Positions 1 to 64,000 of a stretch of 64,000 bases of DNA are shown one piece after another; position 1 is the first letter of the stretch; each line of letters begins with the position of its first letter. Both the position numbers and the translations under genes were made by a program. The notes under the pieces were generated by a model that was given only the letters and a program-made list of their open reading frames with translations, made no database searches and was not told the DNA's origin. The DNA is from Acinetobacter gerneri DSM 14967 = CIP 107464 = MTCC 9824 (lineage in GTDB: Bacteria; Pseudomonadota; Gammaproteobacteria; Pseudomonadales; Moraxellaceae): assembly GCF_000368565.1 (NCBI RefSeq), contig NZ_KB849544.1, forward strand, positions 281,064 through 345,063, written 5' to 3'.

Positions 1-766
1 CAGCCAATTTTGCAGGTTGATGATGCAAAGTATTTAATCCGTGATTATCACCGATCAAAACTTGTAATGGCGCAAGCACCAAGATCAACCAAAGCGCCAT
101 AGAAAATGATTTTTTAACCAAAGCATCACGGCGACCTTTGAGTAAGTGCCATGCAGCAGTTGAAGCCACCAATAACGCAGCAACCAAAAATGCTGCCGCT
201 GCCATATGCGCTAAACGATATGGAAATGACGGGTTGAAAACGATTTCAAACCAATTTTGCGGTACGATAATGCCATTTTCGATGCTAAAACCTTGAGGAG
301 TCTGCATCCAACTATTTGATGACAAAATCCAGAACATAGAAATACATGTTCCGACTGCAACCATCAAGGTTGCAAAGAAATGTGCACGGGGACCAACTCG
401 CCCCCAGCCGAACAGCATAATGCCCAAAAATCCGGCTTCCAAAAAGAACGCACTTAATACTTCATAAGCCAGCAGTGGCCCTGTCACACCACCTGCGATA
501 CGTGAAAACTCACTCCAGTTTGTCCCAAACTGATAGCTCATCACCACACCCGAAACCACGCCCATACCAAAGGCGACAGCAAATATTTTAATCCAGAACT
601 TAAATAAATCTTGATAAACAGGATCTTTGGTTTTTAACCAACGCCATTCGAGTACTGCAAGGAAGCTTGCCAAGCCAATCGAAATTGCTGGAAAAATAAT
701 GTGAAACGAAACAGTAAATGCAAATTGAATACGAGCCAATTCAAGTGCAGTAAGTCCTAATGTCAT
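1..766 (-). CDS. cydA: Cytochrome bd-type ubiquinol oxidase subunit I (5' part, cut by window edge)
   Basis: Translating from an ATG at 766 gives about 255 residues before the window ends, roughly the N-terminal half of the family. The start reads MTLGLTALELARIQFAF and is followed by SFHIIFPAISIG, where His22 fits the conserved N-terminal heme ligand (His19 in E. coli CydA). Hydrophobic segments then alternate with short loops, and GWGRVGPRAHFF fits the conserved core. The protein is the quinol-oxidising, heme-bearing inner-membrane subunit of a bd-type terminal oxidase. Whether it is the classical CydA or the cyanide-insensitive CioA form cannot be decided, because the Q-loop lies outside the window. 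Nothing convincing was seen in the 256 bases upstream. Confidence 0.9.
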   Translation of the reverse strand, partial: MTLGLTALELARIQFAFTVSFHIIFPAISIGLASFLAVLEWRWLKTKDPVYQDLFKFWIKIFAVAFGMGVVSGVVMSYQFGTNWSEFSRIAGGVTGPLLAYEVLSAFFLEAGFLGIMLFGWGRVGPRAHFFATLMVAVGTCISMFWILSSNSWMQTPQGFSIENGIIVPQNWFEIVFNPSFPYRLAHMAAAAFLVAALLVASTAAWHLLKGRRDALVKKSFSMALWLILVLAPLQVLIGDNHGLNTLHHQPAKLA

Positions 767-1022
767 ACCATCACCTTTATTTTTGAAAAATTCATGTGAT
801 TAAGCACATTTTTATTCATTAAATTCTGCTTATTCTTTAAGCAAGAATAATGTGAAATTGCACATAATGTATGTAGCTTTATTATTGCTGCTTGATAAGC
901 AAAACTTAATAAAGCCATAGGCTGTCTGTCTCTCAGCCATTCTGGAAAGAAAGATATCAACATAAGTTTTCTCTACATGAAAAATAAGAAATCGAATTGA
1001 CGAAACGTCAAAACCAATAAAA

Positions 1023-1445
1023 TCATGCAAAGAATGGTGGGGCTCGACCTTGGGGGATCAGAAATAGACGTTGAAGTGCAAAATAGACATGCTTAAAACT
1101 TTCAGCAAATGCCAATAAACGTACTTGTATCCGCACTAAAACTTCTTTGACACCAAGTTCAGGAGGCAAAATCAAATTGCCATAGACTGTACAGTATTGG
1201 CATTGATGATTTGCATCGTGGTGATCGTGATCTGAACTCATTTGATCATGATTGATAAAATGATATCCAAAACTTGATGTATTGTGATGATGAACATGTG
1301 TTTGTTCAGGGTGGAAAATAGAATGAGTCACTGTCTCACAGACCGGAGCAATTTGATATTGCTCTGGCAATAGCGGCTGTAAAAATACCGCAATCTGTAA
1401 AAACACTGTTGCTATAGCAAGCAACAACCCACTCTGTCTTAACAT
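1023..1445 (-). CDS. DUF2946 family histidine-rich protein
   Basis: 140 residues. A hydrophobic N-terminal segment (about residues 7-27) looks like a signal or anchor. The middle is very rich in His (HVHHHNTSS, DHDHHDANH) and is followed by a CQYC pair. The C-terminus has the arginine- and proline-rich QGRAPPFFA ending seen in DUF2946 proteins. Family members often sit near copper genes and TonB-dependent copper receptors, so metal binding at the membrane is a reasonable inference, but no copper gene is visible here. It is divergent from the marR gene, with about 230 bases between them. Family assignment is from pattern memory; function is unknown. Confidence 0.7.
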   Translation of the reverse strand: MLRQSGLLLAIATVFLQIAVFLQPLLPEQYQIAPVCETVTHSIFHPEQTHVHHHNTSSFGYHFINHDQMSSDHDHHDANHQCQYCTVYGNLILPPELGVKEVLVRIQVRLLAFAESFKHVYFALQRLFLIPQGRAPPFFA

Positions 1446-1651
1446 TCAATCTCAAACCTAGCAGTTTTTCGACCTAATAATCATAGCACCGTATTGTATA
1501 AATTCCGAGCGCCACGATCAACTTTCTAAGAACCACTATAGTTTATAAAAACATATTTTAAAAGGCTTTATTTAGAATAATTTCACAAAATATTCCGTGA
1601 AAAATAACGTAGTGATTGCAATGGCTATTGCTTAAGCGTATATTTATTTTA

Positions 1652-1672
1652 TTTAGTTAGCTTAGTTAACTA
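1652..1672 (+). promoter_or_regulatory. Candidate MarR operator upstream of marR-MFS
   Basis: TTTAGTT at 1652-1658 is followed by the perfect palindrome TAGTTAACTA at 1663-1672, ending four bases before the marR ATG. The same half-site (TAGTT/AACTA) forms a perfect inverted repeat at 4425-4443 upstream of a nitroreductase. The position over the presumed promoter or start region fits autorepression by the MarR protein. This is inference from symmetry and recurrence. Confidence 0.6.
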
Positions 1673-1676
1673 TATT

Positions 1677-2102
1677 ATGACATATCATTATACTTTCCGT
1701 TCTAAGATCCAAAAATGTTCACGTTTGATGAGCGATGAACTGAATAAAATTTTGGAGCCTTATCAACTCAATTACTCGCTTTGGCAAGTATTATTTGTGA
1801 TTCATTCTAAACAACGCTGCACGTCTATCGATATCGCAGAGTATTTAAATGTCTCTAAACCGTCTATTACCAAGCGTATCCAAGCACTACAGAAACTGGG
1901 TGCGCTAACGCTACTCGAAAGCCAAGATAAAAGACAAAAACTTTTGTGTTTATCCGAGCATGGCTTATCGCTACATGATCATTGTAAAGATCGTATCGCG
2001 ATGTTTGAGCAGCAAATCATGCAAATCCTGACTCCCTCACAGATCGAGGTCACTGAACAAACCATGGAATTGGTCATGCAACAACTTCAACTGATGAAAT
2101 AG
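1677..2102 (+). CDS. MarR family transcriptional regulator
   Basis: 141 residues, typical MarR length. A winged helix-turn-helix sits in the middle: QRCTSIDIAEYLNVSKPSITKR (residues about 46-67) reads as helix-turn-recognition helix, and LESQDKRQKLLCLSEHG as the wing with the family's D-x-R signature. Helices at both ends would form the dimer interface. It precedes an MFS transporter by 7 bases and so probably shares its transcript. A palindromic element overlapping the region just upstream of the start is the likely autoregulatory operator, and a related element lies in front of the first nitroreductase. The ligand is unknown, but an electrophile or aromatic compound would fit the efflux-plus-nitroreductase context. 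Confidence 0.9.
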   Translation: MTYHYTFRSKIQKCSRLMSDELNKILEPYQLNYSLWQVLFVIHSKQRCTSIDIAEYLNVSKPSITKRIQALQKLGALTLLESQDKRQKLLCLSEHGLSLHDHCKDRIAMFEQQIMQILTPSQIEVTEQTMELVMQQLQLMK

Positions 2103-2109
2103 GTTTAAT

Positions 2110-3330
2110 ATGAACACCCAAGCGCCATTGTGGACGCGAAATTTTGTACTTTGCAGTGCAATCAACTTCCAATTGGTTTTAACATTTTATCTCCTTGTTG
2201 TAGTTATCGTTGGCTATGCCGTCAATGAACTGCATTCAAGCACAGCTCAAGCAGGTTTAATTTCTGGTTTATTCATCGTCGGTACGCTGATTGGTCGATT
2301 ATTTGTCGCAAAATTATTGGCTCGTTTTGGACGTAAAAGTACACTGATCATTGCCCTGATTGGCTTTCTGATTTTTTCAGGTTTTTATTTTTTTGATCTT
2401 GGTACAGGCTTCTTACTCTTTATCCGTGCTATGCATGGTTTCATGATGGGTATGGCATCTACTGTACTCGGAACAATCATCGCACAAATCTTACCTACAT
2501 CACGGCGTGGTGAGGGAATCGGCTACTACAGCATGAGTAGTACACTGGGTACAGCGATTGGTCCTTTCCTCGGGATTTGGCTGATGTTCAATGTCGGCTA
2601 TGAAGCTATATTTGCCATCTCCAGTATTATTGCACTTAGTTGCCTATTGACTAGTCTAGTACTCCAAGTCCCTTCCTTGCCTGAAGAGAAACTGAATAGC
2701 AACACCGCGTCTCAAAGCTTGCAAAGCAATCGCCCAAGTTGGATTGCTCAATATATCGAACCTAAAGCTTTGCCTATTGCAATCGTGATCTTTATCGCAT
2801 CAGTTTGTTACTCTGGGGTACTCTCTTTTGTGCATTTTTATGCCAAGTCTTTAGATTTGGTTGGCGCTGCAACCTTTTTCTTTTTAATGTACTCCATCGC
2901 CATTTTAATCTCTCGTCCATTTACAGGTCGATTGTTTGATAAAAAAGGCGAAAATATCATTATGTATCCTGCATTTCTAATCTTGGCCACTTCACTCTTT
3001 TTACTCAGTCAAGTCCATCAAGCTTGGATGTTATTGCTTTGTGCTGCCTTACTCGGTTTTGGATTTGGTAATATCCAATCCGTCTGCCAAACCATATCAG
3101 TCAAAAGCACTTCAGTTGAAAGAATGGGACTCGCAACATCGACCTTCTTTATCTTTTTAGACGGCGGTTTAGGCTTCGGACCATTTTTAATCGGTAAATT
3201 ACTCGACTATATGAGCTATCAACAGCTTTATTTTTATAGTGGAATAGTCGCCCTTCTTTGTATCGCAATTTACTTTATCCTTCACGGTAAAAGTGCAAGT
3301 AGAAGCAAAGAAATGACTTTGCAACATTAA
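2110..3330 (+). CDS. MFS transporter (probable drug/metabolite efflux, 12 TM)
   Basis: 406 residues with about twelve hydrophobic segments. The GTLIGRLFVAKLLARFGRKS stretch near residue 60-80 is the MFS motif A between TM2 and TM3. RGEGIGYYSMSSTLGTAIGP fits the TM5 motif C region of drug:proton antiporters. A hydrophilic loop around residues 190-210 separates the two six-helix halves. It starts 7 bases after the marR stop codon, so the two genes are almost certainly cotranscribed, and the regulator probably controls export of a small toxic compound. The substrate cannot be read from sequence. A hairpin without a T-run follows the gene. Confidence 0.88.
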   Translation: MNTQAPLWTRNFVLCSAINFQLVLTFYLLVVVIVGYAVNELHSSTAQAGLISGLFIVGTLIGRLFVAKLLARFGRKSTLIIALIGFLIFSGFYFFDLGTGFLLFIRAMHGFMMGMASTVLGTIIAQILPTSRRGEGIGYYSMSSTLGTAIGPFLGIWLMFNVGYEAIFAISSIIALSCLLTSLVLQVPSLPEEKLNSNTASQSLQSNRPSWIAQYIEPKALPIAIVIFIASVCYSGVLSFVHFYAKSLDLVGAATFFFLMYSIAILISRPFTGRLFDKKGENIIMYPAFLILATSLFLLSQVHQAWMLLLCAALLGFGFGNIQSVCQTISVKSTSVERMGLATSTFFIFLDGGLGFGPFLIGKLLDYMSYQQLYFYSGIVALLCIAIYFILHGKSASRSKEMTLQH

Positions 3331-3348
3331 TACGTTTTATTAATACTT

Positions 3349-3380
3349 TTGCGTATGGACCAATCTTGATGCATACGCAA
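3349..3380 (+). other. Hairpin downstream of MFS gene
   Basis: Perfect 9-bp inverted repeat TTGCGTATG (3349-3357) and CATACGCAA (3372-3380) with a 14-base loop, 19 bases past the MFS stop. It lacks a strong T-run, so it may be a weak terminator or an mRNA 3'-end stabiliser. Confidence 0.5.
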
Positions 3381-3720
3381 TTGTCTATTTCGCAAAATAT
3401 TTAGGTTTCAATTAAAAGCATTTTTTAAAACTTCATTAAGAGAGTGATTTATCAGATTTATAATAAAAATAATCAAACAATGATGAATCATTATCAGTCT
3501 ATCTCTCCCCTCTGTTTTATCATTCTTCTAAGTTCTTAGGTAGACTACTGCTTAGGCTATTTATAACGTGGCATTTTTATCATTGGATTTTCATTTTACA
3601 ATCTTTCAACTTTCAACTTTCAACTTTCACCTATTTAAACAAACTATTTCAACTCAATATATCGCTATCGACAAAGAAATAGCTTTATTTTTTATTCAAA
3701 AAATAGATTTCGTTTAAATA
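3381..3720. other. AT-rich intergenic stretch with short tandem repeat
   Basis: No gene recognised. It contains three exact copies of the heptamer TTTCAAC at 3604-3624 followed by a partial fourth, and one copy of the word TGCTTAGGCTATTT (3549-3562) that recurs twice elsewhere in the window. No promoter could be assigned with confidence. Confidence 0.5.
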
Positions 3721-3750
3721 AAAAAACTTCCCCTAAAGGAAGTTTTTTTA
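3721..3750 (-). terminator. Rho-independent terminator (nitroreductase 1)
   Basis: AAAAAACTTCC and GGAAGTTTTTTT flank a short CCTAAA loop. The stem has A- and T-runs on both sides, so it can act in both directions. It lies 16 bases beyond the stop codon of the minus-strand nitroreductase. Confidence 0.85.
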
Positions 3751-3766
3751 TCTGTATAAGGCTTAA

Positions 3767-4369
3767 TTATTTAAATACTTTAAAACGCTCAGCATCATCC
3801 ATATAGGCTTTATCAGCAGCTGGTGCTTCAACTGAACCGAAAACAAGTTGTGCGCGTAGTTTCCAGTTTGCAGGAATATCCCACTCAGCATGAACTTGCT
3901 CATCAACGATAGGATTGTAATGTTGCAAAGAAGCGCCTAAGCCTTCTTCATGCAATGTCGCCCAAGTCGCAAGTTGTGCCATCGCTGTTGAATGCTCTGC
4001 CCAAATTGGGAAATTATCAGCATATGATGGGAACTTGTCTTGTAGACCTTTAATCACATTCATATCTTCAAAAAATAATACTGTGCCAAATCCAGCGATA
4101 AAGGTATCAATTTTGGCATTGGTTTTAGCCGCAGATGCCTCATCTTTTGCATAGGCTTTTAGAGCATCTTTAACAAAATTCCAAAATTTTTCATGTTCGC
4201 CATTAAACAAAATGACTGCACGAGATGATTGAGAATTGAAAGATGAAGGACTTTGCTTAATTGCAGTCTGAATCAAATCAGTCAAATGTTCAGGAGATGC
4301 ATTCACATTACGTGAAATATTATAAATTGTACGGCGATTATGAAGTAAATTTAAAAACTGATTAGACAT
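3767..4369 (-). CDS. Nitroreductase family protein, Hbn1/Frm2-like (copy 1)
   Basis: 200 residues. It opens with MSNQFLNLLHNRRTIYNI, where the NRRT stretch is the FMN-phosphate binding start typical of nitroreductases. QSPSSFNSQSSRAVIL matches the second FMN-contact motif (S-F-N-x-Q). GTVLFFEDM, NFPIWAEHSTAMAQ and GLGASLQHYNP follow the order seen in the short fungal-type Hbn1/Frm2 group. The expected activity is NAD(P)H-dependent reduction of nitro or quinone compounds in the cytoplasm. It is closely similar to the next gene in the same direction, so the pair is a tandem duplication. A perfect inverted repeat upstream (4425-4443) shares half-sites with the marR promoter region. Confidence 0.88.
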   Translation of the reverse strand: MSNQFLNLLHNRRTIYNISRNVNASPEHLTDLIQTAIKQSPSSFNSQSSRAVILFNGEHEKFWNFVKDALKAYAKDEASAAKTNAKIDTFIAGFGTVLFFEDMNVIKGLQDKFPSYADNFPIWAEHSTAMAQLATWATLHEEGLGASLQHYNPIVDEQVHAEWDIPANWKLRAQLVFGSVEAPAADKAYMDDAERFKVFK

Positions 4370-4424
4370 TCAAAAAAATCCTTTGATATTTCCCCGAGGA
4401 AATACTTAACACTTAAAAATATTG

Positions 4425-4457
4425 TTTAGTTTATCTAACTAAATAATTGACTAACTA
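4425..4457 (-). promoter_or_regulatory. Candidate MarR operator upstream of nitroreductase 1
   Basis: TTTAGTT (4425-4431), a 5-base spacer and AACTAAA (4437-4443) form a perfect inverted repeat. A further AACTA half-site follows at 4453-4457. It lies about 55 bases upstream of the minus-strand start codon at 4369. The half-sites match those at 1652-1672. Confidence 0.6.
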
Positions 4458-4579
4458 TTACGTGAAAATTAAACCAAATATTCACGTATTTTCCAACTAT
4501 TATTTTGTACTAAATGCGTTTCAAGCCCATGAAAATACTTAAAGTTTTTTAAAACACTCAAAAATAAAAATCAGGCTTA

Positions 4580-4607
4580 AAAAAAAGGATTCTGATCAGA
4601 ATCCTTC
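4580..4607 (-). terminator. Terminator of nitroreductase 2
   Basis: An 18-base perfect palindrome, GGATTCTGATCAGAATCC, is extended by AA/TT. On the minus strand it is followed by a run of T. It lies just beyond the stop at 4619. The symmetric centre leaves no loop unless the inner pairs open. Confidence 0.75.
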
Positions 4608-4618
4608 TTATAAAATAC

Positions 4619-5221
4619 TTATTTGAAAACTCTGAATCGTTGTTCACGATCCATAAATTCTTTTTCACCTGCAGGTGCTTCGATAGAACCAAAGACCAAC
4701 TGGGCACGGAGTTGCCAATTGCCAGGCACATTCCATTTCTGGTGAACTTTCTCATCGACTAATGGATTGTAATGTTGCAAAGATGCGCCTACTCCTTGCT
4801 CAGCTAAAGCAGTCCATACAGAGAACTGTGCAATACCTGTTGAATGTTCAGCCCATACAGGGAAATTGTCTGCATATAAAGGGAATTGGTCTTGTAGGCT
4901 TTTCACCACATCTTGATCTTCAAAAAATAAAACCGTACCCACACCTGCAGCAAAGCTATCTACTTTTGCATTGGTTTTTTGTTGGGCATCTTCTGTCGGT
5001 GCAAATGGTTTTAGAACATCTTTGACGATATCCCAAAAATGTTGATGTTCTTGACCAAATAAAATCACTGCACGTGAAGTTTGTGAGTTAAAAGCTGAAG
5101 GACTATTTGCAATCGCATCTTCGATCAAAGTCGTCAATTCATCAGGACTTTGTGAGAGATTTTTTCCAATGGCATAGATGGTTCGACGGTTTTTTATTAA
5201 GTTTAAAAATTGATTCGACAT
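4619..5221 (-). CDS. Nitroreductase family protein, Hbn1/Frm2-like (copy 2)
   Basis: 200 residues from the ATG at 5221. An in-frame upstream start at 5266 would add 15 residues absent from copy 1, and the alignment MSNQFLNL with copy 1 decides for 5221. The same landmarks appear: NRRTIYAIGK, SPSAFNSQTSRAVIL, GTVLFFEDQDV, NFPVWAEHSTGIAQ and GVGASLQHYNP. It is predicted to be a flavin-dependent reductase of nitro or quinone substrates. Copy 1 lies downstream, with about 250 bases and a terminator between them, so the two are separately transcribed. Its upstream region lacks the TTTAGTT/AACTAAA element and has a different perfect palindrome (5293-5308), suggesting that the paralogs diverged in regulation. 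Confidence 0.88.
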   Translation of the reverse strand: MSNQFLNLIKNRRTIYAIGKNLSQSPDELTTLIEDAIANSPSAFNSQTSRAVILFGQEHQHFWDIVKDVLKPFAPTEDAQQKTNAKVDSFAAGVGTVLFFEDQDVVKSLQDQFPLYADNFPVWAEHSTGIAQFSVWTALAEQGVGASLQHYNPLVDEKVHQKWNVPGNWQLRAQLVFGSIEAPAGEKEFMDREQRFRVFK

Positions 5222-5292
5222 TATAAAGTTCCTAAGTTTTGATTGTGGAATACTTTTAAAAGACAAATTAAAAATACAAAAAAAATTTTAAC

Positions 5293-5308
5293 AGCTTTGT
5301 ACAAAGCT
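5293..5308 (-). promoter_or_regulatory. Perfect 16-bp palindrome upstream of nitroreductase 2
   Basis: AGCTTTGTACAAAGCT is a perfect palindrome about 72 bases upstream of the start codon at 5221. It is a candidate binding site for a dimeric repressor. No cognate regulator is identifiable. Confidence 0.45.
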
Positions 5309-5490
5309 TAGGTTAAATGTCAAACAATTACCAAGTTTTATTACATAGAATAATATATAAACACAAAAACTATAAATTGTGATTTACTTGTCATTTTATT
5401 CGTTATTATTTAAATCCTTTAAATGGATATAAGCATAGCCACAATCCTGTCACTATGCTTTGTGCTTCGCGATTTTAAATCATTTTTATC

Positions 5491-5982
5491 TTAAAATTTT
5501 GCATTTAAAACTTTACTATTCACTACATCTTTCCAGTTGTCACGTAGCGTTGGCAAGTAAAATTTTTCACCCAATTCAATCAATTCAGCATCGATCAAAG
5601 CATGGATTTCATGCATAAATAAATAGTCTAATTCCGTATTTGAAAGTTGTTTTTGCTCTTTTTCAAATTGTTTGCGTTTAGCTTGGGCTTTTTTAGCCAA
5701 TTGGTCAGCAAAGTTTTTATCTTTATACTGGCTAATCGCAGTTAAACGTAGCTCGATCACACCCCAACCACTCAATAATTTTTTAAAGATTTCAAAATCT
5801 TGAGTTGTTGATTCCCATGTCATTTCTTCTAGATTTTCATTTTCAGGCAATACTGGAAGCAAAAGTTCCATCACACTTGGAAAGATTTTTTTAAGATTGA
5901 GGATAAATTTAACAGGATGGTCACCCGGATAGTCATTAAACTGAACTTTTTCTTGAACATCTGTTAAATATATTTCGAGCAT
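5491..5982 (-). CDS. Hypothetical protein
   Basis: 163 residues from ATG 5982, which is preceded by AAAGGA at good spacing; a longer in-frame start at 6090 has no such support. The protein is soluble-looking, with a Lys/Gln/Glu-rich helical stretch (KKAQAKRKQFEKEQKQLSN, about residues 98-116) and a C-terminal segment with EIHALIDAELIELGEKFY. I do not recognise a family. It stands alone between the nitroreductase pair and an immunity-like gene, on the same strand as both. Confidence 0.7.
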   Translation of the reverse strand: MLEIYLTDVQEKVQFNDYPGDHPVKFILNLKKIFPSVMELLLPVLPENENLEEMTWESTTQDFEIFKKLLSGWGVIELRLTAISQYKDKNFADQLAKKAQAKRKQFEKEQKQLSNTELDYLFMHEIHALIDAELIELGEKFYLPTLRDNWKDVVNSKVLNAKF

Positions 5983-6180
5983 TGAAAATTTCCTTTGATA
6001 AGCATCTGTTTTGATCATATTTATGCTTGATTCGTAAATATTGGACGAATCAAAATAAACACAAACAGAGGGAGAACGGCATTTTAGCAATTATGACAAC
6101 GAATGCAATGTCAATATCACGAATTGGTCTTGGCAAAAACATATCCTAAAATAAAGAGTAGAAACGAATTTCCTTTTACA

Positions 6181-7035
6181 TTACTTTCCCCTAGCAAGAG
6201 AATAATCTTTCCATTCACCTTCTAAGGCCGTGAAAATATCAAAATCTTCTAAGAAAGCCCACGGTTCAGGATATTGATCTAAAGGCGCGATTGCTAACCA
6301 CTCTTTCGGTATCCACGGCGTATCTATATCGAGCTGATAACCATTTCTCCAAGCCAATTTCGTATAAATTACCGCATGTGTTGCTATAAAATGTTCAGTA
6401 AAGGTAAATGCAAATTCATGATTACGAATCTTGGCAATTTTAGGACTCGTAAGTTCTGTTAATACATTTTCCATTTCGGTTTTATCTCCATTTGCCAATG
6501 CAAGATAAAAGCGATGATCTATTAAGTACTTACGATCCTTCTTCAAATCTGCATTTAAGATGAGATCACACCGTTCTCGTAAAAGCTCCCATTCATGATT
6601 AAGTGCCAAAATCAATTGATAACCATGGAAATCTGGTTTACGTGGATGATCTCTGTCTTTAATCGAGCCTTGTCGGTCATAAGATACTCGGTGCTGACGA
6701 TACCAAGAAATGATTTCTTCGTTATCAGATAACAAAGCATATAAATGTTTATAGGCTGGAAACCATTCTATAGCATCAAACTGAAACTCCATACGACTCA
6801 ATTTAGCTGCAATAAAACACCACTGTTTAAAAGCAATTAAATCACCATCCCGAAACCAAGATACCATTGCATTAGCTTCAGAATAATTCCCCAACATTCC
6901 AGTACAAAATGGCACATTACCTTTATCATTAGTAATGTAGTCAATCAAACTAACTGTATTTTCATTAAATTCTGCATGTTGAATGACATGGGCTAATGCT
7001 TTTTGAAAGGCTTCACAGTTGCTTAGATCAGACAT
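6181..7035 (-). CDS. Imm49-like immunity protein (orphan)
   Basis: 284 residues, mostly helical. The C-terminal part, YTKLAWRNGYQLDIDTPWIP followed by KEWLAI and LDQYPEPWAFL, resembles the hallmark C-terminal block of the Imm49 family of polymorphic-toxin and T6SS immunity proteins (K-LA-x2-G, then D-x-P-W/L-x-P-x-E-W). Such proteins neutralise a cognate toxin in the cytoplasm. No toxin, VgrG, PAAR or Rhs gene is seen on either side: the neighbours are an unknown gene and fumC. It is therefore an orphan or acquired immunity gene. Family assignment is from memory of the motif and is moderate only. Confidence 0.5.
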   Translation of the reverse strand: MSDLSNCEAFQKALAHVIQHAEFNENTVSLIDYITNDKGNVPFCTGMLGNYSEANAMVSWFRDGDLIAFKQWCFIAAKLSRMEFQFDAIEWFPAYKHLYALLSDNEEIISWYRQHRVSYDRQGSIKDRDHPRKPDFHGYQLILALNHEWELLRERCDLILNADLKKDRKYLIDHRFYLALANGDKTEMENVLTELTSPKIAKIRNHEFAFTFTEHFIATHAVIYTKLAWRNGYQLDIDTPWIPKEWLAIAPLDQYPEPWAFLEDFDIFTALEGEWKDYSLARGK

Positions 7036-7130
7036 TTTTCTTTCTCAATTATTTTTCGTTGTTGGATCAATTCGAACCCACATTAATTTTTCAGTGCTTT
7101 TGTCCACATATTTCCCCCAAAATGCACTTA

Positions 7131-7162
7131 AAAAAAATCTAGGGCATTTAAAACACCCTAGA
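7131..7162 (-). terminator. Terminator of fumC
   Basis: TCTAGGG (7138-7144) and CCCTAGA (7156-7162) form a stem with an 11-base loop. On the minus strand it is followed by a T-run (7131-7137 read in reverse). It lies 30 bases past the fumC stop. Confidence 0.8.
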
Positions 7163-7191
7163 AAGTCTATTTTTAGATCATGCAAAACTGA

Positions 7192-8592
7192 TTATTTGGT
7201 ATTTGGATACACCATTTTCTCAGGTTTGACCACTTCATCAAATTGTTCAGGTGTTACAAAGCCCAATTCAACGGCGACTTCTTTTAAGGTCTTACCTTGC
7301 TTATAAGCTGTTTTCGCAACTTTTGCAGCATTTTCATAACCAATCACAGGATTCAGCGCTGTCACGAGCATCAATGAGTTATGCAAGAAGTAATCAATTT
7401 TTTCACGATTTGGCTCAATACCCACAGCACAATGTTCGTCAAAACTATTACATGCATCACCCAATAACTGAATCGATTGGATCAAGTTAAATGCAATGAC
7501 AGGCATAAATACATTGAGTTCGAAGTTTCCTGATGCACCAGCGATATTAATCGTCGTATCATTTCCCATGACCTGTGCAACCACCATAGTCATGGCTTCA
7601 CACTGTGTCGGGTTAACTTTACCTGGCATGATACTTGAACCTGGCTCATTTTCAGGAATATGCAATTCACCCAAGCCACAACGTGGACCACTAGCAAGCC
7701 AGCGCACATCATTGGCTATTTTATTTAAGCTTGCAGCAAGTGTTTTTAATGCACCTGAAGCAAATACCGCAGCATCACGACCCGCTAAAGCTTCAAATTT
7801 ATTTGGGTTGGTAACAAAATCCAGTCCTGTCAATTTTGCCAATTCTGCAGCTGCTTTTTCTGCATAGTCAGGATGTGCATTTAGTCCTGTACCTACCGCT
7901 GTACCGCCAAGTGGTAATTGATATAACCAAACCAATGATTGCTCAAGACGTGCAACACCATTGTCCAGTTGCTGTACATAGCCACTAAATTCTTGACCTA
8001 GAGTCAACGGCGTAGCGTCTTGTAAATGGGTACGTCCAATTTTAACAATATCTTTAAATTCTTCTGATTTACGTTTAAATGTGGCACTTAGACGCTTAAC
8101 AGCAGGAATTAATAATTCATTGATTTGTAATGCTGCAGCAACATGAATCGCTGTAGGGAATGAATCATTTGTTGATTGTGCGCGGTTGACATGGTCATTT
8201 GGATGGACTGGTTTTTGCGAACCAAGTGGATTGCCAAGCTTTTGGTTCGCAATATTGGCAATCACTTCGTTACAGTTCATGTTACTTTGCGTGCCTGAAC
8301 CTGTTTGCCAAACCACCAGTGGAAATTGAGAGTCCCATTTTCCAGCAATAACTTCATCTGCTGCATCAACGATATATTTAGAAAGTTCTTCTGGAATCTG
8401 TTTTAGCTCAGCATTGGTGATCGCTGCAGCTTTTTTGACTAAGCCCATTGCACGAATCATTGGGCGAGGCATATGCTCATTGCCGATTTTAAAATTTTGA
8501 ACACTACGTTGAGTTTGTGCGCCCCACATGGTTTCACTTGGAACTTCAACATCACCCATGGTGTCATGTTCGATACGAGTTTGCATATTCAC
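7192..8592 (-). CDS. fumC: Class II fumarate hydratase
   Basis: 466 residues, the usual length. The family signature [15 protein letters not shown] is present near residue 320 and carries the catalytic serine loop. [32 protein letters not shown] and [17 protein letters not shown] mark the other active-site regions. It converts fumarate to malate in the TCA cycle without an iron-sulfur cluster. A good Fur-box match lies about 105 bases upstream (8696-8714), which fits the known switch to the iron-independent fumarase under iron limitation. The gene is followed by its own terminator. galE lies upstream on the same strand, but about 150 bases separate them. Confidence 0.97.
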
Positions 8593-8695
8593 CTCTTATT
8601 TTCATCAAGTTTTCAACTACATGTTTCAGGATATTGAGCAATCGCGCACTGAATACATTTCATTAAGCCCATTTTATACCGAGCTTGATCTTTAT

Positions 8696-8714
8696 GTAAA
8701 TAATAATCATTATC
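8696..8714 (-). promoter_or_regulatory. Fur box upstream of fumC
   Basis: The 19 bases here match the classical Fur consensus at 16 of 19 positions by direct comparison; the right half ATAATCATTATC matches fully. The site lies between galE and fumC, about 105 bases from the fumC start. Fur control of iron-independent fumarases is established in other bacteria; here it is inferred. Confidence 0.65.
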
Positions 8715-8740
8715 AAATAATATCATGATGATTATTTCTG

Positions 8741-9745
8741 TTAGCGATTGTTCAACGTATTTTGATAAAAACGCCACTCATCTTCGATCATTTGTTTCAG
8801 TGGTCGTTTCGCTTGCCATTGCAATACATCTAAAGCTTTTTGACTACTTGAGCCAACTTGGTCCAGTTCTTTGCGTTGTTCCTGAGCATCAAAGACTTTT
8901 ATTTCGGTTTGGGTGACATTTTCAATCTCTTGTAAAAGTGCTTTGATCGAATGCACTTCACCAGCAATATTAAATGCTTCACAAACACCATATTTGTCTT
9001 GCAGCCAAATCAGCGCTTTTTGTATCGCCTCACAGCTATCGAGGACATGCACAAAACTACGTTCTACAGTGCCATCAGCCGTATCTGCACTGCTTTGAAG
9101 TTCAATTGCGTCACGTTGCATCGCAGCCACTTGCAATGCCAGTGGTACGATATTTTTTGGTAATTGGTTGACAACTTCACCCAACACACCATGTTCAAAT
9201 GCGCCTACGACATTGCTCAGTCGTAAAATCGCCACACGCCATTCACTATCCGTACTGCATGTATCACGTAAAATTTCTTCGACCATTTGCTGAGATTTGA
9301 TATATGGATTTGGATAAGCAAATTTATAAGGTGTTTCTTCGTCGAGTTCTAAGCTAGAAATGCCATAAACCGTCAAACTTGAAAGATGAACTAAAGTTCG
9401 AACCCCAGTACGTTGCATTGCACGTAATAGACTCATCATACAACTGACATTATCATTATAATATTCAAGTGGTTTTAAAACGGATTCTTCCAAAGATTTA
9501 AAGCCAGCAGTATGAATCACAGCTTGGATTGAATATTGTTCAAAAACTTTATTCAAAGCTGGTGTATTACGTATATCAATTTTGACAAAAGGGATATACA
9601 TACCCGAGATATATTCTAATCTTTCTAAAGTTTGTAAACTTGCATTGGCTAGATTATCAACGATAACGACCTCTTGCCCTTGAGCTAGCAAGCTTAAAAC
9701 CACATGCGAGCCTATAAAGCCTAAACCACCAGTCACTAAAATCAT
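8741..9745 (-). CDS. galE: NAD-dependent epimerase, UDP-glucose 4-epimerase type
   Basis: 334 residues. The N-terminal Rossmann motif is GGLGFIGSHV, followed by DNLANAS after the second strand, as in GalE. The catalytic serine region is HLSSLTVYG, and the Y-x3-K pair is in NPYIKSQQM. The expected reaction is interconversion of UDP-glucose and UDP-galactose for surface polysaccharide precursors. Some typical GalE C-terminal positions differ, and a stretch around residues 195-225 (LQSSADTADGTVERSFVHV) is less usual, so substrate specificity could differ. It is divergent from tusD with about 70 bases between. Confidence 0.82.
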   Translation of the reverse strand: MILVTGGLGFIGSHVVLSLLAQGQEVVIVDNLANASLQTLERLEYISGMYIPFVKIDIRNTPALNKVFEQYSIQAVIHTAGFKSLEESVLKPLEYYNDNVSCMMSLLRAMQRTGVRTLVHLSSLTVYGISSLELDEETPYKFAYPNPYIKSQQMVEEILRDTCSTDSEWRVAILRLSNVVGAFEHGVLGEVVNQLPKNIVPLALQVAAMQRDAIELQSSADTADGTVERSFVHVLDSCEAIQKALIWLQDKYGVCEAFNIAGEVHSIKALLQEIENVTQTEIKVFDAQEQRKELDQVGSSSQKALDVLQWQAKRPLKQMIEDEWRFYQNTLNNR

Positions 9746-9817
9746 TGTATAATGCCCTATGTTTTATGTCCGTGTAAGACTGCATTTCTAAAAATGCATA
9801 TTCTAAAGTGAAGATAT

Positions 9818-10186
9818 ATGAGTACCTTATTGCTAATCACCTCCGCTCCAACATCCATCCATGCATGGCATGCTTTGGGTCTTGCAGAGGCACTCAAAGC
9901 TCAACATCAAGATTTCAGAGTGTTTTTCTATCAAGATGGTGTAAGTACAGCGAATACCTTACAGTGGGTTCCTGACGATCAAAGAAATCTAACCACAGCA
10001 TGGCAAAATCTTTCGATTCGACTTCCTGTGTGTGTTAGCGCTGCATTGGCACGAGGCATAACTGATCAGGACAATGCTCAAAGACATCAAATCAGCGCAT
10101 CCAACCTCGCTCAAGGCTTTGAACTTGTTGGCTTGGGAGAACTTGCTGATGCTGTTCAATCTGCAACGCGTCTAGTTCAATTCTAA
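9818..10186 (+). CDS. tusD: Sulfurtransferase complex subunit TusD
   Basis: 122 residues, DsrE fold. The conserved sulfur-carrying cysteine lies in RLPVCVSAALARGI (about residue 71), matching the active Cys of TusD. In the TusBCD complex this subunit accepts persulfide from TusA and passes it to TusE during 2-thiolation of tRNA wobble uridine. tusC, tusB and tusE follow in order, so the whole relay except tusA is encoded here. It starts 72 bases from the divergent galE. Confidence 0.9.
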   Translation: MSTLLLITSAPTSIHAWHALGLAEALKAQHQDFRVFFYQDGVSTANTLQWVPDDQRNLTTAWQNLSIRLPVCVSAALARGITDQDNAQRHQISASNLAQGFELVGLGELADAVQSATRLVQF

Positions 10187-10230
10187 GTCGTTATTTTTTG
10201 ATTGAATGTTGCTTTTAAAAGGTAAATTGT

Positions 10231-10581
10231 GTGAAATCTGTACTCGTCATATTAACTCAAGCAAATTTCAATAGCTTGCAAGTCCATGAAAGCTTGTCTG
10301 CAACAATGGTGCTTGCGACTTTTGGTTGTGAAGTCAAAGTCTTACTCCAAGATGCAGCGTTGAGTCTATTAAAATCCGAGCTTGAATTTAATCAAATCAA
10401 ACACGCCTTCAAGCTTGCTTCCAATATGGTTGATAGCTTTGAATTTTATGATTTGACTCCAGTTCTGGTAGAAAATAAGGATAAGAACAATCCATTTGTT
10501 ACAGACTCTCAACAGGAAATTGAATTTATTCAGTTTAATCGTGAACTAATTCAATCTTTTGACCATGTTTTGTGTTGGTGA
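10231..10581 (+). CDS. tusC: Sulfurtransferase complex subunit TusC
   Basis: 116 residues with a GTG start, preceded by AAAAGGTAAA. It has the DsrE/DsrF-like fold: a beta strand SVLVILTQANF, then a mid-region VLLQDAALSLL. Compared with E. coli TusC the sequence is diverged, and the assignment rests heavily on its place between tusD and tusB. It would be a structural subunit of the TusBCD hexamer in the cytoplasm. It ends 6 bases before tusB, so the two are translationally close. Confidence 0.8.
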   Translation: MKSVLVILTQANFNSLQVHESLSATMVLATFGCEVKVLLQDAALSLLKSELEFNQIKHAFKLASNMVDSFEFYDLTPVLVENKDKNNPFVTDSQQEIEFIQFNRELIQSFDHVLCW

Positions 10582-10587
10582 TAAGCA

Positions 10588-10872
10588 ATGAACAATCAAA
10601 CACTCTATCTCATTCAGTCAAATTTCAAACAAACTGAATCTGTTTTTGACAAACTTAACCAAATTGCCAATGCTGAAGATCATGTCGTTTTGCTAGGCGA
10701 TGCCGTTTTGTTCTGTGAGCATACCTTGCTGAAAAGTTTTCCAAATCTTTATGTACTGGAAAATGACGCAGAAATTTTGCCGACGGCACTGCCAGATTTA
10801 ATCCAAAAGATGGATTACTCTGCATTTGCTTCACTGGTATTGCAATTTACTCGCTGTATTCGTTTACAATAA
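10588..10872 (+). CDS. tusB: Sulfurtransferase complex subunit TusB (DsrH family)
   Basis: 94 residues, the normal small size of DsrH/TusB. The strand TLYLIQSNF at the N-terminus and VVLLGDAVLFC in the middle fit the DsrH pattern. It is the third subunit of the TusBCD complex for tRNA 2-thiouridine synthesis. It follows tusC by 6 bases; tusE starts 27 bases downstream, after a short spacer that carries a motif repeated elsewhere in the window (TGCTTAGGCTATTT). Confidence 0.82.
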   Translation: MNNQTLYLIQSNFKQTESVFDKLNQIANAEDHVVLLGDAVLFCEHTLLKSFPNLYVLENDAEILPTALPDLIQKMDYSAFASLVLQFTRCIRLQ

Positions 10873-10899
10873 ACTTTTAGATTTGCTTAGGCTATTTTT

Positions 10900-11211
10900 A
10901 TGAATTTAGAATTAGATCAAGACGGACATTTACTTGATTACACCATTTGGAATCAAGAAGTAGCCCAGCAATTGGCAAATACCCTTGATCTACAACTGAC
11001 GCCTTGGCATTTTGAAATTTTGCATGCTGTGCGACAGTTTTATCAACAATTTGGACATTCTCCTGCGACACGCCCCTTGATCAAATTTTTGACCAAGTCT
11101 GTAAGCCCTGATATTTCCAATGCTGTTCTCCAAGAACAATTTAAAACAGGATTGGTCGCACGCCATCTGAGCCGTTTGGCTGGCATTCCCAAGCCTGCAA
11201 ACTGTTTATAA
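10900..11211 (+). CDS. tusE: Sulfur relay protein TusE (DsvC family)
   Basis: 103 residues. DQDGHLLDYTIWNQEVAQQL at the start and ILHAVRQFYQQFGHSPATR in the middle are typical of DsrC/TusE. The C-terminal PANCL places the essential cysteine second from the end, on the flexible arm that takes persulfide from TusD and hands it to MnmA. It is the last gene of the tus cluster and is followed by a strong hairpin terminator. Confidence 0.92.
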   Translation: MNLELDQDGHLLDYTIWNQEVAQQLANTLDLQLTPWHFEILHAVRQFYQQFGHSPATRPLIKFLTKSVSPDISNAVLQEQFKTGLVARHLSRLAGIPKPANCL

Positions 11212-11233
11212 GAACTCTTTATGAGAGATGAAG

Positions 11234-11286
11234 AAAAGCGATTTATGATGAAGAAAAGCGATTTATGATGAATAAATCGCTTTTTT
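11234..11286 (+). terminator. Terminator of tus operon with duplicated left arm
   Basis: AAAAGCGATTTAT (11254-11266), loop GATGA, and ATAAATCGCTTTT (11272-11284) form a perfect 13-bp stem ending in T. The left arm with its flank (about 20 bases from GATGAAGAAAAG) is exactly duplicated just upstream (11234-11246), giving two alternative pairings for the same right arm. Confidence 0.9.
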
Positions 11287-11324
11287 AATGACTAGAATGA
11301 GAATAAAAGAAAATTTGCAATTAA

Positions 11325-11420
11325 GGCAGGATGCCGTCCGTCGAACAAGGGAGTTCCGCATTTTTTAAAGCAGTGCTTTAAAAATTGCTCAGGATGTATG
11401 CCCATTTGTTCGACAAATGG
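11325..11420. repeat. Non-coding region with two perfect hairpins
   Basis: TTTTTAAAGCA and TGCTTTAAAAA form one near-contiguous palindrome. CCATTTGT (11402-11409), TCG and ACAAATGG (11413-11420) form another. There is no reading frame of interest. It directly precedes the dispersed repeat copy at 11424-11559 and may belong to the same element. Confidence 0.45.
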
Positions 11421-11423
11421 TTT

Positions 11424-11559
11424 TCTTGCGAAATATATTTCTCATTTGTCCGAAAACAAAGTAAGAAACATTGTCTACGCAATGTAAATTAAATGACTCA
11501 CAGCAAATGTGACCGTATGATACTTTCCACTCATATACCGATCATTTTTAATTTATGAA
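11424..11559. repeat. Dispersed non-coding repeat, copy A
   Basis: From TCTTGCGAAA to TTTATGAA this segment aligns, with few small gaps, to 24428-24565. Shared blocks include CTCATTTGTCC, AAAACAAAGTAAGAAA, GTCTACGCAA and TTAATTTATGAA. No coding potential is conserved. Both copies lie in long gene-free gaps, which suggests a species-level intergenic repeat family. Confidence 0.75.
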
Positions 11560-11716
11560 TGAAATTTATTTTCATTTTAAAAGTCCCTGTTTAGAACTTT
11601 AAAAATATAGTTTATTTTTTAACAATCTCAAATTATATTTTTCTCGGCATTGAGTTTTCAATTTAAATGATGTTTATTATAAATAAGTCTAAAGATGATT
11701 AAGGAGAAAATCAAAA

Positions 11717-12157
11717 ATGCCATACCAACATATACTTGTCCCGATCGATGACTCCCCTATTGCTTATGCTGCGATGGAGCATGCACAAGACATTGCCCAA
11801 GCTTTTGATGCACAAATTACCTTAGTCAGTGTGGTCGCAATTGATCCCTTTGTAGGTGTTGATTTTTATAAAGTTGCGCCTTCAATTACCGATCATATTT
11901 TTGAAGCTGAGAAAAATGCAGAAGGTCGTCTACAAAATCTTAAACAAACCTTAGAACAGCGTGGTTTTGTCGTCAATACTCGCATTATACGTGAAGTCCC
12001 TCCTGCAATTGGTATTGTCACCATTGCAGATGAAGTCAATGCTGATCTGATTATCATGGGTTCGCATGGACGTTCAGGAATTAAAAAGTTTATTTTAGGT
12101 AGTGTTGCTCAAGAAGTGTTAACTCAATCACGATTGCCTGTTCTTATTGTTAAATAA
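11717..12157 (+). CDS. Universal stress protein, UspA family (1)
   Basis: 146 residues. The N-terminal strand HILVPIDDSPIAYAAMEHA carries the family Asp. Near the C-terminus, MGSHGRSGIKKFILGSVAQE is the G-x2-G-x9-G-S/T ATP-binding signature, so this is probably an ATP-binding UspFG-type member. It acts in the cytoplasm in stress resistance, with no specific partner visible. It is close in sequence to the next gene, so the two are tandem paralogs, each with its own terminator. Confidence 0.92.
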   Translation: MPYQHILVPIDDSPIAYAAMEHAQDIAQAFDAQITLVSVVAIDPFVGVDFYKVAPSITDHIFEAEKNAEGRLQNLKQTLEQRGFVVNTRIIREVPPAIGIVTIADEVNADLIIMGSHGRSGIKKFILGSVAQEVLTQSRLPVLIVK

Positions 12158-12181
12158 TTGTACAAAAAATAGCAAAGCATG

Positions 12182-12215
12182 AAATTAAACCTACTTTTTT
12201 AGTGGGTTTAATTTT
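12182..12215 (+). terminator. Terminator after first usp gene
   Basis: AAATTAAACCTACT and AGTGGGTTTAATTTT pair with one G-T wobble around a short T-rich loop, 25 bases after the stop. Confidence 0.8.
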
Positions 12216-12315
12216 AATAAAATCAATAGATTAAAATGATAAATAAGGTTTGCCAAGTCACAAAAGTTATGTTATCAATAAATAAAATATAGTAAATAAT
12301 CTTGAGGAAAATTGT

Positions 12316-12759
12316 ATGTCATATCAACATATTTTAGTGCCAGTAGACGGATCAAAAATCTCACTTTCAGCTGTTGAACATGCAGTTTCTGTTGCTAAAG
12401 CATTTAACTGTAAATTGACCGCAATTAGCTTAGTTGCAGAAGATCCATTCTCTGGTGCAGATTTTTATTATAGCTCAGTCGCAATCAAAGACTATTTGAT
12501 TCAGGCCTATGAGAATGCTGAAAAAACACTAGAAGAAGTGAAAGCATTGGCTGCCAAAGAAGGCGTAACAATTGAAACTGAAATCGTTAAGGGATATGTT
12601 TCAGCAGATACGATTCAGGAAACTGCTCAAAGCAAAAATGTAGATCTCATCGTCATGGGTTCTCATGGTCGTAAAGGTTTCCAAAAATTCTTCCTCGGAA
12701 GTTTTGCACTTGATGTACTTGCTCAAACTGTGATTCCTGTACTGATCGTGAAAGAATAA
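12316..12759 (+). CDS. Universal stress protein, UspA family (2)
   Basis: 147 residues. Same architecture as the upstream paralog: HILVPVDGSKISLSAVEHA at the N-terminus and MGSHGRKGFQKFFLGSFALD as the nucleotide-binding signature. The middle, DPFSGADFYYSSVAIKDYL, aligns with DPFVGVDFYKVAPSITDHI of the first copy, so duplication is evident. A ribosome binding site (TTGAGGAAAA) precedes the ATG. Expected role: ATP-binding stress protein in the cytoplasm. Confidence 0.92.
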   Translation: MSYQHILVPVDGSKISLSAVEHAVSVAKAFNCKLTAISLVAEDPFSGADFYYSSVAIKDYLIQAYENAEKTLEEVKALAAKEGVTIETEIVKGYVSADTIQETAQSKNVDLIVMGSHGRKGFQKFFLGSFALDVLAQTVIPVLIVKE

Positions 12760-12775
12760 TTCTTCATACAAATTT

Positions 12776-12804
12776 AAAAAACCTACAGCTACTGTAGGTT
12801 TTTT
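12776..12804 (+). terminator. Terminator after second usp gene
   Basis: ACCTACAG and CTGTAGGT (12781-12788 and 12792-12799) flank a CTA loop, with A-run before and T-run after. Confidence 0.88.
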
Positions 12805-12910
12805 AATTGTTATCATTTTTAAATATTATTTCATCTAATTTTCTTGATTATAATGTCGTAAAATTTTAATAATCTTCAATTAAACTTAAAAAAAATGTTG
12901 TGAGCATAAT

Positions 12911-12988
12911 ATGTATAGTACCGAGTATATTTTATTAATTGTTGTGATTATTATCATATTACTAATTTATTATTATTTTAAAAAATAA
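12911..12988 (+). CDS. Candidate 25-residue single-TM small protein
   Basis: ATG at 12911 reads MYSTEYILLIVVIIIILLIY, then YYFKK and stop. This is one uninterrupted hydrophobic helix with a charged N-terminal Glu and a C-terminal Lys pair, the layout of bacterial small membrane proteins. The upstream ribosome site is weak (GTGAGC). It sits alone in a 340-base gap between a terminator and the gntR gene. AT-rich DNA can give such a frame by chance, so confidence is limited. Confidence 0.35.
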   Translation: MYSTEYILLIVVIIIILLIYYYFKK

Positions 12989-13099
12989 AGCCCTCTTTCC
13001 ACTTACTTCAACATTGCACTCGCCAAAGGTAGTACATAAAAGACTACCTTAGCTTAGTTAAAATCTATTTACATGTTGCATGCAACATGTAAGAATGCT

Positions 13100-13807
13100 T
13101 TAAATCCAACTGAGATCGTCACTGTTTTGATAATCTGACCAGTTTTGTCTTTTCTCAGATTCTTGGTGAATCAACAGCGTTGCTGTGTTGATGATATGTG
13201 CCCTCATTGCTTCTGCAGCTTTTTCGGCATTGCCATCTAACATCGCTTGATGAAGTTCCAAATGATCTTCAAAAGTTTGCATACAACTCCGCGAATGAGG
13301 AATGGTTGCAGAACCTGCAATCAACACCTGATTTCGAGTATTGCTAATAATATCAATCGCTTTTTGATTCCCTACGATCTGTAGTAAAGCCAAATGATAA
13401 TCACGGTCAGCTTTGAGCGTACCAGTGGCATCGCCCGAAGTTGCTTGTTGTTTGAAATTTTCAAAAATTGTATTCAATTGCTGTAGATCTTGTTCTGTGC
13501 GAACTTCTGCAGCACGGCGAATCAAGGGAACTTCAAGCATCAAACGAATTTGGAAAGATTCGATCATGGTTGCAAAAGACGTCGGTAATATACGGATACC
13601 TTTGTTTTTTTCAATTTTGACAATCCCGATTCTTTCCAACATTTGTGCAGCTTCACGGACTGGAGTACGAGAAATACCGCCGAGCATCTGCCCCAATTCA
13701 GTCGCTGAATAAAGCACGTTAAATTGTAATTGGTTGTTAATGATGGCATCTTGCAAAATTTCAAATGCTTCTTCAGTTAAGGTCTTTGGTTGTTGGATCA
13801 ATTTCAT
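13100..13807 (-). CDS. GntR family regulator, FCD subgroup (probable L-2-hydroxyglutarate regulator)
   Basis: 235 residues from ATG 13807; longer in-frame starts would run into the divergent lhgO. The N-terminal winged helix has SATELGQMLGGISRTPVREA followed by LERIGIVKIEKNKGIRI, the classical GntR pattern. The C-terminal all-helical FCD ligand domain contains RDYHLALLQIVGNQKAI and DHLELHQAMLDGN with metal-binding Asp/His positions. Its start codon is 21 bases from that of lhgO, and the lhgO-transporter pair is its likely target, as GntR repressors control lhgO in Pseudomonas. The effector would be L-2-hydroxyglutarate or a related dicarboxylate (inference). Confidence 0.82.
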   Translation of the reverse strand: MKLIQQPKTLTEEAFEILQDAIINNQLQFNVLYSATELGQMLGGISRTPVREAAQMLERIGIVKIEKNKGIRILPTSFATMIESFQIRLMLEVPLIRRAAEVRTEQDLQQLNTIFENFKQQATSGDATGTLKADRDYHLALLQIVGNQKAIDIISNTRNQVLIAGSATIPHSRSCMQTFEDHLELHQAMLDGNAEKAAEAMRAHIINTATLLIHQESEKRQNWSDYQNSDDLSWI

Positions 13808-13828
13808 AGAGATGCACAAGGAAATTAC

Positions 13829-15037
13829 ATGACAAATAAACATTATGCCATTATCGGGGGTGGAATCAATGGACTTGCGGTTGCTCGTCAGATTCTTCTT
13901 GATTTTCCTGATGCAAAAGTCACGGTTTTTGAAAAAGAAAATGCCGTTGCACAGCATCAATCAAGCCATAATTCTGGCGTAGTACATGCGGGCTTATATT
14001 ATGAACCAGGTGGTTTAAAAGCACGTTTATGTCGTCGTGGTGCTGAACTGGTTCAACAGTTTTGTGCTGAAAATGACGTGGCTTATGATGAATGTGGCAA
14101 AGTCGTCGTTGCTCTTTCAAAAGAAGAAGAATCACGTTTAGATACTATTTTCCAAAAATCTCTAGCCAACCAAGTTCCTGATGTACGCATGCTAAATGCC
14201 AGCGAAATTCAGGACGTAGAACCCAATTGTATTGGCACAAAAGCTTTATATTCACCTCGTACGGCGATTGTCAGCTATGGTGCAATTGCCTGCAAAATTG
14301 CTGAAGAAATTAAGCTCAAAGGTGGTGAAATTGTCCTCGGGCAAAAGGTTGTTCGTCTTACTGAAAAAAATAATAAAGTATCGATTCATTTTGAAAATAA
14401 TGAGCATTATTCAACAGTTTTTGACTATGTTGTTGCCTGTGCAGGGCTGCAATCTGATCGCCTAGCTGCGCACTCTGGGGATATAGAAACACCGAAAATT
14501 GTGCCATTTTTTGGGCAATATTATGTGATTGATGAACAGTTTAAAAGCCATGTTAAAGGTTTGATCTATCCTGTGCCAGATCCTAAATATCCATTTTTGG
14601 GTGTGCATTTCACCAAACGCATTGATGGTCAAATGACTATAGGACCAAATGCTTTTATTTCTTTTGGTCGTGAAAATTATAGTGGTAAAAAATTTAATAT
14701 TTCAGATATTTATGATTTTTTAACCTATAAAGGTTTTTGGAAATTCTCTTCAAAAAATATGCCTGCTGCGATGCGTGAACTACGTACTGTGCTCAGTCAA
14801 ACCAATTTCGTTGCCGAAGCAGCCAAATATGTGCCGTCATTGGCAAATGTTTCGGTTACACCTGCAACACGTGGTATCCGAGCACAAGCCATGGAATCAG
14901 ATGGTTCTCTCGTTGATGATTTTGTGATCCGTAAGCAAGGCAATATTACTCATATCCGCAATGCTCCTTCTCCTGGTGCGACATCCTCTTTAGCAATTGC
15001 GGAATATATTGTGCGTGAAGTCATGACGCACGACTAA
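13829..15037 (+). CDS. lhgO: L-2-hydroxyglutarate oxidase
   Basis: 402 residues from ATG 13829, chosen because AAGGAAAT lies just upstream and the N-terminus then reads MTNKHYAIIGGGINGLAVAR, the dinucleotide-binding beta-alpha-beta. HQSSHNSGVVHAGLYYEPG is the strongly conserved LhgO block, with R-G-A-E-L following. GIRAQAMESDGSLVDDFVI near the end and ATRGIRAQ are also typical. The enzyme oxidises L-2-hydroxyglutarate to 2-oxoglutarate with FAD and feeds electrons to the membrane quinone pool. It forms a unit with the transporter 41 bases downstream and the divergent GntR regulator. Confidence 0.93.
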   Translation: MTNKHYAIIGGGINGLAVARQILLDFPDAKVTVFEKENAVAQHQSSHNSGVVHAGLYYEPGGLKARLCRRGAELVQQFCAENDVAYDECGKVVVALSKEEESRLDTIFQKSLANQVPDVRMLNASEIQDVEPNCIGTKALYSPRTAIVSYGAIACKIAEEIKLKGGEIVLGQKVVRLTEKNNKVSIHFENNEHYSTVFDYVVACAGLQSDRLAAHSGDIETPKIVPFFGQYYVIDEQFKSHVKGLIYPVPDPKYPFLGVHFTKRIDGQMTIGPNAFISFGRENYSGKKFNISDIYDFLTYKGFWKFSSKNMPAAMRELRTVLSQTNFVAEAAKYVPSLANVSVTPATRGIRAQAMESDGSLVDDFVIRKQGNITHIRNAPSPGATSSLAIAEYIVREVMTHD

Positions 15038-15078
15038 TTTTGACTGAAAAAAATTATAGCGTAATAAAGGAATATCAT

Positions 15079-16383
15079 ATGAACCCCGCTCTTGAAACTG
15101 AACAAGAACGATCGAAAAGATTAAAAAAAGTCGCAACAGCAACCATTGTCGGCTCTATGCTTGAATGGTATGACTTCTATCTCTATGCCACGATGGCATC
15201 GATTGTATTTAGTAAAGTTTTTTTTGATAAATCCAATCCAAGCAATGCGGCAATGGCAGCTTTTGCAACCTTCGCGATTGGCTTTATCGCCCGTCCAGTC
15301 GGCGGTATGTTTTTTGGCTACTTTGGCGATAAATTTGGCCGTAAGAAAATGTTATTTGTCACCTTCTTGCTCATGGGGGTTTGTACCACTGCCATTGGCT
15401 TAATTCCAACCTATGACAGTATCGGTCTTTGGGCCCCTGCACTTTTAGTTTTCTTCCGCATTATACAAGGACTTGGTGCTGGTGCTGAACTTGCTGGAGC
15501 AGCCGTTACTTCATATGAACATGCCTCAGATGCGAAACGTGGCAGTCAAGGTGCTTGGCCAGCACTCGGTTTAAATCTAGGCTTACTCCTTTCTTCACTG
15601 ACTATTTTTGTACTGACATTAAATGGCGAAGAATTTTTGGTCAATGGCGGTTGGCGTATTCCATTTATTCTCAGCTTTATCTTGGTTTTGATTGGTCTTT
15701 GGGTACGTAAAAGCCTGCCTGAAACGCCTGATTATCAAGAGGCTCATGTTGAGAAAGTCAAAACCAATCCTTTTAAAGACATTCTCAGAACCAATATGAA
15801 AGGCTTAATGGTGGTGTTTGTACTTGCTATTGGTTATAACGCACTGAGCTATATTTTTAAAACATTCTCTTTGGCTTATTTGACTCAATTCCAAGGGGTG
15901 AGCGCGCATGTCACCTCATTATCAGTGACAATCGCCAGTTTAGTTGCCATCTTTAGTGTGCCATTCTTTGGTTGGTTATGTGACCGTTGGAGCAGTAAAA
16001 AGGTACTTATTTTAGGGGGTTGTTTGTCTGTACTTTTTGCGTATCCATTCATGTTATTACTTGAAACGGCAAATAATACGGCGATCTATCTGGCTATCGC
16101 AATCGGTACAGGCATCCTTGCGCCAATGATGTTTGCACCACAAGGTTCTTTTTTGAGTCGTCAGTTTGCAGTGGAAAACCGCTCTACAGGCGTTGGTACA
16201 GGTCGTGAAATTGGAACTGCAATTGCAGGTGGTTTAGCCCCTTTAGGTGCACTCGGTTTGGTTGCTTCATCACCAACACATTCAACGACTGGGGTCATTG
16301 TGATCTTGCTGATTGCTGCTGTTCTTGTAGTGGTTGCAGCTTGCTGTGATCAAGGCTACCGCTTTTCTAAACACAAAAACTAA
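15079..16383 (+). CDS. MFS transporter, metabolite:H+ symporter (MHS) family
   Basis: 434 residues from ATG 15079, preceded by AAAGGAATATC; an upstream frame start at 15040 lacks a ribosome site. TIVGSMLEWYDFYLYATMAS is the MHS N-terminal signature (E-W-Y-D-F). FGYFGDKFGRKKML is motif A. LGAGAELAGAAVTSYEHA matches TM4-5 of KgtP/ShiA/ProP relatives. There are about twelve TM segments. Placed directly after lhgO, it probably imports 2-hydroxyglutarate, 2-oxoglutarate or a similar dicarboxylate with protons. Substrate is inferred from the neighbour only. Confidence 0.88.
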   Translation: MNPALETEQERSKRLKKVATATIVGSMLEWYDFYLYATMASIVFSKVFFDKSNPSNAAMAAFATFAIGFIARPVGGMFFGYFGDKFGRKKMLFVTFLLMGVCTTAIGLIPTYDSIGLWAPALLVFFRIIQGLGAGAELAGAAVTSYEHASDAKRGSQGAWPALGLNLGLLLSSLTIFVLTLNGEEFLVNGGWRIPFILSFILVLIGLWVRKSLPETPDYQEAHVEKVKTNPFKDILRTNMKGLMVVFVLAIGYNALSYIFKTFSLAYLTQFQGVSAHVTSLSVTIASLVAIFSVPFFGWLCDRWSSKKVLILGGCLSVLFAYPFMLLLETANNTAIYLAIAIGTGILAPMMFAPQGSFLSRQFAVENRSTGVGTGREIGTAIAGGLAPLGALGLVASSPTHSTTGVIVILLIAAVLVVVAACCDQGYRFSKHKN

Positions 16384-16442
16384 GAGAAGCAATCAGAGAT
16401 AAAAACAAAAAGACCATAAGACTGACTGCGCTGTAGTCACTT

Positions 16443-16470
16443 GGGAAATGCAGAGACATTTCCCTTTTTT
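16443..16470 (+). terminator. Terminator of lhgO-transporter unit
   Basis: GGGAAATG and CATTTCCC (16443-16450 and 16457-16464) around CAGAGA, followed by six T. Confidence 0.9.
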
Positions 16471-16540
16471 ATCTTTTAGTTTTTTAAATTTAGACTTGAA
16501 AATGAAATAAATATTTCATTTAACGATTCACAAAATAAAA

Positions 16541-16774
16541 TTAATTCATCGCGATCACTTTCACTAAAATAGTTTGTGATTCTTCAAAATCATCAAAAAT
16601 TTGTTTACGTGTGAGTTCTTTAGATTTAACTCTAAAATCATGATTTTGATATTGGATCACCGATGGAATTTGATCAAAATATTCGCCCCCTGCTTCGATA
16701 TTTTCTTCAAATAAAGCTGTGCCAAGTTGGTAATCTTTACTTTTAAGTACGACATATTTCACGGTAGTTTTCAT
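16541..16774 (-). CDS. Small hypothetical protein
   Basis: 77 residues, no family recognised. The frame is plausible: strong amphipathic beta-like pattern (TTVKYVVLKSKDYQLGTALF), an acidic middle, then a basic helix (KSKELTRKQIFDDFEESQ) and a hydrophobic end (TILVKVIAMN). A weak purine stretch (AGGGTGCAAG) precedes the ATG. It has no signal peptide or TM segment. It stands between two converging units and has no operon partner. Confidence 0.6.
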   Translation of the reverse strand: MKTTVKYVVLKSKDYQLGTALFEENIEAGGEYFDQIPSVIQYQNHDFRVKSKELTRKQIFDDFEESQTILVKVIAMN

Positions 16775-16924
16775 CTTGCACCCTCATTTTCATATCCGCT
16801 TTATTTCTAGTTATAACAGCTTTTTTTTAAGTTGAAAGTCTTAACTGAAAATGAATGGTGAATAAGTATCCAGACCCGCACATGGACACCCCAATATGCC
16901 GTTTTTTTATAAAATTTAAGCAAA

Positions 16925-16952
16925 ATAAAACCCACTTAATCTCTTAAGTGGG
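16925..16952 (-). terminator. Terminator of COG4705 gene
   Basis: CCCACTTAA, TCTC loop, TTAAGTGGG (16931-16952). On the minus strand the stem is followed by TTTTATTTT. It is 111 bases past the stop at 17063. Confidence 0.75.
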
Positions 16953-17062
16953 CAGACCGTAGTTTCACAGCCTTTACGCTGAGAAGATGTTGTTATATTT
17001 TTCATATAGTGTGCAAAATTTTTGTGACAGTACGATGTCATTTATAAAAACTTTGGCTATTT

Positions 17063-17827
17063 TTATTTGTGAGCAAAATTTGGCTGTATTTTTTGCGAAA
17101 AATAAATACAAACGGCGATGCATAACAGCAACACAAATGATGCTCCAAACCGACTGAGATCAAGTCCACCTTGAGCATAAGGTTTATCCAGAAAATCGCC
17201 CACTACAGCACCCAAAGGTCGAGTCAGTACAAAAGCACTCCAAAACAACAAAGTTCGAGAAACTGAAGTGAAAAAATACAACATTAAGATCACAATAATC
17301 AGTGCGCTAAACAGGAATATTCCACCAACATATCCAAGCCCTGCTGAATCTGCTGACCAGTCACCCAAAGCCGTACCCAACGTTTGTGAAAACGTAATCG
17401 TGATCCAATAAAATAATTCAACACGTGGTGAATTGATATTTTGTGGGGCGATTGAACCTTGGCTTTGATACCAAATAAATAATGAAGCCAATACTAAAAT
17501 GAGTAACAAACCACTACCGGCAAAATAGCCAATTCCAAGTGAACGATCAACAAAGTCTGCAAGCGTCGTCCCAACTGTTGTACTGGCAATAATCGTCGCC
17601 CAATACAAAACGGGTTGATATTGTTTAGATCTGATCTGGAAAAACACTAAAACCAGAAAAATAGCCGCAAATAAAAAAGTACTGAGCAAATATCCCCAAT
17701 TCAGAGACATTGAAAAGGCATCACCCGCCGTTTCACCAAAGGTTGTTGCAAATATTTTACAGATCCAAAATAAAGCCGTGACCTGTGGTACTTTCATTAA
17801 AAAATGATTCAGCTCCTGATTTGGCAT
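17063..17827 (-). CDS. COG4705-type multi-spanning membrane protein
   Basis: About 254 residues from ATG 17827; a TTG at 17902 would extend it by 25 residues with atypical sequence, so the shorter start is preferred but not certain. There are roughly eight hydrophobic segments. Four similar units each carry a G-D or G-E containing core: TFGETAGDAFSM, TTVGTTLADFVDRS, TLGTALGDWSADS and RPLGAVVGDFLDKP. This internal fourfold repeat (T-x-G-x3-G/A-D) is characteristic of the uncharacterised COG4705 family, annotated in places as manganese-related. The function is unknown. It is divergent from the CinA-like gene. Confidence 0.75.
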   Translation of the reverse strand: MPNQELNHFLMKVPQVTALFWICKIFATTFGETAGDAFSMSLNWGYLLSTFLFAAIFLVLVFFQIRSKQYQPVLYWATIIASTTVGTTLADFVDRSLGIGYFAGSGLLLILVLASLFIWYQSQGSIAPQNINSPRVELFYWITITFSQTLGTALGDWSADSAGLGYVGGIFLFSALIIVILMLYFFTSVSRTLLFWSAFVLTRPLGAVVGDFLDKPYAQGGLDLSRFGASFVLLLCIAVCIYFSQKIQPNFAHK

Positions 17828-18022
17828 CATACAATCCAAGCGATAAATAATGCCTACTAGTTCAAACTTTTTACATGAAATTTTCCTTAATTTATCCTTC
17901 AAAAAATGTTAAACCTATATGTAGTTATGAGTGTCTATTGACATTTCAAATGCCTGAAAATCAATTTGATATCAAATCTTCGATCAGGCGTATAAATCAA
18001 GCTGTAATTTTGGGGAAATAAA

Positions 18023-18499
18023 ATGCTAAAGCATTGTTGCGATGTACTGGAAAATCAGCAATTGACGGTCGCTTTTATTGAAAGTGCTAGCTCTGGCTAT
18101 CTTTCCAGCCAATTTTCAATCTATAAAAACAGTGGTGCTGATATTTTGCTTGGTGGCTTGGTCAGTTATGACCCTAGCATTAAAGTTTCGATTTTACATG
18201 TTGATCCAAAACTCATCGAAATACATACGGCTGAATCTGCTGAAGTCACGGAAGCAATGGTGATTCAAGGTAAAAAGCTATTCACCGCGGCAGATATTAT
18301 CGTCAGTTGTACAGGCTTACTTAAACCCGGTGGCAGTGCCACAGCTGATAAACCTGTCGGTACCTTTTTTATCTGTATTTATTTTCATAACAAAATTCAT
18401 CAGTTTAAATATTTTATACACGGTGAGCCGCTTGAAAAATTGGATACACTCACCGATTTAGTTGCATGTGAAATTTTAGGCATCATTGATAAAGCTTGA
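18023..18499 (+). CDS. CinA C-terminal domain family protein (PncC-like, degenerate motif)
   Basis: 158 residues, matching stand-alone CinA-C proteins. YDPSIKVSILHVD and EVTEAMVIQGKKLFTAADI align with the core of nicotinamide-mononucleotide amidohydrolases, and SCTGLLKPGGSATADKPVGT is the conserved C-terminal glycine-rich strand. The usual active-site motif A-E-S-C-T-G-G reads IESASSGYLSS here: the first Ser remains, but Cys-Thr-Gly is changed. NMN deamidase activity is therefore uncertain. GGGGAAA precedes the start. There is no operon partner. Confidence 0.75.
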   Translation: MLKHCCDVLENQQLTVAFIESASSGYLSSQFSIYKNSGADILLGGLVSYDPSIKVSILHVDPKLIEIHTAESAEVTEAMVIQGKKLFTAADIIVSCTGLLKPGGSATADKPVGTFFICIYFHNKIHQFKYFIHGEPLEKLDTLTDLVACEILGIIDKA

Positions 18500-18685
18500 A
18501 TAATTTAAAATATTGATTTATCCACCTAATTTGTGATTCTATTATCACGATAAGATAATGAATTACAAAATAAATTTATTATTCTCGTGAAACATATATA
18601 TTTTTTGATTTAAATTTTGCGTTTTTTTGCAATTATTGCGGTAAAATCTACGTTGTTACTACTTATACCAAAATGATTGCACATT

Positions 18686-19603
18686 ATGTATATCGCTATA
18701 ATTCTATTCATTTTTGTTGCGAGCCTGATTTATGCACATACCCGTGGTAAAGTGCATTTGAAATTTTCGCGCCAACTATTTGATCACTCGACTTTTTTAG
18801 GTCCTGTGAATATGTTTATGACTGGCTTTTCAAAACTCCCAAATAAGCCTTTTTTTGACGTATCTGATTTTCCTGAACTCAAGCCTTTGCAAGACAACTG
18901 GGAAATGATTCGTGAAGAAGCAATCAGTCTACAAAACAAAATTAAAGCTGCCGAAAGCAATAATGATGCGGGTTTTAATACTTTTTTCAAACGTGGCTGG
19001 AAACGCTTTTATCTAAAATGGTATCAAGATACACACCCATCTGCACAAGAGCTATGCCCTAAAACAGTTGCTTTACTTGAAAAAATCCCAAGTATAAAAG
19101 CAGCTATGTTTGCTGAATTACCCTCTGGTAGTTATCTCGGCAAACACCGTGATCCTTATGCTGGCTCTATTCGTTATCATTTAGGTTTAACTACACCAAA
19201 TAGTGATGCATGTTTTATTGAAGTAGATGATGAGCGTTATAGCTGGCGTGATGGCGAAGCAACATTGTTTGATGAAACTTATGTGCATTGGGCACAAAAT
19301 AAAGCCGATGAAACTCGTATCATCCTGTTTTGTGATATCGAACGTCCGATGAAATGGCAATGGGCACAAAACTTCAATCATTGGTTTGGTCGTAAAGTAA
19401 TGTCTGCTGCAAGCTCACCAAATGATGAAAATGACCAAACGGGTGGCATCAACCGCGTATTTAAATATTTGTACGCGATTCACGCGAAAGGTCGTGCAAT
19501 CAAAGAGGAAAATCGTACCAAATACTATATTTATAAATGGTTGCTTTTCAGTTTAATCATTTTAATTATTGCATTACCTGCGATTATTAAGCATTTGCTT
19601 TAA
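18686..19603 (+). CDS. lpxO: Lipid A hydroxylase LpxO-like, Fe(II)/2-oxoglutarate dioxygenase
   Basis: 305 residues from ATG 18686; a TTG start 9 bases upstream is the alternative. The N-terminal TM anchor is MYIAIILFIFVASLIYAH and a second TM segment ends the protein (WLLFSLIILIIALPAII). In between, the aspartyl/asparaginyl beta-hydroxylase domain has SYLGKHRDPYAGSIRYHLGL with the first metal His-x-Asp, and FDETYVHWAQN with the distal His. The protein would 2-hydroxylate acyl chains of lipid A at the inner membrane's cytoplasmic side, as LpxO does in Salmonella and Acinetobacter. It is monocistronic, with a terminator behind it. Confidence 0.85.
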   Translation: MYIAIILFIFVASLIYAHTRGKVHLKFSRQLFDHSTFLGPVNMFMTGFSKLPNKPFFDVSDFPELKPLQDNWEMIREEAISLQNKIKAAESNNDAGFNTFFKRGWKRFYLKWYQDTHPSAQELCPKTVALLEKIPSIKAAMFAELPSGSYLGKHRDPYAGSIRYHLGLTTPNSDACFIEVDDERYSWRDGEATLFDETYVHWAQNKADETRIILFCDIERPMKWQWAQNFNHWFGRKVMSAASSPNDENDQTGGINRVFKYLYAIHAKGRAIKEENRTKYYIYKWLLFSLIILIIALPAIIKHLL

Positions 19604-19630
19604 TCTTTGCTTTGTTCAATTGTATCAGCA

Positions 19631-19668
19631 ATAAAAAAATAGATCTTCATTGAAGGTCTTTTTTTTAT
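19631..19668 (+). terminator. Terminator of lpxO-like gene
   Basis: AGATCTTC and GAAGGTCT with one wobble pair around ATT, preceded by an A-run and followed by eight T. Confidence 0.85.
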
Positions 19669-19816
19669 CCAAAATTCAAATAACAGTGATTATTTATCTG
19701 GATTAACAATTCTAAGAGTTTTAATTTTGTATCTGATATTTCATTTTTTTGTATAAAACGGTAAATTTAACGCTTTAATTCTTGTAAATAACAAAGCCAC
19801 GTTTTTAGGTTAAAAC

Positions 19817-20293
19817 ATGAAAATTCAATACGCTCTGCTCGGTTCTCTTATTTTACTTACAGGTTGTGCAGGTTCTTATCCTGAAAAAGTTGTCGCAAAA
19901 GGACCTCTTATTTGTGATGCAAGTGATGTTTGTCCAAATCTTTCAGCTCGTTGGAATCAAGAAACACGTGATGGCTTCAAGCTCACAGCAGATATCGACA
20001 ATGCTACAAAATACGATATCAAACAATTAGTCTTTATTGTCGATGGCCAACCTTATACTTATTCAACAATCAACCCAACTGTATATAAAGAAGTAAATGG
20101 TTCAATCAACTCTGCTAACTCAATCTATGTACCACGTAGTTTTTTAAACTCGTTCCGCAATGCGAAAGAAGTTGAATTGAAACTTGTTACAGATCAAGGT
20201 GATATCGTTCGTCCAATCTTGGGTGCGGACGGACAGAAATCTTCTGCATATTTAACCTTCCTAAAAGGTTATACAGAAACAGCTGAAAAATAA
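19817..20293 (+). CDS. Hypothetical lipoprotein
   Basis: 158 residues. The signal peptide MKIQYALLGSLILLTGCAG ends in the lipobox L-T-G-C, so the mature protein begins at Cys17 and is lipidated. After the Cys the next residues are Ala-Gly, not Asp, favouring outer-membrane sorting. The mature part is beta-rich (KLTADIDNATKYDIKQLVFI, EVELKLVTDQGDIVRP) and has one more Cys pair early (CDASDVC). The family is not recognised, though such proteins are common in Acinetobacter. A MITE-like element begins just behind its stop codon and separates it from a terminator. Confidence 0.75.
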   Translation: MKIQYALLGSLILLTGCAGSYPEKVVAKGPLICDASDVCPNLSARWNQETRDGFKLTADIDNATKYDIKQLVFIVDGQPYTYSTINPTVYKEVNGSINSANSIYVPRSFLNSFRNAKEVELKLVTDQGDIVRPILGADGQKSSAYLTFLKGYTETAEK

Positions 20294-20298
20294 TATTT

Positions 20299-20610
20299 TA
20301 GGGTCTGTTGACATTTCACAACTGAATTGCGTTGTCAGCTAAAATTGAGCAGGCAAGGCACGAAATGCAGAGAATGGCGAGACCATTTTCAAATTTCGTA
20401 ACGATGCCTGAGATAATTTTAGCCACAACCCTGAGCAAGAACAAAGCACTGCTTTGTTTACAGCGCAAGGCGAAGCGAAAGGACGAGAGTGTTTTTTGAT
20501 GCTATATCGTTGTAGCTTGATCATTTAGATCACTAAATTTCTCAATCTACGCCTCATATCATCTAAAAAACACTCACGTCGCAACCAATTTGAAATGTCA
20601 ACAGACCCTA
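20299..20610. mobile_element. MITE-like element, 312 bp, with perfect terminal inverted repeats
   Basis: TAGGGTCTGTTGACATTTCA at 20299-20318 is the exact reverse complement of 20591-20610, giving 20-bp perfect terminal repeats. TATTT occurs directly on both sides (20294-20298 and 20611-20615), a 5-base target duplication. The interior has no transposase; a 61-codon open frame on the minus strand is not convincing. A solo end of the same family occurs at 32922. It landed six bases past the lipoprotein stop codon. A transposase in trans must mobilise it; the source IS is not in the window. Confidence 0.9.
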
Positions 20611-20620
20611 TATTTCCATA

Positions 20621-20650
20621 AAAAAACCAGACTTCGCGTCTGGTTTTTTT
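20621..20650. terminator. Bidirectional terminator (lipoprotein / aroC)
   Basis: AAAAAACCAGAC, TTCGC, GTCTGGTTTTTTT. It serves minus-strand aroC (stop at 20671) and originally the plus-strand lipoprotein gene, from which the MITE now separates it. Confidence 0.9.
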
Positions 20651-20670
20651 ATTTAAATAGGATATGTATT

Positions 20671-21765
20671 TTATTTGGGTTCAATCGGAGCAAATGGAGC
20701 AACAACATCCGCATTTTGTGCACGATGACGCATAAAGTGGTCCATAAGCACAATCGCCAACATCGCCTCAGCAATCGGTGTTGCACGAACACCCACGCAT
20801 GGATCATGGCGACCTTTAGTTAACACATCAGAATCTTCACGGCGGATATTGATGGTTTTACCCGGTGTTGTGATACTCGCTGTTGGTTTTAAGGCAATCG
20901 CCACACGAATGGTTTGACCTGATGAAATACCACCTAAGATACCACCCGCATGATTGGCTAGAAAACCGTCAGTGCTCAATTCATCACGCGTTTCGTGCCC
21001 AAATTGTTCAGCAACTGCAAAGCCATCACCAATTTCGACACCTTTGACTGCATTGATTCCCATCATGGCATGGGCGATATCAGCATCAAGGCGATCAAAT
21101 ACAGGCTCACCCCATCCTACTGGAACATTTTCAGCCAAGATCTCAAGTTTTGCACCACAACTGGTTCCTTGTTCACGCAATGACGTAACCAAAGCTTCAA
21201 AACGAGAAACAGCTTCAACATCACCACAGAAAAATGGATTGTTTGGAACTTCATTCCAATTCAATTTTGAGGCTTTTTCAGTTCCAATCTGAGTCACATG
21301 CCCACGGATCACGATGCCAAACTTTTCAGCAAGGAATTTTTTTGCAATCGCACCTGCAGCAACACGCATCGCAGTTTCACGTGCACTTGAGCGACCGCCA
21401 CCACGATAATCACGGAAACCATATTTTTGCGTATAGGTATAATCCGCATGTCCCGGACGGAATGTTTCAGCAATATTGCCATAATCTTTCGATTTTTGGT
21501 CAGTATTACGGATTAACAAACCGATTGGTGTACCTGTTGTTTTACCCTCAAAAACACCTGAAATAATTTCAACTTCATCAGGTTCTTTGCGTTGAGTAGC
21601 AAACTTTGAAGTACCCGGTTTACGGCGATCCAAATCAATTTGTAAATCTTCAGCAGATAAACTCAAACCCGGTGGAACACCATCAACAATCGCCATCAGT
21701 CCTACACCATGTGATTCGCCACAGGTGGTTACACGAAAGAGTTGTCCAATACTATTTCCAGCCAC
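20671..21765 (-). CDS. aroC: Chorismate synthase
   Basis: 364 residues, standard length. [19 protein letters not shown] near the N-terminus is chorismate synthase signature 1, [20 protein letters not shown] signature 2, and [20 protein letters not shown] signature 3. The enzyme converts EPSP to chorismate using reduced FMN, the last step of the shikimate pathway. Its start is 10 bases after the prmB stop, so prmB-aroC form an operon, an arrangement common in gammaproteobacteria. Confidence 0.98.
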
Positions 21766-21775
21766 TTACAACTCC

Positions 21776-22786
21776 TTATGCTTGTAGGGATTGAATAAAT
21801 AAATCACGGTATGCGCGACATTGCGCAGCGGTCAATGCAAAAATACCTGAACCACCTTTTTGGAACTGTAACCAATAAAAATCAATCGTATTGAAGTTTT
21901 GACGCATCGCCCATTCAGAGTTACCGACTTCAATCACGATCAAACCATCTTCTGTGAGATAGTCAGCCGCTTGAGCGAGCATTTTACGAACCAAATCCAA
22001 ACCATCTTGACCAGCAGCGAGTGCCAACTCAGGTTCATGTAAAAATTCATCAGGTAGATCAGCCATATCTTCGGCATCTACATATGGTGGATTTGAAACA
22101 ATCAAATCATATTGATTTTCAGCAGGAATTTTTGAAAATAAATCTGACTCAAGCAATGCAACTTGATACTGCATATTGTGATGTTCAGTATTAATTGAAG
22201 CGACTTCAAGTGCTTCTTTAGAAATATCTGTTGCATCTACTTCTGAATCAGGGAAAGCATAAGCCAAGGCAATCGCGATACAACCTGAACCTGTGCACAT
22301 ATCCAAGATACGCTGAGGTGTTTTTGCTTTAGGATTTTCAGGTAAATTGTTTAATGCTTCACGCATTTCGCCTGATTCATCCAAGCAATACGGCGCAAAT
22401 CGTTGATCGATTAACTCAGCAATCGGTGAACGTGGAATCAATACACGCTCATCAACATAAAATGGTTTATTGTTAAAATATGCAAGATTTAATAAATAAG
22501 AAGTCGGTACACGCTCATTGATACGACGTTCCAACAAACTCAAAAATTCTGCCTTTTCACTCGGCAATAATTTTGCGTCTAATATTTCTGGATCAGCCTT
22601 CCATTCCAAAGACATGCTTTGTAAAACCAATGCTGAACTTTCAGCAAAATAATCTTCTGTTCCTTGACCTAAGTGAGCATCATATTGACGCATTGCCGTT
22701 ACACCAAAACGAATAAAATCACGAATGGTTGTTAGCGTTTCAGCCGCTTCTTGTAAATGTTCAGGGCTAATAGACGGTCGCTCCAC
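21776..22786 (-). CDS. prmB: 50S ribosomal protein L3 N5-glutamine methyltransferase
   Basis: 336 residues. The SAM-binding motif is ILDMCTGSGCIAIALAYAFP and the catalytic NPPY motif lies in LIVSNPPYVDAEDM (about residue 205). The N-terminal helical domain and VPTSYLLNLAYFNNKPF match PrmB rather than PrmC. The enzyme methylates glutamine in ribosomal protein L3 during large-subunit assembly. It is upstream of aroC with a 10-base gap. It is divergent from nothing nearby: the next gene upstream is on the same strand about 80 bases away. Confidence 0.93.
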   Translation of the reverse strand: MERPSISPEHLQEAAETLTTIRDFIRFGVTAMRQYDAHLGQGTEDYFAESSALVLQSMSLEWKADPEILDAKLLPSEKAEFLSLLERRINERVPTSYLLNLAYFNNKPFYVDERVLIPRSPIAELIDQRFAPYCLDESGEMREALNNLPENPKAKTPQRILDMCTGSGCIAIALAYAFPDSEVDATDISKEALEVASINTEHHNMQYQVALLESDLFSKIPAENQYDLIVSNPPYVDAEDMADLPDEFLHEPELALAAGQDGLDLVRKMLAQAADYLTEDGLIVIEVGNSEWAMRQNFNTIDFYWLQFQKGGSGIFALTAAQCRAYRDLFIQSLQA

Positions 22787-22866
22787 TTAGGGCATCTCCA
22801 CAATAAAAATTTAAAACGCCTTATGATACCTTGTTTTGCTGACATTTATAAGACAAAAAATCGGCT

Positions 22867-24219
22867 TTATTTTTGCCAAGTTAAGATTATTCCGCTATCT
22901 GAAAAAACATCCTTTTTATCAGATTTTTTAGCATCATCATTGACCAATAGTCCACCTGATGCATAGATTTTTTTATGTGAACGATCAATGAATAACCCCC
23001 AAAGCTGTACTTGTTTAAAGCGTGGATCAAGTTGATTCATATTTGCAAATAAGGACCAATTTTTGCCACCATCGACTGTTTTTAAAATTTGTCCTGTAGT
23101 CACAACCGCCCATGCTTCCTTCGTATCCATCCAACGTAGACGCATGATACGATCACCCATTTCAAGTGTTTTTGGCAGATTTAGCTTGGATTTTTGCCAA
23201 TCAACACCCGCATTTTCAGTACACCAAATTTCACCACTCCCAGACAAACAACCTTTTTTAGGGTTAATAAAATCAATGCTAAGCCAATGTGCATGAGGAT
23301 TTAAAACTGTTTGCTTAGTCCAAGTTTGACCTGCATCAACTGACTTAATCACAGTACCACGCGTACCTACCGCCCAAACATGATCCTTTTCACTAAAAGT
23401 TGCTTCCTGCAATACATCATCTTTCAATGAAAAATCAAGCTTTTTCCAAGTCTGTCCTGTATCAGAAGTATGCAAGATTTTTTCATAGCCCACGACAACA
23501 CCATTTTTTTGCTGAGTTGAACTAAAAGGATCAAATGCAATCGAATACGCTTCTGTATATTTAAATTTTAAATCATCCATTTTTTCATGAAACTGATGCC
23601 ATTTTTCTTCGATTTCAGGCTGTTTAAGATCTTGGTAGCTAAAAGGATCTATGAAAATTTGTGTAAATACTTCCCAGTTTTCACCAAAATTACGTGACCG
23701 ATAAATCACCCCTGAAGTACCTACAGCAAATAATGTCTGATCAATTTGTTTAATATCACGGAATGAATCGCTAAAACGTGAATAAAAGCGCCTTTCCCAC
23801 GTCTGATCCGCTTGATCTTCACCCCGAAGAAACTGCAGTTGTGGTCCACCTGCTGCAAATATTTTACCAGCACTATTTACAGTAACATTACTATAAGAAT
23901 TCATACTATCTATAATGCTATACATATGCATTTTATACGGACCAATCTGCCATTTTTTAAACTTCGAACTGACGATCTGTTTATTTTCAGGCTCGCTTTC
24001 ATCTATATCAGGGATAGAACGCAAATCAATACAACGCTCTGTATATTCATATTCATCACAACGAGGATAAGCAAGCGGATCGGTGACTATAGGACGCCCT
24101 TCTTCATCAACGACCCTTTTGACCAACTTGATTTCTTCTGCATAATTTTCCGAAGAAAAAAGCAGCATTAGAAATAGTAAAGGTATCATTTTATTTGTTT
24201 TAAACTTTAAATTTTGCAT
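22867..24219 (-). CDS. Exported YCF48/BNR-repeat beta-propeller protein
   Basis: 450 residues. An N-terminal signal peptide runs through MIPLLFLMLLFSSENYAEE (from residue 11). Repeated blocks of the form S-x-D-x-G-x-T-W appear: SRNFGENWEVFTQ, TSDTGQTWKKLDF, SVDAGQTWTKQTV, TENAGVDWQKSKL and TVDGGKNWSLFA. These are Asp-box repeats of the YCF48/BNR propeller. In cyanobacteria YCF48 assists photosystem II assembly, but in heterotrophs such proteins are periplasmic or secreted with unknown roles. It stands alone, with a 550-base gene-free region upstream. Confidence 0.8.
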   Translation of the reverse strand: MQNLKFKTNKMIPLLFLMLLFSSENYAEEIKLVKRVVDEEGRPIVTDPLAYPRCDEYEYTERCIDLRSIPDIDESEPENKQIVSSKFKKWQIGPYKMHMYSIIDSMNSYSNVTVNSAGKIFAAGGPQLQFLRGEDQADQTWERRFYSRFSDSFRDIKQIDQTLFAVGTSGVIYRSRNFGENWEVFTQIFIDPFSYQDLKQPEIEEKWHQFHEKMDDLKFKYTEAYSIAFDPFSSTQQKNGVVVGYEKILHTSDTGQTWKKLDFSLKDDVLQEATFSEKDHVWAVGTRGTVIKSVDAGQTWTKQTVLNPHAHWLSIDFINPKKGCLSGSGEIWCTENAGVDWQKSKLNLPKTLEMGDRIMRLRWMDTKEAWAVVTTGQILKTVDGGKNWSLFANMNQLDPRFKQVQLWGLFIDRSHKKIYASGGLLVNDDAKKSDKKDVFSDSGIILTWQK

Positions 24220-24772
24220 AACTCTATTGCTCGTTTAGCATTTATATTTGTATGAAAGATGATGAAAAATAGAAATATTTATATGTATAAATTAAAACAA
24301 AATCGTTAGATCTCTTTCATCAATCAAAATATACAATAATTTATGATTTGGAAAGTTAATATAAGAAATCCCTTATCCTTTGGGAGAAGCTTAGGATGAG
24401 GGTAAATTTACAAGAGAATCCTCACCCTCTTGCGAAACATGTTTCTCATTTGTCCTAAAACAAAGTAAGAAAAGTTTGTCTACGCAAAGTAAATTAAATG
24501 CCTCAAGGTAAATGTGACTATATGATTCTTTTCATCCAAATATTTGATCATTATTAATTTATGAAAAAAGTCTGATCTTTATGTACATAAATTTAAATAA
24601 AATCTTTAAGACTTATAGTTATTTTCCATTTTTTAAGCAATTATTCTCTACAGCGCTGTAAATTAATTATTAAATTTTAAAATATTAACTTCCCAGTATT
24701 TACCTTGTTTTACTTGAAATCTCCTCCTTTAATCCCTATAAATATTAGGGTCCAAATGATCTGTGAACACGA
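24220..24772. other. Gene-free region holding dispersed repeat copy B
   Basis: About 550 bases without a supported gene. The left part is AT-rich and the middle holds the dispersed repeat. The inverted pair CTTATCCTTTGGG / CTTAGGATGAGG near 24372-24401 gives a weak hairpin just before the repeat. Confidence 0.5.
24428..24565. repeat. Dispersed non-coding repeat, copy B
   Basis: Aligns with 11424-11559 in the same orientation; see shared blocks CTCATTTGTCC, AAAACAAAGTAAGAAA and GTCTACGCAA. Copy B lacks the two upstream hairpins found before copy A. Confidence 0.75.
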
Positions 24773-25078
24773 ATGAGTTATAAACACAACAATCTAATGG
24801 CAATGCGTCAAAACTATTGGAACGATAGTGCTTCGAGCAGTGTGCAACAAGAAAAGCAGTTTTTTCAAAAGATACTTTCCGAACATGGTATCTATCCCAA
24901 AGCAAATTTAGATGATGCTAAATACTTCTTTTTTAGCTTGCCGAGTATCATTATTGTAAAAGGTTATGCTTTGGGTTTTTTAGACCAAACAGTCAAATTA
25001 ATGATGAGTGAATTTATCGAAGCAAATAAAAGCGCTTTGATTCAACGTGAGCAAATGAAGATACAATATCGTATGTAA
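24773..25078 (+). CDS. Hypothetical protein
   Basis: 101 residues, MSYKHNNLMAMRQNYWNDS at the start. A hydrophobic core [19 protein letters not shown] (about residues 48-66) could be a buried helix or a single membrane-associated segment; the ends are charged. No family is recognised and no ribosome site is strong (TGTGAACACGA). It is on the same strand as the ABC1 kinase gene 165 bases downstream but probably not in one operon. Confidence 0.55.
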   Translation: MSYKHNNLMAMRQNYWNDSASSSVQQEKQFFQKILSEHGIYPKANLDDAKYFFFSLPSIIIVKGYALGFLDQTVKLMMSEFIEANKSALIQREQMKIQYRM

Positions 25079-25242
25079 ATTGTGTGATATTCAATCAAAA
25101 GCTTAAGTAAATGATGGTTTTTCTCCTCTTTTACTTATTTCTACCGACCATTCAGCTTGAAGAACTATTTTAATACGTAGAGAACATGTAATATTCGCTA
25201 CTATTATTGTCTGCTCGTCTTGCTTATAAGGATTTAATCTTC

Positions 25243-26616
25243 ATGTCAGATCAAAACGATAAGCTTAAAAATTTAAAAACTTCTTCTATTGATCGACGTT
25301 TATCGATTGCAAAGGCATCTTTATTGGCTGGAACGCGCTGGGCAGCTTCAAATGCAACTTCTATTTTTTCAAGTGAAGAAGAAAAAGAAAAGAAACGTAA
25401 AAAAGCCATGAAAGAACAAGCAGATTATCTTGTTTCTGAGATTGGAAAATTAAAAGGCTCTATCGTCAAAATTGGTCAAATGATGGCGCTTTACGGCGAA
25501 CATTTTTTACCTGAAGAAATCACACAAGCACTCAATACGTTAAACAATCAAACGGTTGCTCTGGCTTGGCCTGCGATAAAAGAACAATTGATAAGTCAAT
25601 TGGGCTCTAAACTCGATGATCTCACCATTGATCATGAGCCAATTGGTACAGCTTCACTGGCACAAGTTCACCGTGCAACTCGTAAATCAGATGGCTTGGA
25701 ATTGGTCCTCAAAATCCAATATCCGGGCGTAGCCGATGCGATTGATTCAGATATGAGCTTATTTAAAAATATGCTCAAATTGACTCGCATGGTTCCACAA
25801 ACTCGTGAATTTGATCAATGGTTTGATGAAGTTCGTGAAATGATGCATCGTGAAGTCGATTATCGTTTAGAAGCGGCAACGACGCGTCGCTTTGCTGAAC
25901 GTTTACGTGGTGATCCACGTTATATCGTTCCGCAAATTATTGATAATTACTGTACTGATCAAGTACTTTGCATGACCTTTGAACGCGGTGTTCCGATCAA
26001 TAGCCCTGTGATGCTGTCACTTCCACAAGAACGTCGTAATCTCTTAGGTAAAGCTTCTCTCGAAGTCGCAGTCCGTGAAATTTTTGAATGGGGCGAGATG
26101 CAAACAGATCCAAACTTTGGTAACTATTTGGTTCGTTTGGGCGACGGTGCAGAGCATAATGATAAGATTGTCTTACTTGATTTTGGGGCAATCCGTCAAT
26201 TTGATAACAACCTTTTAAATGTTGCGCGCAATTTAATTATTGCTGGTTATGAGCATGACTCAGAAAAAATGGTCAAAGCCATGACGGGTTATGAATTTTT
26301 TGATGCGATGCCGTTGTCAATTAAACCAGATATGGCAAAAGTATTTTTACTTGCAACTGAAGCATTTAGCTCTAAACAAAACAATCCTGATTTGCCTGAA
26401 GGCGTAATGGATGATGAAAATCGCTATGATTGGAAAAAAAGCCAACTGCATAGCCGAGTCATGCAACGTGCTTCAAAATCTATGGCTTCACGTTATTTTA
26501 GTGTTCCACCGAAAGAATTTATGTTTATTAGCCGTAAATTTATCGGTGCTTATACTTTTATGACAGTGATCGAAGCCAAAACCAATGTTCGTAAAATGAT
26601 CACTCAATATCAATAA
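25243..26616 (+). CDS. ABC1/AarF (UbiB-like) atypical kinase
   Basis: 457 residues from ATG 25243, preceded by ATAAGGAT; a TTG 36 bases upstream is less likely. The ABC1 hallmark K-x-G-Q is in SIVKIGQMMALYGEHFLPEE. The altered nucleotide loop reads EPIGTASLAQVHRAT, followed by the Lys of VLKIQYPGV. Catalytic positions are in TDPNFGNYLV (Asn) and LLDFGAIR (Asp). UbiB family members support ubiquinone synthesis. This one lacks the C-terminal TM helices of UbiB, so it is a paralogous ABC1 kinase and its substrate is unknown. Confidence 0.85.
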   Translation: MSDQNDKLKNLKTSSIDRRLSIAKASLLAGTRWAASNATSIFSSEEEKEKKRKKAMKEQADYLVSEIGKLKGSIVKIGQMMALYGEHFLPEEITQALNTLNNQTVALAWPAIKEQLISQLGSKLDDLTIDHEPIGTASLAQVHRATRKSDGLELVLKIQYPGVADAIDSDMSLFKNMLKLTRMVPQTREFDQWFDEVREMMHREVDYRLEAATTRRFAERLRGDPRYIVPQIIDNYCTDQVLCMTFERGVPINSPVMLSLPQERRNLLGKASLEVAVREIFEWGEMQTDPNFGNYLVRLGDGAEHNDKIVLLDFGAIRQFDNNLLNVARNLIIAGYEHDSEKMVKAMTGYEFFDAMPLSIKPDMAKVFLLATEAFSSKQNNPDLPEGVMDDENRYDWKKSQLHSRVMQRASKSMASRYFSVPPKEFMFISRKFIGAYTFMTVIEAKTNVRKMITQYQ

Positions 26617-26626
26617 AACTTATAGG

Positions 26627-26661
26627 CTAAAATGGCAAACTTAAACTCTTTGTCATTTTAG
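26627..26661 (+). other. Hairpin after ABC1 kinase gene
   Basis: CTAAAATGGCAAA and TTTGTCATTTTAG pair along 13 positions with one wobble, 10 bases after the stop. The T-run behind it is weak, so termination is probable but not certain. Confidence 0.6.
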
Positions 26662-26759
26662 TCAATTTTCATTTCTTATATTAAAATTTATAAAAATATT
26701 TTTAAAATAAAATCAATAAAATAAACTAAAAATAACACTCTCACCTACCGTTTATCTTC

Positions 26760-26785
26760 TGTCAAAAAGGTTGTCAACTTTGACA
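26760..26785 (+). promoter_or_regulatory. Candidate operator upstream of acyl-CoA dehydrogenases
   Basis: TGTCAAA and TTTGACA form a 7-bp perfect inverted repeat with a 12-base spacer that itself contains TTGTCAA. It is about 65 bases upstream of the first dehydrogenase start. A dimeric fatty-acid regulator of TetR or GntR type could bind here; none is adjacent. Confidence 0.5.
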
Positions 26786-26847
26786 TAGTTTTTTTGATGT
26801 CAGCGTGTCAGGATGATTAAAACCACAAAAAACTCTCAGGATAGAAA

Positions 26848-28143
26848 ATGTCAAATATGGTAAATAAAGCTCAGGGTTTAGGGCTATCATTGATTACTAA
26901 AATTGCAGGAAGCGACCTGCTTGATCAATTCAAGCTTCGTAAATTTATTGAAAAATCACTTTATCAAGGTTCTAAAATTAGCTTTCAAACCTTGAGCAAA
27001 ACTCAAAAAGCATTTAAAGCCAATCCTGATGTCAATAAACAGCGTTTACCTAATCAAAGTAAGTCATTATTTGATCTTAACCTAACTGAAGAACAACAGA
27101 TGACAGTGGATGCGATGAGTCAATTCGCCGCTGAGATCCTCTATCCTCTCGCTCATCAAGCAGATGACCAAGAAAAATTTCCTGAAGAACTTTGGCAACA
27201 TAGTACAGACCTAGGACTAAATTATTATGCATTGCCTGAAGCACTTGGCGGTGTTGCAACTGAAAAAAATATCGTAAGCAATATCTTGATCGCAGAGTCA
27301 TTGGCCAAAGGCGATTTCAGCTTAACAGCAGGATTACTTTCTACATTTAGTGCGATTAACGCGCTGGTACAATGGGGATCTGAGCGAGTTCAAGCGACTT
27401 ACCTACCACCTTTTGCAGAAGATCCTGAGGTGCGTGCAACTTTTGCCATCCAAGAAGCAACCCCAGCATTCAATCCATTAAAACTCAAAACACGAGCAGT
27501 TGAAGTCAATGGTCAGTACGCTATTACAGGCGAAAAAACCATGGTTTTGTTGGGTGAAAGCGCAGATCTATTTATCGTCAATGCTGATTTAAATGGTCAA
27601 GCACAAGTCTTTGTCGTAAAACGTGATGAAAGCATCACTGTGCTAAAAACACCTGCCATGGGACTTAAAGCAACTGAAACTGTGACTCTAAAATTTAATC
27701 AAAGCCCTGCTGAGATTTTAGGTGATGATGATTTTAGTTATAACGCATTTTTAGATTTAGGCAATTTGATGTGGTGTGCAATTGCAGTAGGTACATGTGA
27801 AGCAGTGAAAGAGTATTGCATCAAATATGCCAATGAACGTACTGCATTCGGTGAACCTATTTCTCACCGCCAAAGTGTTGCCTTTATGATTGCAGACATG
27901 GCTATCGAAATTGATGCGATGCGTATGTTGATTTTAAATGCTGCAAGCTTGGCAGAATCAGGCAAATCTTTCCATCGTGAAGCTTATTTGGCACGCTTAT
28001 TATGCGCTGAAAAATCAATGAAAATTGGTACAGATGGCGTACAAATTTTAGGGGGACACGGTTTTACCAAAGAACATCCTGTTGAACGCTGGTACCGTGA
28101 TTTACGTGCAACTGCTGTGTTGCATTCTGGCTTACATGCCTAA
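26848..28143 (+). CDS. Acyl-CoA dehydrogenase (1)
   Basis: 431 residues. An N-terminal extension of about 75 residues precedes the domain start FDLNLTEEQQMTVDAMSQFA. FAIQEATPAFNPLKLKTRAV fits the FAD/substrate region, although the usual T-E-P is altered to Q-E-A. NERTAFGEPISHRQSVAFMIADM and QILGGHGFTKEHPVERWYRD are the C-terminal signature. It oxidises acyl-CoA in beta-oxidation or a related route and passes electrons to ETF. A second dehydrogenase follows 42 bases downstream, so the two are probably one operon and may act as a heteromeric or sequential pair. Confidence 0.88.
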   Translation: MSNMVNKAQGLGLSLITKIAGSDLLDQFKLRKFIEKSLYQGSKISFQTLSKTQKAFKANPDVNKQRLPNQSKSLFDLNLTEEQQMTVDAMSQFAAEILYPLAHQADDQEKFPEELWQHSTDLGLNYYALPEALGGVATEKNIVSNILIAESLAKGDFSLTAGLLSTFSAINALVQWGSERVQATYLPPFAEDPEVRATFAIQEATPAFNPLKLKTRAVEVNGQYAITGEKTMVLLGESADLFIVNADLNGQAQVFVVKRDESITVLKTPAMGLKATETVTLKFNQSPAEILGDDDFSYNAFLDLGNLMWCAIAVGTCEAVKEYCIKYANERTAFGEPISHRQSVAFMIADMAIEIDAMRMLILNAASLAESGKSFHREAYLARLLCAEKSMKIGTDGVQILGGHGFTKEHPVERWYRDLRATAVLHSGLHA

Positions 28144-28185
28144 TCCAATAGACTAAAAATAACTTAAAAAATTAGGAGAATTTTC

Positions 28186-29382
28186 ATGAATTTACAGAAC
28201 CCTAAAAAATTCAAAATGCTGTTGGATCAAGCGCACGAAACTGCCCTCAATGTATTGCGTCCTATTTCACGCAAATATGATAAAGCTGAACACGCCTACC
28301 CTAAAGAACTCAATATGCTCAGTGCACTTTTGGATGGGATGAATGATGGTGGTGAAGGTCTGAATGCAGGTGCGGCAGTCGGTAAACGTGGCGCTACAGA
28401 TGCAGGCAATAAAAACGGCGTTAATATGTCGACTGCACTTGGTATCATCGAAATGTGCTATGGCGATACAGGTTTACTCCTTAGCATGCCACGTCAAGGC
28501 TTGGGTAACTCGGCGATTGCAGCTGTTGCAAATGATGAACAGTTAGAACGCTTTAAAGGTACTTGGGCAGCGATGGCGATTACAGAGCCGGGTTGTGGTT
28601 CAGACTCTGCGGCCATTCGTACAACTGCGATTAAAGATGGTGATGACTATATTTTAAATGGCGAAAAAATCTTTGTTACTTCGGGTGAGCGTGCAGATTC
28701 TGTTGTGGTTTGGGCAACCTTAGACAAAAAATTGGGGCGTGCTGCGATCAAATCCTTCGTTGTACCTAAAGGTACGCCTGGCATGACTGTCGAACGTCTT
28801 GAGCATAAGCTTGGGATCAAAGCATCAGACACCGCTGCTATCAGTTTTATTGATTGTCGAGTGCCTGCTGCCAACCTTTTAGGCAATGCTGAAATCGACG
28901 TAGCAAAAGGCTTTGCTGGCGTGATGGAAACATTTGACAATACTCGACCATTGGTTGCAGCGATGGCTGTAGGCTGTGCCAAAGCATCTTTGGAACGTAT
29001 TAAAGAAATTTTCAAAGACCAATTGGATGATTATGCTACACCGTATTTACAAACATCCAATATCGCCGCACAAATCTATCGAATGGAAGCTGAATGGGAA
29101 GCTTCTCGCTTACTCATGCTAAAAGCGGCATGGATGGCAGATAATAAAAAGCCAAATTCACGTGAAGCTTCTATTGCCAAAGCAAAAGCAGGTCGTATTG
29201 GTAATGAAATTACCTTGAAATGCGTAGAGCTTGCAGCAAGCGTCGGTTATAACGAAGAAGAGTTACTCGAAAAATGGGCGCGAGATTCGAAAATCTTAGA
29301 TATTTTTGAAGGAACTCAGCAAATTCAACAATTGATCATTGCCCGCCGTGAATTGGGTAAAAGCTCATCCGAATTAAAATAA
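28186..29382 (+). CDS. Acyl-CoA dehydrogenase (2)
   Basis: 398 residues. AITEPGCGSDSAAIRTTA carries the classical T-E-P-x-x-G-S-D motif, and YILNGEKIFVTSGERADS follows. DIFEGTQQIQQLIIARREL is the C-terminal E-G-T-x-Q-I-Q signature with the general base region. It is a FAD enzyme that makes the trans-2,3 double bond in acyl-CoA. TTAGGAGAA precedes the start. Its partner gene lies directly upstream, and alkane hydroxylation is encoded 1.2 kb downstream, so the products may serve the same alkane-to-fatty-acid route (inference). Confidence 0.92.
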   Translation: MNLQNPKKFKMLLDQAHETALNVLRPISRKYDKAEHAYPKELNMLSALLDGMNDGGEGLNAGAAVGKRGATDAGNKNGVNMSTALGIIEMCYGDTGLLLSMPRQGLGNSAIAAVANDEQLERFKGTWAAMAITEPGCGSDSAAIRTTAIKDGDDYILNGEKIFVTSGERADSVVVWATLDKKLGRAAIKSFVVPKGTPGMTVERLEHKLGIKASDTAAISFIDCRVPAANLLGNAEIDVAKGFAGVMETFDNTRPLVAAMAVGCAKASLERIKEIFKDQLDDYATPYLQTSNIAAQIYRMEAEWEASRLLMLKAAWMADNKKPNSREASIAKAKAGRIGNEITLKCVELAASVGYNEEELLEKWARDSKILDIFEGTQQIQQLIIARRELGKSSSELK

Positions 29383-29473
29383 TCCATTTTAATTCAAGAT
29401 AAAGCATACAAGAGATGATTTTTTTGCTATAAAAATTTCATCTCTTTTACATTTGTACGCCTACAATTTTATT

Positions 29474-29959
29474 ATGTTTCACTTACGTCCGATCCAAGCC
29501 AAAGATAACGCTGCCATTGCTCAAATCATCCGTCATGTTTCCAAAGAGTTTGGGCTAGCACCAGAGTCAGGCTTTGCTGTTGCCGATCCGATTTTGGATA
29601 ATTTATTCCAAGTTTATGACGCGGCTCATGCAGCCTATTGGGTGGTCGTTGATGAAAATGACCAAGTTTTTGGTGGCGGTGGCTTGTCGCCACTTCAAGG
29701 TGATAACAGTATTTTAGAAATACAAAAAATGTATTTTTTACCTGAACTGCGTGGCCTAGGTTTTGCCAAAAAAATACTTGAAAATGCTTTTATTTTCGCT
29801 CAAGAAAATGGCTATAAATCATGTTATTTGGAAACGACCAAAGAGCTTTGGCAAGCAGTCAAACTTTATGAAAAATTGGGCTTTGTTCATCTGGATAAAC
29901 CAAAGGGTCATACCGGACATAGTCATGCCTGTGAAATTTGGATGTTAAAACAGCTTTAA
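29474..29959 (+). CDS. GNAT family N-acetyltransferase
   Basis: 161 residues from ATG 29474; a TTG 21 bases upstream is rejected. The acetyl-CoA site is ELRGLGFAKKILENAFIFA (R/Q-x2-G-x-G/A in about residues 95-113), with EIQKMYFLP before it and YKSCYLETTKELWQAVKLYE after it, which is the standard GNAT motif A-B order. KLGFVHLDKP closes the fold. Substrate unknown. A hairpin follows. Confidence 0.88.
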   Translation: MFHLRPIQAKDNAAIAQIIRHVSKEFGLAPESGFAVADPILDNLFQVYDAAHAAYWVVVDENDQVFGGGGLSPLQGDNSILEIQKMYFLPELRGLGFAKKILENAFIFAQENGYKSCYLETTKELWQAVKLYEKLGFVHLDKPKGHTGHSHACEIWMLKQL

Positions 29960-29992
29960 ATCATAGAATCTAAAATTTATTTATCTACTTCA

Positions 29993-30027
29993 AGCCTAGT
30001 CCTAGACCATTTTATCAAGACTAGGCT
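29993..30027. other. Hairpin between convergent genes
   Basis: AGCCTAGTC and GACTAGGCT (9 bp perfect) with a 17-base loop, between the GNAT gene and the convergent small membrane protein gene. It may be a terminator for either; no T-run. Confidence 0.45.
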
Positions 30028-30044
30028 ACAAAACCCTTTTGAGC

Positions 30045-30368
30045 TTAAAGAAGCATAAAAAATAAAAATAAGGCTGCGAAACAAGTGTTAATCACTAACA
30101 TCATAAAATTAGATTTTAGTGCTTTTTTTGCTATAGGGTTGACGATTTTATTATCCGTATAAGCGATACCACTGAGGATCATACCGATGATATTAATCAC
30201 GGTCGTGACCGCCAAACATAACAACACCAATAAATGTACGGGTGGTAATTCACAGATATTATCGTATTTACATGGCAAGCTGAGAACATAAAAGCTATAT
30301 AAAATAGCCAGTACAATTAAAATAAAACTCAACCAAGCCAGCAAATAGGCAAATTTTGCTAAAGACAT
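30045..30368 (-). CDS. Small membrane protein, about three TM segments
   Basis: 107 residues with hydrophobic segments near residues 4-28, 42-68 and 86-107. A Cys pair, LPCKYDNICELPP, sits in the loop after the first segment and could form a disulfide if periplasmic. The family is not recognised. It lies between the GNAT gene and alkB-type gene and has no clear operon partner; the ribosome site (AAAAAATG context) is weak. Confidence 0.6.
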   Translation of the reverse strand: MSLAKFAYLLAWLSFILIVLAILYSFYVLSLPCKYDNICELPPVHLLVLLCLAVTTVINIIGMILSGIAYTDNKIVNPIAKKALKSNFMMLVINTCFAALFLFFMLL

Positions 30369-30470
30369 TTTTTATACACCAAAATATAAATATTTTTTTA
30401 AATTTTTAGAATCTAAGGATTTTATCCTCAAACGATATTATCAGAAAAAAGCTCATCAGCAATAATATTA

Positions 30471-30508
30471 AAAAAAAATTCCACCGAAGTCAGTGGAATT
30501 TTTTTTTA
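30471..30508 (-). terminator. Terminator of alkane monooxygenase gene
   Basis: AAAATTCCAC and GTGGAATTTT flank an 8-base centre, with long A- and T-runs outside. It lies about 30 bases beyond the alkB stop and works in both directions. Confidence 0.85.
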
Positions 30509-30539
30509 AAAGTACAGATAAAAATATTTAAAAACTGCT

Positions 30540-31799
30540 CTAACTTTCAACCTTATCTCGATTTAAAAGCTTATCAATCACCGCAAATTTTTTGAAAATT
30601 TTAGCTCGACGTTTTGGATAGATATTTGCTTTATTCAAATCACCTTGATAATGCTCAAATACTCGCTTATCCATCATTTTAAACCAGATTGGCGGAATCA
30701 AAGCAGGCAACAACATACTCGCATAACCACTCGGTAACTCTGGCGCCTCATCAAAATGTCGTAATGCCTGAAACGGACGTGTTGGATAAGCATGATGGTC
30801 AGAGTGCCTTTGCAACTGATACAAAAACAGATTGGTTACGATATTGTTGTTATTCCAACTATGTTCAGGCATGGTACGTTCATACTTACCATTTTCATCT
30901 TTTTGACGTAACAAGCCATAATGTTCAATATAGTTAATAATTTCAAACAAGCTGATGCTATAGGCAGATTGTGCAATCAAATAAGGTAAAGTCGCTAAAC
31001 CAAATATTCCAAGCATACTCGAATGAAATGCTGCACTCATCCCAAAGCCTTGTAGCAACTCATTTTCTTTATTCCAAAAACCTAAGCCTTTACGCTTTAA
31101 ACGACGTGTTTCAATTTCAATCGCAGATTTAAATGAACCAATCACAGTACGTGGTAAAAACTCATAGAAAGTCTCACCCATTTGTGAAGAAGCAGGATCT
31201 TCAGGTGTTGCTGCACGCTTATGATGTCCATAAGGATGTTCTATTCTAAAATGATTATATCCTGATGGAACCAAAGCCAAATGCGATAAAATATGATCGA
31301 TTCGATCCGTTTTGTGACTCAATTCATGCGCTGTATTGATGGCAATTCCATTGATTGCTCCCATCGAAATACCTAGCAATATTTTATCCAATAAAGACGT
31401 ATTTTTACGGCTCACCAAATAACAAGCATAAACATTGGCAATATATTGCAATGGAATAAAACTTTTGACTAAACGTGAATAATAAGGATCTTTTTCAAGT
31501 AATTTTATATCTTCAGCTGTTGGATTGTTTTTATCTTTTCCAACGATCGTGTCAATTGTTGGAATAATAATATGTAAAACAATAGGACCACCCAAAGCAA
31601 AAATCTTCTTTATCGGTTTAGGTGAAAACTGATAACCCAATAAAATCCCTATACCAATCACAGGCAATGATGGACTAATCATCCACATATAACGTTTCTT
31701 ATCGAGCGCAAGCCCTGATTTGGCTGTAGGCTGTGTATTTTCTACTAATAGAGCCTGATCTAACTCTGCTTGCGGATTCATTTGAACTGGTGCATTCAT
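30540..31799 (-). CDS. alkM: Alkane 1-monooxygenase (AlkB/AlkM type)
   Basis: 419 residues from ATG 31799, which has GGGAAAGGTG at good spacing; an in-frame start at 31889 is less likely. All four diagnostic histidine clusters are present: NTAHELSHK, RIEHPYGHHKR, NYIEHYGLLR and LQRHSDHHAYPTRP. About six TM segments anchor the non-heme di-iron enzyme in the inner membrane. It hydroxylates n-alkanes at the terminal carbon with rubredoxin as electron donor; no rubredoxin gene is in the window. The divergent AraC regulator 186 bases away reproduces the alkM/alkR arrangement of Acinetobacter baylyi. Confidence 0.95.
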   Translation of the reverse strand: MNAPVQMNPQAELDQALLVENTQPTAKSGLALDKKRYMWMISPSLPVIGIGILLGYQFSPKPIKKIFALGGPIVLHIIIPTIDTIVGKDKNNPTAEDIKLLEKDPYYSRLVKSFIPLQYIANVYACYLVSRKNTSLLDKILLGISMGAINGIAINTAHELSHKTDRIDHILSHLALVPSGYNHFRIEHPYGHHKRAATPEDPASSQMGETFYEFLPRTVIGSFKSAIEIETRRLKRKGLGFWNKENELLQGFGMSAAFHSSMLGIFGLATLPYLIAQSAYSISLFEIINYIEHYGLLRQKDENGKYERTMPEHSWNNNNIVTNLFLYQLQRHSDHHAYPTRPFQALRHFDEAPELPSGYASMLLPALIPPIWFKMMDKRVFEHYQGDLNKANIYPKRRAKIFKKFAVIDKLLNRDKVES

Positions 31800-31913
31800 A
31801 TCGACACCTTTCCCTTTCACTAATATATCTCTATATTTCAGTAAATAAGTCCAATGTGACAGTTTTAAGCGTCCAAAAAAGCTATTCAATCGTCTTTGGC
31901 ATGTTTTAGCTAG

Positions 31914-31932
31914 TGTTTGTCCTTTTCAAACA
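31914..31932. promoter_or_regulatory. Inverted repeat in alkM-alkR intergenic region
   Basis: TGTTTG (31914-31919), TCCTTTT and CAAACA (31927-31932), enclosed by a wider CATGTTT...AAACATG pair (31900-31934). It lies between the divergent starts and is a candidate AlkR or promoter control site; purely symmetry based. Confidence 0.4.
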
Positions 31933-31985
31933 TGATTTAATATTTTTTTCGTGCATACTGGGAAAAAAGGGATATAAAACAATCT

Positions 31986-32921
31986 ATGGATGCCCTAAGT
32001 AAAATTTTTGACGATATTCATTTAAATCACTCTGAATATATCTATTTACAGGCTCAGGGGGATTGGGCATTTTATAGCTCTGAAAATACCACGTTTATCG
32101 GACATATTGTTTTATATGGCAATATGCATATCGAATTTGAAAATGCTGAATCACAAAACAAAATTAAGGTCGATCTATGTGCAGGTGATATCGTACTTAT
32201 TCCTGCAGGACTTGCGCATAAGGGGTCAAATCGTGCGGATCACAAAGTCATCGAAGCACTCAATATCGAGCCTTTATTTGATGGTCTAAAACAAGAAGCG
32301 ATTGAGTTTGGACATGGCAATAACGATAAGACTCTGATCCTGACCATTCGCTGCCAACTTGATGCGATCATGGCAAAACCTTTGATCAATGCCTTACCGC
32401 CGTATCTGCATATCAAGAATGCCTTTAGTGACGATGCACCAGAATGGCTGAAAATCGGTTTATATTTCGTGGCGTCTGAAACGCAAAGAGCCTCTTTTGC
32501 AGGACGAAATAAAATCATGGATCACATTATCAGTATTATGTTTATCGAGTGTGTCCGTGATTATATTGAAAATATGGAACATGAAAATAACTGGCTCAAT
32601 GCCCTCATCCATCCTGAGCTTGCCAATGCACTTGCGATTATTCACAGTCAACCTGAAAAAGCTTGGACTGTGGAAAGCCTTGCTGAAACATGCTGTATGT
32701 CACGCTCTAAATTTGCCAGTTTATTTAGTCAAATCGTTGGTGAATCACCGCTGGCTTATTTGCAACAACACCGTCTACGTTTAGCCACACAGCTGCTACG
32801 ACAAGGACATTTCTCGATACAGCAAATTGCCCATCAAGTAGGCTATTCCTCTGAAACAGCCTTTAGCCAAGCTTTTAAAAAGCAATTTGAGATCAGTCCG
32901 AGCCAATACAAACAAAGTTAG
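31986..32921 (+). CDS. alkR: AraC family regulator, AlkR-like
   Basis: 311 residues. The N-terminal cupin sensor has DLCAGDIVLIPAGLAHKGS (about residues 64-82). The C-terminal double HTH has AWTVESLAETCCMSRSKFAS for the first helix-turn-helix and HFSIQQIAHQVGYSSETAF, SQAFKKQF for the second, with the S-P-S-x-Y-K ending. It is divergent from the alkane hydroxylase gene, as AlkR is in A. baylyi, where it activates alkM in response to alkanes. A solo MITE end starts directly after its stop codon. Confidence 0.85.
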   Translation: MDALSKIFDDIHLNHSEYIYLQAQGDWAFYSSENTTFIGHIVLYGNMHIEFENAESQNKIKVDLCAGDIVLIPAGLAHKGSNRADHKVIEALNIEPLFDGLKQEAIEFGHGNNDKTLILTIRCQLDAIMAKPLINALPPYLHIKNAFSDDAPEWLKIGLYFVASETQRASFAGRNKIMDHIISIMFIECVRDYIENMEHENNWLNALIHPELANALAIIHSQPEKAWTVESLAETCCMSRSKFASLFSQIVGESPLAYLQQHRLRLATQLLRQGHFSIQQIAHQVGYSSETAFSQAFKKQFEISPSQYKQS

Positions 32922-32975
32922 TAGGGTCTGTTGACATTTCAAATTGGTTGCGACGACGAGTGTTTTTTGCGCTGT
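32922..32975. mobile_element. Solo end of the MITE family
   Basis: TAGGGTCTGTTGACATTTCA is identical to the end of the element at 20299-20610, and the next bases AATTGGTTGCGACG continue the match to its right end (reverse complement) before the sequences diverge around the GAGTGTTTTTT stretch. No second end or target duplication is visible, so this is a truncated remnant. It starts immediately after the alkR stop. Confidence 0.75.
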
Positions 32976-33017
32976 AATACAGTTTTAAATTTGCTTAGGC
33001 TATTTTATTTGTGCCAT

Positions 33018-33043
33018 AAAAAAAGCGCCGAAGCGCTTTTTTT
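33018..33043 (-). terminator. Terminator of ppiD-like gene
   Basis: AAAAAAAGCGC, CGAA loop, GCGCTTTTTTT: perfect stem with a tetraloop, 12 bases past the stop; usable in both directions. Confidence 0.92.
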
Positions 33044-33054
33044 AATAGGTCTGA

Positions 33055-34932
33055 TTATTTGATTTTTGCATGTGATTTTAGATATTGAAGATAATCATCC
33101 AAATCTTGTTCACCACGTAAACCTTGTGCTTGTTGACGAACATTTTCAACTATGCCAGAGCTTAGTGTTTCCAAACCATTCTTTTTCACATTTGAAACAG
33201 CAACGATAATCAACTCATTTTGCATATCAGTTGTTGTTACTGACCACATACCTGCTTTAGGCGCAGCAACACTAAACGCAGCACGTTGAATCGGTGCTCT
33301 CAAAGCCTGTTGCATGCGGCTGTATTCACCTGCAAATTGGAACTTAAGACCACTCTTCGCAACCACTTGCTCTGCTGGTTCAGTTTTAAACTGAGTGAGT
33401 GTAGTTGCAATTTTAGCTTTAGCAGCAGCATAAGCTTTTTCGTTGATAATTTTTGCTTTTACTTGAGCAGCAACATTTTTCAACGGCTGTACACCAGCTG
33501 GATAGTATTGACGAACTTTAACCCAAACAGTATCACCATTTGCTAACTGGATATTACTAGAAGCATTACGATCACCTTGTTTCACTTCATCACTAAAGAT
33601 TTTAGCTTTAACAGCTGGATCACTTAATACTGAAACATGACTAAACACATTCATCGCTTTAACAGATTGGATCTGTGTAGATTTGACTGTTTGTGTCACA
33701 GGATCTAAAGCATCGTTACCAACAACTTGTTCATTGATGTTATTCACAGTATCTGAATACAAGTTTGCATTACGATTTTTCAAAATCTCAGCAGTTAATT
33801 CAGCTTTTTTAGCCTCAAGACTTGGAATATTCACTTGTTGAACATTGGTTTCAATAATGTGATAACCATACTGAGTTTTGACTGGTTGGGAAATCTCACC
33901 TGTTTTTAAGCCACTAACTGCAGCGTCAAAATCTTGAGAATATGCACCCGGTACATAACTGATCAAGCCACCGTTAGCTTTAGACTCAGTATCATCAGAA
34001 TACTGTGCAGCTGCTGCAGCAAATGTCATACCTGCTTTGAGTTTAGCATAGACATCATTTGCCAATTTATGTGCATCACTGTCTTTACGCGTATCCGTAA
34101 CAGTAATCATGATGTGATGTACTTCTTTTTTCGCAGCTTTCTTTTGTTCTTCAACAAATTTCGCATAAGCTTGTTGTAACTCGGCATCCGTTACAGGAGC
34201 CGTATTACCCTGAACTTGCGCAGGTGTGAGTACAACATAATCAACATCAGCAGAAGCAACTTGTTTAAAGCTATTTTTGTGTTTGTTGTAATAATCAACA
34301 ATATCTTGACCAGTTACATTAATATTTTTCTTATATTCATCAAGATTAATATTTGCAAGATAAATGCTACGTTGCTCAGTTTGAAGATTTGCTAGACGAG
34401 CCAAATCTGTCTTGCTGACCAATGAATAGCCCATAATGGTCGTACTCAGCATTTTTAAAGCATGGTCTTGACGAATATTGTCAATCAAGCCTTGGCTTTT
34501 CAAACCGTTATTACGCAAATAATTTTCATACAAAGCTTCCGAAAATTTCCCACCTTGTTGGAAATCTGGTTGCTGCGCAATCATTTGCTTGATTTGTTCA
34601 TCACTTAATGAAATACCTAATTTTTTTGCTTGCTGTAAAAGCAAAGTTCGTCCGACCAAACTATTGAGCGCATTTTCTTTAATGAAATTTTGATTTAACA
34701 AAGTTTCATCGCCATTAATCGCTGGCAATTGCAGAAACTGGTTTTTTAAGTTTTGCGTGACATTATCAAGTTCTTTTTTAGAAATGGCTTGACCGTTAAC
34801 AGTCGTCGCGACATCCGCACTATTTCCGTTACTAAAGTAACCCTCAATACCGATGACAGCAAAAGGTACTAAGAATAATACGAGTAAAAGTTTACCGAAC
34901 CAGCCCCGAATGAGGTTACGAAACGATTCCAT
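33055..34932 (-). CDS. ppiD: Periplasmic peptidyl-prolyl isomerase/chaperone PpiD
   Basis: 625 residues. One N-terminal TM helix (GKLLLVLFLVPFAVIGIEGY) anchors it facing the periplasm. A SurA-like N-terminal domain follows (TVNGQAISKKELDN to about residue 220). The parvulin domain runs near residues 265-365, with KEVHHIMITVTD, FAAAAAQYSDDTESKANGG and TQYGYHIIETN. PpiD assists folding of newly translocated proteins next to SecYEG. hupB is directly upstream on the same strand, the order also seen in E. coli (hupB-ppiD), but a terminator separates the two here. Confidence 0.92.
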   Translation of the reverse strand: MESFRNLIRGWFGKLLLVLFLVPFAVIGIEGYFSNGNSADVATTVNGQAISKKELDNVTQNLKNQFLQLPAINGDETLLNQNFIKENALNSLVGRTLLLQQAKKLGISLSDEQIKQMIAQQPDFQQGGKFSEALYENYLRNNGLKSQGLIDNIRQDHALKMLSTTIMGYSLVSKTDLARLANLQTEQRSIYLANINLDEYKKNINVTGQDIVDYYNKHKNSFKQVASADVDYVVLTPAQVQGNTAPVTDAELQQAYAKFVEEQKKAAKKEVHHIMITVTDTRKDSDAHKLANDVYAKLKAGMTFAAAAAQYSDDTESKANGGLISYVPGAYSQDFDAAVSGLKTGEISQPVKTQYGYHIIETNVQQVNIPSLEAKKAELTAEILKNRNANLYSDTVNNINEQVVGNDALDPVTQTVKSTQIQSVKAMNVFSHVSVLSDPAVKAKIFSDEVKQGDRNASSNIQLANGDTVWVKVRQYYPAGVQPLKNVAAQVKAKIINEKAYAAAKAKIATTLTQFKTEPAEQVVAKSGLKFQFAGEYSRMQQALRAPIQRAAFSVAAPKAGMWSVTTTDMQNELIIVAVSNVKKNGLETLSSGIVENVRQQAQGLRGEQDLDDYLQYLKSHAKIK

Positions 34933-35020
34933 AAGTATTCCAATATTTTATTTGCAAAGGATTCTAACTGATTATTGTGTTGGATTGAATGGAAAAAACC
35001 ATGATATTTCACAATTGCTA

Positions 35021-35046
35021 AAAAAAACGCGCCAAAAAGGCGCGTT
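35021..35046 (-). terminator. Terminator of hupB
   Basis: ACGCGCC, AAAAA loop, GGCGCGT. On the minus strand it is followed by seven T. It lies 16 bases past the hupB stop. Confidence 0.92.
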
Positions 35047-35061
35047 CGAAGTCATAAAAGA

Positions 35062-35334
35062 TTAAGCTACCGAATCTTTCAAACCTTTACCAGCTTTAAA
35101 GCTTGGCACTTTGCTTGCAGGAATTGGTAATTCTGCACCAGTTTTAGGGTTACGGCCGATACGTGCAGCACGTTCTTTAACGCTAAATGTACCAAAACCA
35201 ACTAAAGTTACCGTGTCGCCCTTTTTCAAAGCTTCACCGATCGAAGCAATAGTCGCGTCCAACGCTTTACCAGCATCAGTTTTCGACAAACCCCCTTTCT
35301 CTGCAATGGCGTCGATTAATTCTGATTTATTCAT
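35062..35334 (-). CDS. hupB: DNA-binding protein HU
   Basis: 90 residues, exact HU length. [20 protein letters not shown] opens the helical dimer part. [20 protein letters not shown] is the HU/IHF signature, followed by the DNA-binding arm with the Arg-Asn-Pro tip, and [12 protein letters not shown] ends the protein. It binds and bends DNA non-specifically as a dimer in the nucleoid. It is monocistronic with a strong terminator, upstream of ppiD. Confidence 0.97.
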
Positions 35335-35488
35335 GAAGATTACGTCCTCTTAGTATCGTTTGTTTGAGATCCAAGGCTTATAGTAAAAAATGCCATGCAG
35401 ACTTTATAGCAATGCTTTGGGGGGGAACGCAATACTAGTTATTCGCTTTTTCACAAAAAAGTGTATTTATTAGCAATTAAATCCCAAA

Positions 35489-35968
35489 TTATTTGGTTTT
35501 TTGGTCTTTTTCGCCTAAGCGATTTTTTAACTCATGATTTTCTTCGATCAATAAATCTACTTTTTGATGCAGCTGCAAAACCAGATTTTCGAGACGTTGA
35601 ATGTCCTTTGCGGTCACTAAACCAATGCGGTTGAGTGATTGATTTACGCCTTGATCGAGTATTTTTTCTACACGATCTTTACTTTCGACCACAGACTCTT
35701 TTGCTTTTTCTGTCACTTTATTGACCGTATTGTCGGCAATATCTGTGGTTTTAGATTCGAGTTCTTCACCAACTTTGACCAAAGAGTCAAAAAGTTTATT
35801 GCCCTCTTCTTCAGCTCTAGAAAATGCGCCCAGACCAGCAAGCCAAATTTGTTTAGTATATTTTTTAAAATCCAAGGGTGATTTACGCAAGGATTTATTT
35901 TTAATACGATTTGGATCTTTGATCTTTTGTTGGGCTTGTTGCTCTAATTCGATGTTTTCTTGATCCAT
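35489..35968 (-). CDS. Phasin-family (polyhydroxyalkanoate granule-associated) protein
   Basis: 159 residues from ATG 35968, with CAGGAG nine bases upstream; a TTG three codons earlier is rejected. KYTKQIWLAGLGAFSRAEEE is the typical phasin start (W-L-A-G-L-G-A-F), followed by GNKLFDSLVKVGEELESKT. The rest is a long amphipathic, coiled-coil-like helix with many Lys and Glu. Such proteins coat PHA granules; no PHA synthase is in the window, so granule binding is an inference from the family. Confidence 0.85.
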   Translation of the reverse strand: MDQENIELEQQAQQKIKDPNRIKNKSLRKSPLDFKKYTKQIWLAGLGAFSRAEEEGNKLFDSLVKVGEELESKTTDIADNTVNKVTEKAKESVVESKDRVEKILDQGVNQSLNRIGLVTAKDIQRLENLVLQLHQKVDLLIEENHELKNRLGEKDQKTK

Positions 35969-36167
35969 AAATATCAACTCCTGATCTTTTTTTAATCAAA
36001 CTAAATGATTAAGTACAAAAATATACTTATAATAGCAAGCTTATCTCTTGAACCTTTGTAAAAACTGTTCTACAAAGCTAATTAATTTAGTTGTATATCG
36101 CAGGATCGCGTTTTAATTTTTTGTGAGTGGGACAGGACTCCCGATTTGACCGTGTAGGAATTTTTTT

Positions 36168-36818
36168 ATGAGTGAGACGCAACAACAACAAAAACAATCA
36201 AGTTTGTTGCTAAATATGATCATGATCGTGTTAGAAACTTTTTATTCTTTCATTTTGAAGCATGATCATGTTGTTCGTATTCAAGCAAAAAAGTTTGTAG
36301 ATCAGCAAATCACGATTAAGATGAACAGCTACGTGCCTTATTTTGACTTTTATCTTCAATTTACCGATAAAGGTCTACTCTTTGATCTTAAAGCCCCAGA
36401 AAAGCCTGTTGATCTCGCTGTAAGCAGTACGCTTATGGATATGATTCAGATTTTTTTAATGGGCAATCGTCGCAGCATTAAAAAAATGCGCATTGAAGGT
36501 GACATTGCTTTAAAAGACGAATTTCGAGATTTAGTACTCAATCTTTCTGCACCTAAGCTCCTCTCAGACTGGAAACAGTGGTTAACCAGTCCTGAAAGTG
36601 ATCGTAAAACGATTTCTTCGCAAAAAAGAATTAAACCTTTACTTGAGAAAATTGATCGCCAAAGATCTGAGATTAATACCTTAAAAGTTGAAGTAAAACA
36701 GTTCCAAAATCGTGCTCGTCGCAACGAACAAAGGTATAATCGTTTGAAAAATATACTTTTTATTGTTTTATTTCTCTTTGCAGCTTTAATCGTGTATAAT
36801 TTGTGGCAATTATTTTGA
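36168..36818 (+). CDS. Hypothetical protein with SCP2/UbiJ-like N-terminus and C-terminal TM helix
   Basis: 216 residues. The N-terminal half has a beta pattern and the phrase KKMRIEGDIALKDEFRDLVL, which resembles the sterol-carrier-like domain of UbiJ. After that comes a coiled coil (KPLLEKIDRQRSEINTLKVE, then QFQNRARRNEQRYNRLK, about residues 148-190), and a single TM helix, ILFIVLFLFAALIVYNLW, ends the chain. It would be anchored in the inner membrane with its body in the cytoplasm. UbiJ aids ubiquinone synthesis, but homology is weak and no ubi genes are adjacent, so function is open. Confidence 0.5.
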   Translation: MSETQQQQKQSSLLLNMIMIVLETFYSFILKHDHVVRIQAKKFVDQQITIKMNSYVPYFDFYLQFTDKGLLFDLKAPEKPVDLAVSSTLMDMIQIFLMGNRRSIKKMRIEGDIALKDEFRDLVLNLSAPKLLSDWKQWLTSPESDRKTISSQKRIKPLLEKIDRQRSEINTLKVEVKQFQNRARRNEQRYNRLKNILFIVLFLFAALIVYNLWQLF

Positions 36819-36861
36819 TTTTTTCATTTAAAAATATAAATTTACAATTAAAAAAATAAAA

Positions 36862-36884
36862 ACCAACTATTTTAGTCAACTTTT
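36862..36884 (+). promoter_or_regulatory. Upstream IscR site (type 1-like)
   Basis: CCAACTATTTTAGTCAAC matches the type 1 IscR pattern (YYGACT-N5-AGTC core) except that the first half-site reads AACT instead of GACT. It lies about 34 bases upstream of the better site. Confidence 0.6.
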
Positions 36885-36895
36885 AATTGAAAAAA

Positions 36896-36925
36896 CTTGA
36901 CTAATTTAGTCAGGATTCATAAAAT
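36896..36925 (+). promoter_or_regulatory. iscR promoter with type 1 IscR site
   Basis: CTTGACTAATTTAGTCAGGA fits the type 1 IscR consensus throughout its core. TTGACT (36898-36903) can be the -35 and TAAAAT (36920-36925) the -10, 16 bases apart, so bound [2Fe-2S]-IscR would cover the promoter, as in E. coli autorepression. Confidence 0.8.
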
Positions 36926-36958
36926 CACCATATCTAGTTTAAACATGTGTATCGAATC

Positions 36959-37432
36959 ATGCGCCTAACTACTCGCGGTCGCTACGCAGTGACTGCACTT
37001 CTTGACTTAGCATTGCAGCCAGCTGAACAAACGATCACGCTAGCAGAAATTGCAGCTCGTCAAACTATCTCCGTCGCTTATCTTGAGCAATTATTTGCCA
37101 AGTTAAAACGTCATGGTTTGGTTTCAAGTGTTCGTGGTGCCAACGGTGGTTATCACCTTGCTCGTAATGCAGATGAAATAACTGTTTTAGAAATTATTGA
37201 AGCTGTAAATGAAACAGTGGATGCAACACGTTGTGACCATAAAGGGAACTGCCAAAATGGTGCAATGTGCTTGACACACGATTTATGGCAAGAACTCTCC
37301 TTACATATTGCCGATTATCTAGCAAAAATCACTCTCGCTGATCTTGTAGCTCGTGACAACGTGCAAACCGTTGCGCTTCGCCAAAACCCAGCAAATCTTG
37401 ATTCAGCCCTTTTATCGGTTACAGGTATTTAA
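36959..37432 (+). CDS. iscR: Fe-S cluster regulator IscR
   Basis: 157 residues from ATG 36959, giving the family start [19 protein letters not shown]; a GTG 12 bases upstream is rejected. The Rrf2 winged helix includes [20 protein letters not shown] and [12 protein letters not shown]. The three cluster cysteines are in [13 protein letters not shown] (about residues 92-104) with the His nearby. With a [2Fe-2S] cluster it represses its own operon, and two matching sites lie upstream. iscS starts 2 bases after the stop. Confidence 0.96.
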
Positions 37433-37433
37433 C

Positions 37434-38651
37434 ATGAAACGTCCGATTTATCTTGATTATGCTGCAACGACTCCAGTTGATCCTCAAGTTGCTGAGCGTA
37501 TGATGGAGTGTTTAACATTTGACGGTATCTTTGGTAATGCTGCTTCTCGCTCACATGCTTATGGATGGCAAGCTGAAGAAAAAGTTGAATATGCACGTGA
37601 ACAAGTTGCTAATTTAATCAAAGCTGATCCTCGTGAAATCGTGTGGACGTCTGGAGCTACAGAGTCTGACAACCTTGCACTTAAAGGTGTTGCTCAGTTC
37701 TATGGTTCTAAAGGCAAACATATCATTACAAGTAAAATTGAACATAAAGCAATTTTAGATACTTGCCGAGAATTAGAAGAAGAAGGTTTTGAGATTACTT
37801 ATCTTGAACCAGAACCACAAACAGGTTTAATTACACCTGAAATGGTTGAAAAAGCGATTCGCCCTGATACAATTTTAGTTTCACTGATGATGGTGAACAA
37901 TGAAATTGGTACAGTAACTGATGTTGCTGCTATCGGTGAAATCACTCGCGCACACAAAATCTTTTTCCACGTTGACGCTGCACAAGCTGCGGGTAAAGTT
38001 GAAATCGATCTTTCAACAATGAAAATCGATTTATTAAGCCTTTCTGGTCATAAAGCTTATGGCCCTAAAGGTATCGGTGCACTGTATGTACGCCGTACCC
38101 CACGTGTACGTTTAAAAGCTCAAATCCATGGTGGTGGTCATGAACGTGGTATGCGTTCTGGTACACTTGCAACTCACCAAATCGTGGGTATGGGTGAAGC
38201 ATTTGAACTTGCTGGTAAAAACCTTGAAGCTGAACAAACTCGTTTACGCGTACTTCGCGATAAACTTTGGAATGGCTTACAAGATTTAGAACAAGTATTC
38301 CTTAACGGTCACCCTGTTTACAATGTTGCCAACTATCTCAATGTCAGCTTTAACTTTGTTGAAGGTGAATCTTTGATGATGGCACTCAAAGACGTTGCTG
38401 TGTCTTCTGGTTCTGCTTGTACTTCTGCAACATTAGAACCTTCATATGTACTTCGTGCATTAGGTTTATCTGACGAATTGGCTCACAGCTCAATCCGTTT
38501 TAGTTTCGGTAAATACACAACTGAAGAAGACATTGATCATGTCATCGCTATCACCAAATCAGCGGTTGAAAAGTTACGTGAACTTTCACCACTTTGGGAT
38601 ATGTACAAAGAAGGTATTGATCTTAATTCAGTTGAATGGGCTGAACACTAA
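37434..38651 (+). CDS. iscS: Cysteine desulfurase IscS
   Basis: 405 residues from ATG 37434. [19 protein letters not shown] is the canonical start. The PLP lysine is in [19 protein letters not shown] and the mobile catalytic Cys in [17 protein letters not shown]. It removes sulfur from cysteine and supplies persulfide to IscU and, through TusA, to the Tus relay encoded at 9.8-11.2 kb in this window. It starts one base after the iscR stop codon, so translation is coupled. Confidence 0.98.
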
Positions 38652-38793
38652 TCATCTCAAGGCATTTGATTGTAAATCTCTCAAATGCCCTCATATATAG
38701 ATTATCGAGTTCAATGTTTATCAAATTTGAAAATTGATAAAAACTGATTCGATTTATGTTATCAACGCTGACCCCGAGGTTTGGAGAAGCATC

Positions 38794-39180
38794 ATGGCTT
38801 ATAGTGAAAAAGTAATTGATCATTACGAAAACCCTCGTAATGTTGGTGTTTTAGATAAAAATTCTGAAAATGTTGGTACAGGTATGGTCGGTGCACCAGC
38901 TTGTGGTGACGTTATGCGTCTGCAAATTCAAGTCAATGATAGTGGCATCATTGAAGAAGCACGCTTCAAAACTTATGGCTGTGGTTCAGCAATCGCTTCA
39001 AGCTCATTGGTTACTGAGTGGCTTAAAGGTAAAACTTTAGACGAAGCACAAGCGATTAAAAACATTGATATCGCAACTGAACTTGCTTTACCTCCTGTAA
39101 AAGTACACTGCTCTGTACTTGCAGAAGATGCAATTAAAGCTGCTGTTGAAGACTATCGCAGCAAAAAAACTAAAGCTTAA
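38794..39180 (+). CDS. iscU: Fe-S scaffold protein IscU
   Basis: 128 residues from ATG 38794 (GGAGAAGC upstream). The three scaffold cysteines are in VGAPACGDVMRL, KTYGCGSAIASSS and VKVHCSVLAEDA, and the HscA-binding LPPVK motif reads ALPPVKVHC. It assembles [2Fe-2S] clusters from IscS sulfur and releases them with HscA/HscB. A 142-base gap from iscS is larger than elsewhere in the operon. Confidence 0.98.
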   Translation: MAYSEKVIDHYENPRNVGVLDKNSENVGTGMVGAPACGDVMRLQIQVNDSGIIEEARFKTYGCGSAIASSSLVTEWLKGKTLDEAQAIKNIDIATELALPPVKVHCSVLAEDAIKAAVEDYRSKKTKA

Positions 39181-39211
39181 TTTTTATCGTTGATGATTGA
39201 ATGGAGTTTTC

Positions 39212-39532
39212 ATGATCAATTTAACTGAAAATGCTGCAACTCATATCAGCAATTATTTAAAAAATCGCGGTAAGGGTGAAGGTATTCGCGTTGGCGTGAA
39301 AACTTCAGGCTGTTCAGGTTTGGCTTATGTACTTGAGTTTGTTGATGGTCAAGATAACCATGACCAAGTATTTGAACAGTTTGGTGTTAAAATTTTTGTT
39401 GACCCAAAAAGCTTAGTTTACCTAGATGGCATGGTTATGGACTATGTTAAAAATGGATTAAATGAAGGTTTTGAGTTTAACAACCCAAACAAAAAAGGTG
39501 AATGTGGATGCGGTGAATCATTCACTGTATAA
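39212..39532 (+). CDS. iscA: A-type Fe-S carrier IscA
   Basis: 106 residues from ATG 39212. The three conserved cysteines are in [14 protein letters not shown] and near the end in [23 protein letters not shown] is typical of A-type carriers. It accepts or transfers clusters or iron downstream of IscU. It follows iscU by 31 bases, in standard isc order. Confidence 0.97.
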
Positions 39533-39604
39533 TACCTCATCTTTTGCTTAAAACAGTGCAATGCACTGTTTTAATTGCATTTACTAATCTGGAATTCACT
39601 CCCA

Positions 39605-40120
39605 ATGAATCATTTTGAGTTATTCGACCTCCCTGAAGCACTCGATATTGATTTAGCAAATTTAAAGTCAAACTTTTTAAAATTGCAGCAACAATATCAT
39701 CCCGACAAAGCCAGCGATAAAGATCAAGCACTGATAAAATCAAGTGAAATCAATCAAGCATTTAAAACTTTATCCAATGTCGATAGTCGTGCAGGATATT
39801 TGTTGGCGTTAAAAAAACAAGACCATCATCTAGACCAATCGATTAGCGATTTCGAATTTTTGCAGTCTGCACTGGAAATTCGTGAACAACTCGATGAAGC
39901 AGCTAACCATGAACAACTTCAATCTGTAAAACAAGAAGTTTCGCAGTGGATTGAAGGTCTCGTTCGTGAGTTCAAAATTGATTATACGGATGAAGATTGG
40001 GCTGAAGCACGTGATACGGTTCGTAAACTGCGCTTTTTCCAAAAAGTCATGAATGATATCGACAAAGCTGAAGATCGTTTACTTGACGATGAAGATTTCG
40101 ATTTAGATGATGACTTTTAA
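39605..40120 (+). CDS. hscB: J-type co-chaperone HscB
   Basis: 171 residues from ATG 39605. The J domain has MNHFELFDLPEALDIDLANL and the H-P-D loop in QQYHPDKASDKDQ. The C-terminal three-helix part (ISDFEFLQSALEIREQLDEA) binds IscU, with L-E-x-R-E typical. The acidic tail DDEDFDLDDDF is unusual in its density of Asp. It stimulates HscA and delivers IscU. Confidence 0.95.
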   Translation: MNHFELFDLPEALDIDLANLKSNFLKLQQQYHPDKASDKDQALIKSSEINQAFKTLSNVDSRAGYLLALKKQDHHLDQSISDFEFLQSALEIREQLDEAANHEQLQSVKQEVSQWIEGLVREFKIDYTDEDWAEARDTVRKLRFFQKVMNDIDKAEDRLLDDEDFDLDDDF

Positions 40121-40155
40121 TTTGATTTATAAAATGAATATTCAAGGGATTTAAC

Positions 40156-42015
40156 ATGGCACTCTTGCAAATTGCAGAACCTGGACAATCAAGTGCGCCA
40201 CATGAACATCGCATTGCCATTGGTATAGATTTAGGTACAACCCACTCTTTAGTCGCAACCGTACTTTCTGGGAAAGCCAAAGTATTGGGTGATGAACAAG
40301 GGCATGTATTATTACCTTCAGTTGTTCATTATTCTGAAAATTCTGCAGAATATGGTTATGATGCCAAACCATTCATAACCAAAGATCCTAAAAATACAAT
40401 TGTTTCAGTTAAGCGTTTTATGGGGCGCTCTAAGGCCGATATTAAGTTTCAACATCCCTACTCTTTAATGGGTGCAGACAATGAAATGCCTGCTTTTGAA
40501 ACAGCACAAGGTCGTAAAACACCTGTAGAAATCTCTGCTGAAATCTTAAAACAACTTAAAGATCGAGCTGAAAAAAGCTTAAATAATCCTGTGAATGGTG
40601 CAGTAATTACCGTACCGGCTTATTTTGATGAGGCACAACGTCAGGCTACACGTGATGCAGCTGAATTGGCTGGTCTCAATGTTTTACGTCTACTCAATGA
40701 ACCTACTGCTGCGGCAGTTGCCTATGGTTTAGATCAAGAAACTAATCTTTCTACAGATCGCAACTACGTGATCTATGATTTGGGTGGTGGTACTTTTGAC
40801 GTTTCAATTTTACGCTTTTCACAAGGCGTCTTTGAAGTCTTAGCCACTGGCGGACATACAGCCTTAGGTGGTGATGATCTTGACCGTCTGATCGTCAAAT
40901 GGGCTAAAAAACAACTCAACATTGAAACATTGGACGATGCTGAATTTGCACATTTTGTGGTATCAGCACGTAAAGCCAAAGAAGCGCTCTCTGATGCTGC
41001 TTCTGTTGAAATGAAAGTTTTAGACACTACGCTAACACTTGATCGCGCTAGCTTTGAACAAATCATTAAAGTTGCTCTGGATAAAACCATTAGCGTTTGT
41101 AAACGTGTACTTCGTGACGCAAAGCTTGAATTAGACGACATTCAAAATGTCGTGTTAGTGGGTGGTTCAACCCGCTCTTATGCTGTGCAAAAAGTCGTTC
41201 AAGAAGTCTTCAATCAAGAACCTTTATGTACCATCAACCCTGATGAAGTGGTTGCAATTGGCGCTTCTATTACTGCTAATCAGTTAATCGGCAATAGCCA
41301 AGATGGTTCATTATTGTTAGACGTTACCCCGCTTTCACTTGGTTTAGAAACCATGGGAGGCTTAGTTGAGCGCCTGATTTCACGCAATACTGCGATTCCT
41401 GTAGCACGTCGCCAAGAATTTACCACCTATCAAGATGGTCAAACAGCAATGTTAATCCATGTGGTGCAAGGTGAACGTGATCTTGTTGAGCATTGCCGAA
41501 GCTTAGGTCGTTTTGTCCTACGTGGCATTCCACCAATGACTGCTGGTCAAGCACGTATCGAAGTGACTTTCCAAGTCGACGCTGATGGCTTACTCACTGT
41601 ATCTGCCAAAGAAACAACTTCTGGTGTAAATGCTCAGATTGATATCAAACCTTCTTACGGCTTATCTGAATCTGACACTGAACGCCTACTATTAGATGGT
41701 TTCAAATTTGCTGAAGAAGATAAATCTTTACGTCATTTGCAAGAAACTAAAGTTGAAGCAGAACGTGAATTGGAAGCGTTAGCACAAGCAATTAAAGCAG
41801 ATGCAACACTACTCGAACAAGATGAACTCGACGCATTAAATTTGGCGACCGAACAACTCAAGACCCAACTGCAAGGCACTGATCTTTCAGCAATCGAAAA
41901 TGCTGTAGAACATTTGAAAAAATACAGTGATGCATTTGCAGCTAAACGTATGAATCAACATATAGATCAAGCGTTAAAAGGCACCAAACTTGATGACTGG
42001 TCAAACTCAAATTAA
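40156..42015 (+). CDS. hscA: Hsp70-type chaperone HscA
   Basis: 619 residues, the normal HscA length. The nucleotide domain contains [36 protein letters not shown] and [17 protein letters not shown]. The substrate domain begins near [17 protein letters not shown]. The N-terminal [19 protein letters not shown] is typical of HscA rather than DnaK. It uses ATP to help IscU release its cluster. It sits between hscB (35 bases upstream) and fdx (16 bases downstream). Confidence 0.97.
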
Positions 42016-42031
42016 TTAATAGGTAAAGACT

Positions 42032-42370
42032 ATGCCACGTATTAAAGTTCTACCTCATGCCACAATTTGCCCAAATGGTGCTGAGTTTGAAGTTGAAGAA
42101 AATGCCAACCTTTGTCAAAGTTTATTGAACAATGGCATCAAAATTGAACATGCATGTGATATGTCAAAAGCATGTACCACTTGTCATGTAGTAGTACGCA
42201 AAGGCTTCGATAGTCTTGGTGAAATGGATGATGTTGAAGCGGATCTCTTAGACCGTGCATGGGGCTTAGAACCTGATTCACGCCTCTCATGCCAAGTCAA
42301 AATTGAAAATGATGACTTGGAAATTGAAATTCCCAAATACACCATCAATCATGCTTCTGAAAATCACTGA
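42032..42370 (+). CDS. fdx: [2Fe-2S] ferredoxin of the Isc system
   Basis: 112 residues. Cluster cysteines are in EHACDMSKACTTCHVVV (three) and RLSCQV (the fourth), the adrenodoxin-type spacing of Isc ferredoxin. It supplies electrons for cluster assembly on IscU. It is the last gene of iscRSUA-hscBA-fdx; no iscX follows. A clean terminator ends the operon. Confidence 0.97.
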   Translation: MPRIKVLPHATICPNGAEFEVEENANLCQSLLNNGIKIEHACDMSKACTTCHVVVRKGFDSLGEMDDVEADLLDRAWGLEPDSRLSCQVKIENDDLEIEIPKYTINHASENH

Positions 42371-42391
42371 TCATCTTTCAGTAATTTTTGC

Positions 42392-42420
42392 AAAAACCTG
42401 TCAATTTCGACAGGTTTTTT
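42392..42420 (+). terminator. Terminator of the isc operon
   Basis: AAAAACCTGTC, AATTTC loop, GACAGGTTTTTT. Confidence 0.93.
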
Positions 42421-42509
42421 GATTATTTCATGTTTATTTTACTATTATTACAATTATAAGTATGTGATAAAATTTACCTTCTGTTTTTCAATTATTTTTA
42501 AATTTAGTC

Positions 42510-42617
42510 ATGAATATTGTAAAATTTCTAGCCACATTTAATAATCTCAGTACATATCTCCTTCTCGCCTTGATCACCCTAATTAGTCTTGCGGCATATT
42601 TCCACTTCAACCCTTAA
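42510..42617 (+). CDS. Candidate 35-residue single-TM small protein
   Basis: ATG at 42510 reads MNIVKFLATFNNLSTY, then LLLALITLISLAAYFHFNP and stop. There is a basic N-terminal part and one membrane helix of about 19 residues. It is the only gene candidate in the 330-base gap after the isc terminator. The ribosome site is weak. Codon usage resembles neighbouring genes (CTT, CTC, GCG mixture) more than random AT-rich DNA would, but this is a soft argument. Confidence 0.4.
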   Translation: MNIVKFLATFNNLSTYLLLALITLISLAAYFHFNP

Positions 42618-42700
42618 GCTATTATTTTCAAAAAGATAAAATCATCACTGATTGTATTTTAAATAGAAGAATTTGATCATTAAATCTTAAATGCTTTCAT

Positions 42701-44167
42701 TTACTTTTTAATGATCAATTCTTCATTAGGCTCATAAATTTCATCTTCAGCACGAAGTAGTGCAACACCTTGTGCATTAGTCAATTTTTCTTGCACTTGA
42801 ATCCGTTTGATCATCTTTTCAAGCACATCAATCAATTCAGGATATTCATAATTTTGTACTTCTTCTAAATTAAGTACCAAATTAAAACCTTTATATTCAT
42901 ATTCGAACCATTGCTGATTTTCGCTTTTATTATCCGAATATTTTTCCATAACTTGCCAAGTTTTGACTAAGCCTTGTATTCCTTTAAGAGAAATTGGTGC
43001 TTTTGGTGCACATAAATAATCATTTTTAACCAAGCGATAGGTTTCATCTGAAATTAAAATTTCATCAATTTCAGCCGCATATTGTAAGCGTGCTGCCAAA
43101 TTCGCATCACGACCAACGATCGTATATGTCATGCGGTGGGTCGCACCATAGTTCCCAACGTGGCAATACCCCGTACTAATTCCCATACGGATATGCAATG
43201 CTGGATAACCCATTTTCACCCAGCGGGCGCGAAGTAATTTCATTTGTTGGCGCATTGCCAAAGACATATCTAAACAATTCTTTGCATCCTGTTCCACACC
43301 TTGTGAGTCAGGATCTCCAAAGAAAATCAGAATCGCATCACCCATAAATTTATCAATGGTCGCACCATATTGTTTTGCAATTTCAGTCATATGACTCAAA
43401 TAGTCATTAAGTAAAAATGCTAAATCATCTGGGATCAATGTTTCTGACAACTCTGTAAAGCCTTGAATATCTGAAAAGAAAATTGTCATTTTCTTACGTT
43501 TATATTCAATTTTTGCTTCAGATTCACCACGCATAATCGATTGCCACAATTGAATCGGTGCATAACGACTCAACTGATTGGACAATTCCATATAACGGTT
43601 CATTTGTTTATAGTAATTTTCACGCTGTCCATATAGACGAGAAATACGTCTATTTTGGTAATAATTTCCAATATTGACAAAGATAATTAATGCTGCAAAA
43701 GCAACTACTGTCAACTCTGGCGTACTTTGTTCAAAATATTGATCATAACCAAAAATAAAAAAAGTATTAAAATAAAAAACTAAAATACCGACTAAAGCCG
43801 CCAAAGAGCCCATAAGAAAGGAAATTTTACTATTAACAGCTGTATAGAAAATTGCAAAAAGCAAAACAAAGGTAATCGTTAAGCTTAAATGGGTTGCAGC
43901 AAGAACAGTACTAATCGCAACAACATCAAATAAAAAATAGATATTTTTGCGAATTTTATTATCAAAACGATATTCTAACCAACGCGATAATCGCGGGCTG
44001 ATAAAGATTAAAAATAACAAAAAAAATGGAATAAAAATTTGATAGTTCGCAATAGGCGACGTGAAATAATAGATCACCACCATCAGTGACAACATAAGAT
44101 ATCCCATCAAACGATAGAATATCTCAAATTGCTTTGGTTCTTTATCTAACATGCGATCTAAAGGCAC
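42701..44167 (-). CDS. Membrane-bound class III adenylate/guanylate cyclase
   Basis: 488 residues. The N-terminal half has about six hydrophobic segments (MGYLMLSLMVVIYYFTS to VVAFAALIIFVNIGNY). The catalytic domain from about residue 230 has KKMTIFFSDIQGFTELSETL with the first metal Asp, KFMGDAILIFFGDP with the second, and YTIVGRDANLAARLQYAAEI with the transition-state Asn/Arg region. It makes cAMP (or cGMP) at the inner membrane. The pattern is like CyaB of Pseudomonas; nucleotide choice is not proved by eye. It is followed on the same strand by nothing coupled. Confidence 0.88.
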   Translation of the reverse strand: MPLDRMLDKEPKQFEIFYRLMGYLMLSLMVVIYYFTSPIANYQIFIPFFLLFLIFISPRLSRWLEYRFDNKIRKNIYFLFDVVAISTVLAATHLSLTITFVLLFAIFYTAVNSKISFLMGSLAALVGILVFYFNTFFIFGYDQYFEQSTPELTVVAFAALIIFVNIGNYYQNRRISRLYGQRENYYKQMNRYMELSNQLSRYAPIQLWQSIMRGESEAKIEYKRKKMTIFFSDIQGFTELSETLIPDDLAFLLNDYLSHMTEIAKQYGATIDKFMGDAILIFFGDPDSQGVEQDAKNCLDMSLAMRQQMKLLRARWVKMGYPALHIRMGISTGYCHVGNYGATHRMTYTIVGRDANLAARLQYAAEIDEILISDETYRLVKNDYLCAPKAPISLKGIQGLVKTWQVMEKYSDNKSENQQWFEYEYKGFNLVLNLEEVQNYEYPELIDVLEKMIKRIQVQEKLTNAQGVALLRAEDEIYEPNEELIIKK

Positions 44168-44232
44168 GAAAAATCAAACTCCAAGTCTATTTAAATTATT
44201 ATTTCTAAATCTTTTTATTATTTTAGCAAAAA

Positions 44233-44667
44233 TTAGTCCATACGCCAGTCAAATGGCATATCACCTTGACCACGAAGCGCTAACATCAAGGTTTGACGCA
44301 TATGTGCTAAAACATCATTGCTATAAGGAACGGCAGGCGTACCCCAAACTGGTTTTGGCCAAGCCACATCATTTTGATAACGCACAACATGATGGAAATG
44401 TAATTGCGGAACCATATTGCCGAGCGCAGCAACATTCATTTTATCAGCGCGAAAAACGCGTGAAAGTTGGCTCGATAACCAGCTAGATTCACGTAAAAAT
44501 TGTTCTTGGTCAGCTTGGCTGAGTTCATAGAGTTCAGAAATGCCAGGTACACGTGGGATTAAGATTAACCACGGGAATTGCATATCATTCATTAAACGAC
44601 ATGTAGATAGCGGAAAATCGCCTACAAAAAAAGTATCTTGAGCAAGTTGAGGATGCAAACTAAACAT
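44233..44667 (-). CDS. HIT family protein
   Basis: 144 residues from ATG 44667, giving the usual MFSLHPQLAQDTFFVGDFPL start; an in-frame start at 44754 would add a hydrophobic 29-residue stretch not seen in the family. The histidine triad reads QLHFHHVVRY (H-x-H-x...), with HHVVRYQND after it. LMNDMQFPWLILIPRVPGIS matches HIT proteins acting on nucleotide conjugates such as Ap4A or AMP-lysine. The ribosome site is weak. It lies between mfd and the cyclase, all on the same strand. Confidence 0.85.
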   Translation of the reverse strand: MFSLHPQLAQDTFFVGDFPLSTCRLMNDMQFPWLILIPRVPGISELYELSQADQEQFLRESSWLSSQLSRVFRADKMNVAALGNMVPQLHFHHVVRYQNDVAWPKPVWGTPAVPYSNDVLAHMRQTLMLALRGQGDMPFDWRMD

Positions 44668-44914
44668 ATCTTTATAAATGAAGCAAATTAGAATGATGGT
44701 TAATACTATCACATCAATATAGGTGTGAATATTATTAATCATAGCTTTTAGCACAAATTAAACGACTTTTATTCGTCAAAAATCACAAATATAGCGCTTT
44801 AGTAAGCAAGATCAGCCGAAGTCACTTTTTAAGTCCAATAAGTTCAAGCTGAGTCAAATTGTTGATTGACTCAGCATTGAAGTTTAGTGACGATTGACTT
44901 AAATATTCTGCTTA

Positions 44915-47900
44915 TTAATTTAACTCAGTAATCAATTTAGCCAATAGATCATTTATAAATTGAATACGTTTTTGATAATCTTCAAGCATCACCATCACTT
45001 TCAGCTTTTGCCCACCTTCCATTCGATAATAAGTAGGATTTTTTTGCATCAATTGGATAATACTCATCGCTTGAACAGGCGTATCTGGTGAAAATTCGAT
45101 ATAACCGCCATTGGCAGCAATATCAATTTTGGTTATACCCAATTGCTCTGCTTTTAAGCGCAGCTGATGCACACTAAATAATTGTTTGACGGATTGAGGT
45201 GGAACCCCAAAACGATCAATCAATTCCATGCGTATATTGTCCAATTTCTCTTGACTATCAGTATTACTGATTCGTTTATAAAATAATAAACGTTGATGCA
45301 CATCACCCAAATAATCATCTGGGATCAATGCAGGCATATGTAAATTGATTTCGGCAGTCAAAGACAGCGGCGCATCGAAATTTGGTGTTTTACCCTGTTG
45401 AATCGCTTTGGTGGCTTTTTCCAGCATTTCCATATACAAACTATATCCGATTGCTTGCATAGAACCACTTTGTTGCTCACCCAACAATTCACCCGCCCCA
45501 CGGATTTCCAAATCCTCAGTCGCCAGCATAAATCCAGCACCAAGATTTGAAGCGCGCGTAATAGCATCCAAACGTTTTTCGGCATCGCCTTTTAAGCCCT
45601 TAATCGAAGGAACCATAAGATAAGCATAAGCCTGATGATGCGAACGCCCGACACGTCCACGTAACTGGTGTAACTGCGCCAAGCCCAATTTATCAGCTCG
45701 TTCTATGATAATCGTATTGGCATTTGGAACATCAATCCCTGTTTCAATAATTGTTGAACAGACCAGAACATTATATTCTTTATGATAGAACTGCTGCATC
45801 ACTTGCTCTAGCTCGCGTTCGCGCATTTGACCATGGGCAACGGCAACGCGGGCTTCGGGAACCAAATTACGAATATTTTCTGCAGCTCTTTCAATCGTAT
45901 CGACTTCGTTGTGCAAAACATAAACCTGACCACCACGTAACAATTCACGTAAAATCGCTTCTTTCATGGTTTCGTTGGTTTGTTCATGTACAAAAGTTTT
46001 GACGGCTAAACGTCGAGCAGGAGGCGTGGCAATAATAGATAAATCACGCATTCCAGAAAATGCCATATTTAATGTTCGTGGAATCGGCGTTGCTGTTAAT
46101 GTCAACATATCAACATCTGCGCGCATCGCTTTAATTCGCTCTTTATCACGAACACCAAAACGATGTTCTTCATCGACGATCATCAAACCAAGGTTTTTAA
46201 ATTGCACATTTTCCTGCAATATTTTGTGTGTTCCAATCACGATATCAACTTTGCCTTCGGCTAAATCTTCTATCGTTTTCACGTGAGCTTTATTTGTTCC
46301 AAAACGTGATAAAACCTCTATACGTATCGGCCAATCTGCAAAACGATCTCTAAAGGATTCAAAATGTTGTTGTGCAAGCAAAGTCGTTGGTACTAAAACT
46401 GCGACTTGTTTGTTGTTTTGTACCGCAGTAAATGCAGCTCGCATGGCAACTTCTGTTTTTCCAAAACCCACATCACCACAGACCAAACGATCCATTGGTT
46501 TGGCTTGTTGCATATCGTAGAGTACAGCTTCGATTGCATTGGCTTGATCCAGTGTTTCCTCATAAGCAAAACCACTGGCAAACTGCATATAAGAGCCTTG
46601 TTCTAACTCAAAAGCATAACCGGGCTTGGACTGACGACGTGCTTGGATGTGTAAAAGCTCAGCAGCAACATCATGAATTTGTTCCAATGCTTTGCGCTTG
46701 GCTTTGTTCCATGCATCCGATCCAATTTTATGTAATGGTGCAAGATCTGGATCACCACCACTATAGCGACTAATCAAATGCAGATTGGTCACGGGTACGT
46801 AAACTTTGGCCTCATCAGCATAATCAAGTTGTAAAAACTCATGATCTTGATCATCAATGCTCAGCGTGACCAAGCCAGCATAGCGCCCAACCCCATGATC
46901 AATATGCACTACTGGCGCACCAATATTTAGCTCAGTTAAACTTCTGACCAAAAATTCTTCAGAAACTTCTTGTTGACGCTTTCTGCGACGCTGCACAACA
47001 CGATGTTCATAAAGCTGATTTTCAGAAATGACGGTCAAGTGATCCGTAATCACCAAACCACGATCAAGCGGCGCACTGGTAATCGCAATCGAAAATTGCT
47101 TATCTTGAAATTGAGCAAAATTTTCAACCACAGGAATTTCACCCAAACTTGAACGTAATGCGTCTTTCAAAGTTTCACGGCGACCTGCACTTTCAGCCAC
47201 CAATAACACTGGATGATTGGCATGATCGATATATTTTTTTACAACATGAAAAGGTTGTTCTGATTTTGGATCAACAGCCAATTTTGCAGGTTGTTCAGTC
47301 GGTAAATTGATTGCCCCTGATTTTTCTTCAATAACTTCATGTCCCACGATGATTCGTGGAAATCCATTGATATTTTCAAAAATTTGATTTGGCTGAATGA
47401 AAATTTCATCAGGTGGTAAAATAGGTTGATCTACATTATGTCTGCGATCTTCATAACGGCGATGTATTTCTTTCCAAAAATTGATTAACTCATCATCCAC
47501 ATGTTTATCTGTAATGACAATAGAATGACTTGGCAAGTACGAAGTAATGCAACTTTGTGTTTGCATAGCTTCTTTGCTAAAAAATAGTGGAAAATAAAAA
47601 TCGAGTCCCGAGGATGCGATTCCTTCTAAAGCATCCAAATAAATTGGATTTTTCTTAGGATTTGCCGTTGGGAAACTCATCGCATAACGATCACGAAAAA
47701 CTGAACGCCCTTCTTTTAAAGGAAATTCTCTCGCAGGCAATACCGTAAAATGATCCAGTGTTGTGGTCGTTCTTTGTGTTTCTGGATCGAAAAATTTTAA
47801 GCTATCAATTTCATCATCAAATAGGTCTATACGAATAGGCGCACTTTGCCCCGATGCATAAATGTCCATAATGCTACCGCGGACAGCAAATTCTCCATGA

Positions 47901-48373
47901 TCGTATACGGTATCAACCAAATGATAACCCGCCTGAATCAGGCGCATTTTTTGTTGTTCTAAGTCAAACTTTTGACCCACTTTAATATCAAAATGCTCAC
48001 CCAAAACCCATGAAGTCGGTGCTACACGTTGAGCCAGTGTTGTTGCAGAAATCAGTAACACACCTTTTTGTGGAATATTGGCTAAAATAGCTAATCGTTC
48101 AGAAACGATATCTTGATGTGGAGATAAGCGATCATAAGGTAAAACCTCCCAATCTGGGAAAATCGTCGGTTTTATACCATAAAATTCGAGCTCACTTTCT
48201 AGTTGCCCTAAATGCTGATTGTTACGAGCAACCAGTACAAAAAGTTTTTCGGACTTTTGCGCTATTTCTTTAAACAATAAGGATGCAGATGAACCGAACA
48301 TTGTGCCGATCCATCTTTTTTCGCCTGCTTTGAGTTGTTGTAAATTAAGCTCTGAAATTTCTTTTTGGAACAT
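44915..48373 (-). CDS. mfd: Transcription-repair coupling factor Mfd
   Basis: 1152 residues, standard length. The N-terminal UvrB-like module is followed by the RNA polymerase-interacting domain (VVHIDHGVGRYAGLVTL, around residue 490). The translocase has Walker A GDVGFGKTEVAMRAA, Walker B MIVDEEHRFGVRDKE, LTLTATPIPRTLNMAF, and the TRG/helicase VI motif QLRGRVGRSHHQAYAYLM. It removes stalled RNA polymerase from DNA lesions and recruits UvrA. Transcribed alone; 184 bases upstream are gene-free. Confidence 0.98.
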   Translation of the reverse strand: MFQKEISELNLQQLKAGEKRWIGTMFGSSASLLFKEIAQKSEKLFVLVARNNQHLGQLESELEFYGIKPTIFPDWEVLPYDRLSPHQDIVSERLAILANIPQKGVLLISATTLAQRVAPTSWVLGEHFDIKVGQKFDLEQQKMRLIQAGYHLVDTVYDHGEFAVRGSIMDIYASGQSAPIRIDLFDDEIDSLKFFDPETQRTTTTLDHFTVLPAREFPLKEGRSVFRDRYAMSFPTANPKKNPIYLDALEGIASSGLDFYFPLFFSKEAMQTQSCITSYLPSHSIVITDKHVDDELINFWKEIHRRYEDRRHNVDQPILPPDEIFIQPNQIFENINGFPRIIVGHEVIEEKSGAINLPTEQPAKLAVDPKSEQPFHVVKKYIDHANHPVLLVAESAGRRETLKDALRSSLGEIPVVENFAQFQDKQFSIAITSAPLDRGLVITDHLTVISENQLYEHRVVQRRRKRQQEVSEEFLVRSLTELNIGAPVVHIDHGVGRYAGLVTLSIDDQDHEFLQLDYADEAKVYVPVTNLHLISRYSGGDPDLAPLHKIGSDAWNKAKRKALEQIHDVAAELLHIQARRQSKPGYAFELEQGSYMQFASGFAYEETLDQANAIEAVLYDMQQAKPMDRLVCGDVGFGKTEVAMRAAFTAVQNNKQVAVLVPTTLLAQQHFESFRDRFADWPIRIEVLSRFGTNKAHVKTIEDLAEGKVDIVIGTHKILQENVQFKNLGLMIVDEEHRFGVRDKERIKAMRADVDMLTLTATPIPRTLNMAFSGMRDLSIIATPPARRLAVKTFVHEQTNETMKEAILRELLRGGQVYVLHNEVDTIERAAENIRNLVPEARVAVAHGQMRERELEQVMQQFYHKEYNVLVCSTIIETGIDVPNANTIIIERADKLGLAQLHQLRGRVGRSHHQAYAYLMVPSIKGLKGDAEKRLDAITRASNLGAGFMLATEDLEIRGAGELLGEQQSGSMQAIGYSLYMEMLEKATKAIQQGKTPNFDAPLSLTAEINLHMPALIPDDYLGDVHQRLLFYKRISNTDSQEKLDNIRMELIDRFGVPPQSVKQLFSVHQLRLKAEQLGITKIDIAANGGYIEFSPDTPVQAMSIIQLMQKNPTYYRMEGGQKLKVMVMLEDYQKRIQFINDLLAKLITELN

Positions 48374-48557
48374 AGAATCGCATAGGGTCTAAAAGACATG
48401 AGCGATAGTTTAACATGATGACTCTACAGATTTGGATAATTAGTCTCGATAAAAATCCTTTATCTACGTTTTTATAATAAAAGCATGAACCGCCTTTACA
48501 AGCTAAGTGTCTTCATCTGTATGGCTTGATCAGACGCTGTATAAAAACGATATATTA

Positions 48558-48914
48558 TTATGATTTATCACGTTTAAATTCACGATAATAATCATTTAAC
48601 TTTCGAATAATTTCTTTAAACTCAAGTAAATTTTCTTGAGTATTTCCCAAACGCGCGACATAGCGCCCTGAAGCTATTTCCAAATCGATTTTTTCATTCA
48701 TTAAAATAGAAGTATAAAAAAGTGCTTTAAGATCATCAAAATTTGATAATTTACGATTTGAAAAATAGATTAAACGTTCTGAAAGTTCGTTTACCGCACA
48801 ACCATTGATGATATAACCCTGTTCTTCATCAAATTTCATATCATTTTCACGTAAAAATACTTGTTCAGCACTTTCTTTGTTACTTTTAAACAATTCACTC
48901 AATTTATTGAACAT
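48558..48914 (-). CDS. Hypothetical protein
   Basis: 118 residues. MFNKLSELFKSNKESAEQVF opens a charged helical region; the remainder is mixed alpha/beta with no Cys cluster or TM segment. The strongly charged end is IIRKLNDYYREFKRDKS. No family recognised. Good start context (GGAATGAC region is weak) and consistent codon use support it as a real gene. Confidence 0.6.
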   Translation of the reverse strand: MFNKLSELFKSNKESAEQVFLRENDMKFDEEQGYIINGCAVNELSERLIYFSNRKLSNFDDLKALFYTSILMNEKIDLEIASGRYVARLGNTQENLLEFKEIIRKLNDYYREFKRDKS

Positions 48915-49041
48915 AGGAATGACACTTTCAATCTAAAACAACTCATCATAACGCCATTTCTACAAAAAATTAAGCTTAAATAATGCCAAAGCACAAGGCA
49001 TGTATAGATTGATTATGCCTTGTGCTTAAACATAAATGACT

Positions 49042-49983
49042 TTATTCGTCGCCTAAATCATCAAGAAAATCAACAGTAGGCACAAAAAACAATGTTCCAG
49101 TTACTGCCGTACTAAAGTCAAGTAATTGATCCAGATGCCCTTCCGCACTACCTTGAAACATATGTTCTAGCATTTGGCGTGTGGTACTGAACTTACCCGC
49201 ATAACCTATAAAATAAGTACCATATTCATTTTTTGACGGGTTTGAAAATGGCATATTGGCACGGACTATTTTCAGCTCATTTCCATCTTCGTCAAAAGCT
49301 TTACTCACTACATTATGTGCAGTTTGGGGTTTAACATCATCACCCAGTTCTACATCATTAAATTTTCGACGACCGATGACTTTTTCTTGCTCTTCAGTGC
49401 TTAAAGCACGCCATTTATTCATATCATGCAAATATTTTTGTACAAATGCATAACTACCACCCGTGTGTTCAGGATCTTCTTTCCCCACCAATGCGTACGC
49501 AGAGGCGATTTCAGCTTCAGGATTTTCTGTTCCATCTACAAAACCAATGATTGCTCGACCATCAAAATATCTAAAACCATGAACTTCATCAATCGGATAG
49601 GTCACATCTTGCAACTGTTCTTGGATAATACTTGCCAACTCAAAACATAAAGCTTGGCGATCAGCACGAATATGGAAAAATAGATCACCTTCGGTCGATA
49701 CGGCAGTATATTTAGGTCCTTTGATTTCTTTAAAAATCTCTAACTCTTTTGGTTTACTTAGATGATCAAAAAGTAAACCCCATGCTTGAGCACCAAAACC
49801 TAAAGTCGCACTAAACTGCGCATCTGGATAACGATTGTTTAAACTACGGGTTAAAGCTGAAAAATTTGCTGCAAAATCAATTATCTTATCTTTTACATCT
49901 TGTGTTTTATTTAAGCCTAAAACAATAAATAGTGCATTTTCCCCAGGACGATTCATGACGGGTTGAATTCGAGTATGAGTCAT
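49042..49983 (-). CDS. Dyp-type heme peroxidase
   Basis: 313 residues. GFVDGTENPEAEIASAYAL is the Dyp signature with the distal Asp; GGSYAFVQKYLHDMNKW carries helix residues after it; EVHGFRYFDGRAIIGF precedes it. A His in AHNVVSKAFDEDGNE-LKIVRANMPF region serves as the proximal ligand and the catalytic Arg follows. It is like YfeX/cytosolic Dyp proteins: no Tat signal, so it acts in the cytoplasm on peroxides with dye or porphyrin substrates. Monocistronic. Confidence 0.92.
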   Translation of the reverse strand: MTHTRIQPVMNRPGENALFIVLGLNKTQDVKDKIIDFAANFSALTRSLNNRYPDAQFSATLGFGAQAWGLLFDHLSKPKELEIFKEIKGPKYTAVSTEGDLFFHIRADRQALCFELASIIQEQLQDVTYPIDEVHGFRYFDGRAIIGFVDGTENPEAEIASAYALVGKEDPEHTGGSYAFVQKYLHDMNKWRALSTEEQEKVIGRRKFNDVELGDDVKPQTAHNVVSKAFDEDGNELKIVRANMPFSNPSKNEYGTYFIGYAGKFSTTRQMLEHMFQGSAEGHLDQLLDFSTAVTGTLFFVPTVDFLDDLGDE

Positions 49984-50052
49984 TGTTTTACCTTATATTC
50001 AAAGCTTATAGATTATTTTACAATGTAGCATGATATGTGCTTTTTACAGTTA

Positions 50053-50532
50053 TTATTTAGCAACAATTGTCCCTGCTCGCTTATAACCATAAATAGTAAA
50101 AACGTTATTGTTCAATTGAAATGGAATATGTTCACGGATCAATATTTTTTCCAATGCTTCTGTCTCATCTTGAATCTCATTTTCAATCAATTTTCCACGG
50201 AACGTAGATAACATTGCTTTCACTTCGATATATTCAATACAGAAAAATATAGGCATTCCTTCATCAAAGAAACAACTCCAATCTCCGATATAGTTTGGAA
50301 TCCCGATAAGTACTGATTCTTGCTCAGCATTATTAAGTAGTTTTACGGTATAAGCTGGAGGAAAAGCCAATTCATGTATACAGTGGATCAGCTTTAACCA
50401 TTTTGTATCGTTCATCAGGGAATAAAACTGCTGTGTTTGAAGTATTTTATTTATTTTCTGTTTAAATAACGGTATATCAGGATGTCCCACTGCCTGCTTA
50501 TATCGCCGATAATTTTCTTGTAAGTTGTACAT
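50053..50532 (-). CDS. Hypothetical protein (possibly DUF6678-like)
   Basis: 159 residues. NDTKWLKLIHCIHELAFPPA followed by YTVKLL, and IGIPNYIGDWSCFFDEGMPI, then FCIEYIEVKAMLSTFRGKLI, suggest a small soluble alpha/beta protein. The block W-x-L-x4-F-P-P-x-Y...D-W...I-E-x-I-E is reminiscent of DUF6678 proteins, from memory only. No function is known. It is upstream of the Dyp gene on the same strand, not closely coupled. Confidence 0.55.
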   Translation of the reverse strand: MYNLQENYRRYKQAVGHPDIPLFKQKINKILQTQQFYSLMNDTKWLKLIHCIHELAFPPAYTVKLLNNAEQESVLIGIPNYIGDWSCFFDEGMPIFFCIEYIEVKAMLSTFRGKLIENEIQDETEALEKILIREHIPFQLNNNVFTIYGYKRAGTIVAK

Positions 50533-50585
50533 TTAAAGATCCAAAAGCATTTGAATATTCAAATGCTTTTTACTGTACGAATGAG

Positions 50586-51374
50586 TTAAGCACCATAGTA
50601 ACGCTTTAAATAGCTCACAATATCTTTCGATTCAAACAATTGCGCTCCAGTATTTGGATCTTCCAAATACGGTAATTGAATATCTTTTTTAGCTCGTCCC
50701 ATGACTGTAACGACCTGTTCACGTTTTCCACCTTTAATTGGAATATATTGACCCGGTTTTAAACGTAAAACTGCTGGCCCTTGATCTTGCCAACGCTCTT
50801 TTGCAACATTATGAAATACAAAGGGAATTTCAAGTTCAGCCAATACACCACGCACAACACGAGTAAATGGGCTCGCTTCAAAACCCCAAAGTTCCAATAA
50901 CTTTTCAGGTGCTTGACGATTGACTATTTTTTTATCGATCCAAACACCTCGTGCACCATTGATTAGAGTGCCTGCAAATGCTGCAACAGGGATTTTAGGA
51001 TAATGTGCATATTTTTTTGGAGTCGTTCCACTTTTCCCATAATTTTTAAACAAATGATGAATGATCTCTTGTGACTCATAGAGTTGTTCACCAGTATTTT
51101 CATCCACCAAAAAAGGAAACTGTAGTTTTCCACCTTTTTCTTTCACAATTTTACGGTACTTTTCACCACCTTTTGGACATGGATAAACTTCATAATCCAA
51201 ATTTAGCGTGGTTAATACTTCACGCACACGGCGACAAAATGGTGAACCTTCGAACTCATAGAGTTTTAAGGCTTTATTCGGTTGCTTCGGGAATGCTGTG
51301 CCATTTGCACCACGCCCACCTTCTGTCAACGCAGATGCAAGTGCTTGAACAACTTGAATTGAATGATTCACCAT
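50586..51374 (-). CDS. Tandem glutathione S-transferase N-terminal (thioredoxin-fold) protein
   Basis: 262 residues with two GST-N-like domains in one chain. The first is LYEFEGSPFCRRVREVLTTL...YPCPKGG...QLYESQEIIHHL (about residues 35-115). The second is LWGFEASPFTRVVRGVLAEL...LEDPNTGAQLFESKDIVSYL (about residues 170-260). The first has the S-P-F-C-R redox cysteine; the second has Thr in its place. There is no GST C-terminal helical domain, unlike standard GSTs. It may act as a glutathione-linked reductase. It is followed 12 bases upstream on the strand by the rraA-like gene, so the two form an operon. Confidence 0.82.
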   Translation of the reverse strand: MVNHSIQVVQALASALTEGGRGANGTAFPKQPNKALKLYEFEGSPFCRRVREVLTTLNLDYEVYPCPKGGEKYRKIVKEKGGKLQFPFLVDENTGEQLYESQEIIHHLFKNYGKSGTTPKKYAHYPKIPVAAFAGTLINGARGVWIDKKIVNRQAPEKLLELWGFEASPFTRVVRGVLAELEIPFVFHNVAKERWQDQGPAVLRLKPGQYIPIKGGKREQVVTVMGRAKKDIQLPYLEDPNTGAQLFESKDIVSYLKRYYGA

Positions 51375-51386
51375 TTATTTTTCCTT

Positions 51387-51899
51387 TTAGAGGTTAACTA
51401 ATTTTTCTTTAGCCACCACAATGCCATTATTATCTGCATAGAGATAATCACCTGATTGGATTGTGATTCCACCAAAATACAGGGCTACATCTACTTCGCC
51501 TATGCCTTTTCGATTACTTTTTTGTGGAATTGAAGCCAATGCATGCACACCCAAGTCCAATTCGGCTAGTGCATCTACATCACGAACACAGCCATAAATC
51601 ACAACACCATTCCAGTGATTTTTCACAGCAGATTCAGCGATCATATCGCCCATCAAGGCACAGCGCATCGATGCCCCACCATCAACCACTAAAACCTTAC
51701 CTGTACCTTCTGTAGCCAAAAGCTCTTTGACTCGAGAATTGTCCTCAAAACATTTTACTGTAACAACCTGACCACCAAATGTTTTACGTGCACCATAACT
51801 TTTAAAATATTTACCATCCATAGACGGAATCAAAGTCTGAATGGCTTTTTCAGGGTTATCATCTAATAAATCACAGGTAACGAATGGAACTGTAGTCAC
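51387..51899 (-). CDS. rraA: RraA family protein
   Basis: 170 residues. GKVLVVDGGASMRCALMGDM is the conserved RraA/HMG aldolase core, with NHWNGVVIYGCVRDVDALAE following. This is the D-x20-R-D pattern that in aldolase members binds metal, and in E. coli RraA inhibits RNase E. Length fits RraA. It is 12 bases upstream of the tandem GST-N gene in the same direction. Which role applies cannot be read from sequence. Confidence 0.88.
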   Translation of the reverse strand: MTTVPFVTCDLLDDNPEKAIQTLIPSMDGKYFKSYGARKTFGGQVVTVKCFEDNSRVKELLATEGTGKVLVVDGGASMRCALMGDMIAESAVKNHWNGVVIYGCVRDVDALAELDLGVHALASIPQKSNRKGIGEVDVALYFGGITIQSGDYLYADNNGIVVAKEKLVNL

Positions 51900-51951
51900 T
51901 TTTTATCTCCATGTATCAAAGTTTAAAAATCAATGAGCTTTGCTTCAATTT

Positions 51952-52623
51952 CTAAGAATCACTGTTTTTCAGTATGCTTAAGTTATCATAAATTTTAAAT
52001 TTTTCAGTCTGAGTTCGTGCTGCCTCGACCATAGTATGAGCCACTTGTTCAGCCGTGACAGGCTTATATTTAAATGAAGATGGTACTAAATGTGCAAACT
52101 TTTTATATAAGTTTTGAGTTGCATTTTCCAGTGTTCTTTTTTCATTTCTTTCCCCCAACAATAAAGAAGGACGAATAATCGAAACTTTTTCCAAATCTAA
52201 TTGCTGAATATAGTCTTCTAACTGACCTTTTACATTGTTATAAAAAATTTTGGAATGTGCATTTGCGCCCATTGCACTGACCAATAAAAAATGTGCTTCG
52301 GTGGTCTCAAGCAAGTCAGCAAGATGTGCATTAATTTCATAATCAATATTCCAAAAGTTTTCTTTGGAACCTGCTTTTTTAATGGTCGAGCCTAAACAAC
52401 TAAAGACATGACTAAAACCATTTACATCCTGATCACCCAACATCAAAAAATCATCTAACTGCATTTGCTGGACTTTGGGATAACGTGAAAATTCAGCATC
52501 TTCATGTCTTACGATTAGGGTAATATTGTCATAATTTGCATCAAAATTAAGCTGTTTTACCAAGGCACGACCGACCAAACCAGTTGCCCCAATGATCAAT
52601 GCATTTTTTATCGAATTAGCCAT
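51952..52623 (-). CDS. NAD(P)-binding oxidoreductase, HTATIP2-like
   Basis: 223 residues. The Rossmann motif is ALIIGATGLVGRALVKQL (G-x-x-G-x-x-G). HVFSCLGSTIKKAGSKENFW and FLLVSAMGANAHSKIFYNNV-K (S...Y/K region) are typical of the atypical short-chain dehydrogenases related to HTATIP2/CC3. Substrate unknown. It lies upstream of rraA on the same strand, with about 50 bases between. Confidence 0.85.
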   Translation of the reverse strand: MANSIKNALIIGATGLVGRALVKQLNFDANYDNITLIVRHEDAEFSRYPKVQQMQLDDFLMLGDQDVNGFSHVFSCLGSTIKKAGSKENFWNIDYEINAHLADLLETTEAHFLLVSAMGANAHSKIFYNNVKGQLEDYIQQLDLEKVSIIRPSLLLGERNEKRTLENATQNLYKKFAHLVPSSFKYKPVTAEQVAHTMVEAARTQTEKFKIYDNLSILKNSDS

Positions 52624-52838
52624 TTTTTAATCAAACTCCTTTAGATAATCATAATATAGCGTTTTATTTAAACTTTATCTGTAGCAAAAATGGTGTCAAA
52701 GCATGTCAAGACTTGACTTTGGCCCCATGTTTAATCACAATATGGCACTTGTTTACGGGCTGGTTATAGTTCTTCTGATGTTGGTTTTCAGTTGTAATTG
52801 CAGCCCGCCCAGACCAATCTAATTCAAGGAGTGCACGA

Positions 52839-53105
52839 GTGGCAAACTCTGCTCAAGCAAAAAAACGTGCTCGTCAAAACGTTAAAGCACGTAAACACAA
52901 CGCAAGCTTGCGTTCTATGGTTCGTACTTATATCAAACGCACAGTAGCTGCTATTGCTGCTGGCGATTATGCTGTTGCTACAGAAGCTTATAAAACAGCT
53001 GTTCCTGTAATCGACCGCATGGCTGATAAAGGCATCATCCATAAAAACAAAGCAGCTCGTCATAAGAGCCGTTTAAATGCACAAGTTAAAGCGTTAGCTA
53101 ACTAA
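52839..53105 (+). CDS. rpsT: 30S ribosomal protein S20
   Basis: 88 residues with a GTG start, preceded by [27 protein letters not shown] is the classical S20 opening, and [19 protein letters not shown] the end. It binds 16S rRNA. GTG or rare starts are common for rpsT and are part of its translational autocontrol in E. coli. The 215 bases upstream are gene-free and should hold the promoter. Confidence 0.98.
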
Positions 53106-53114
53106 TTTTTGCAT

Positions 53115-53143
53115 AAAAAGAGCCCTTTCAAAGGGCTTTTTTT
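53115..53143 (+). terminator. Terminator of rpsT
   Basis: AGCCC, TTTCAAA loop, GGGCT inside A- and T-runs. Confidence 0.92.
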
Positions 53144-53453
53144 GTATCTAATTTTTGTATCAATAGTCATGATTTATCTGCGCTAACGATACAATCAGGC
53201 GTATAAATTCCTTATTTTTGTTATGGAATTAATAGATGCATTTTATCTTTTCCATCTATAAATAGAATTTTACTTATAATATTCAATTTAAACTCAATCA
53301 GTTAAATCCCTACTTTTTTACTATATTTTATTTAAAAATAATAAGTTAACAGCAACCATTGCCTGAAGATTCATACAAAATAATGTATAACAGTTGATAT
53401 CTCTCTATCAGAACGAATATCTATTCAAAATATTTTTATATTTGGGGCAAACC
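53144..53453. other. AT-rich spacer after rpsT
   Basis: About 310 bases, very AT-rich. No gene, repeat or clear hairpin seen. The promoter for the next gene should be here but cannot be placed with confidence. Confidence 0.4.
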
Positions 53454-53894
53454 ATGATCAATCAATTTTTACCAAGCTTGGATAAATTTTTAGAAACAGA
53501 ACTGCAATATATCGAATATTTTAATAGTAAAGGTGAAAAAGATGTCCTCGGGCGAGTGATTTCCAATATGAAAGGAACAGCAGAAATTCAAGCCTCGCAA
53601 GGCGTCGATGCATGGCTAGCCTATGGTGTCTATTTACCTGCGATTGAACGTATTTTTGCATTGCACAATGGTGAAACTGAAACTGAGTTTTATCAAAGAA
53701 CTCAATATCCTCAAGATATCGTTGAAGCCTACACCCTCAAAGATCACGATATCGCGACCTTAATCGCCGCTGACAAATACAGTCGAATCCATCAGCAAAC
53801 CGTTGCCGTCAATACATCTATATGGGCGTTGAATGATCAGGGTCGCAGTATTGACTTATCAGAATATGAAAATCGACTTAAGGCTAAAATTTAA
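53454..53894 (+). CDS. Hypothetical protein
   Basis: 146 residues from ATG 53454 (TTGGGGCAAACC upstream); a start 60 bases earlier adds atypical residues. It begins MINQFLPSLDKFLETELQYI. The sequence is soluble, mixed alpha/beta, with YGVYLPAIERIFALHNGETE and LKDHDIATLIAADKYSRIHQ. The family is not recognised. A strong hairpin terminator follows. No operon partner. Confidence 0.65.
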   Translation: MINQFLPSLDKFLETELQYIEYFNSKGEKDVLGRVISNMKGTAEIQASQGVDAWLAYGVYLPAIERIFALHNGETETEFYQRTQYPQDIVEAYTLKDHDIATLIAADKYSRIHQQTVAVNTSIWALNDQGRSIDLSEYENRLKAKI

Positions 53895-53918
53895 CAGATA
53901 TATTCTAAATGAATAATT

Positions 53919-53967
53919 AAAAAATCTAGAGAATGTAAGATTCATTTTCACCATTCTCTAGATTTTT
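53919..53967 (+). terminator. Terminator with 15-bp stem
   Basis: AAAATCTAGAGAATG and CATTCTCTAGATTTT pair perfectly around a 16-base loop, with T following. About 25 bases past the stop of the preceding gene. Confidence 0.88.
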
Positions 53968-54136
53968 AAAAGATATTTATAGATTTATGAGCTAACTTTT
54001 ATAAATAGAAGTTATCCTTATCCTACGCTTCGCGCAAACTGTGAAAAGACTTCCAATACTCATTTTAAAAATAAAAATGATGAATTGTTGCGTATTTTCG
54101 GTTTATGAAAGAGAACTATTTTAGAAAATGATGCGA

Positions 54137-54874
54137 TTAATCATCTAATTGCTGAAATTCACGAATATTTAATTCACTCACTTCACCACGCCAAATCCAT
54201 TTTAGTTTACTGTCGATAAAATTATCGCCTTCAAACCAAACAAATAGACCTTCCATCATTTTTGGCCAATCATCTCGATCCACCTGATTACGCCCAGAAA
54301 TGACTGCGATAATCGCCGCAAGTATGGTGTCATGACTAACCGCAAGACTTAAGCCATGACTATGAGCAGGATGCGTATTGTAAATCAATTCTAAAACATC
54401 AACCACGCCAGAAATTGGGTGTTTCATCCCCGGCAATGCATTTTGTACGAAGCTATTGATGAAACCAATTGCACCTTGTTTTTTGAAATATGGCGCAGCT
54501 TGTTTGATATCCAGAACAAAGCTCCCTGGTTCAACCAATAAGCCTTGCTCCACGATCTCAATACGATGAGTATTATTTTTACGTGTCAGATCATCCGCAC
54601 CTTGAATCATCAAAGCAGCGGTATCTACACAACGTTGAATCGGACTAGAAATACAATGCTGAATAATACGATCAGTATTGTGAATAAGATATGCACCCCA
54701 TGATTGCGCTAACTCACGCCCCTGTTCCGTCAGTTGTAAATCATAGCCAGCTAAACCCTGCCCATCAACCACTTGGCGGATAGAATGACGTGTAAATAAT
54801 GTCACGGGAGTTTTTTCGTCTGGTAATAAATCGATGGCTTTTAACATGCTCGAAGGCAATAATTCGAGGGACAT
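54137..54874 (-). CDS. Histidine phosphatase family protein
   Basis: 245 residues. The R-H motif reads LFTRHSIRQ near residue 27, altered from the common R-H-G-x. HCISSPIQRCVDTAALM holds the second Arg, and LAVSHDTILAAIIAVI the second His (H-D). These are the catalytic residues of branch 2-like histidine phosphatases. Substrate unknown. cysQ lies upstream on the same strand, with a 64-base gap. Confidence 0.82.
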   Translation of the reverse strand: MSLELLPSSMLKAIDLLPDEKTPVTLFTRHSIRQVVDGQGLAGYDLQLTEQGRELAQSWGAYLIHNTDRIIQHCISSPIQRCVDTAALMIQGADDLTRKNNTHRIEIVEQGLLVEPGSFVLDIKQAAPYFKKQGAIGFINSFVQNALPGMKHPISGVVDVLELIYNTHPAHSHGLSLAVSHDTILAAIIAVISGRNQVDRDDWPKMMEGLFVWFEGDNFIDSKLKWIWRGEVSELNIREFQQLDD

Positions 54875-54938
54875 ATCAACTCTTATCTTGAATATTTTTT
54901 ACCATGTCACTATAACATGCGGACTCAAACTCTCAATC

Positions 54939-55790
54939 TTACAAACTGACATTTTTTAATGCTTCTAAAGCAATTTCTTGGTTTTCCTTATCTCGATATG
55001 CGATAAAGCCAGCGTTGAGTACAGTATCTCGTTGGTTATAAGTAAATGGGATGCCCTCTAGGCTCACCAAACCACCACCAACACTTTCGAGTAAGCCCTG
55101 TCCCGAACTGGTATCCCATTCAGAGGTTGGATGGAAACGAGGATAAATATCGATCTCGCCCTCCAACATCATACAAAATTTGTAAGCACTGCCTGCTTCT
55201 CGACGTATTACTGGATTTTCTTGCTCAATAAAATCGATATATTGTTGATATTTTGGATTTTTACTGCTGTGGCTTAACCCAATTTGAATCGCATCTGACT
55301 CGGTCGCTTTATATTTACTATAACGCTCCCAAGTTTTTTGGCTAAAAGAATATTTATATGGCAATTCTGTTAAATATCCGAGATACATGACCTGTTCACA
55401 AGGCACTGCAATGATCGAAAATATGGTCTGATGATTGTCAATTAAGCTTAAATTGATCGTAAATTCATCACGCTCATGGATAAACTCTTTCGTTCCATCC
55501 AAAGGATCCAGCATCCAACATTTAGACCATGCATGGCGATCAGAATAATCACTTTCCTCAGATAAAACTGGAATATCTGGCGTTAACTCAGCCAAAACTC
55601 CCATCAAATAACGATTAACTTTAAGATCAGCCTGTGTAACGGGAGAATGATCCTCTTTCTCATCTATGTTGAAATCACGCCCAGCACAATAATTTTGATA
55701 CTCTTCTAATAATATTTGGCTAGCATTTGCCAAAATCGGGAGTAATTTTAAAATTTGTTCATCTTGCGGTGCTTGAGTTGTGATAAACAT
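54939..55790 (-). CDS. cysQ: 3'(2'),5'-bisphosphate nucleotidase CysQ
   Basis: 283 residues from ATG 55790; an in-frame start at 55946 gives an unlikely basic extension. Metal-binding motifs of the inositol-phosphatase superfamily are VLSEESDYSD (E-E), CWMLDPLDGTKEFI (D-P-L-D-G-T) and TSEWDTSSGQGLLES (W-D). It removes the 3' phosphate of PAP produced in sulfate assimilation. An accessory island begins upstream of it. Confidence 0.93.
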   Translation of the reverse strand: MFITTQAPQDEQILKLLPILANASQILLEEYQNYCAGRDFNIDEKEDHSPVTQADLKVNRYLMGVLAELTPDIPVLSEESDYSDRHAWSKCWMLDPLDGTKEFIHERDEFTINLSLIDNHQTIFSIIAVPCEQVMYLGYLTELPYKYSFSQKTWERYSKYKATESDAIQIGLSHSSKNPKYQQYIDFIEQENPVIRREAGSAYKFCMMLEGEIDIYPRFHPTSEWDTSSGQGLLESVGGGLVSLEGIPFTYNQRDTVLNAGFIAYRDKENQEIALEALKNVSL

Positions 55791-56154
55791 AGATTTAAAC
55801 CTATTTAAAGTCCAATTGAGCAAAAACTTTCGTCTTTTTGATCTGGATAAAAGTGTATAAAGCTTTGATTTTAAAATTATTAAAATCATCCAATCCTGCG
55901 TTTTTACAGGATTAATTTTAAAGCATGTTATACAGAAAAAAACCACATGAAGTGATGCATCTTATTATAAAGCTGTAACTAAGTATATAAACTATATGAT
56001 AAATTTCATTACAAAACATGAATCTAAAAGTTTTATACTTGTACTGATATAATGGGATCTGTCAAGACCATTGCTCATTTTGAAACGACTCTTAAACTGC
56101 TTGTTTAATCTCTAATATTTCCATTCGCTTTTTACTATCGAAGACTTATATTTA
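55791..56154. other. Gene-free junction between cysQ and the IS3 element
   Basis: 364 bases without a supported gene. It should contain the cysQ promoter. The last 110 bases (GGGATCTGTCAAGACC onward) look like foreign DNA or an old element end, but I cannot identify them. The DUF3732 gene whose 3' end lies right of the IS does not continue here. Confidence 0.4.
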
Positions 56155-56193
56155 GGTAATCCTCCCATAACTAACTGAAGTTAAAAGTAGAGG

Positions 56194-57009
56194 TTAAGCA
56201 GCCATTAGAGGAGGCCTTCCTTTGTTGGCTTGGTGTGGTCTTTCATGATTGTAATGCCATAGCCAATTCGTTGCATAATCTTGTACTTCATCCAAAGTAT
56301 CAAATAAATGTTTGCTTAGCCAACTATAACGTATGGTTCGATTATAGCGTTCAATATACGCATTCTGTTGTGGGTTACCTGGTTGAATATGTTCAATACG
56401 AATACCGTGTTCAGTTGCCCAGCGTACGAATTCATGACTGATAAACTCAGGTCCATTGTCGCATCTAATCACCAAAGGTTTTTCCCGATATTCCAACAAC
56501 TGATTGAGTGCTCGAATAACTCGTATTGCAGGTAGTGAGAACCCTGCTTCAATAACTAAACCTTCGCGGCGGTAATCATCAATCACATTCAATAATCGAA
56601 ATTTGCGACCATCGGAAAGCTGATCGTGCATAAAATCCAGTGACCAGACCTGATTTTCACGGATGGGTTCTTTCAATGGTTCAGGCGCATGTCGTTTTAG
56701 TCTTCTTCTTGGCTTAATACGCAGATTCAGTGCTAACTCACAGTAAATGCGGTAAACCCGCTTGTGATTCCAACAGTGACTCTTAACATGCCGTAAATAT
56801 GAGAAGCATAGACCAAAGCCCCAATCGGAATTTTCCTCAGTGAGGTCTATGAGCTGTTCTGCAATGAGCACATTGTCATCACTGAGTTTAGCTTGATAAC
56901 GGTAGCAGGTTTCACTTATGCCAAATGCAGTGCAAGCCAAACGGATACTAACAGCATGTCGGGCCACTGCATGTTGAGCCATCTGACGTCGACAAGATGG
57001 CTTCACCAC
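56194..57009 (-). CDS. IS3-family transposase OrfB (DDE integrase domain)
   Basis: 271 residues. The catalytic acidic triad is in [22 protein letters not shown] and [12 protein letters not shown] (D, D, E). The N-terminal helical part has [20 protein letters not shown]. In IS3 elements OrfA and OrfB combine, by a -1 frameshift, into the active transposase. It overlaps orfA by seven bases. It appears intact. Confidence 0.93.
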
Positions 57010-57269
57010 TTTTTTGACATCGCTTCCTGAATAATTTCTGCCTTTAACCGCTCTTCAGCATACATTTTTTTCAGTCTGGTATTTTCTGTTTCCAACTCTT
57101 TCAGCCGTGCCATCAAAGATGTATCCATGCCGCCATATTTAGCACGCCATTTATAGAAGGTTGCATTACTCATACCGTGTTCACGACATAGGGCAGCAAC
57201 AGGTGTACCAGACTCCGCTTGCTTTAAGATGGACATGATCTGGCTGTCTGTAAATTTAGATGTTTTCAT
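57003..57269 (-). CDS. IS3-family transposase OrfA (HTH)
   Basis: 88 residues. [20 protein letters not shown] and [19 protein letters not shown] form the helix-turn-helix; a leucine zipper follows ([20 protein letters not shown]). It binds the terminal repeats and dimerises. It is closely similar to OrfA of IS407/IS1236-type elements, from memory. Confidence 0.92.
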
Positions 57270-57340
57270 GCAGAATCTCCTGCTTGTATCTTAAGAGAAA
57301 ATTCTACTTTTAGATCCTATTATTTTTAGGGGGGATTACC

Positions 57341-57812
57341 ATTAGGTTATGAACATAGTCATGGTTCAACTAGATTTGATTTAAAAAAATTAACTTTATT
57401 TTCCTCTACTCCCGATGGTATTACTCGTTCAATGGACAGAGTTGGTAGTAGTACTAATCACTTATTTTTGCACCTGTCATGTTTATTGGCATTTCATTTA
57501 TATTTTCATCAAAACTTATGCCCAGTTCCTTCTTTTTTAGTATTAGATCAACCAAGTCAAGTTTGCTTTCCTGAAATTTATCCTTATGAAACATTGAAAG
57601 ATAATTATGAGCTTTATATAAAGAGTCTTGATATAATTGAAGTTAAAGCTATATTTAAATTTTTATTAAAATATACAAAAGAATATTATAAAGATTTTCA
57701 AATTATTTTATTAGAACACGCTTTCATTGATGAGCCATGGTTTACTGAATTATTAGTTGAAGAACAGTGGATCGATGATAAAGCGTTAATACCATCATCT
57801 TGGATTAATTAA
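57341..57812 (+). pseudogene. 3' remnant of a DUF3732 ATPase gene
   Basis: Reading frame 57342 is open directly from the IS edge: GYEHSHGSTRFDLKKLTLFS, then PDGITRSMDRVGSSTNHLFL, then PVPSFLVLDQPSQVCFP, to a stop at 57812. The D-Q-P-S-Q-V-x-F-P block is the hallmark Walker B/D-loop end of DUF3732 proteins, SMC/RecN-like ATPases. The upstream ATPase part with Walker A is absent, removed at the IS. DUF3732 ATPases occur in conflict systems of the three-component ABC type (knowledge, moderate certainty). The remnant cannot be a working ATPase. Confidence 0.72.
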
Positions 57813-57837
57813 AGTAATTTAAATTATCTATTGACAA

Positions 57838-57863
57838 ATAAATGTAAGTTAACTTACATTTAT
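57838..57863 (+). promoter_or_regulatory. 26-bp perfect palindrome (operator) over a promoter
   Basis: The half-site ATAAATGTAAGTT is followed at once by its exact reverse complement. TTGACA at 57831-57836 is a perfect -35 box, and the palindrome covers the position expected for the -10. It is the only good operator-promoter upstream of the phage-like operon. Any cognate repressor gene is not in view. Confidence 0.75.
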
Positions 57864-57936
57864 CTCGCAGACAATAAAAAAGCACTCTGTCCTTTCAACT
57901 CTAGAGTGCTTAATACAACTAATTGCGAGATAAATT
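57858..57936 (+). promoter_or_regulatory. Nested stem-loop leading to first operon ATG
   Basis: The outer arms ATTTATCTCGCA (57858-57869) and TGCGAGATAAAT (57924-57935) pair perfectly over 12 bp. An inner stem AAGCACTCT (57880-57888) and AGAGTGCTT (57903-57911) lies between. The right outer arm contains the GAGA that would be the ribosome site and ends one base before ATG 57937. This could sequester translation start, or act as a DNA-level element. Confidence 0.55.
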
Positions 57937-57972
57937 ATGAACGCAAAAGCGAATTTTACAATATTGGGGTAA
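57937..57972 (+). CDS. Candidate 11-residue leader peptide
   Basis: ATG 57937 reads MNAKANFTILG and a TAA that overlaps the next ATG as TAATG. The coupling suggests that ribosomes terminating here restart on the following gene. It is too short to test by composition. Confidence 0.4.
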   Translation: MNAKANFTILG

Positions 57973-58367
57973 TGACAACGACTGCTATTGGCATGTCATT
58001 GGGGACTATGGCGTGTACCGACCACACATCAACACGATTACCACAACTCACCTATCCAAACGTTGCACCAAGCGACCATGGTATACAAACCTTAAATATT
58101 ATCACTGACCATACAGGCAAAGCCATCATCAAACTTGATAGCTTTACCCTACTTGTCGGTTTTGACTACTTAGCCCATCCTGACAGCTACGGCGTTGCAG
58201 GCTACGAATATACCGCCGTGGAAATCACCGATATTACCGTTGACCAAACCATAGACATTGACGGTACATATCACAGAGATTTCACCTATCATAACGACAT
58301 ACTCAATATCAAACAGCTATTGGTTGCCTATATAGAGAAAAATCAACTTGTGGAGGTAGCGTCATGA
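57972..58367 (+). CDS. Phage-like hypothetical protein
   Basis: 131 residues from ATG 57972, which overlaps the stop of the leader peptide; an in-frame extension to 57831 crosses the operator and is rejected. The sequence is beta-rich, with no signal peptide: LNIITDHTGKAIIKLDSFTL, then TAVEITDITVDQTIDIDGTY. The family is not recognised. The next gene starts in an ATGA overlap with its stop, so this is the head of a compact operon ending near 60.8 kb. Confidence 0.6.
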   Translation: MTTTAIGMSLGTMACTDHTSTRLPQLTYPNVAPSDHGIQTLNIITDHTGKAIIKLDSFTLLVGFDYLAHPDSYGVAGYEYTAVEITDITVDQTIDIDGTYHRDFTYHNDILNIKQLLVAYIEKNQLVEVAS

Positions 58368-58651
58368 GTGATTATCAGTGTGATATATGCAAAAAATACA
58401 AAGCTGTAGACCTCTCAAAAATAAAAATAGGCGATGACGTAAAATTTACCGTCAAAGTTTCAACCTCTCGCTCAATTCGTCTAACTTCAAAAAGTGGAAC
58501 TGTAGTTGCTCGTGATGAAAACGCACTTATGGTACGTGCACGTAAAAGCATTTATAACATCGATTTATCTGAAGTTACCCCTGAAGGTGCACCAAATAAC
58601 TTAACTTATGCCTTGTTTGGTACTTGTGAATGTGAGGGAGAAAACACATGA
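58364..58651 (+). CDS. Phage-like hypothetical protein with end-to-end cysteines
   Basis: 95 residues. A Cys pair opens the chain (QCDICKKY) and another closes it (GTCECEGEN), which could bind zinc together. The middle, IGDDVKFTVKVSTSRSIRLT then SKSGTVVARDENALMVRARK, looks like a small SH3-type beta barrel. It overlaps both neighbours by ATGA. No function recognised; DNA or RNA contact is a guess. Confidence 0.6.
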   Translation: MSDYQCDICKKYKAVDLSKIKIGDDVKFTVKVSTSRSIRLTSKSGTVVARDENALMVRARKSIYNIDLSEVTPEGAPNNLTYALFGTCECEGENT

Positions 58652-59022
58652 TTTCATCTCCTCCAAAACAGTCCTACTACTGCGAACATATCGCTGATAC
58701 AGCTGAGGGCGAACGCTACCGTTTAGGTACAGAAAATCCAAAGTACTACGTCCTCAAAGCCAAAACTAAAAAGGACTATAACCAAACAGGCATATTGGAA
58801 ACACACGATATCTATCGCGAATATCCTGCGAGTTTATACCATATACCCGATCATAAAGTTGCCAACTGGTTAAATCGCTACCTGACCAAAGCACGCCAGG
58901 CAATGAGAAATAATCGCTATAACCAAATCTTGGGTGATACAGGTTTTTTCAGTCATCTGATTATAAAAAATGGCAAAAACATGGTTGATATGGGCACTAA
59001 TTTGGGGCAAAAAAATGAATAA
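58648..59022 (+). CDS. Phage-like hypothetical protein
   Basis: 124 residues. It starts in ATGA overlap with the previous stop. YYCEHIADTAEGERYRLGTE and KYYVLKAKTKKDYNQTGI form a beta-rich N-terminal half; the C-terminal half is basic and helical (YLTKARQAMRNNRYNQIL). It overlaps the ERF gene start by 8 bases. Family not recognised. Confidence 0.6.
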   Translation: MISSPPKQSYYCEHIADTAEGERYRLGTENPKYYVLKAKTKKDYNQTGILETHDIYREYPASLYHIPDHKVANWLNRYLTKARQAMRNNRYNQILGDTGFFSHLIIKNGKNMVDMGTNLGQKNE

Positions 59023-59704
59023 TCCTGAACATATACAGCTAAATACTTTGCAAAAGGTACAACTTGAACTCAAAGCACCAAAAAGTAAGAAAAATACATT
59101 TGGCAATTATATGTACCGCAATTGCGAAGATATCCTTGAAGCGGTTAAACCATTGTTGCAAAAACATAATGCAACCTTAATCGTGACCGACGATGTTCAA
59201 GAAGTCGGCTCAGTCGTGATCGTTTCAGCAAAAGCCGTATTTACTGATGCAAATGGCAAAGAAACGATTGTTACGGCGCATGCAGGTGTCGATATCCATA
59301 AAAAAGGTATGGATGTAGCACAAACATTCGGTGCATCTAGTTCCTACGCCCGTAAATATGCACTGAATGGCTTGTTCTTAATCGACGATACCAAAGACTA
59401 TGATTCGGATGAATATCAACATCAGATCAACAATTCGAATAAATCGTCGAACTCAAAACAAACTAATCCTCAGCCACTTACGAATAGTAATAAAAACCAA
59501 GTACAAACACAGCAAAAAACTGCAACAAAACCTAAACGCAGTATGAATGAAGCTTATAACGATGCACTCAAAGCAATACCGAATGCACCAGATACAACGA
59601 TTTTAAATGTGGCCATGAAGCACTTTAAAGGAACAACTTTTGAAGCAGGAATACTCAAAGCCTGCCAAGCCAAATGCGACCTTGAAGGTTGGGTACCAGC
59701 TTAA
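59015..59704 (+). CDS. ERF family single-strand annealing protein
   Basis: 229 residues from ATG 59015, inside the end of the previous gene. GNYMYRNCEDILEAVKPLLQ, VVIVSAKAVFTDANGKETI and DVAQTFGASSSYARKYALNG, then LFLIDDTKD, are the ERF pattern; the last block is the conserved G-A-x-x-S-Y-A-R/K-K-Y-A. A low-complexity Asn/Gln/Ser linker (residues about 143-180) leads to a small C-terminal helical part. ERF proteins anneal single strands in phage recombination. No exonuclease partner is clearly recognised beside it. Confidence 0.88.
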   Translation: MNNPEHIQLNTLQKVQLELKAPKSKKNTFGNYMYRNCEDILEAVKPLLQKHNATLIVTDDVQEVGSVVIVSAKAVFTDANGKETIVTAHAGVDIHKKGMDVAQTFGASSSYARKYALNGLFLIDDTKDYDSDEYQHQINNSNKSSNSKQTNPQPLTNSNKNQVQTQQKTATKPKRSMNEAYNDALKAIPNAPDTTILNVAMKHFKGTTFEAGILKACQAKCDLEGWVPA

Positions 59705-59734
59705 AACATTTTTTAATTTTATTTGGGGAAATAA

Positions 59735-60579
59735 ATGAACGTATTAACACAAAAAGAAGCAAAACTCGCTTGGGCAAATAACGAAGCATTATTGATCAAC
59801 AATATTGCTGAAAACGGCTGGGAAGAATTCTTTCCAGCAAATTGGGGATGTGATGTATTTAATACCTTCCAGTTTGAGATCAAACCACGCATTGTCCTGA
59901 TTGGCGATATCGAAGTACCCGAGAACCAATCAAAGAACCTTTAAGCAAAGGACAAGCATATTTTGTGCCTTCGCTACTCACAGACAAACTGGCCAACCAA
60001 CTTAAATGGAAAAACTCAGCCACAGACAAAACTTTGTTAGAACGTGGATTGGTTCATTTAAACGAAGATGATGCCATCTGCCATGCCCAAGCACACATTA
60101 TTGTAAGTGGAGGTGCTATACAACGTAATGACAATATAGCCTCGATAGATAAAATTGTACTATTTAAAGATCCAATCACTCAAAATGAAACAATTACAGA
60201 CGAGTTGCAAACTGCAAGTGCTGAACAAGTAACTGAATTAAGGCAAGACCAACAAGAACTATTGGATGAGCTCTTACCACGAGTAGATAGTGCCCAAACA
60301 CCAAATGAAGCCACTGCACTTTCTGGCTATACCACGTCATGGACTGAGCAACAACGCAAACCACTTCTTGATAAAATTCATAAACGATTAGTCGAATTAA
60401 ATCCTATCAGTGCTATTCCACCAAAAGAAGCGCCTTCATTAATGGTCAGGATCGAAAATGCACCAGACTTAGTGACATTGTCAGAATTAGAAATTGAAGT
60501 GAAAGGCCGCCATCCAGATATACAGCCAAAATTGATGGGCTATGTTAAAAAGCGTCGTTATGAATTAGATAATGCATAA
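59735..60579 (+). pseudogene. Phage-like gene broken by a -1 frameshift
   Basis: Two frames make one protein. The first reads from ATG 59735 to IVLIGDIEV and then runs into a stop at 59942. The second is open from about 59917 and reads PIKEPLSKGQAYFVPSLLT on to 60579. The junction at GTACCCGAG (59915-59923) lacks one base, and repair would give about 281 residues. No slippery heptamer is present, so mutation or sequencing error is likelier than recoding. The family is not recognised; the C-terminal half is rich in Gln and Glu and helical. Confidence 0.65.
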
Positions 60580-60607
60580 CTGGAACAAGTTATGCTAGGG
60601 GAAAATA

Positions 60608-60715
60608 ATGCAATGGTTTTTATTGGGGTTTGAATGTTCCTTTGCGATATGCAGGACAATTTATATATTTTATAAAATGTGGGGATGGAAATTACTAAAT
60701 GTTGGGAGAAGATGA
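60608..60715 (+). CDS. Candidate 35-residue small protein
   Basis: ATG 60608, with GGGGAAAA before it, reads MQWFLLGFECSFAICRTIYI, then FYKMWGWKLLNVGRR. It is hydrophobic, with a basic end. Its stop overlaps a further ATG as ATGA (60712), giving a 10-residue frame that in turn overlaps ATG 60741. The overlap chain continues the style of the upstream operon. Confidence 0.4.
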   Translation: MQWFLLGFECSFAICRTIYIFYKMWGWKLLNVGRR

Positions 60716-60740
60716 TCGAAGCATCACAGGATGCCATCTC

Positions 60741-60854
60741 ATGAATGATTATTTATTTAAATGTTATTGTAAAAATAAGCATCTTGAAAGTGAGAGAGTT
60801 AGAAAACCTGGGAAGCGTTACGGTCTAAATTACCATGTATTAGTTCCGACTTGA
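60741..60854 (+). pseudogene. Small gene truncated by the IS481 element
   Basis: ATG 60741 reads MNDYLFKCYCKNKHLESERV, then RKPGKRYGLNYHVLVPT and a TGA that consists of the first three bases of the IS end (TGATCTGACA). The frame is therefore cut at residue 37. No continuation is found right of the IS at 62015. Two Cys near the N-terminus (CYCKNKH) hint at a metal site. Confidence 0.5.
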
Positions 60855-62014
60855 TCTGACACAGGTCTTGAAAAAGAGAAAGTTACCCGTTTTGATAAAG
60901 GTGTCGAATCTAAACAAAACAAAGGTAACTTTCTATGATGCATACTAGCAATCAAATCATTAAACACAAAGTGGGCTTACTCAATTTAGCTGAAGAACTT
61001 CAAAATGTTTCCAGAGCTTGTAAAGTGATGGGCGTATCTAGAGATACATTCTATCGCTATCAAGAACTCACCGAATCAGGTGATATGGATGCATTGATCA
61101 ATAAATCCAAACGTGTACCTAATTTAAAAAATCGAGTTGATGATCATATCGAAAAAGCCGTTATTGATTATGCCATTCAATACCCTGCATACGGACAACA
61201 CAGAACAAGTAATGAACTACGTAAACAAGGTGTTTTTGTATCAGGCAGTGGAGTTCGATCTATTTGGCTTCGCCATGATCTAGAGAACTTTAAAAAGCGA
61301 CTCAAGGCATTAGCAGCTAAAGTTGCTCAAGAAGGTATTCAGCTGAATGATCAGCAAATAGCTGCATTGGAGCGTAAACATGAAGATGATATTGCATGTG
61401 GTGAAATTGAAACAGCTCATCCAGGCTATTTAGGTTCACAAGACACTTTCTATGTCGGTAATTTAAAGGGCGTGGGGCGTATCTACCAACAGACATTTAT
61501 TGATACTTATAGCAAGATCGTACACTGCAAACTTTACACAACAAAGACACCAATTACTTGCGCTGATTTATTAAATGATCGTGTCCTGCCTTTTTATCAG
61601 TCACAAGGTTTACCAATGCTTCGAATTCTGACAGATAGAGGAACGGAATATTGCGGAAAGATAGAACATCATGATTATGAATTATATTTAGCAGTCAATG
61701 ATATAGACCATACAAAGACGAAAGCTGCATCCCCACAAACCAATGGTATATGTGAACGCTTCCATAAAACAATTTTACAGGAGTTTTATCAAATCACCTT
61801 CAGGAAGAAACTTTATAGTTCGCTGGAAGATTTACAAATAGACCTAGACGAATGGTTAAAGTTTTATAATACTGAACGAACCCATCAGGGCAAAATGTGC
61901 AATGGTCGAACACCATTTGAAACATTGCTTGATGGAAAACGAATTTGGGCTGAGAAGAATTTAGCTCAAATTTAAACTGACAGTCACTATTAAAAATGGG
62001 TAACTGTCAGATCA
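60852..62014 (+). mobile_element. IS481-family insertion sequence
   Basis: Terminal repeats TGATCTGACA (60852-60861) and TGTCAGATCA (62005-62014), extended to GACYTGATCTGACA if flanks are included. A second internal match AGTTACCCGTTTT/AGTTACCCATTTT lies just inside at different spacing. One full transposase gene. No target duplication recognised. Confidence 0.82.
60935..61975 (+). CDS. IS481-family transposase
   Basis: 346 residues. The N-terminal HTH is ACKVMGVSRDTFYRYQELTE. The DDE domain has TFIDTYSKIVHCKLY, RILTDRGTEYCGKI and QTNGICERFHKTILQEF (D, D, E). WLKFYNTERTHQGKMCNGRT closes the domain, as in IS481 and IS30-related enzymes. It appears intact. The start may be either of two adjacent ATG codons. 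Confidence 0.93.
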   Translation: MMHTSNQIIKHKVGLLNLAEELQNVSRACKVMGVSRDTFYRYQELTESGDMDALINKSKRVPNLKNRVDDHIEKAVIDYAIQYPAYGQHRTSNELRKQGVFVSGSGVRSIWLRHDLENFKKRLKALAAKVAQEGIQLNDQQIAALERKHEDDIACGEIETAHPGYLGSQDTFYVGNLKGVGRIYQQTFIDTYSKIVHCKLYTTKTPITCADLLNDRVLPFYQSQGLPMLRILTDRGTEYCGKIEHHDYELYLAVNDIDHTKTKAASPQTNGICERFHKTILQEFYQITFRKKLYSSLEDLQIDLDEWLKFYNTERTHQGKMCNGRTPFETLLDGKRIWAEKNLAQI

Positions 62015-62036
62015 GGTCTGAGCTAGTACAATTACC

Positions 62037-62099
62037 ATGACTTGGTTTGGTCTCGTTGTGCTTGTGCTTCTTATTATCAGATCAAACAAATCCCATTAA
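62037..62099 (+). CDS. Candidate 20-residue hydrophobic peptide
   Basis: ATG 62037 reads MTWFGLVVLVLLIIRSNKSH. One short hydrophobic helix with a basic tail. It sits between the IS481 end and the AlpA-like gene, 16 bases before the latter. Ribosome site is not obvious. It may be a remnant. Confidence 0.3.
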   Translation: MTWFGLVVLVLLIIRSNKSH

Positions 62100-62115
62100 T
62101 TTAGGAGAATAATTT

Positions 62116-62391
62116 ATGAATACTTTAACTAATTCAAACCAATCAAAATTATACATATGCACATCTGAACTTTTAAAAAGATACGGAATTACAAAATGTA
62201 CTTTGATCAATTGGCGTAATAATCGAGATTTCCCCCAACCTATTGTCAAGGCACATGGTAGAAGCAATAGCCGTTACGGTGTTAAAGCGGTAGCAACTTG
62301 GGAAGAAAACAATGGAATGTTTGATGCCCTCTCCATAGACCCCTTGCTCCCTACTAACTCGCGATTTTCAATAATTGCACATAGCTTATAG
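62116..62391 (+). CDS. AlpA-like phage regulator/excisionase-type HTH protein
   Basis: 91 residues, preceded by AGGAGAATAATTT. ELLKRYGITKCTLINWRNNR and DFPQPIVKAHGRSNSRYGV, then KAVATWEENN, match the AlpA/MerR-like winged HTH that regulates integrase genes. The tail after residue 65 overlaps the convergent integrase 3' end by 118 bases, an unusual amount. It probably directed excision or transcription of the island. Confidence 0.75.
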   Translation: MNTLTNSNQSKLYICTSELLKRYGITKCTLINWRNNRDFPQPIVKAHGRSNSRYGVKAVATWEENNGMFDALSIDPLLPTNSRFSIIAHSL

Positions 62392-63574
62392 AACCATTTA
62401 CTATAAGCTTGTGCTTGAGGCTCTAAATACTCATGTAAATCATAAGTACCCCAAATTTGAGGTAAAGCATGTCCAAGCATTATTTCGCAAATATGAGGTG
62501 GGGCAATACCTGAAATGTGTGTACGCATGGTTCTTCTAAGGTCATGTATGGTCCAATGCTCAATTTCATGCCCGTATGCTTTTTTTATATTTCGGTTGAT
62601 ATATTGAGGTATTGAAATCTGAAACCCTTTATTTACAACATCATATCTTTGACCATAGCTCGTCGCAAATGCAAATTCACATTCTTCTGGTGTCAATGCA
62701 AAAACACTTTTTAAGTATGGGATAATTTCAAGAATAATAGGTCGCACAATAGCTTTATTCTTTTTCTTACCTGTTTTATGGTTATCAGCTGGAATGGTCC
62801 AAATCCCTTCATCAAAATCAAAGTCAGATTTTTTCGCTAAACGAAGTTCACTTTCACGACAACCAAAAAATAATAATAGTAAAATAATCGCTTTATTTTT
62901 GGCTGGTGTATTTACTGAATTTTGAGAAGCGTTAACTACCCGGTATATTTCCAGCTCACTTAAAAATCGATCGCACACCACTTTCTTTACGTTTAAGTCT
63001 GCTGACCTTAAATGCTCAAGAGTTTGGTACTTTAGCATTCCATGCCCCCCCCCAGCGCATAATCATACGCAGATTGCCTAATATCTTTACTGCAACTGTA
63101 TTTGCCTTTTCTGCAATATCAAAAAGTATACTCGACCATTCTTGTAACGTAATCTCATCGCAAATACGTTTACCACATTTGGGATACAAATGAAGTTCGA
63201 AAGCTCTCATGTCATCAGGTTGTGCTACTTTATCTTTGGCAACTTTTAAAAACCATACTTTACTTATTTCTTTTACAGTAGGTTGACTAATATAATCAGT
63301 AGCACGCTTAAATTTTAATTGTTGTGGATCCCTACCCTGATCTAAGTCTGACTTATAATCTAGCACGATTGCTCGTGCTTCTTTTAAAGATGTAAATGGG
63401 TATGTACCAATGTCAATTCATTTTCCTTGACCATTGAATCGATAACGGTATTGAAATACTATCTTCCCCGTTAGGTGAAATACGTACTGAAAGTGAATCT
63501 TTGTCATTAATGACTTCAATCTTATCTCTCGGCTTTCCATTAATTGATTTAAGCCATGAATCACTTAATGCCAT
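62274..63574 (-). pseudogene. Tyrosine integrase with three inactivating lesions
   Basis: From ATG 63574 the chain MALSDSWLKSINGKPRDKIE is a DUF4102-type integrase start. Lesion 1: an extra base in the CCCC run at 63466-63469 shifts the frame, which otherwise continues GKIVFQYRYRFNGQGK. Lesion 2: TGA at 63420-63418 where CGA (Arg) is expected, before IDIGTYPFTSLKEARAI. Lesion 3: nine C at 63045-63053, where eight would join NLRMIMRWGG to HGMLKYQTLEHL. The catalytic residues are present in the C-terminal part: GCRESEL (R), HDLRRTMR (H-x-x-R), GHALP and YDLHEYL (Y). The family integrates islands site-specifically. Confidence 0.88.
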
Positions 63575-63777
63575 TTTAATTTCTCAGTATGTATTAAGCT
63601 TATTTTAGCATCTAATCGTAAAAACTATGTACATAATTTAGTTTAAAATAAGATTATCGTTGTTAAACTTTAAACTAATATCAGATGCTTAGACAATGCA
63701 TAAATTTAAATATACCACTGTAATTTAATGGTTTTTTATAAATTAACTGCACTTTAAAGCCATTAGAGGTTTTTTAA

Positions 63778-64000
63778 ATGAATAAACCTATCATTATGTT
63801 CGATATGGATGGAACATTACTTGATCTGGCATTCGATGATTTGATTTGGAATCACAAACTTCCTGAACGTCATGCGCTCACTCACAAATGTTCACTCGAA
63901 CAAAGTCGTGCAACTTTATATGAATTCTATCAAGAACATAAACACACTTTGTCTTGGTACTCTTCAAATTATTGGACTTCAAAAGTAGGGGTTGATGTTT
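63778..64000 (+). CDS. yrfG: HAD-family nucleotidase (GMP/IMP nucleotidase type), 5' part
   Basis: 74 codons before the window ends. MNKPIIMFDMDGTLLDLAFD carries the HAD motif I D-x-D-G-T. DDLIWNHKLPERHA and EFYQEHKHTLSWYSSNYWT are typical of the YrfG GMP/IMP nucleotidase group. It is divergent from the integrase remnant, with 200 gene-free bases between them. It marks the return to core chromosome. Confidence 0.82.
   Translation, partial: MNKPIIMFDMDGTLLDLAFDDLIWNHKLPERHALTHKCSLEQSRATLYEFYQEHKHTLSWYSSNYWTSKVGVDV

Follow-up and report, generated by a model that had tools for sequence, protein, structure and literature searches.

In the OL/PL arrangement of phage lambda, a repressor operator is set into an early promoter, and phage factors of the antitermination type are known in lambda N and Q and in HK022 put. 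In IS10, the promoters pIN and pOUT combine an antisense RNA, RNA-OUT, with fold-back inhibition of read-through transcripts. The hairpins of the T4 genes e and soc hide the ribosome site in read-through RNA, while RNA begun inside the hairpin does not. Phage antisense RNAs directed against an early or antirepressor leader include the sar RNA of P22 and the C4 RNA of P1 and P7, and type I toxin-antitoxin loci join a small membrane protein and a hidden ribosome site to an antisense RNA of about 50-60 nt. IS200 tnpA is described as having a structured 5' leader together with the antisense RNA art200, with several independent mechanisms acting against translation (PMC12594629). C4-like sRNAs of Acinetobacter have also been reported (PMC5320573).

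Here we describe a regulatory unit in a 64,000-nucleotide stretch of the genome of Acinetobacter gerneri DSM 14967, hereafter the window. We favor, with moderate confidence, the reading that this unit is the early promoter of an Acinetobacter siphophage-type prophage, placed much as lambda OL/PL is and held by two or three independent locks. Operator identity, conserved anatomy, antisense promoter signatures and genus-wide spread are shown here by sequence comparison. The features of the unit in the window are as follows.

57814-57827, no strand: putative degenerate upstream copy of the operator (GTAATTTAAATTAT), proposed for the window from its sequence.
57831-57836, plus strand: -35 box TTGACA of the early, PL-like promoter (sequence and comparison of units).
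57838-57863, no strand: 26-bp perfect palindrome; predicted repressor operator (sequence and comparison of units).
57855-57860, plus strand: -10 box TACATT, within the right arm of the palindrome (sequence).
57867, plus strand: expected transcription start, from the -10 spacing.
57858-57869, plus strand: left arm of the 12-bp outer inverted repeat; probable promoter discriminator and anti-ribosome-site arm (sequence and pairing comparison).
57924-57935, plus strand: right arm of the outer repeat, with the ribosome site GAGATA (57927-57932) inside it and a single base between its end and the ATG at 57937 (sequence).
57880-57911, no strand: inner hairpin with 9-bp arms at 57880-57888 and 57903-57911 (sequence and folding).
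57876-57881, minus strand: A6 tract, the apparent U-tract of a terminator-like minus-strand hairpin (sequence and comparison of units).
57934-57939, minus strand: -10 box CATAAT of the predicted antisense promoter, over the start codon (comparison of units).
57956-57961, minus strand: -35 box TTGTAA of the predicted antisense promoter, with a spacer of 16 in the window and mostly 17-18 in relatives.
57872-57927, minus strand: predicted antisense RNA, about 50-60 nt long, as expected from the antisense promoter and minus-strand terminator.
57937-58367, plus strand: first gene, PHROG 1984 (annotated as of unknown function), frameshifted.
58364-60579, plus strand: rest of the early operon, with PHROG 3728, PHROG 16883, the ERF annealing protein (58970-59704) and a PHROG 2438 gene split in two.

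A first-pass annotation of the same DNA had placed the -35 box, the palindrome, both stems, the ribosome site and an 11-codon frame (57937-57972, whose stop overlaps the ATG at 57971 as TAATG), and all of these are present where it put them. Across 60 Markov-1 resamplings of the window, chance gave no perfect palindrome longer than 22 bp. Since the window contains four perfect palindromes of at least 22 bp (28, 26, 24 and 22 bp), size alone does not set the 26-bp palindrome apart. The 28-bp palindrome (50543-50570) lies between the minus-strand ORFs 50053-50532 and 50586-51374 and is perhaps a terminator; those of 24 and 22 bp are found at 13069-13092 and 4585-4606. The folding energy of the leader is -22.9 kcal/mol (z -2.62), with 2 of 200 shuffles as good. 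We regard the layout, which is kept in 110 homologous units, as stronger support than either the palindrome size or this folding figure.

Phage records with a BLAST match to the window's unit comprised 25 Acinetobacter records among 189 (E up to 10). When the unit of phage A1626.2 served as the query, there were 38 matching records, all from Acinetobacter, and 20 of them covered at least 80% of the query. Matches were detected in 20 of 149 genomes of the genus, the window's genome included; in three of the 20 (L026-L028) they proved to be terminator-like stretches lacking the unit and were dropped. L002 and L032 duplicated places already counted, and L004-L008, short and weak matches from a separate search, were kept outside the comparison. 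A covariance model built from 30 units matched 108 of 175 Acinetobacter species genomes (E up to 0.001, its own included), with genome units seen by eye in 79 genomes. The same model matched 5 of 194 genomes of the order, again including its own, and by eye the four others (L090-L093), from outside the genus, looked like plain terminators. The 110 distinct units compared consist of 18 genome loci, 11 phage records, the window and 80 further genome units, these last being a selection from the upper part of the covariance-model list rather than all of the matches there. Rfam, C4 included, gave 0 matches in window positions 57700-58100 at E up to 1, and at gathering scores it returned one tRNA only, and no C4 match, across six loci. 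No published description of the unit was present among the matches listed in the open-access literature. The window's genome carries a second unit (L050; G000:C26:111464-111574, minus strand), which has its own repressor upstream and a weakly symmetric operator that differs from the window's.

Comparison of the units makes it very probable that the prophage's own repressor docks at the palindrome, inside the early promoter. The best-scoring -35 ahead of the leader starts with TTGA in 87 of the 110 units and with TTGC in 16, and the spacer is 17 in 77 units, 16 in 26 and 18 in 7. The best dyad centre falls 10-11 nt before the base following the -10 in 87/110 units, and dyad strength averages 5.03 of 9 pairs at -10.5 versus a median of 2.97 across all centres. 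Conservation of the palindrome had been proposed as a check, and the outcome is divided: its letters vary widely from phage to phage across the 110 units, and what is conserved is its place, its symmetry and its match to the cognate repressor region. A nearby repressor gene had likewise been proposed as something to look for. Of 109 units, 107 stand downstream of a gene for a CI/S24-type repressor homolog, without exception on the same strand and at a median distance of 1.9 kb; no such gene lies upstream in the window. The two units lacking a homolog are L033, for which 0.6 kb of DNA was available, and L114, with 6.6 kb available.

Each site resembles the region upstream of its own repressor gene (14.49 of 16 letters) more closely than those of other clusters (12.40; 43 clusters), and 0 of 20,000 permutations scored as high (permutation p 5e-5, sd 0.13); analysis of 16 clusters gave the same outcome. 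With the 16-letter word, only 13 of the 43 clusters had their own region in first place (median rank 3), as several clusters have similar sites. By eye, phage A1626.2 (L009) carries AATAAGATTTCTTA twice in the unit and once between the repressor and a divergent gene, and relatives such as L009, L013 and L017 have a second similar site at the place of the 57814-57827 copy. As in lambda-type OL/PL, an operator for the phage's own repressor thus appears to lie inside the promoter, and the match to the cognate repressor region supports the DNA-level role that had been raised for the palindrome. It is extremely unlikely that the palindrome is instead a host UmuDAb/SOS box, a reading suggested by the prophage setting, where damage control is common. 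The operator letters track the phage's own repressor instead, and, judged by eye, the window sequence does not conform to the UmuDAb box, in which TTGA and TCAA arms flank a GTnAC core (PMC11332147).

Since the right arm of the palindrome holds the -10, the expected start (about 57867) falls past the palindrome, within the outer stem's left arm. A start that splits the palindrome had been considered as a possibility earlier; by the -10 spacing, it would be the outer-stem arm that is split instead. We take this left arm to be the promoter's discriminator, with the promoter's own transcripts presumably starting just past it and leaving the ribosome site open. With a start at the base after ATCTC (57867), own RNA would keep only 3 of the 12 outer pairs, and read-through RNA from the repressor operon would keep all 12. 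The ribosome site is predicted to be more open in own RNA (0.56) than in read-through RNA (0.14), with this order in 29 of 30 units (the exception is L050, and differences are small in L051 and L052); because removal of the arm frees the site by construction, this comparison tests only where the start falls.

The pairing of the arm with the ribosome site was compared with that of arms swapped between units. Across 99 distinct pairs the energies were -6.82 kcal/mol for own arms and -5.82 kcal/mol for swapped arms (p 1e-4), with p 0.01 for a control using codons 2-6, and a second pairing score gave 12.55 for own versus 11.34 for swapped arms (sd 0.17). Alternative paired arm types were recognized by eye: TTCACC/GGTGAA in L048 and L134, ATCTCAC/GTGAGGT in L042 and ACCTCGTA/TACGAGGT in L049. 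L051 and L052 combine a left arm of one type with a ribosome site of another, and L050, L140, L150, L139, L155, L124, L052 and L144 pair poorly. Within the best alignments, Watson-Crick pairs occupy 89 of 97 cases at -3 and likewise at -2, and 50 of 91 at the start base; pairing is thus maintained ahead of the expected start and loosened at that base. We consider the pairing a supported pattern, through which the arm may act as RNA. A start within the arm that hides the ribosome site, as in fold-back systems, would fit the -10 spacing in the units.

These data also bear on a simpler account, a plain lambda-like OL/PL in which control rests with the repressor alone, the hairpin serves as an ordinary terminator against antisense or stray transcription, and the outer repeat is a shared promoter discriminator. 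ATCTC-like discriminators are common to plus and minus promoters, and the wobble counts do not favor a plus-strand RNA: among 102 distinct arm pairs, A.C mismatches (111) outnumber G.U pairs (73). By position, G.U leads from -9 to -2 (40 vs 28 A.C) and A.C leads at -1 (14 vs 1 G.U), these positional counts coming from alignments that were chosen for pairing. Against the simpler account stand the unit-by-unit agreement of the arm with the ribosome site and the occurrence of several other paired types. The combination of repression with translational gating, which the first-pass annotation had entertained, appears to be the best-fitting reading.

The same annotation did not include a second promoter and a terminator on the opposite strand. 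Sequence signatures suggest a facing sigma70-type promoter over the first codons, which would produce an antisense RNA of about 50-60 nt. A minus-strand -10 lies over the start codon in 109 of 110 units (CATAAT in 59, CATACT in 50). At the minus-strand -35, TTGA is found 16-18 nt away in 89/110 units and TTG in 107/110, compared with backgrounds of 4.6% and 12.4%, respectively (395 starts). Counted from the A of the ATG, the corresponding plus-strand TCAA has its peaks at offsets 22 (40%) and 23 (41%), all other offsets from 3 to 44 being at or below 8%. It is read in one frame as Ser-Gln, Asn-Gln or Gly-Gln in 45 units and in another frame as Phe-Asn, Ile-Asn, Val-Lys, Phe-Lys or Ile-Lys in 44, so protein homology alone is no explanation. 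When units were grouped by N-terminus, the first member had the antisense -35 in 17 of 26 groups; a synonymous-codon null for this -35 in 15 groups gave a weak result (Fisher p 0.019), and the first codons may be homologous across families. The window's own antisense promoter is poor (TTGTAA, spacer 16).

The inner hairpin resembles a terminator more on the minus strand, as judged from an excess on its A side. When the hairpin was anchored on the longest A-run, left-hand A exceeded right-hand T in 110/110 units (means of 6.61 vs 3.35 of 8), an asymmetry partly built in by that anchoring; unanchored, the A side was richer in 89 of 110, equal in 10 and poorer in 11 (means of 4.61 vs 2.77 of 8). 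Eight of the 110 inner stems lack an unbroken 5-bp run. The distance from the antisense start to the A-tract is 45-50 nt in 99/110 units, from which the predicted length of about 50-60 nt follows, and the predicted RNA would be complementary to the leader up to the ribosome site. The loop of the L047 hairpin is the exact reverse complement of the loop in L041, L097 and L124, apparently an inversion between the stem arms.

The likeness of the inner hairpin and its A-tract to the host terminators in L026-L028 is a further point for the plain OL/PL account. A terminator alone, however, leaves the conservation of the minus-strand -35 and -10 at a fixed spacing unexplained, and we consider this account rather unlikely. 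Still less probable is an attenuator or antiterminator site, at which the inner hairpin would stop the plus transcript unless a phage factor intervened. A hairpin is indeed predicted between the expected start and the ATG in 110/110 units, yet the plus-strand T-tract is short by the means given above and, anchored or unanchored, is exceeded by the A side.

Weiss (2016) lists ABUWs013 and ABUWs021, two 62-nt sRNAs that are 89% identical and almost confined to strain AB5075 (PMC5320573). When antisense RNAs were predicted for 18 units (the window, 11 phage records and six genome loci), their folds resembled the published description of these two sRNAs, against which they were compared, only in part.

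The 11-codon frame had been read as a leader peptide coupled by TAATG to the first real gene, and comparison with relatives points elsewhere. The counterpart of the ATG at 57937 opens an uninterrupted first gene of 146 aa in the close relative L012/L033, and likewise opens the full first gene in L009 and L011. The profile of PHROG 1984 (147 aa) aligns with the downstream frame of the window beginning at profile position 14, and after 57937-57972 the gene continues in the frame of the ATG at 57971. By this comparison the 11-codon frame is the first gene's own beginning, truncated by a single-base frameshift of which the apparent TAATG coupling is a by-product. A leader peptide with translational coupling is accordingly very improbable, since the frame and its overlap, the features that spoke for it, exist only through the frameshift in the window. 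A leader-peptide attenuator was also considered and rejected, as the short frame belongs to the frameshifted first gene and is not a conserved coding frame ahead of it.

Of nine other first-gene products, three matched PHROG 29933 (one weakly), one PHROG 1984 and one, weakly, PHROG 6641; the other four had no PHROG match. No assigned early-phage function was found for the nine products scanned, and a Pfam search of eight gave none above cut-off. A membrane-like stretch is present in 104 of 110 first-gene products, versus 19% of 961 minus-strand ORFs of 60-200 aa, a background set in which many are probably not genes. The six products without one are those of L033, the window, L101 (cut by a contig end), L042, L169 and L174. 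All three units that lack TTG at the antisense -35 (L042, L169 and L174) are among these six. The first genes of L042 and L169 read like what we take to be pentapeptide-repeat proteins, and in both units this goes with the missing antisense -35. Product lengths are 140-159 aa in 51/110 units and 60-99 aa in 48/110.

These observations raise the possibility of a type I toxin-antitoxin unit at the operon head, in which the first gene would encode a small membrane toxin and the antisense RNA would be the antitoxin. The frequency of membrane-like stretches, their absence in the three units without antisense TTG and the 48 products of 60-99 aa all fit such a unit. The 51 products of 140-159 aa, in contrast, exceed what we take to be the usual size of type I toxins, the promoter appears to be under repressor control, and toxicity is putative; we therefore view this alternative as doubtful.

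The window's own copy is apparently a worn, orphaned relic, derepressed or dead, as its repressor is gone, its first gene is frameshifted and its antisense spacer is one base shorter. Positions 56194-63574 hold a decayed prophage and its neighbors. Upstream, where the repressor operon would be expected, lie IS3-like frames (56194-57269, by eye) beside a DUF3732 gene fragment (57432-57812). The early operon (57937-60579), whose ERF annealing protein and PHROG matches bear out the phage-type operon recognized at first pass, is followed by a transposase-like gene (60935-61975), and the integrase frame is broken, with PHROG 1 matching only positions 268-453 of 611 in the largest piece. The motif GTAAGN4CTTAC has no other occurrence in the window's genome. 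A search of that genome, run without a positive control, found no repressor like that of L034, a unit with the same core. The genome encodes three S24 proteins at other places, including one upstream of the second unit, L050. As far as searched, the window's copy is an orphan within this genome.

In the reading that we prefer, a dimeric CI/S24-type repressor bound to the palindrome, over the -10 and the spacer, would silence the promoter in the lysogen at the DNA level. Transcripts of the repressor operon, which is located upstream in the same orientation, can continue into the early operon. Such read-through RNA would carry the outer left arm along, pair it with the ribosome site and fold shut, and the promoter's own transcripts, begun just past the pairing bases, would keep the ribosome site open and be translated. 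As a third lock, the facing promoter in the first codons would read into the inner hairpin, its minus-strand terminator, and the short antisense RNA, covering the leader up to the ribosome site, should block translation. The start sites, the existence of the antisense RNA and the effect of each lock are what we infer from the anatomy of the units.

Seven letter-identical leaders, taken from the A-tract to the ribosome site, are shared by two or more units. Six of the seven occur with two or more repressor groups, one of these leaders with four, and the seventh is joined to two different operators, one member having no assigned repressor group. Given that identical leaders are joined to different operators and repressors, an antisense RNA made constantly by the lysogen would also shut down the early operon of an infecting phage that its repressor does not recognize. 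Since the first target is usually a membrane-like protein, immunity and a toxin-antitoxin-like unit may be fused. We put forward only tentatively, as an unlikely idea, that the antisense RNA provides a second, repressor-independent immunity, perhaps fused with a type I toxin-antitoxin-like unit in one genus-wide RNA element. More generally, the unit would add a widespread regulatory element without an Rfam match to lysogeny control in a clinically important genus. It shows that phages can exchange the operator and retain the same RNA leader, and it makes RNA-based immunity across repressor classes directly testable in ordinary lysogens.

The unit resembles lambda OL/PL in that an early promoter containing the predicted operator precedes the early operon and follows a repressor gene of the same strand. 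Among 11 annotated phage regions, an integrase lies downstream of the unit on the same strand in 4 and on the other strand in 2, and none is shown in 5, one of which ends near the unit; two of the regions with a same-strand integrase carry a RecA-like annotation, and the window carries ERF. Unlike lambda OL/PL, the unit has a leader that would hide the ribosome site and be split by the expected start, and a predicted antisense promoter nested within it. As in IS10, its own start would fall inside the arm so that only read-through RNA would fold shut, and a short predicted antisense RNA would lie over the translation start. In contrast to IS10, the setting is a prophage early operon, a phage repressor is placed on top and the antisense RNA would end at the leader hairpin; we claim no homology. 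A structured leader plus a predicted antisense RNA also recalls IS200 tnpA/art200, which differs in being a transposase gene without a phage repressor operator. The proposed read-through lock is like that of T4 e and soc, which differ in being late promoters of a lytic phage with no antisense RNA. With P22 sar and P1/P7 C4 the unit would share a phage antisense RNA to an early leader, although, unlike C4, it has no Rfam C4 match in the stretches scanned. Finally, type I toxin-antitoxin loci are similar in their membrane-like product, hideable ribosome site and antisense RNA of the size predicted here, whereas the unit described here forms the repressor-controlled head of a long operon, with 140-159 aa products in 51 of 110 units.
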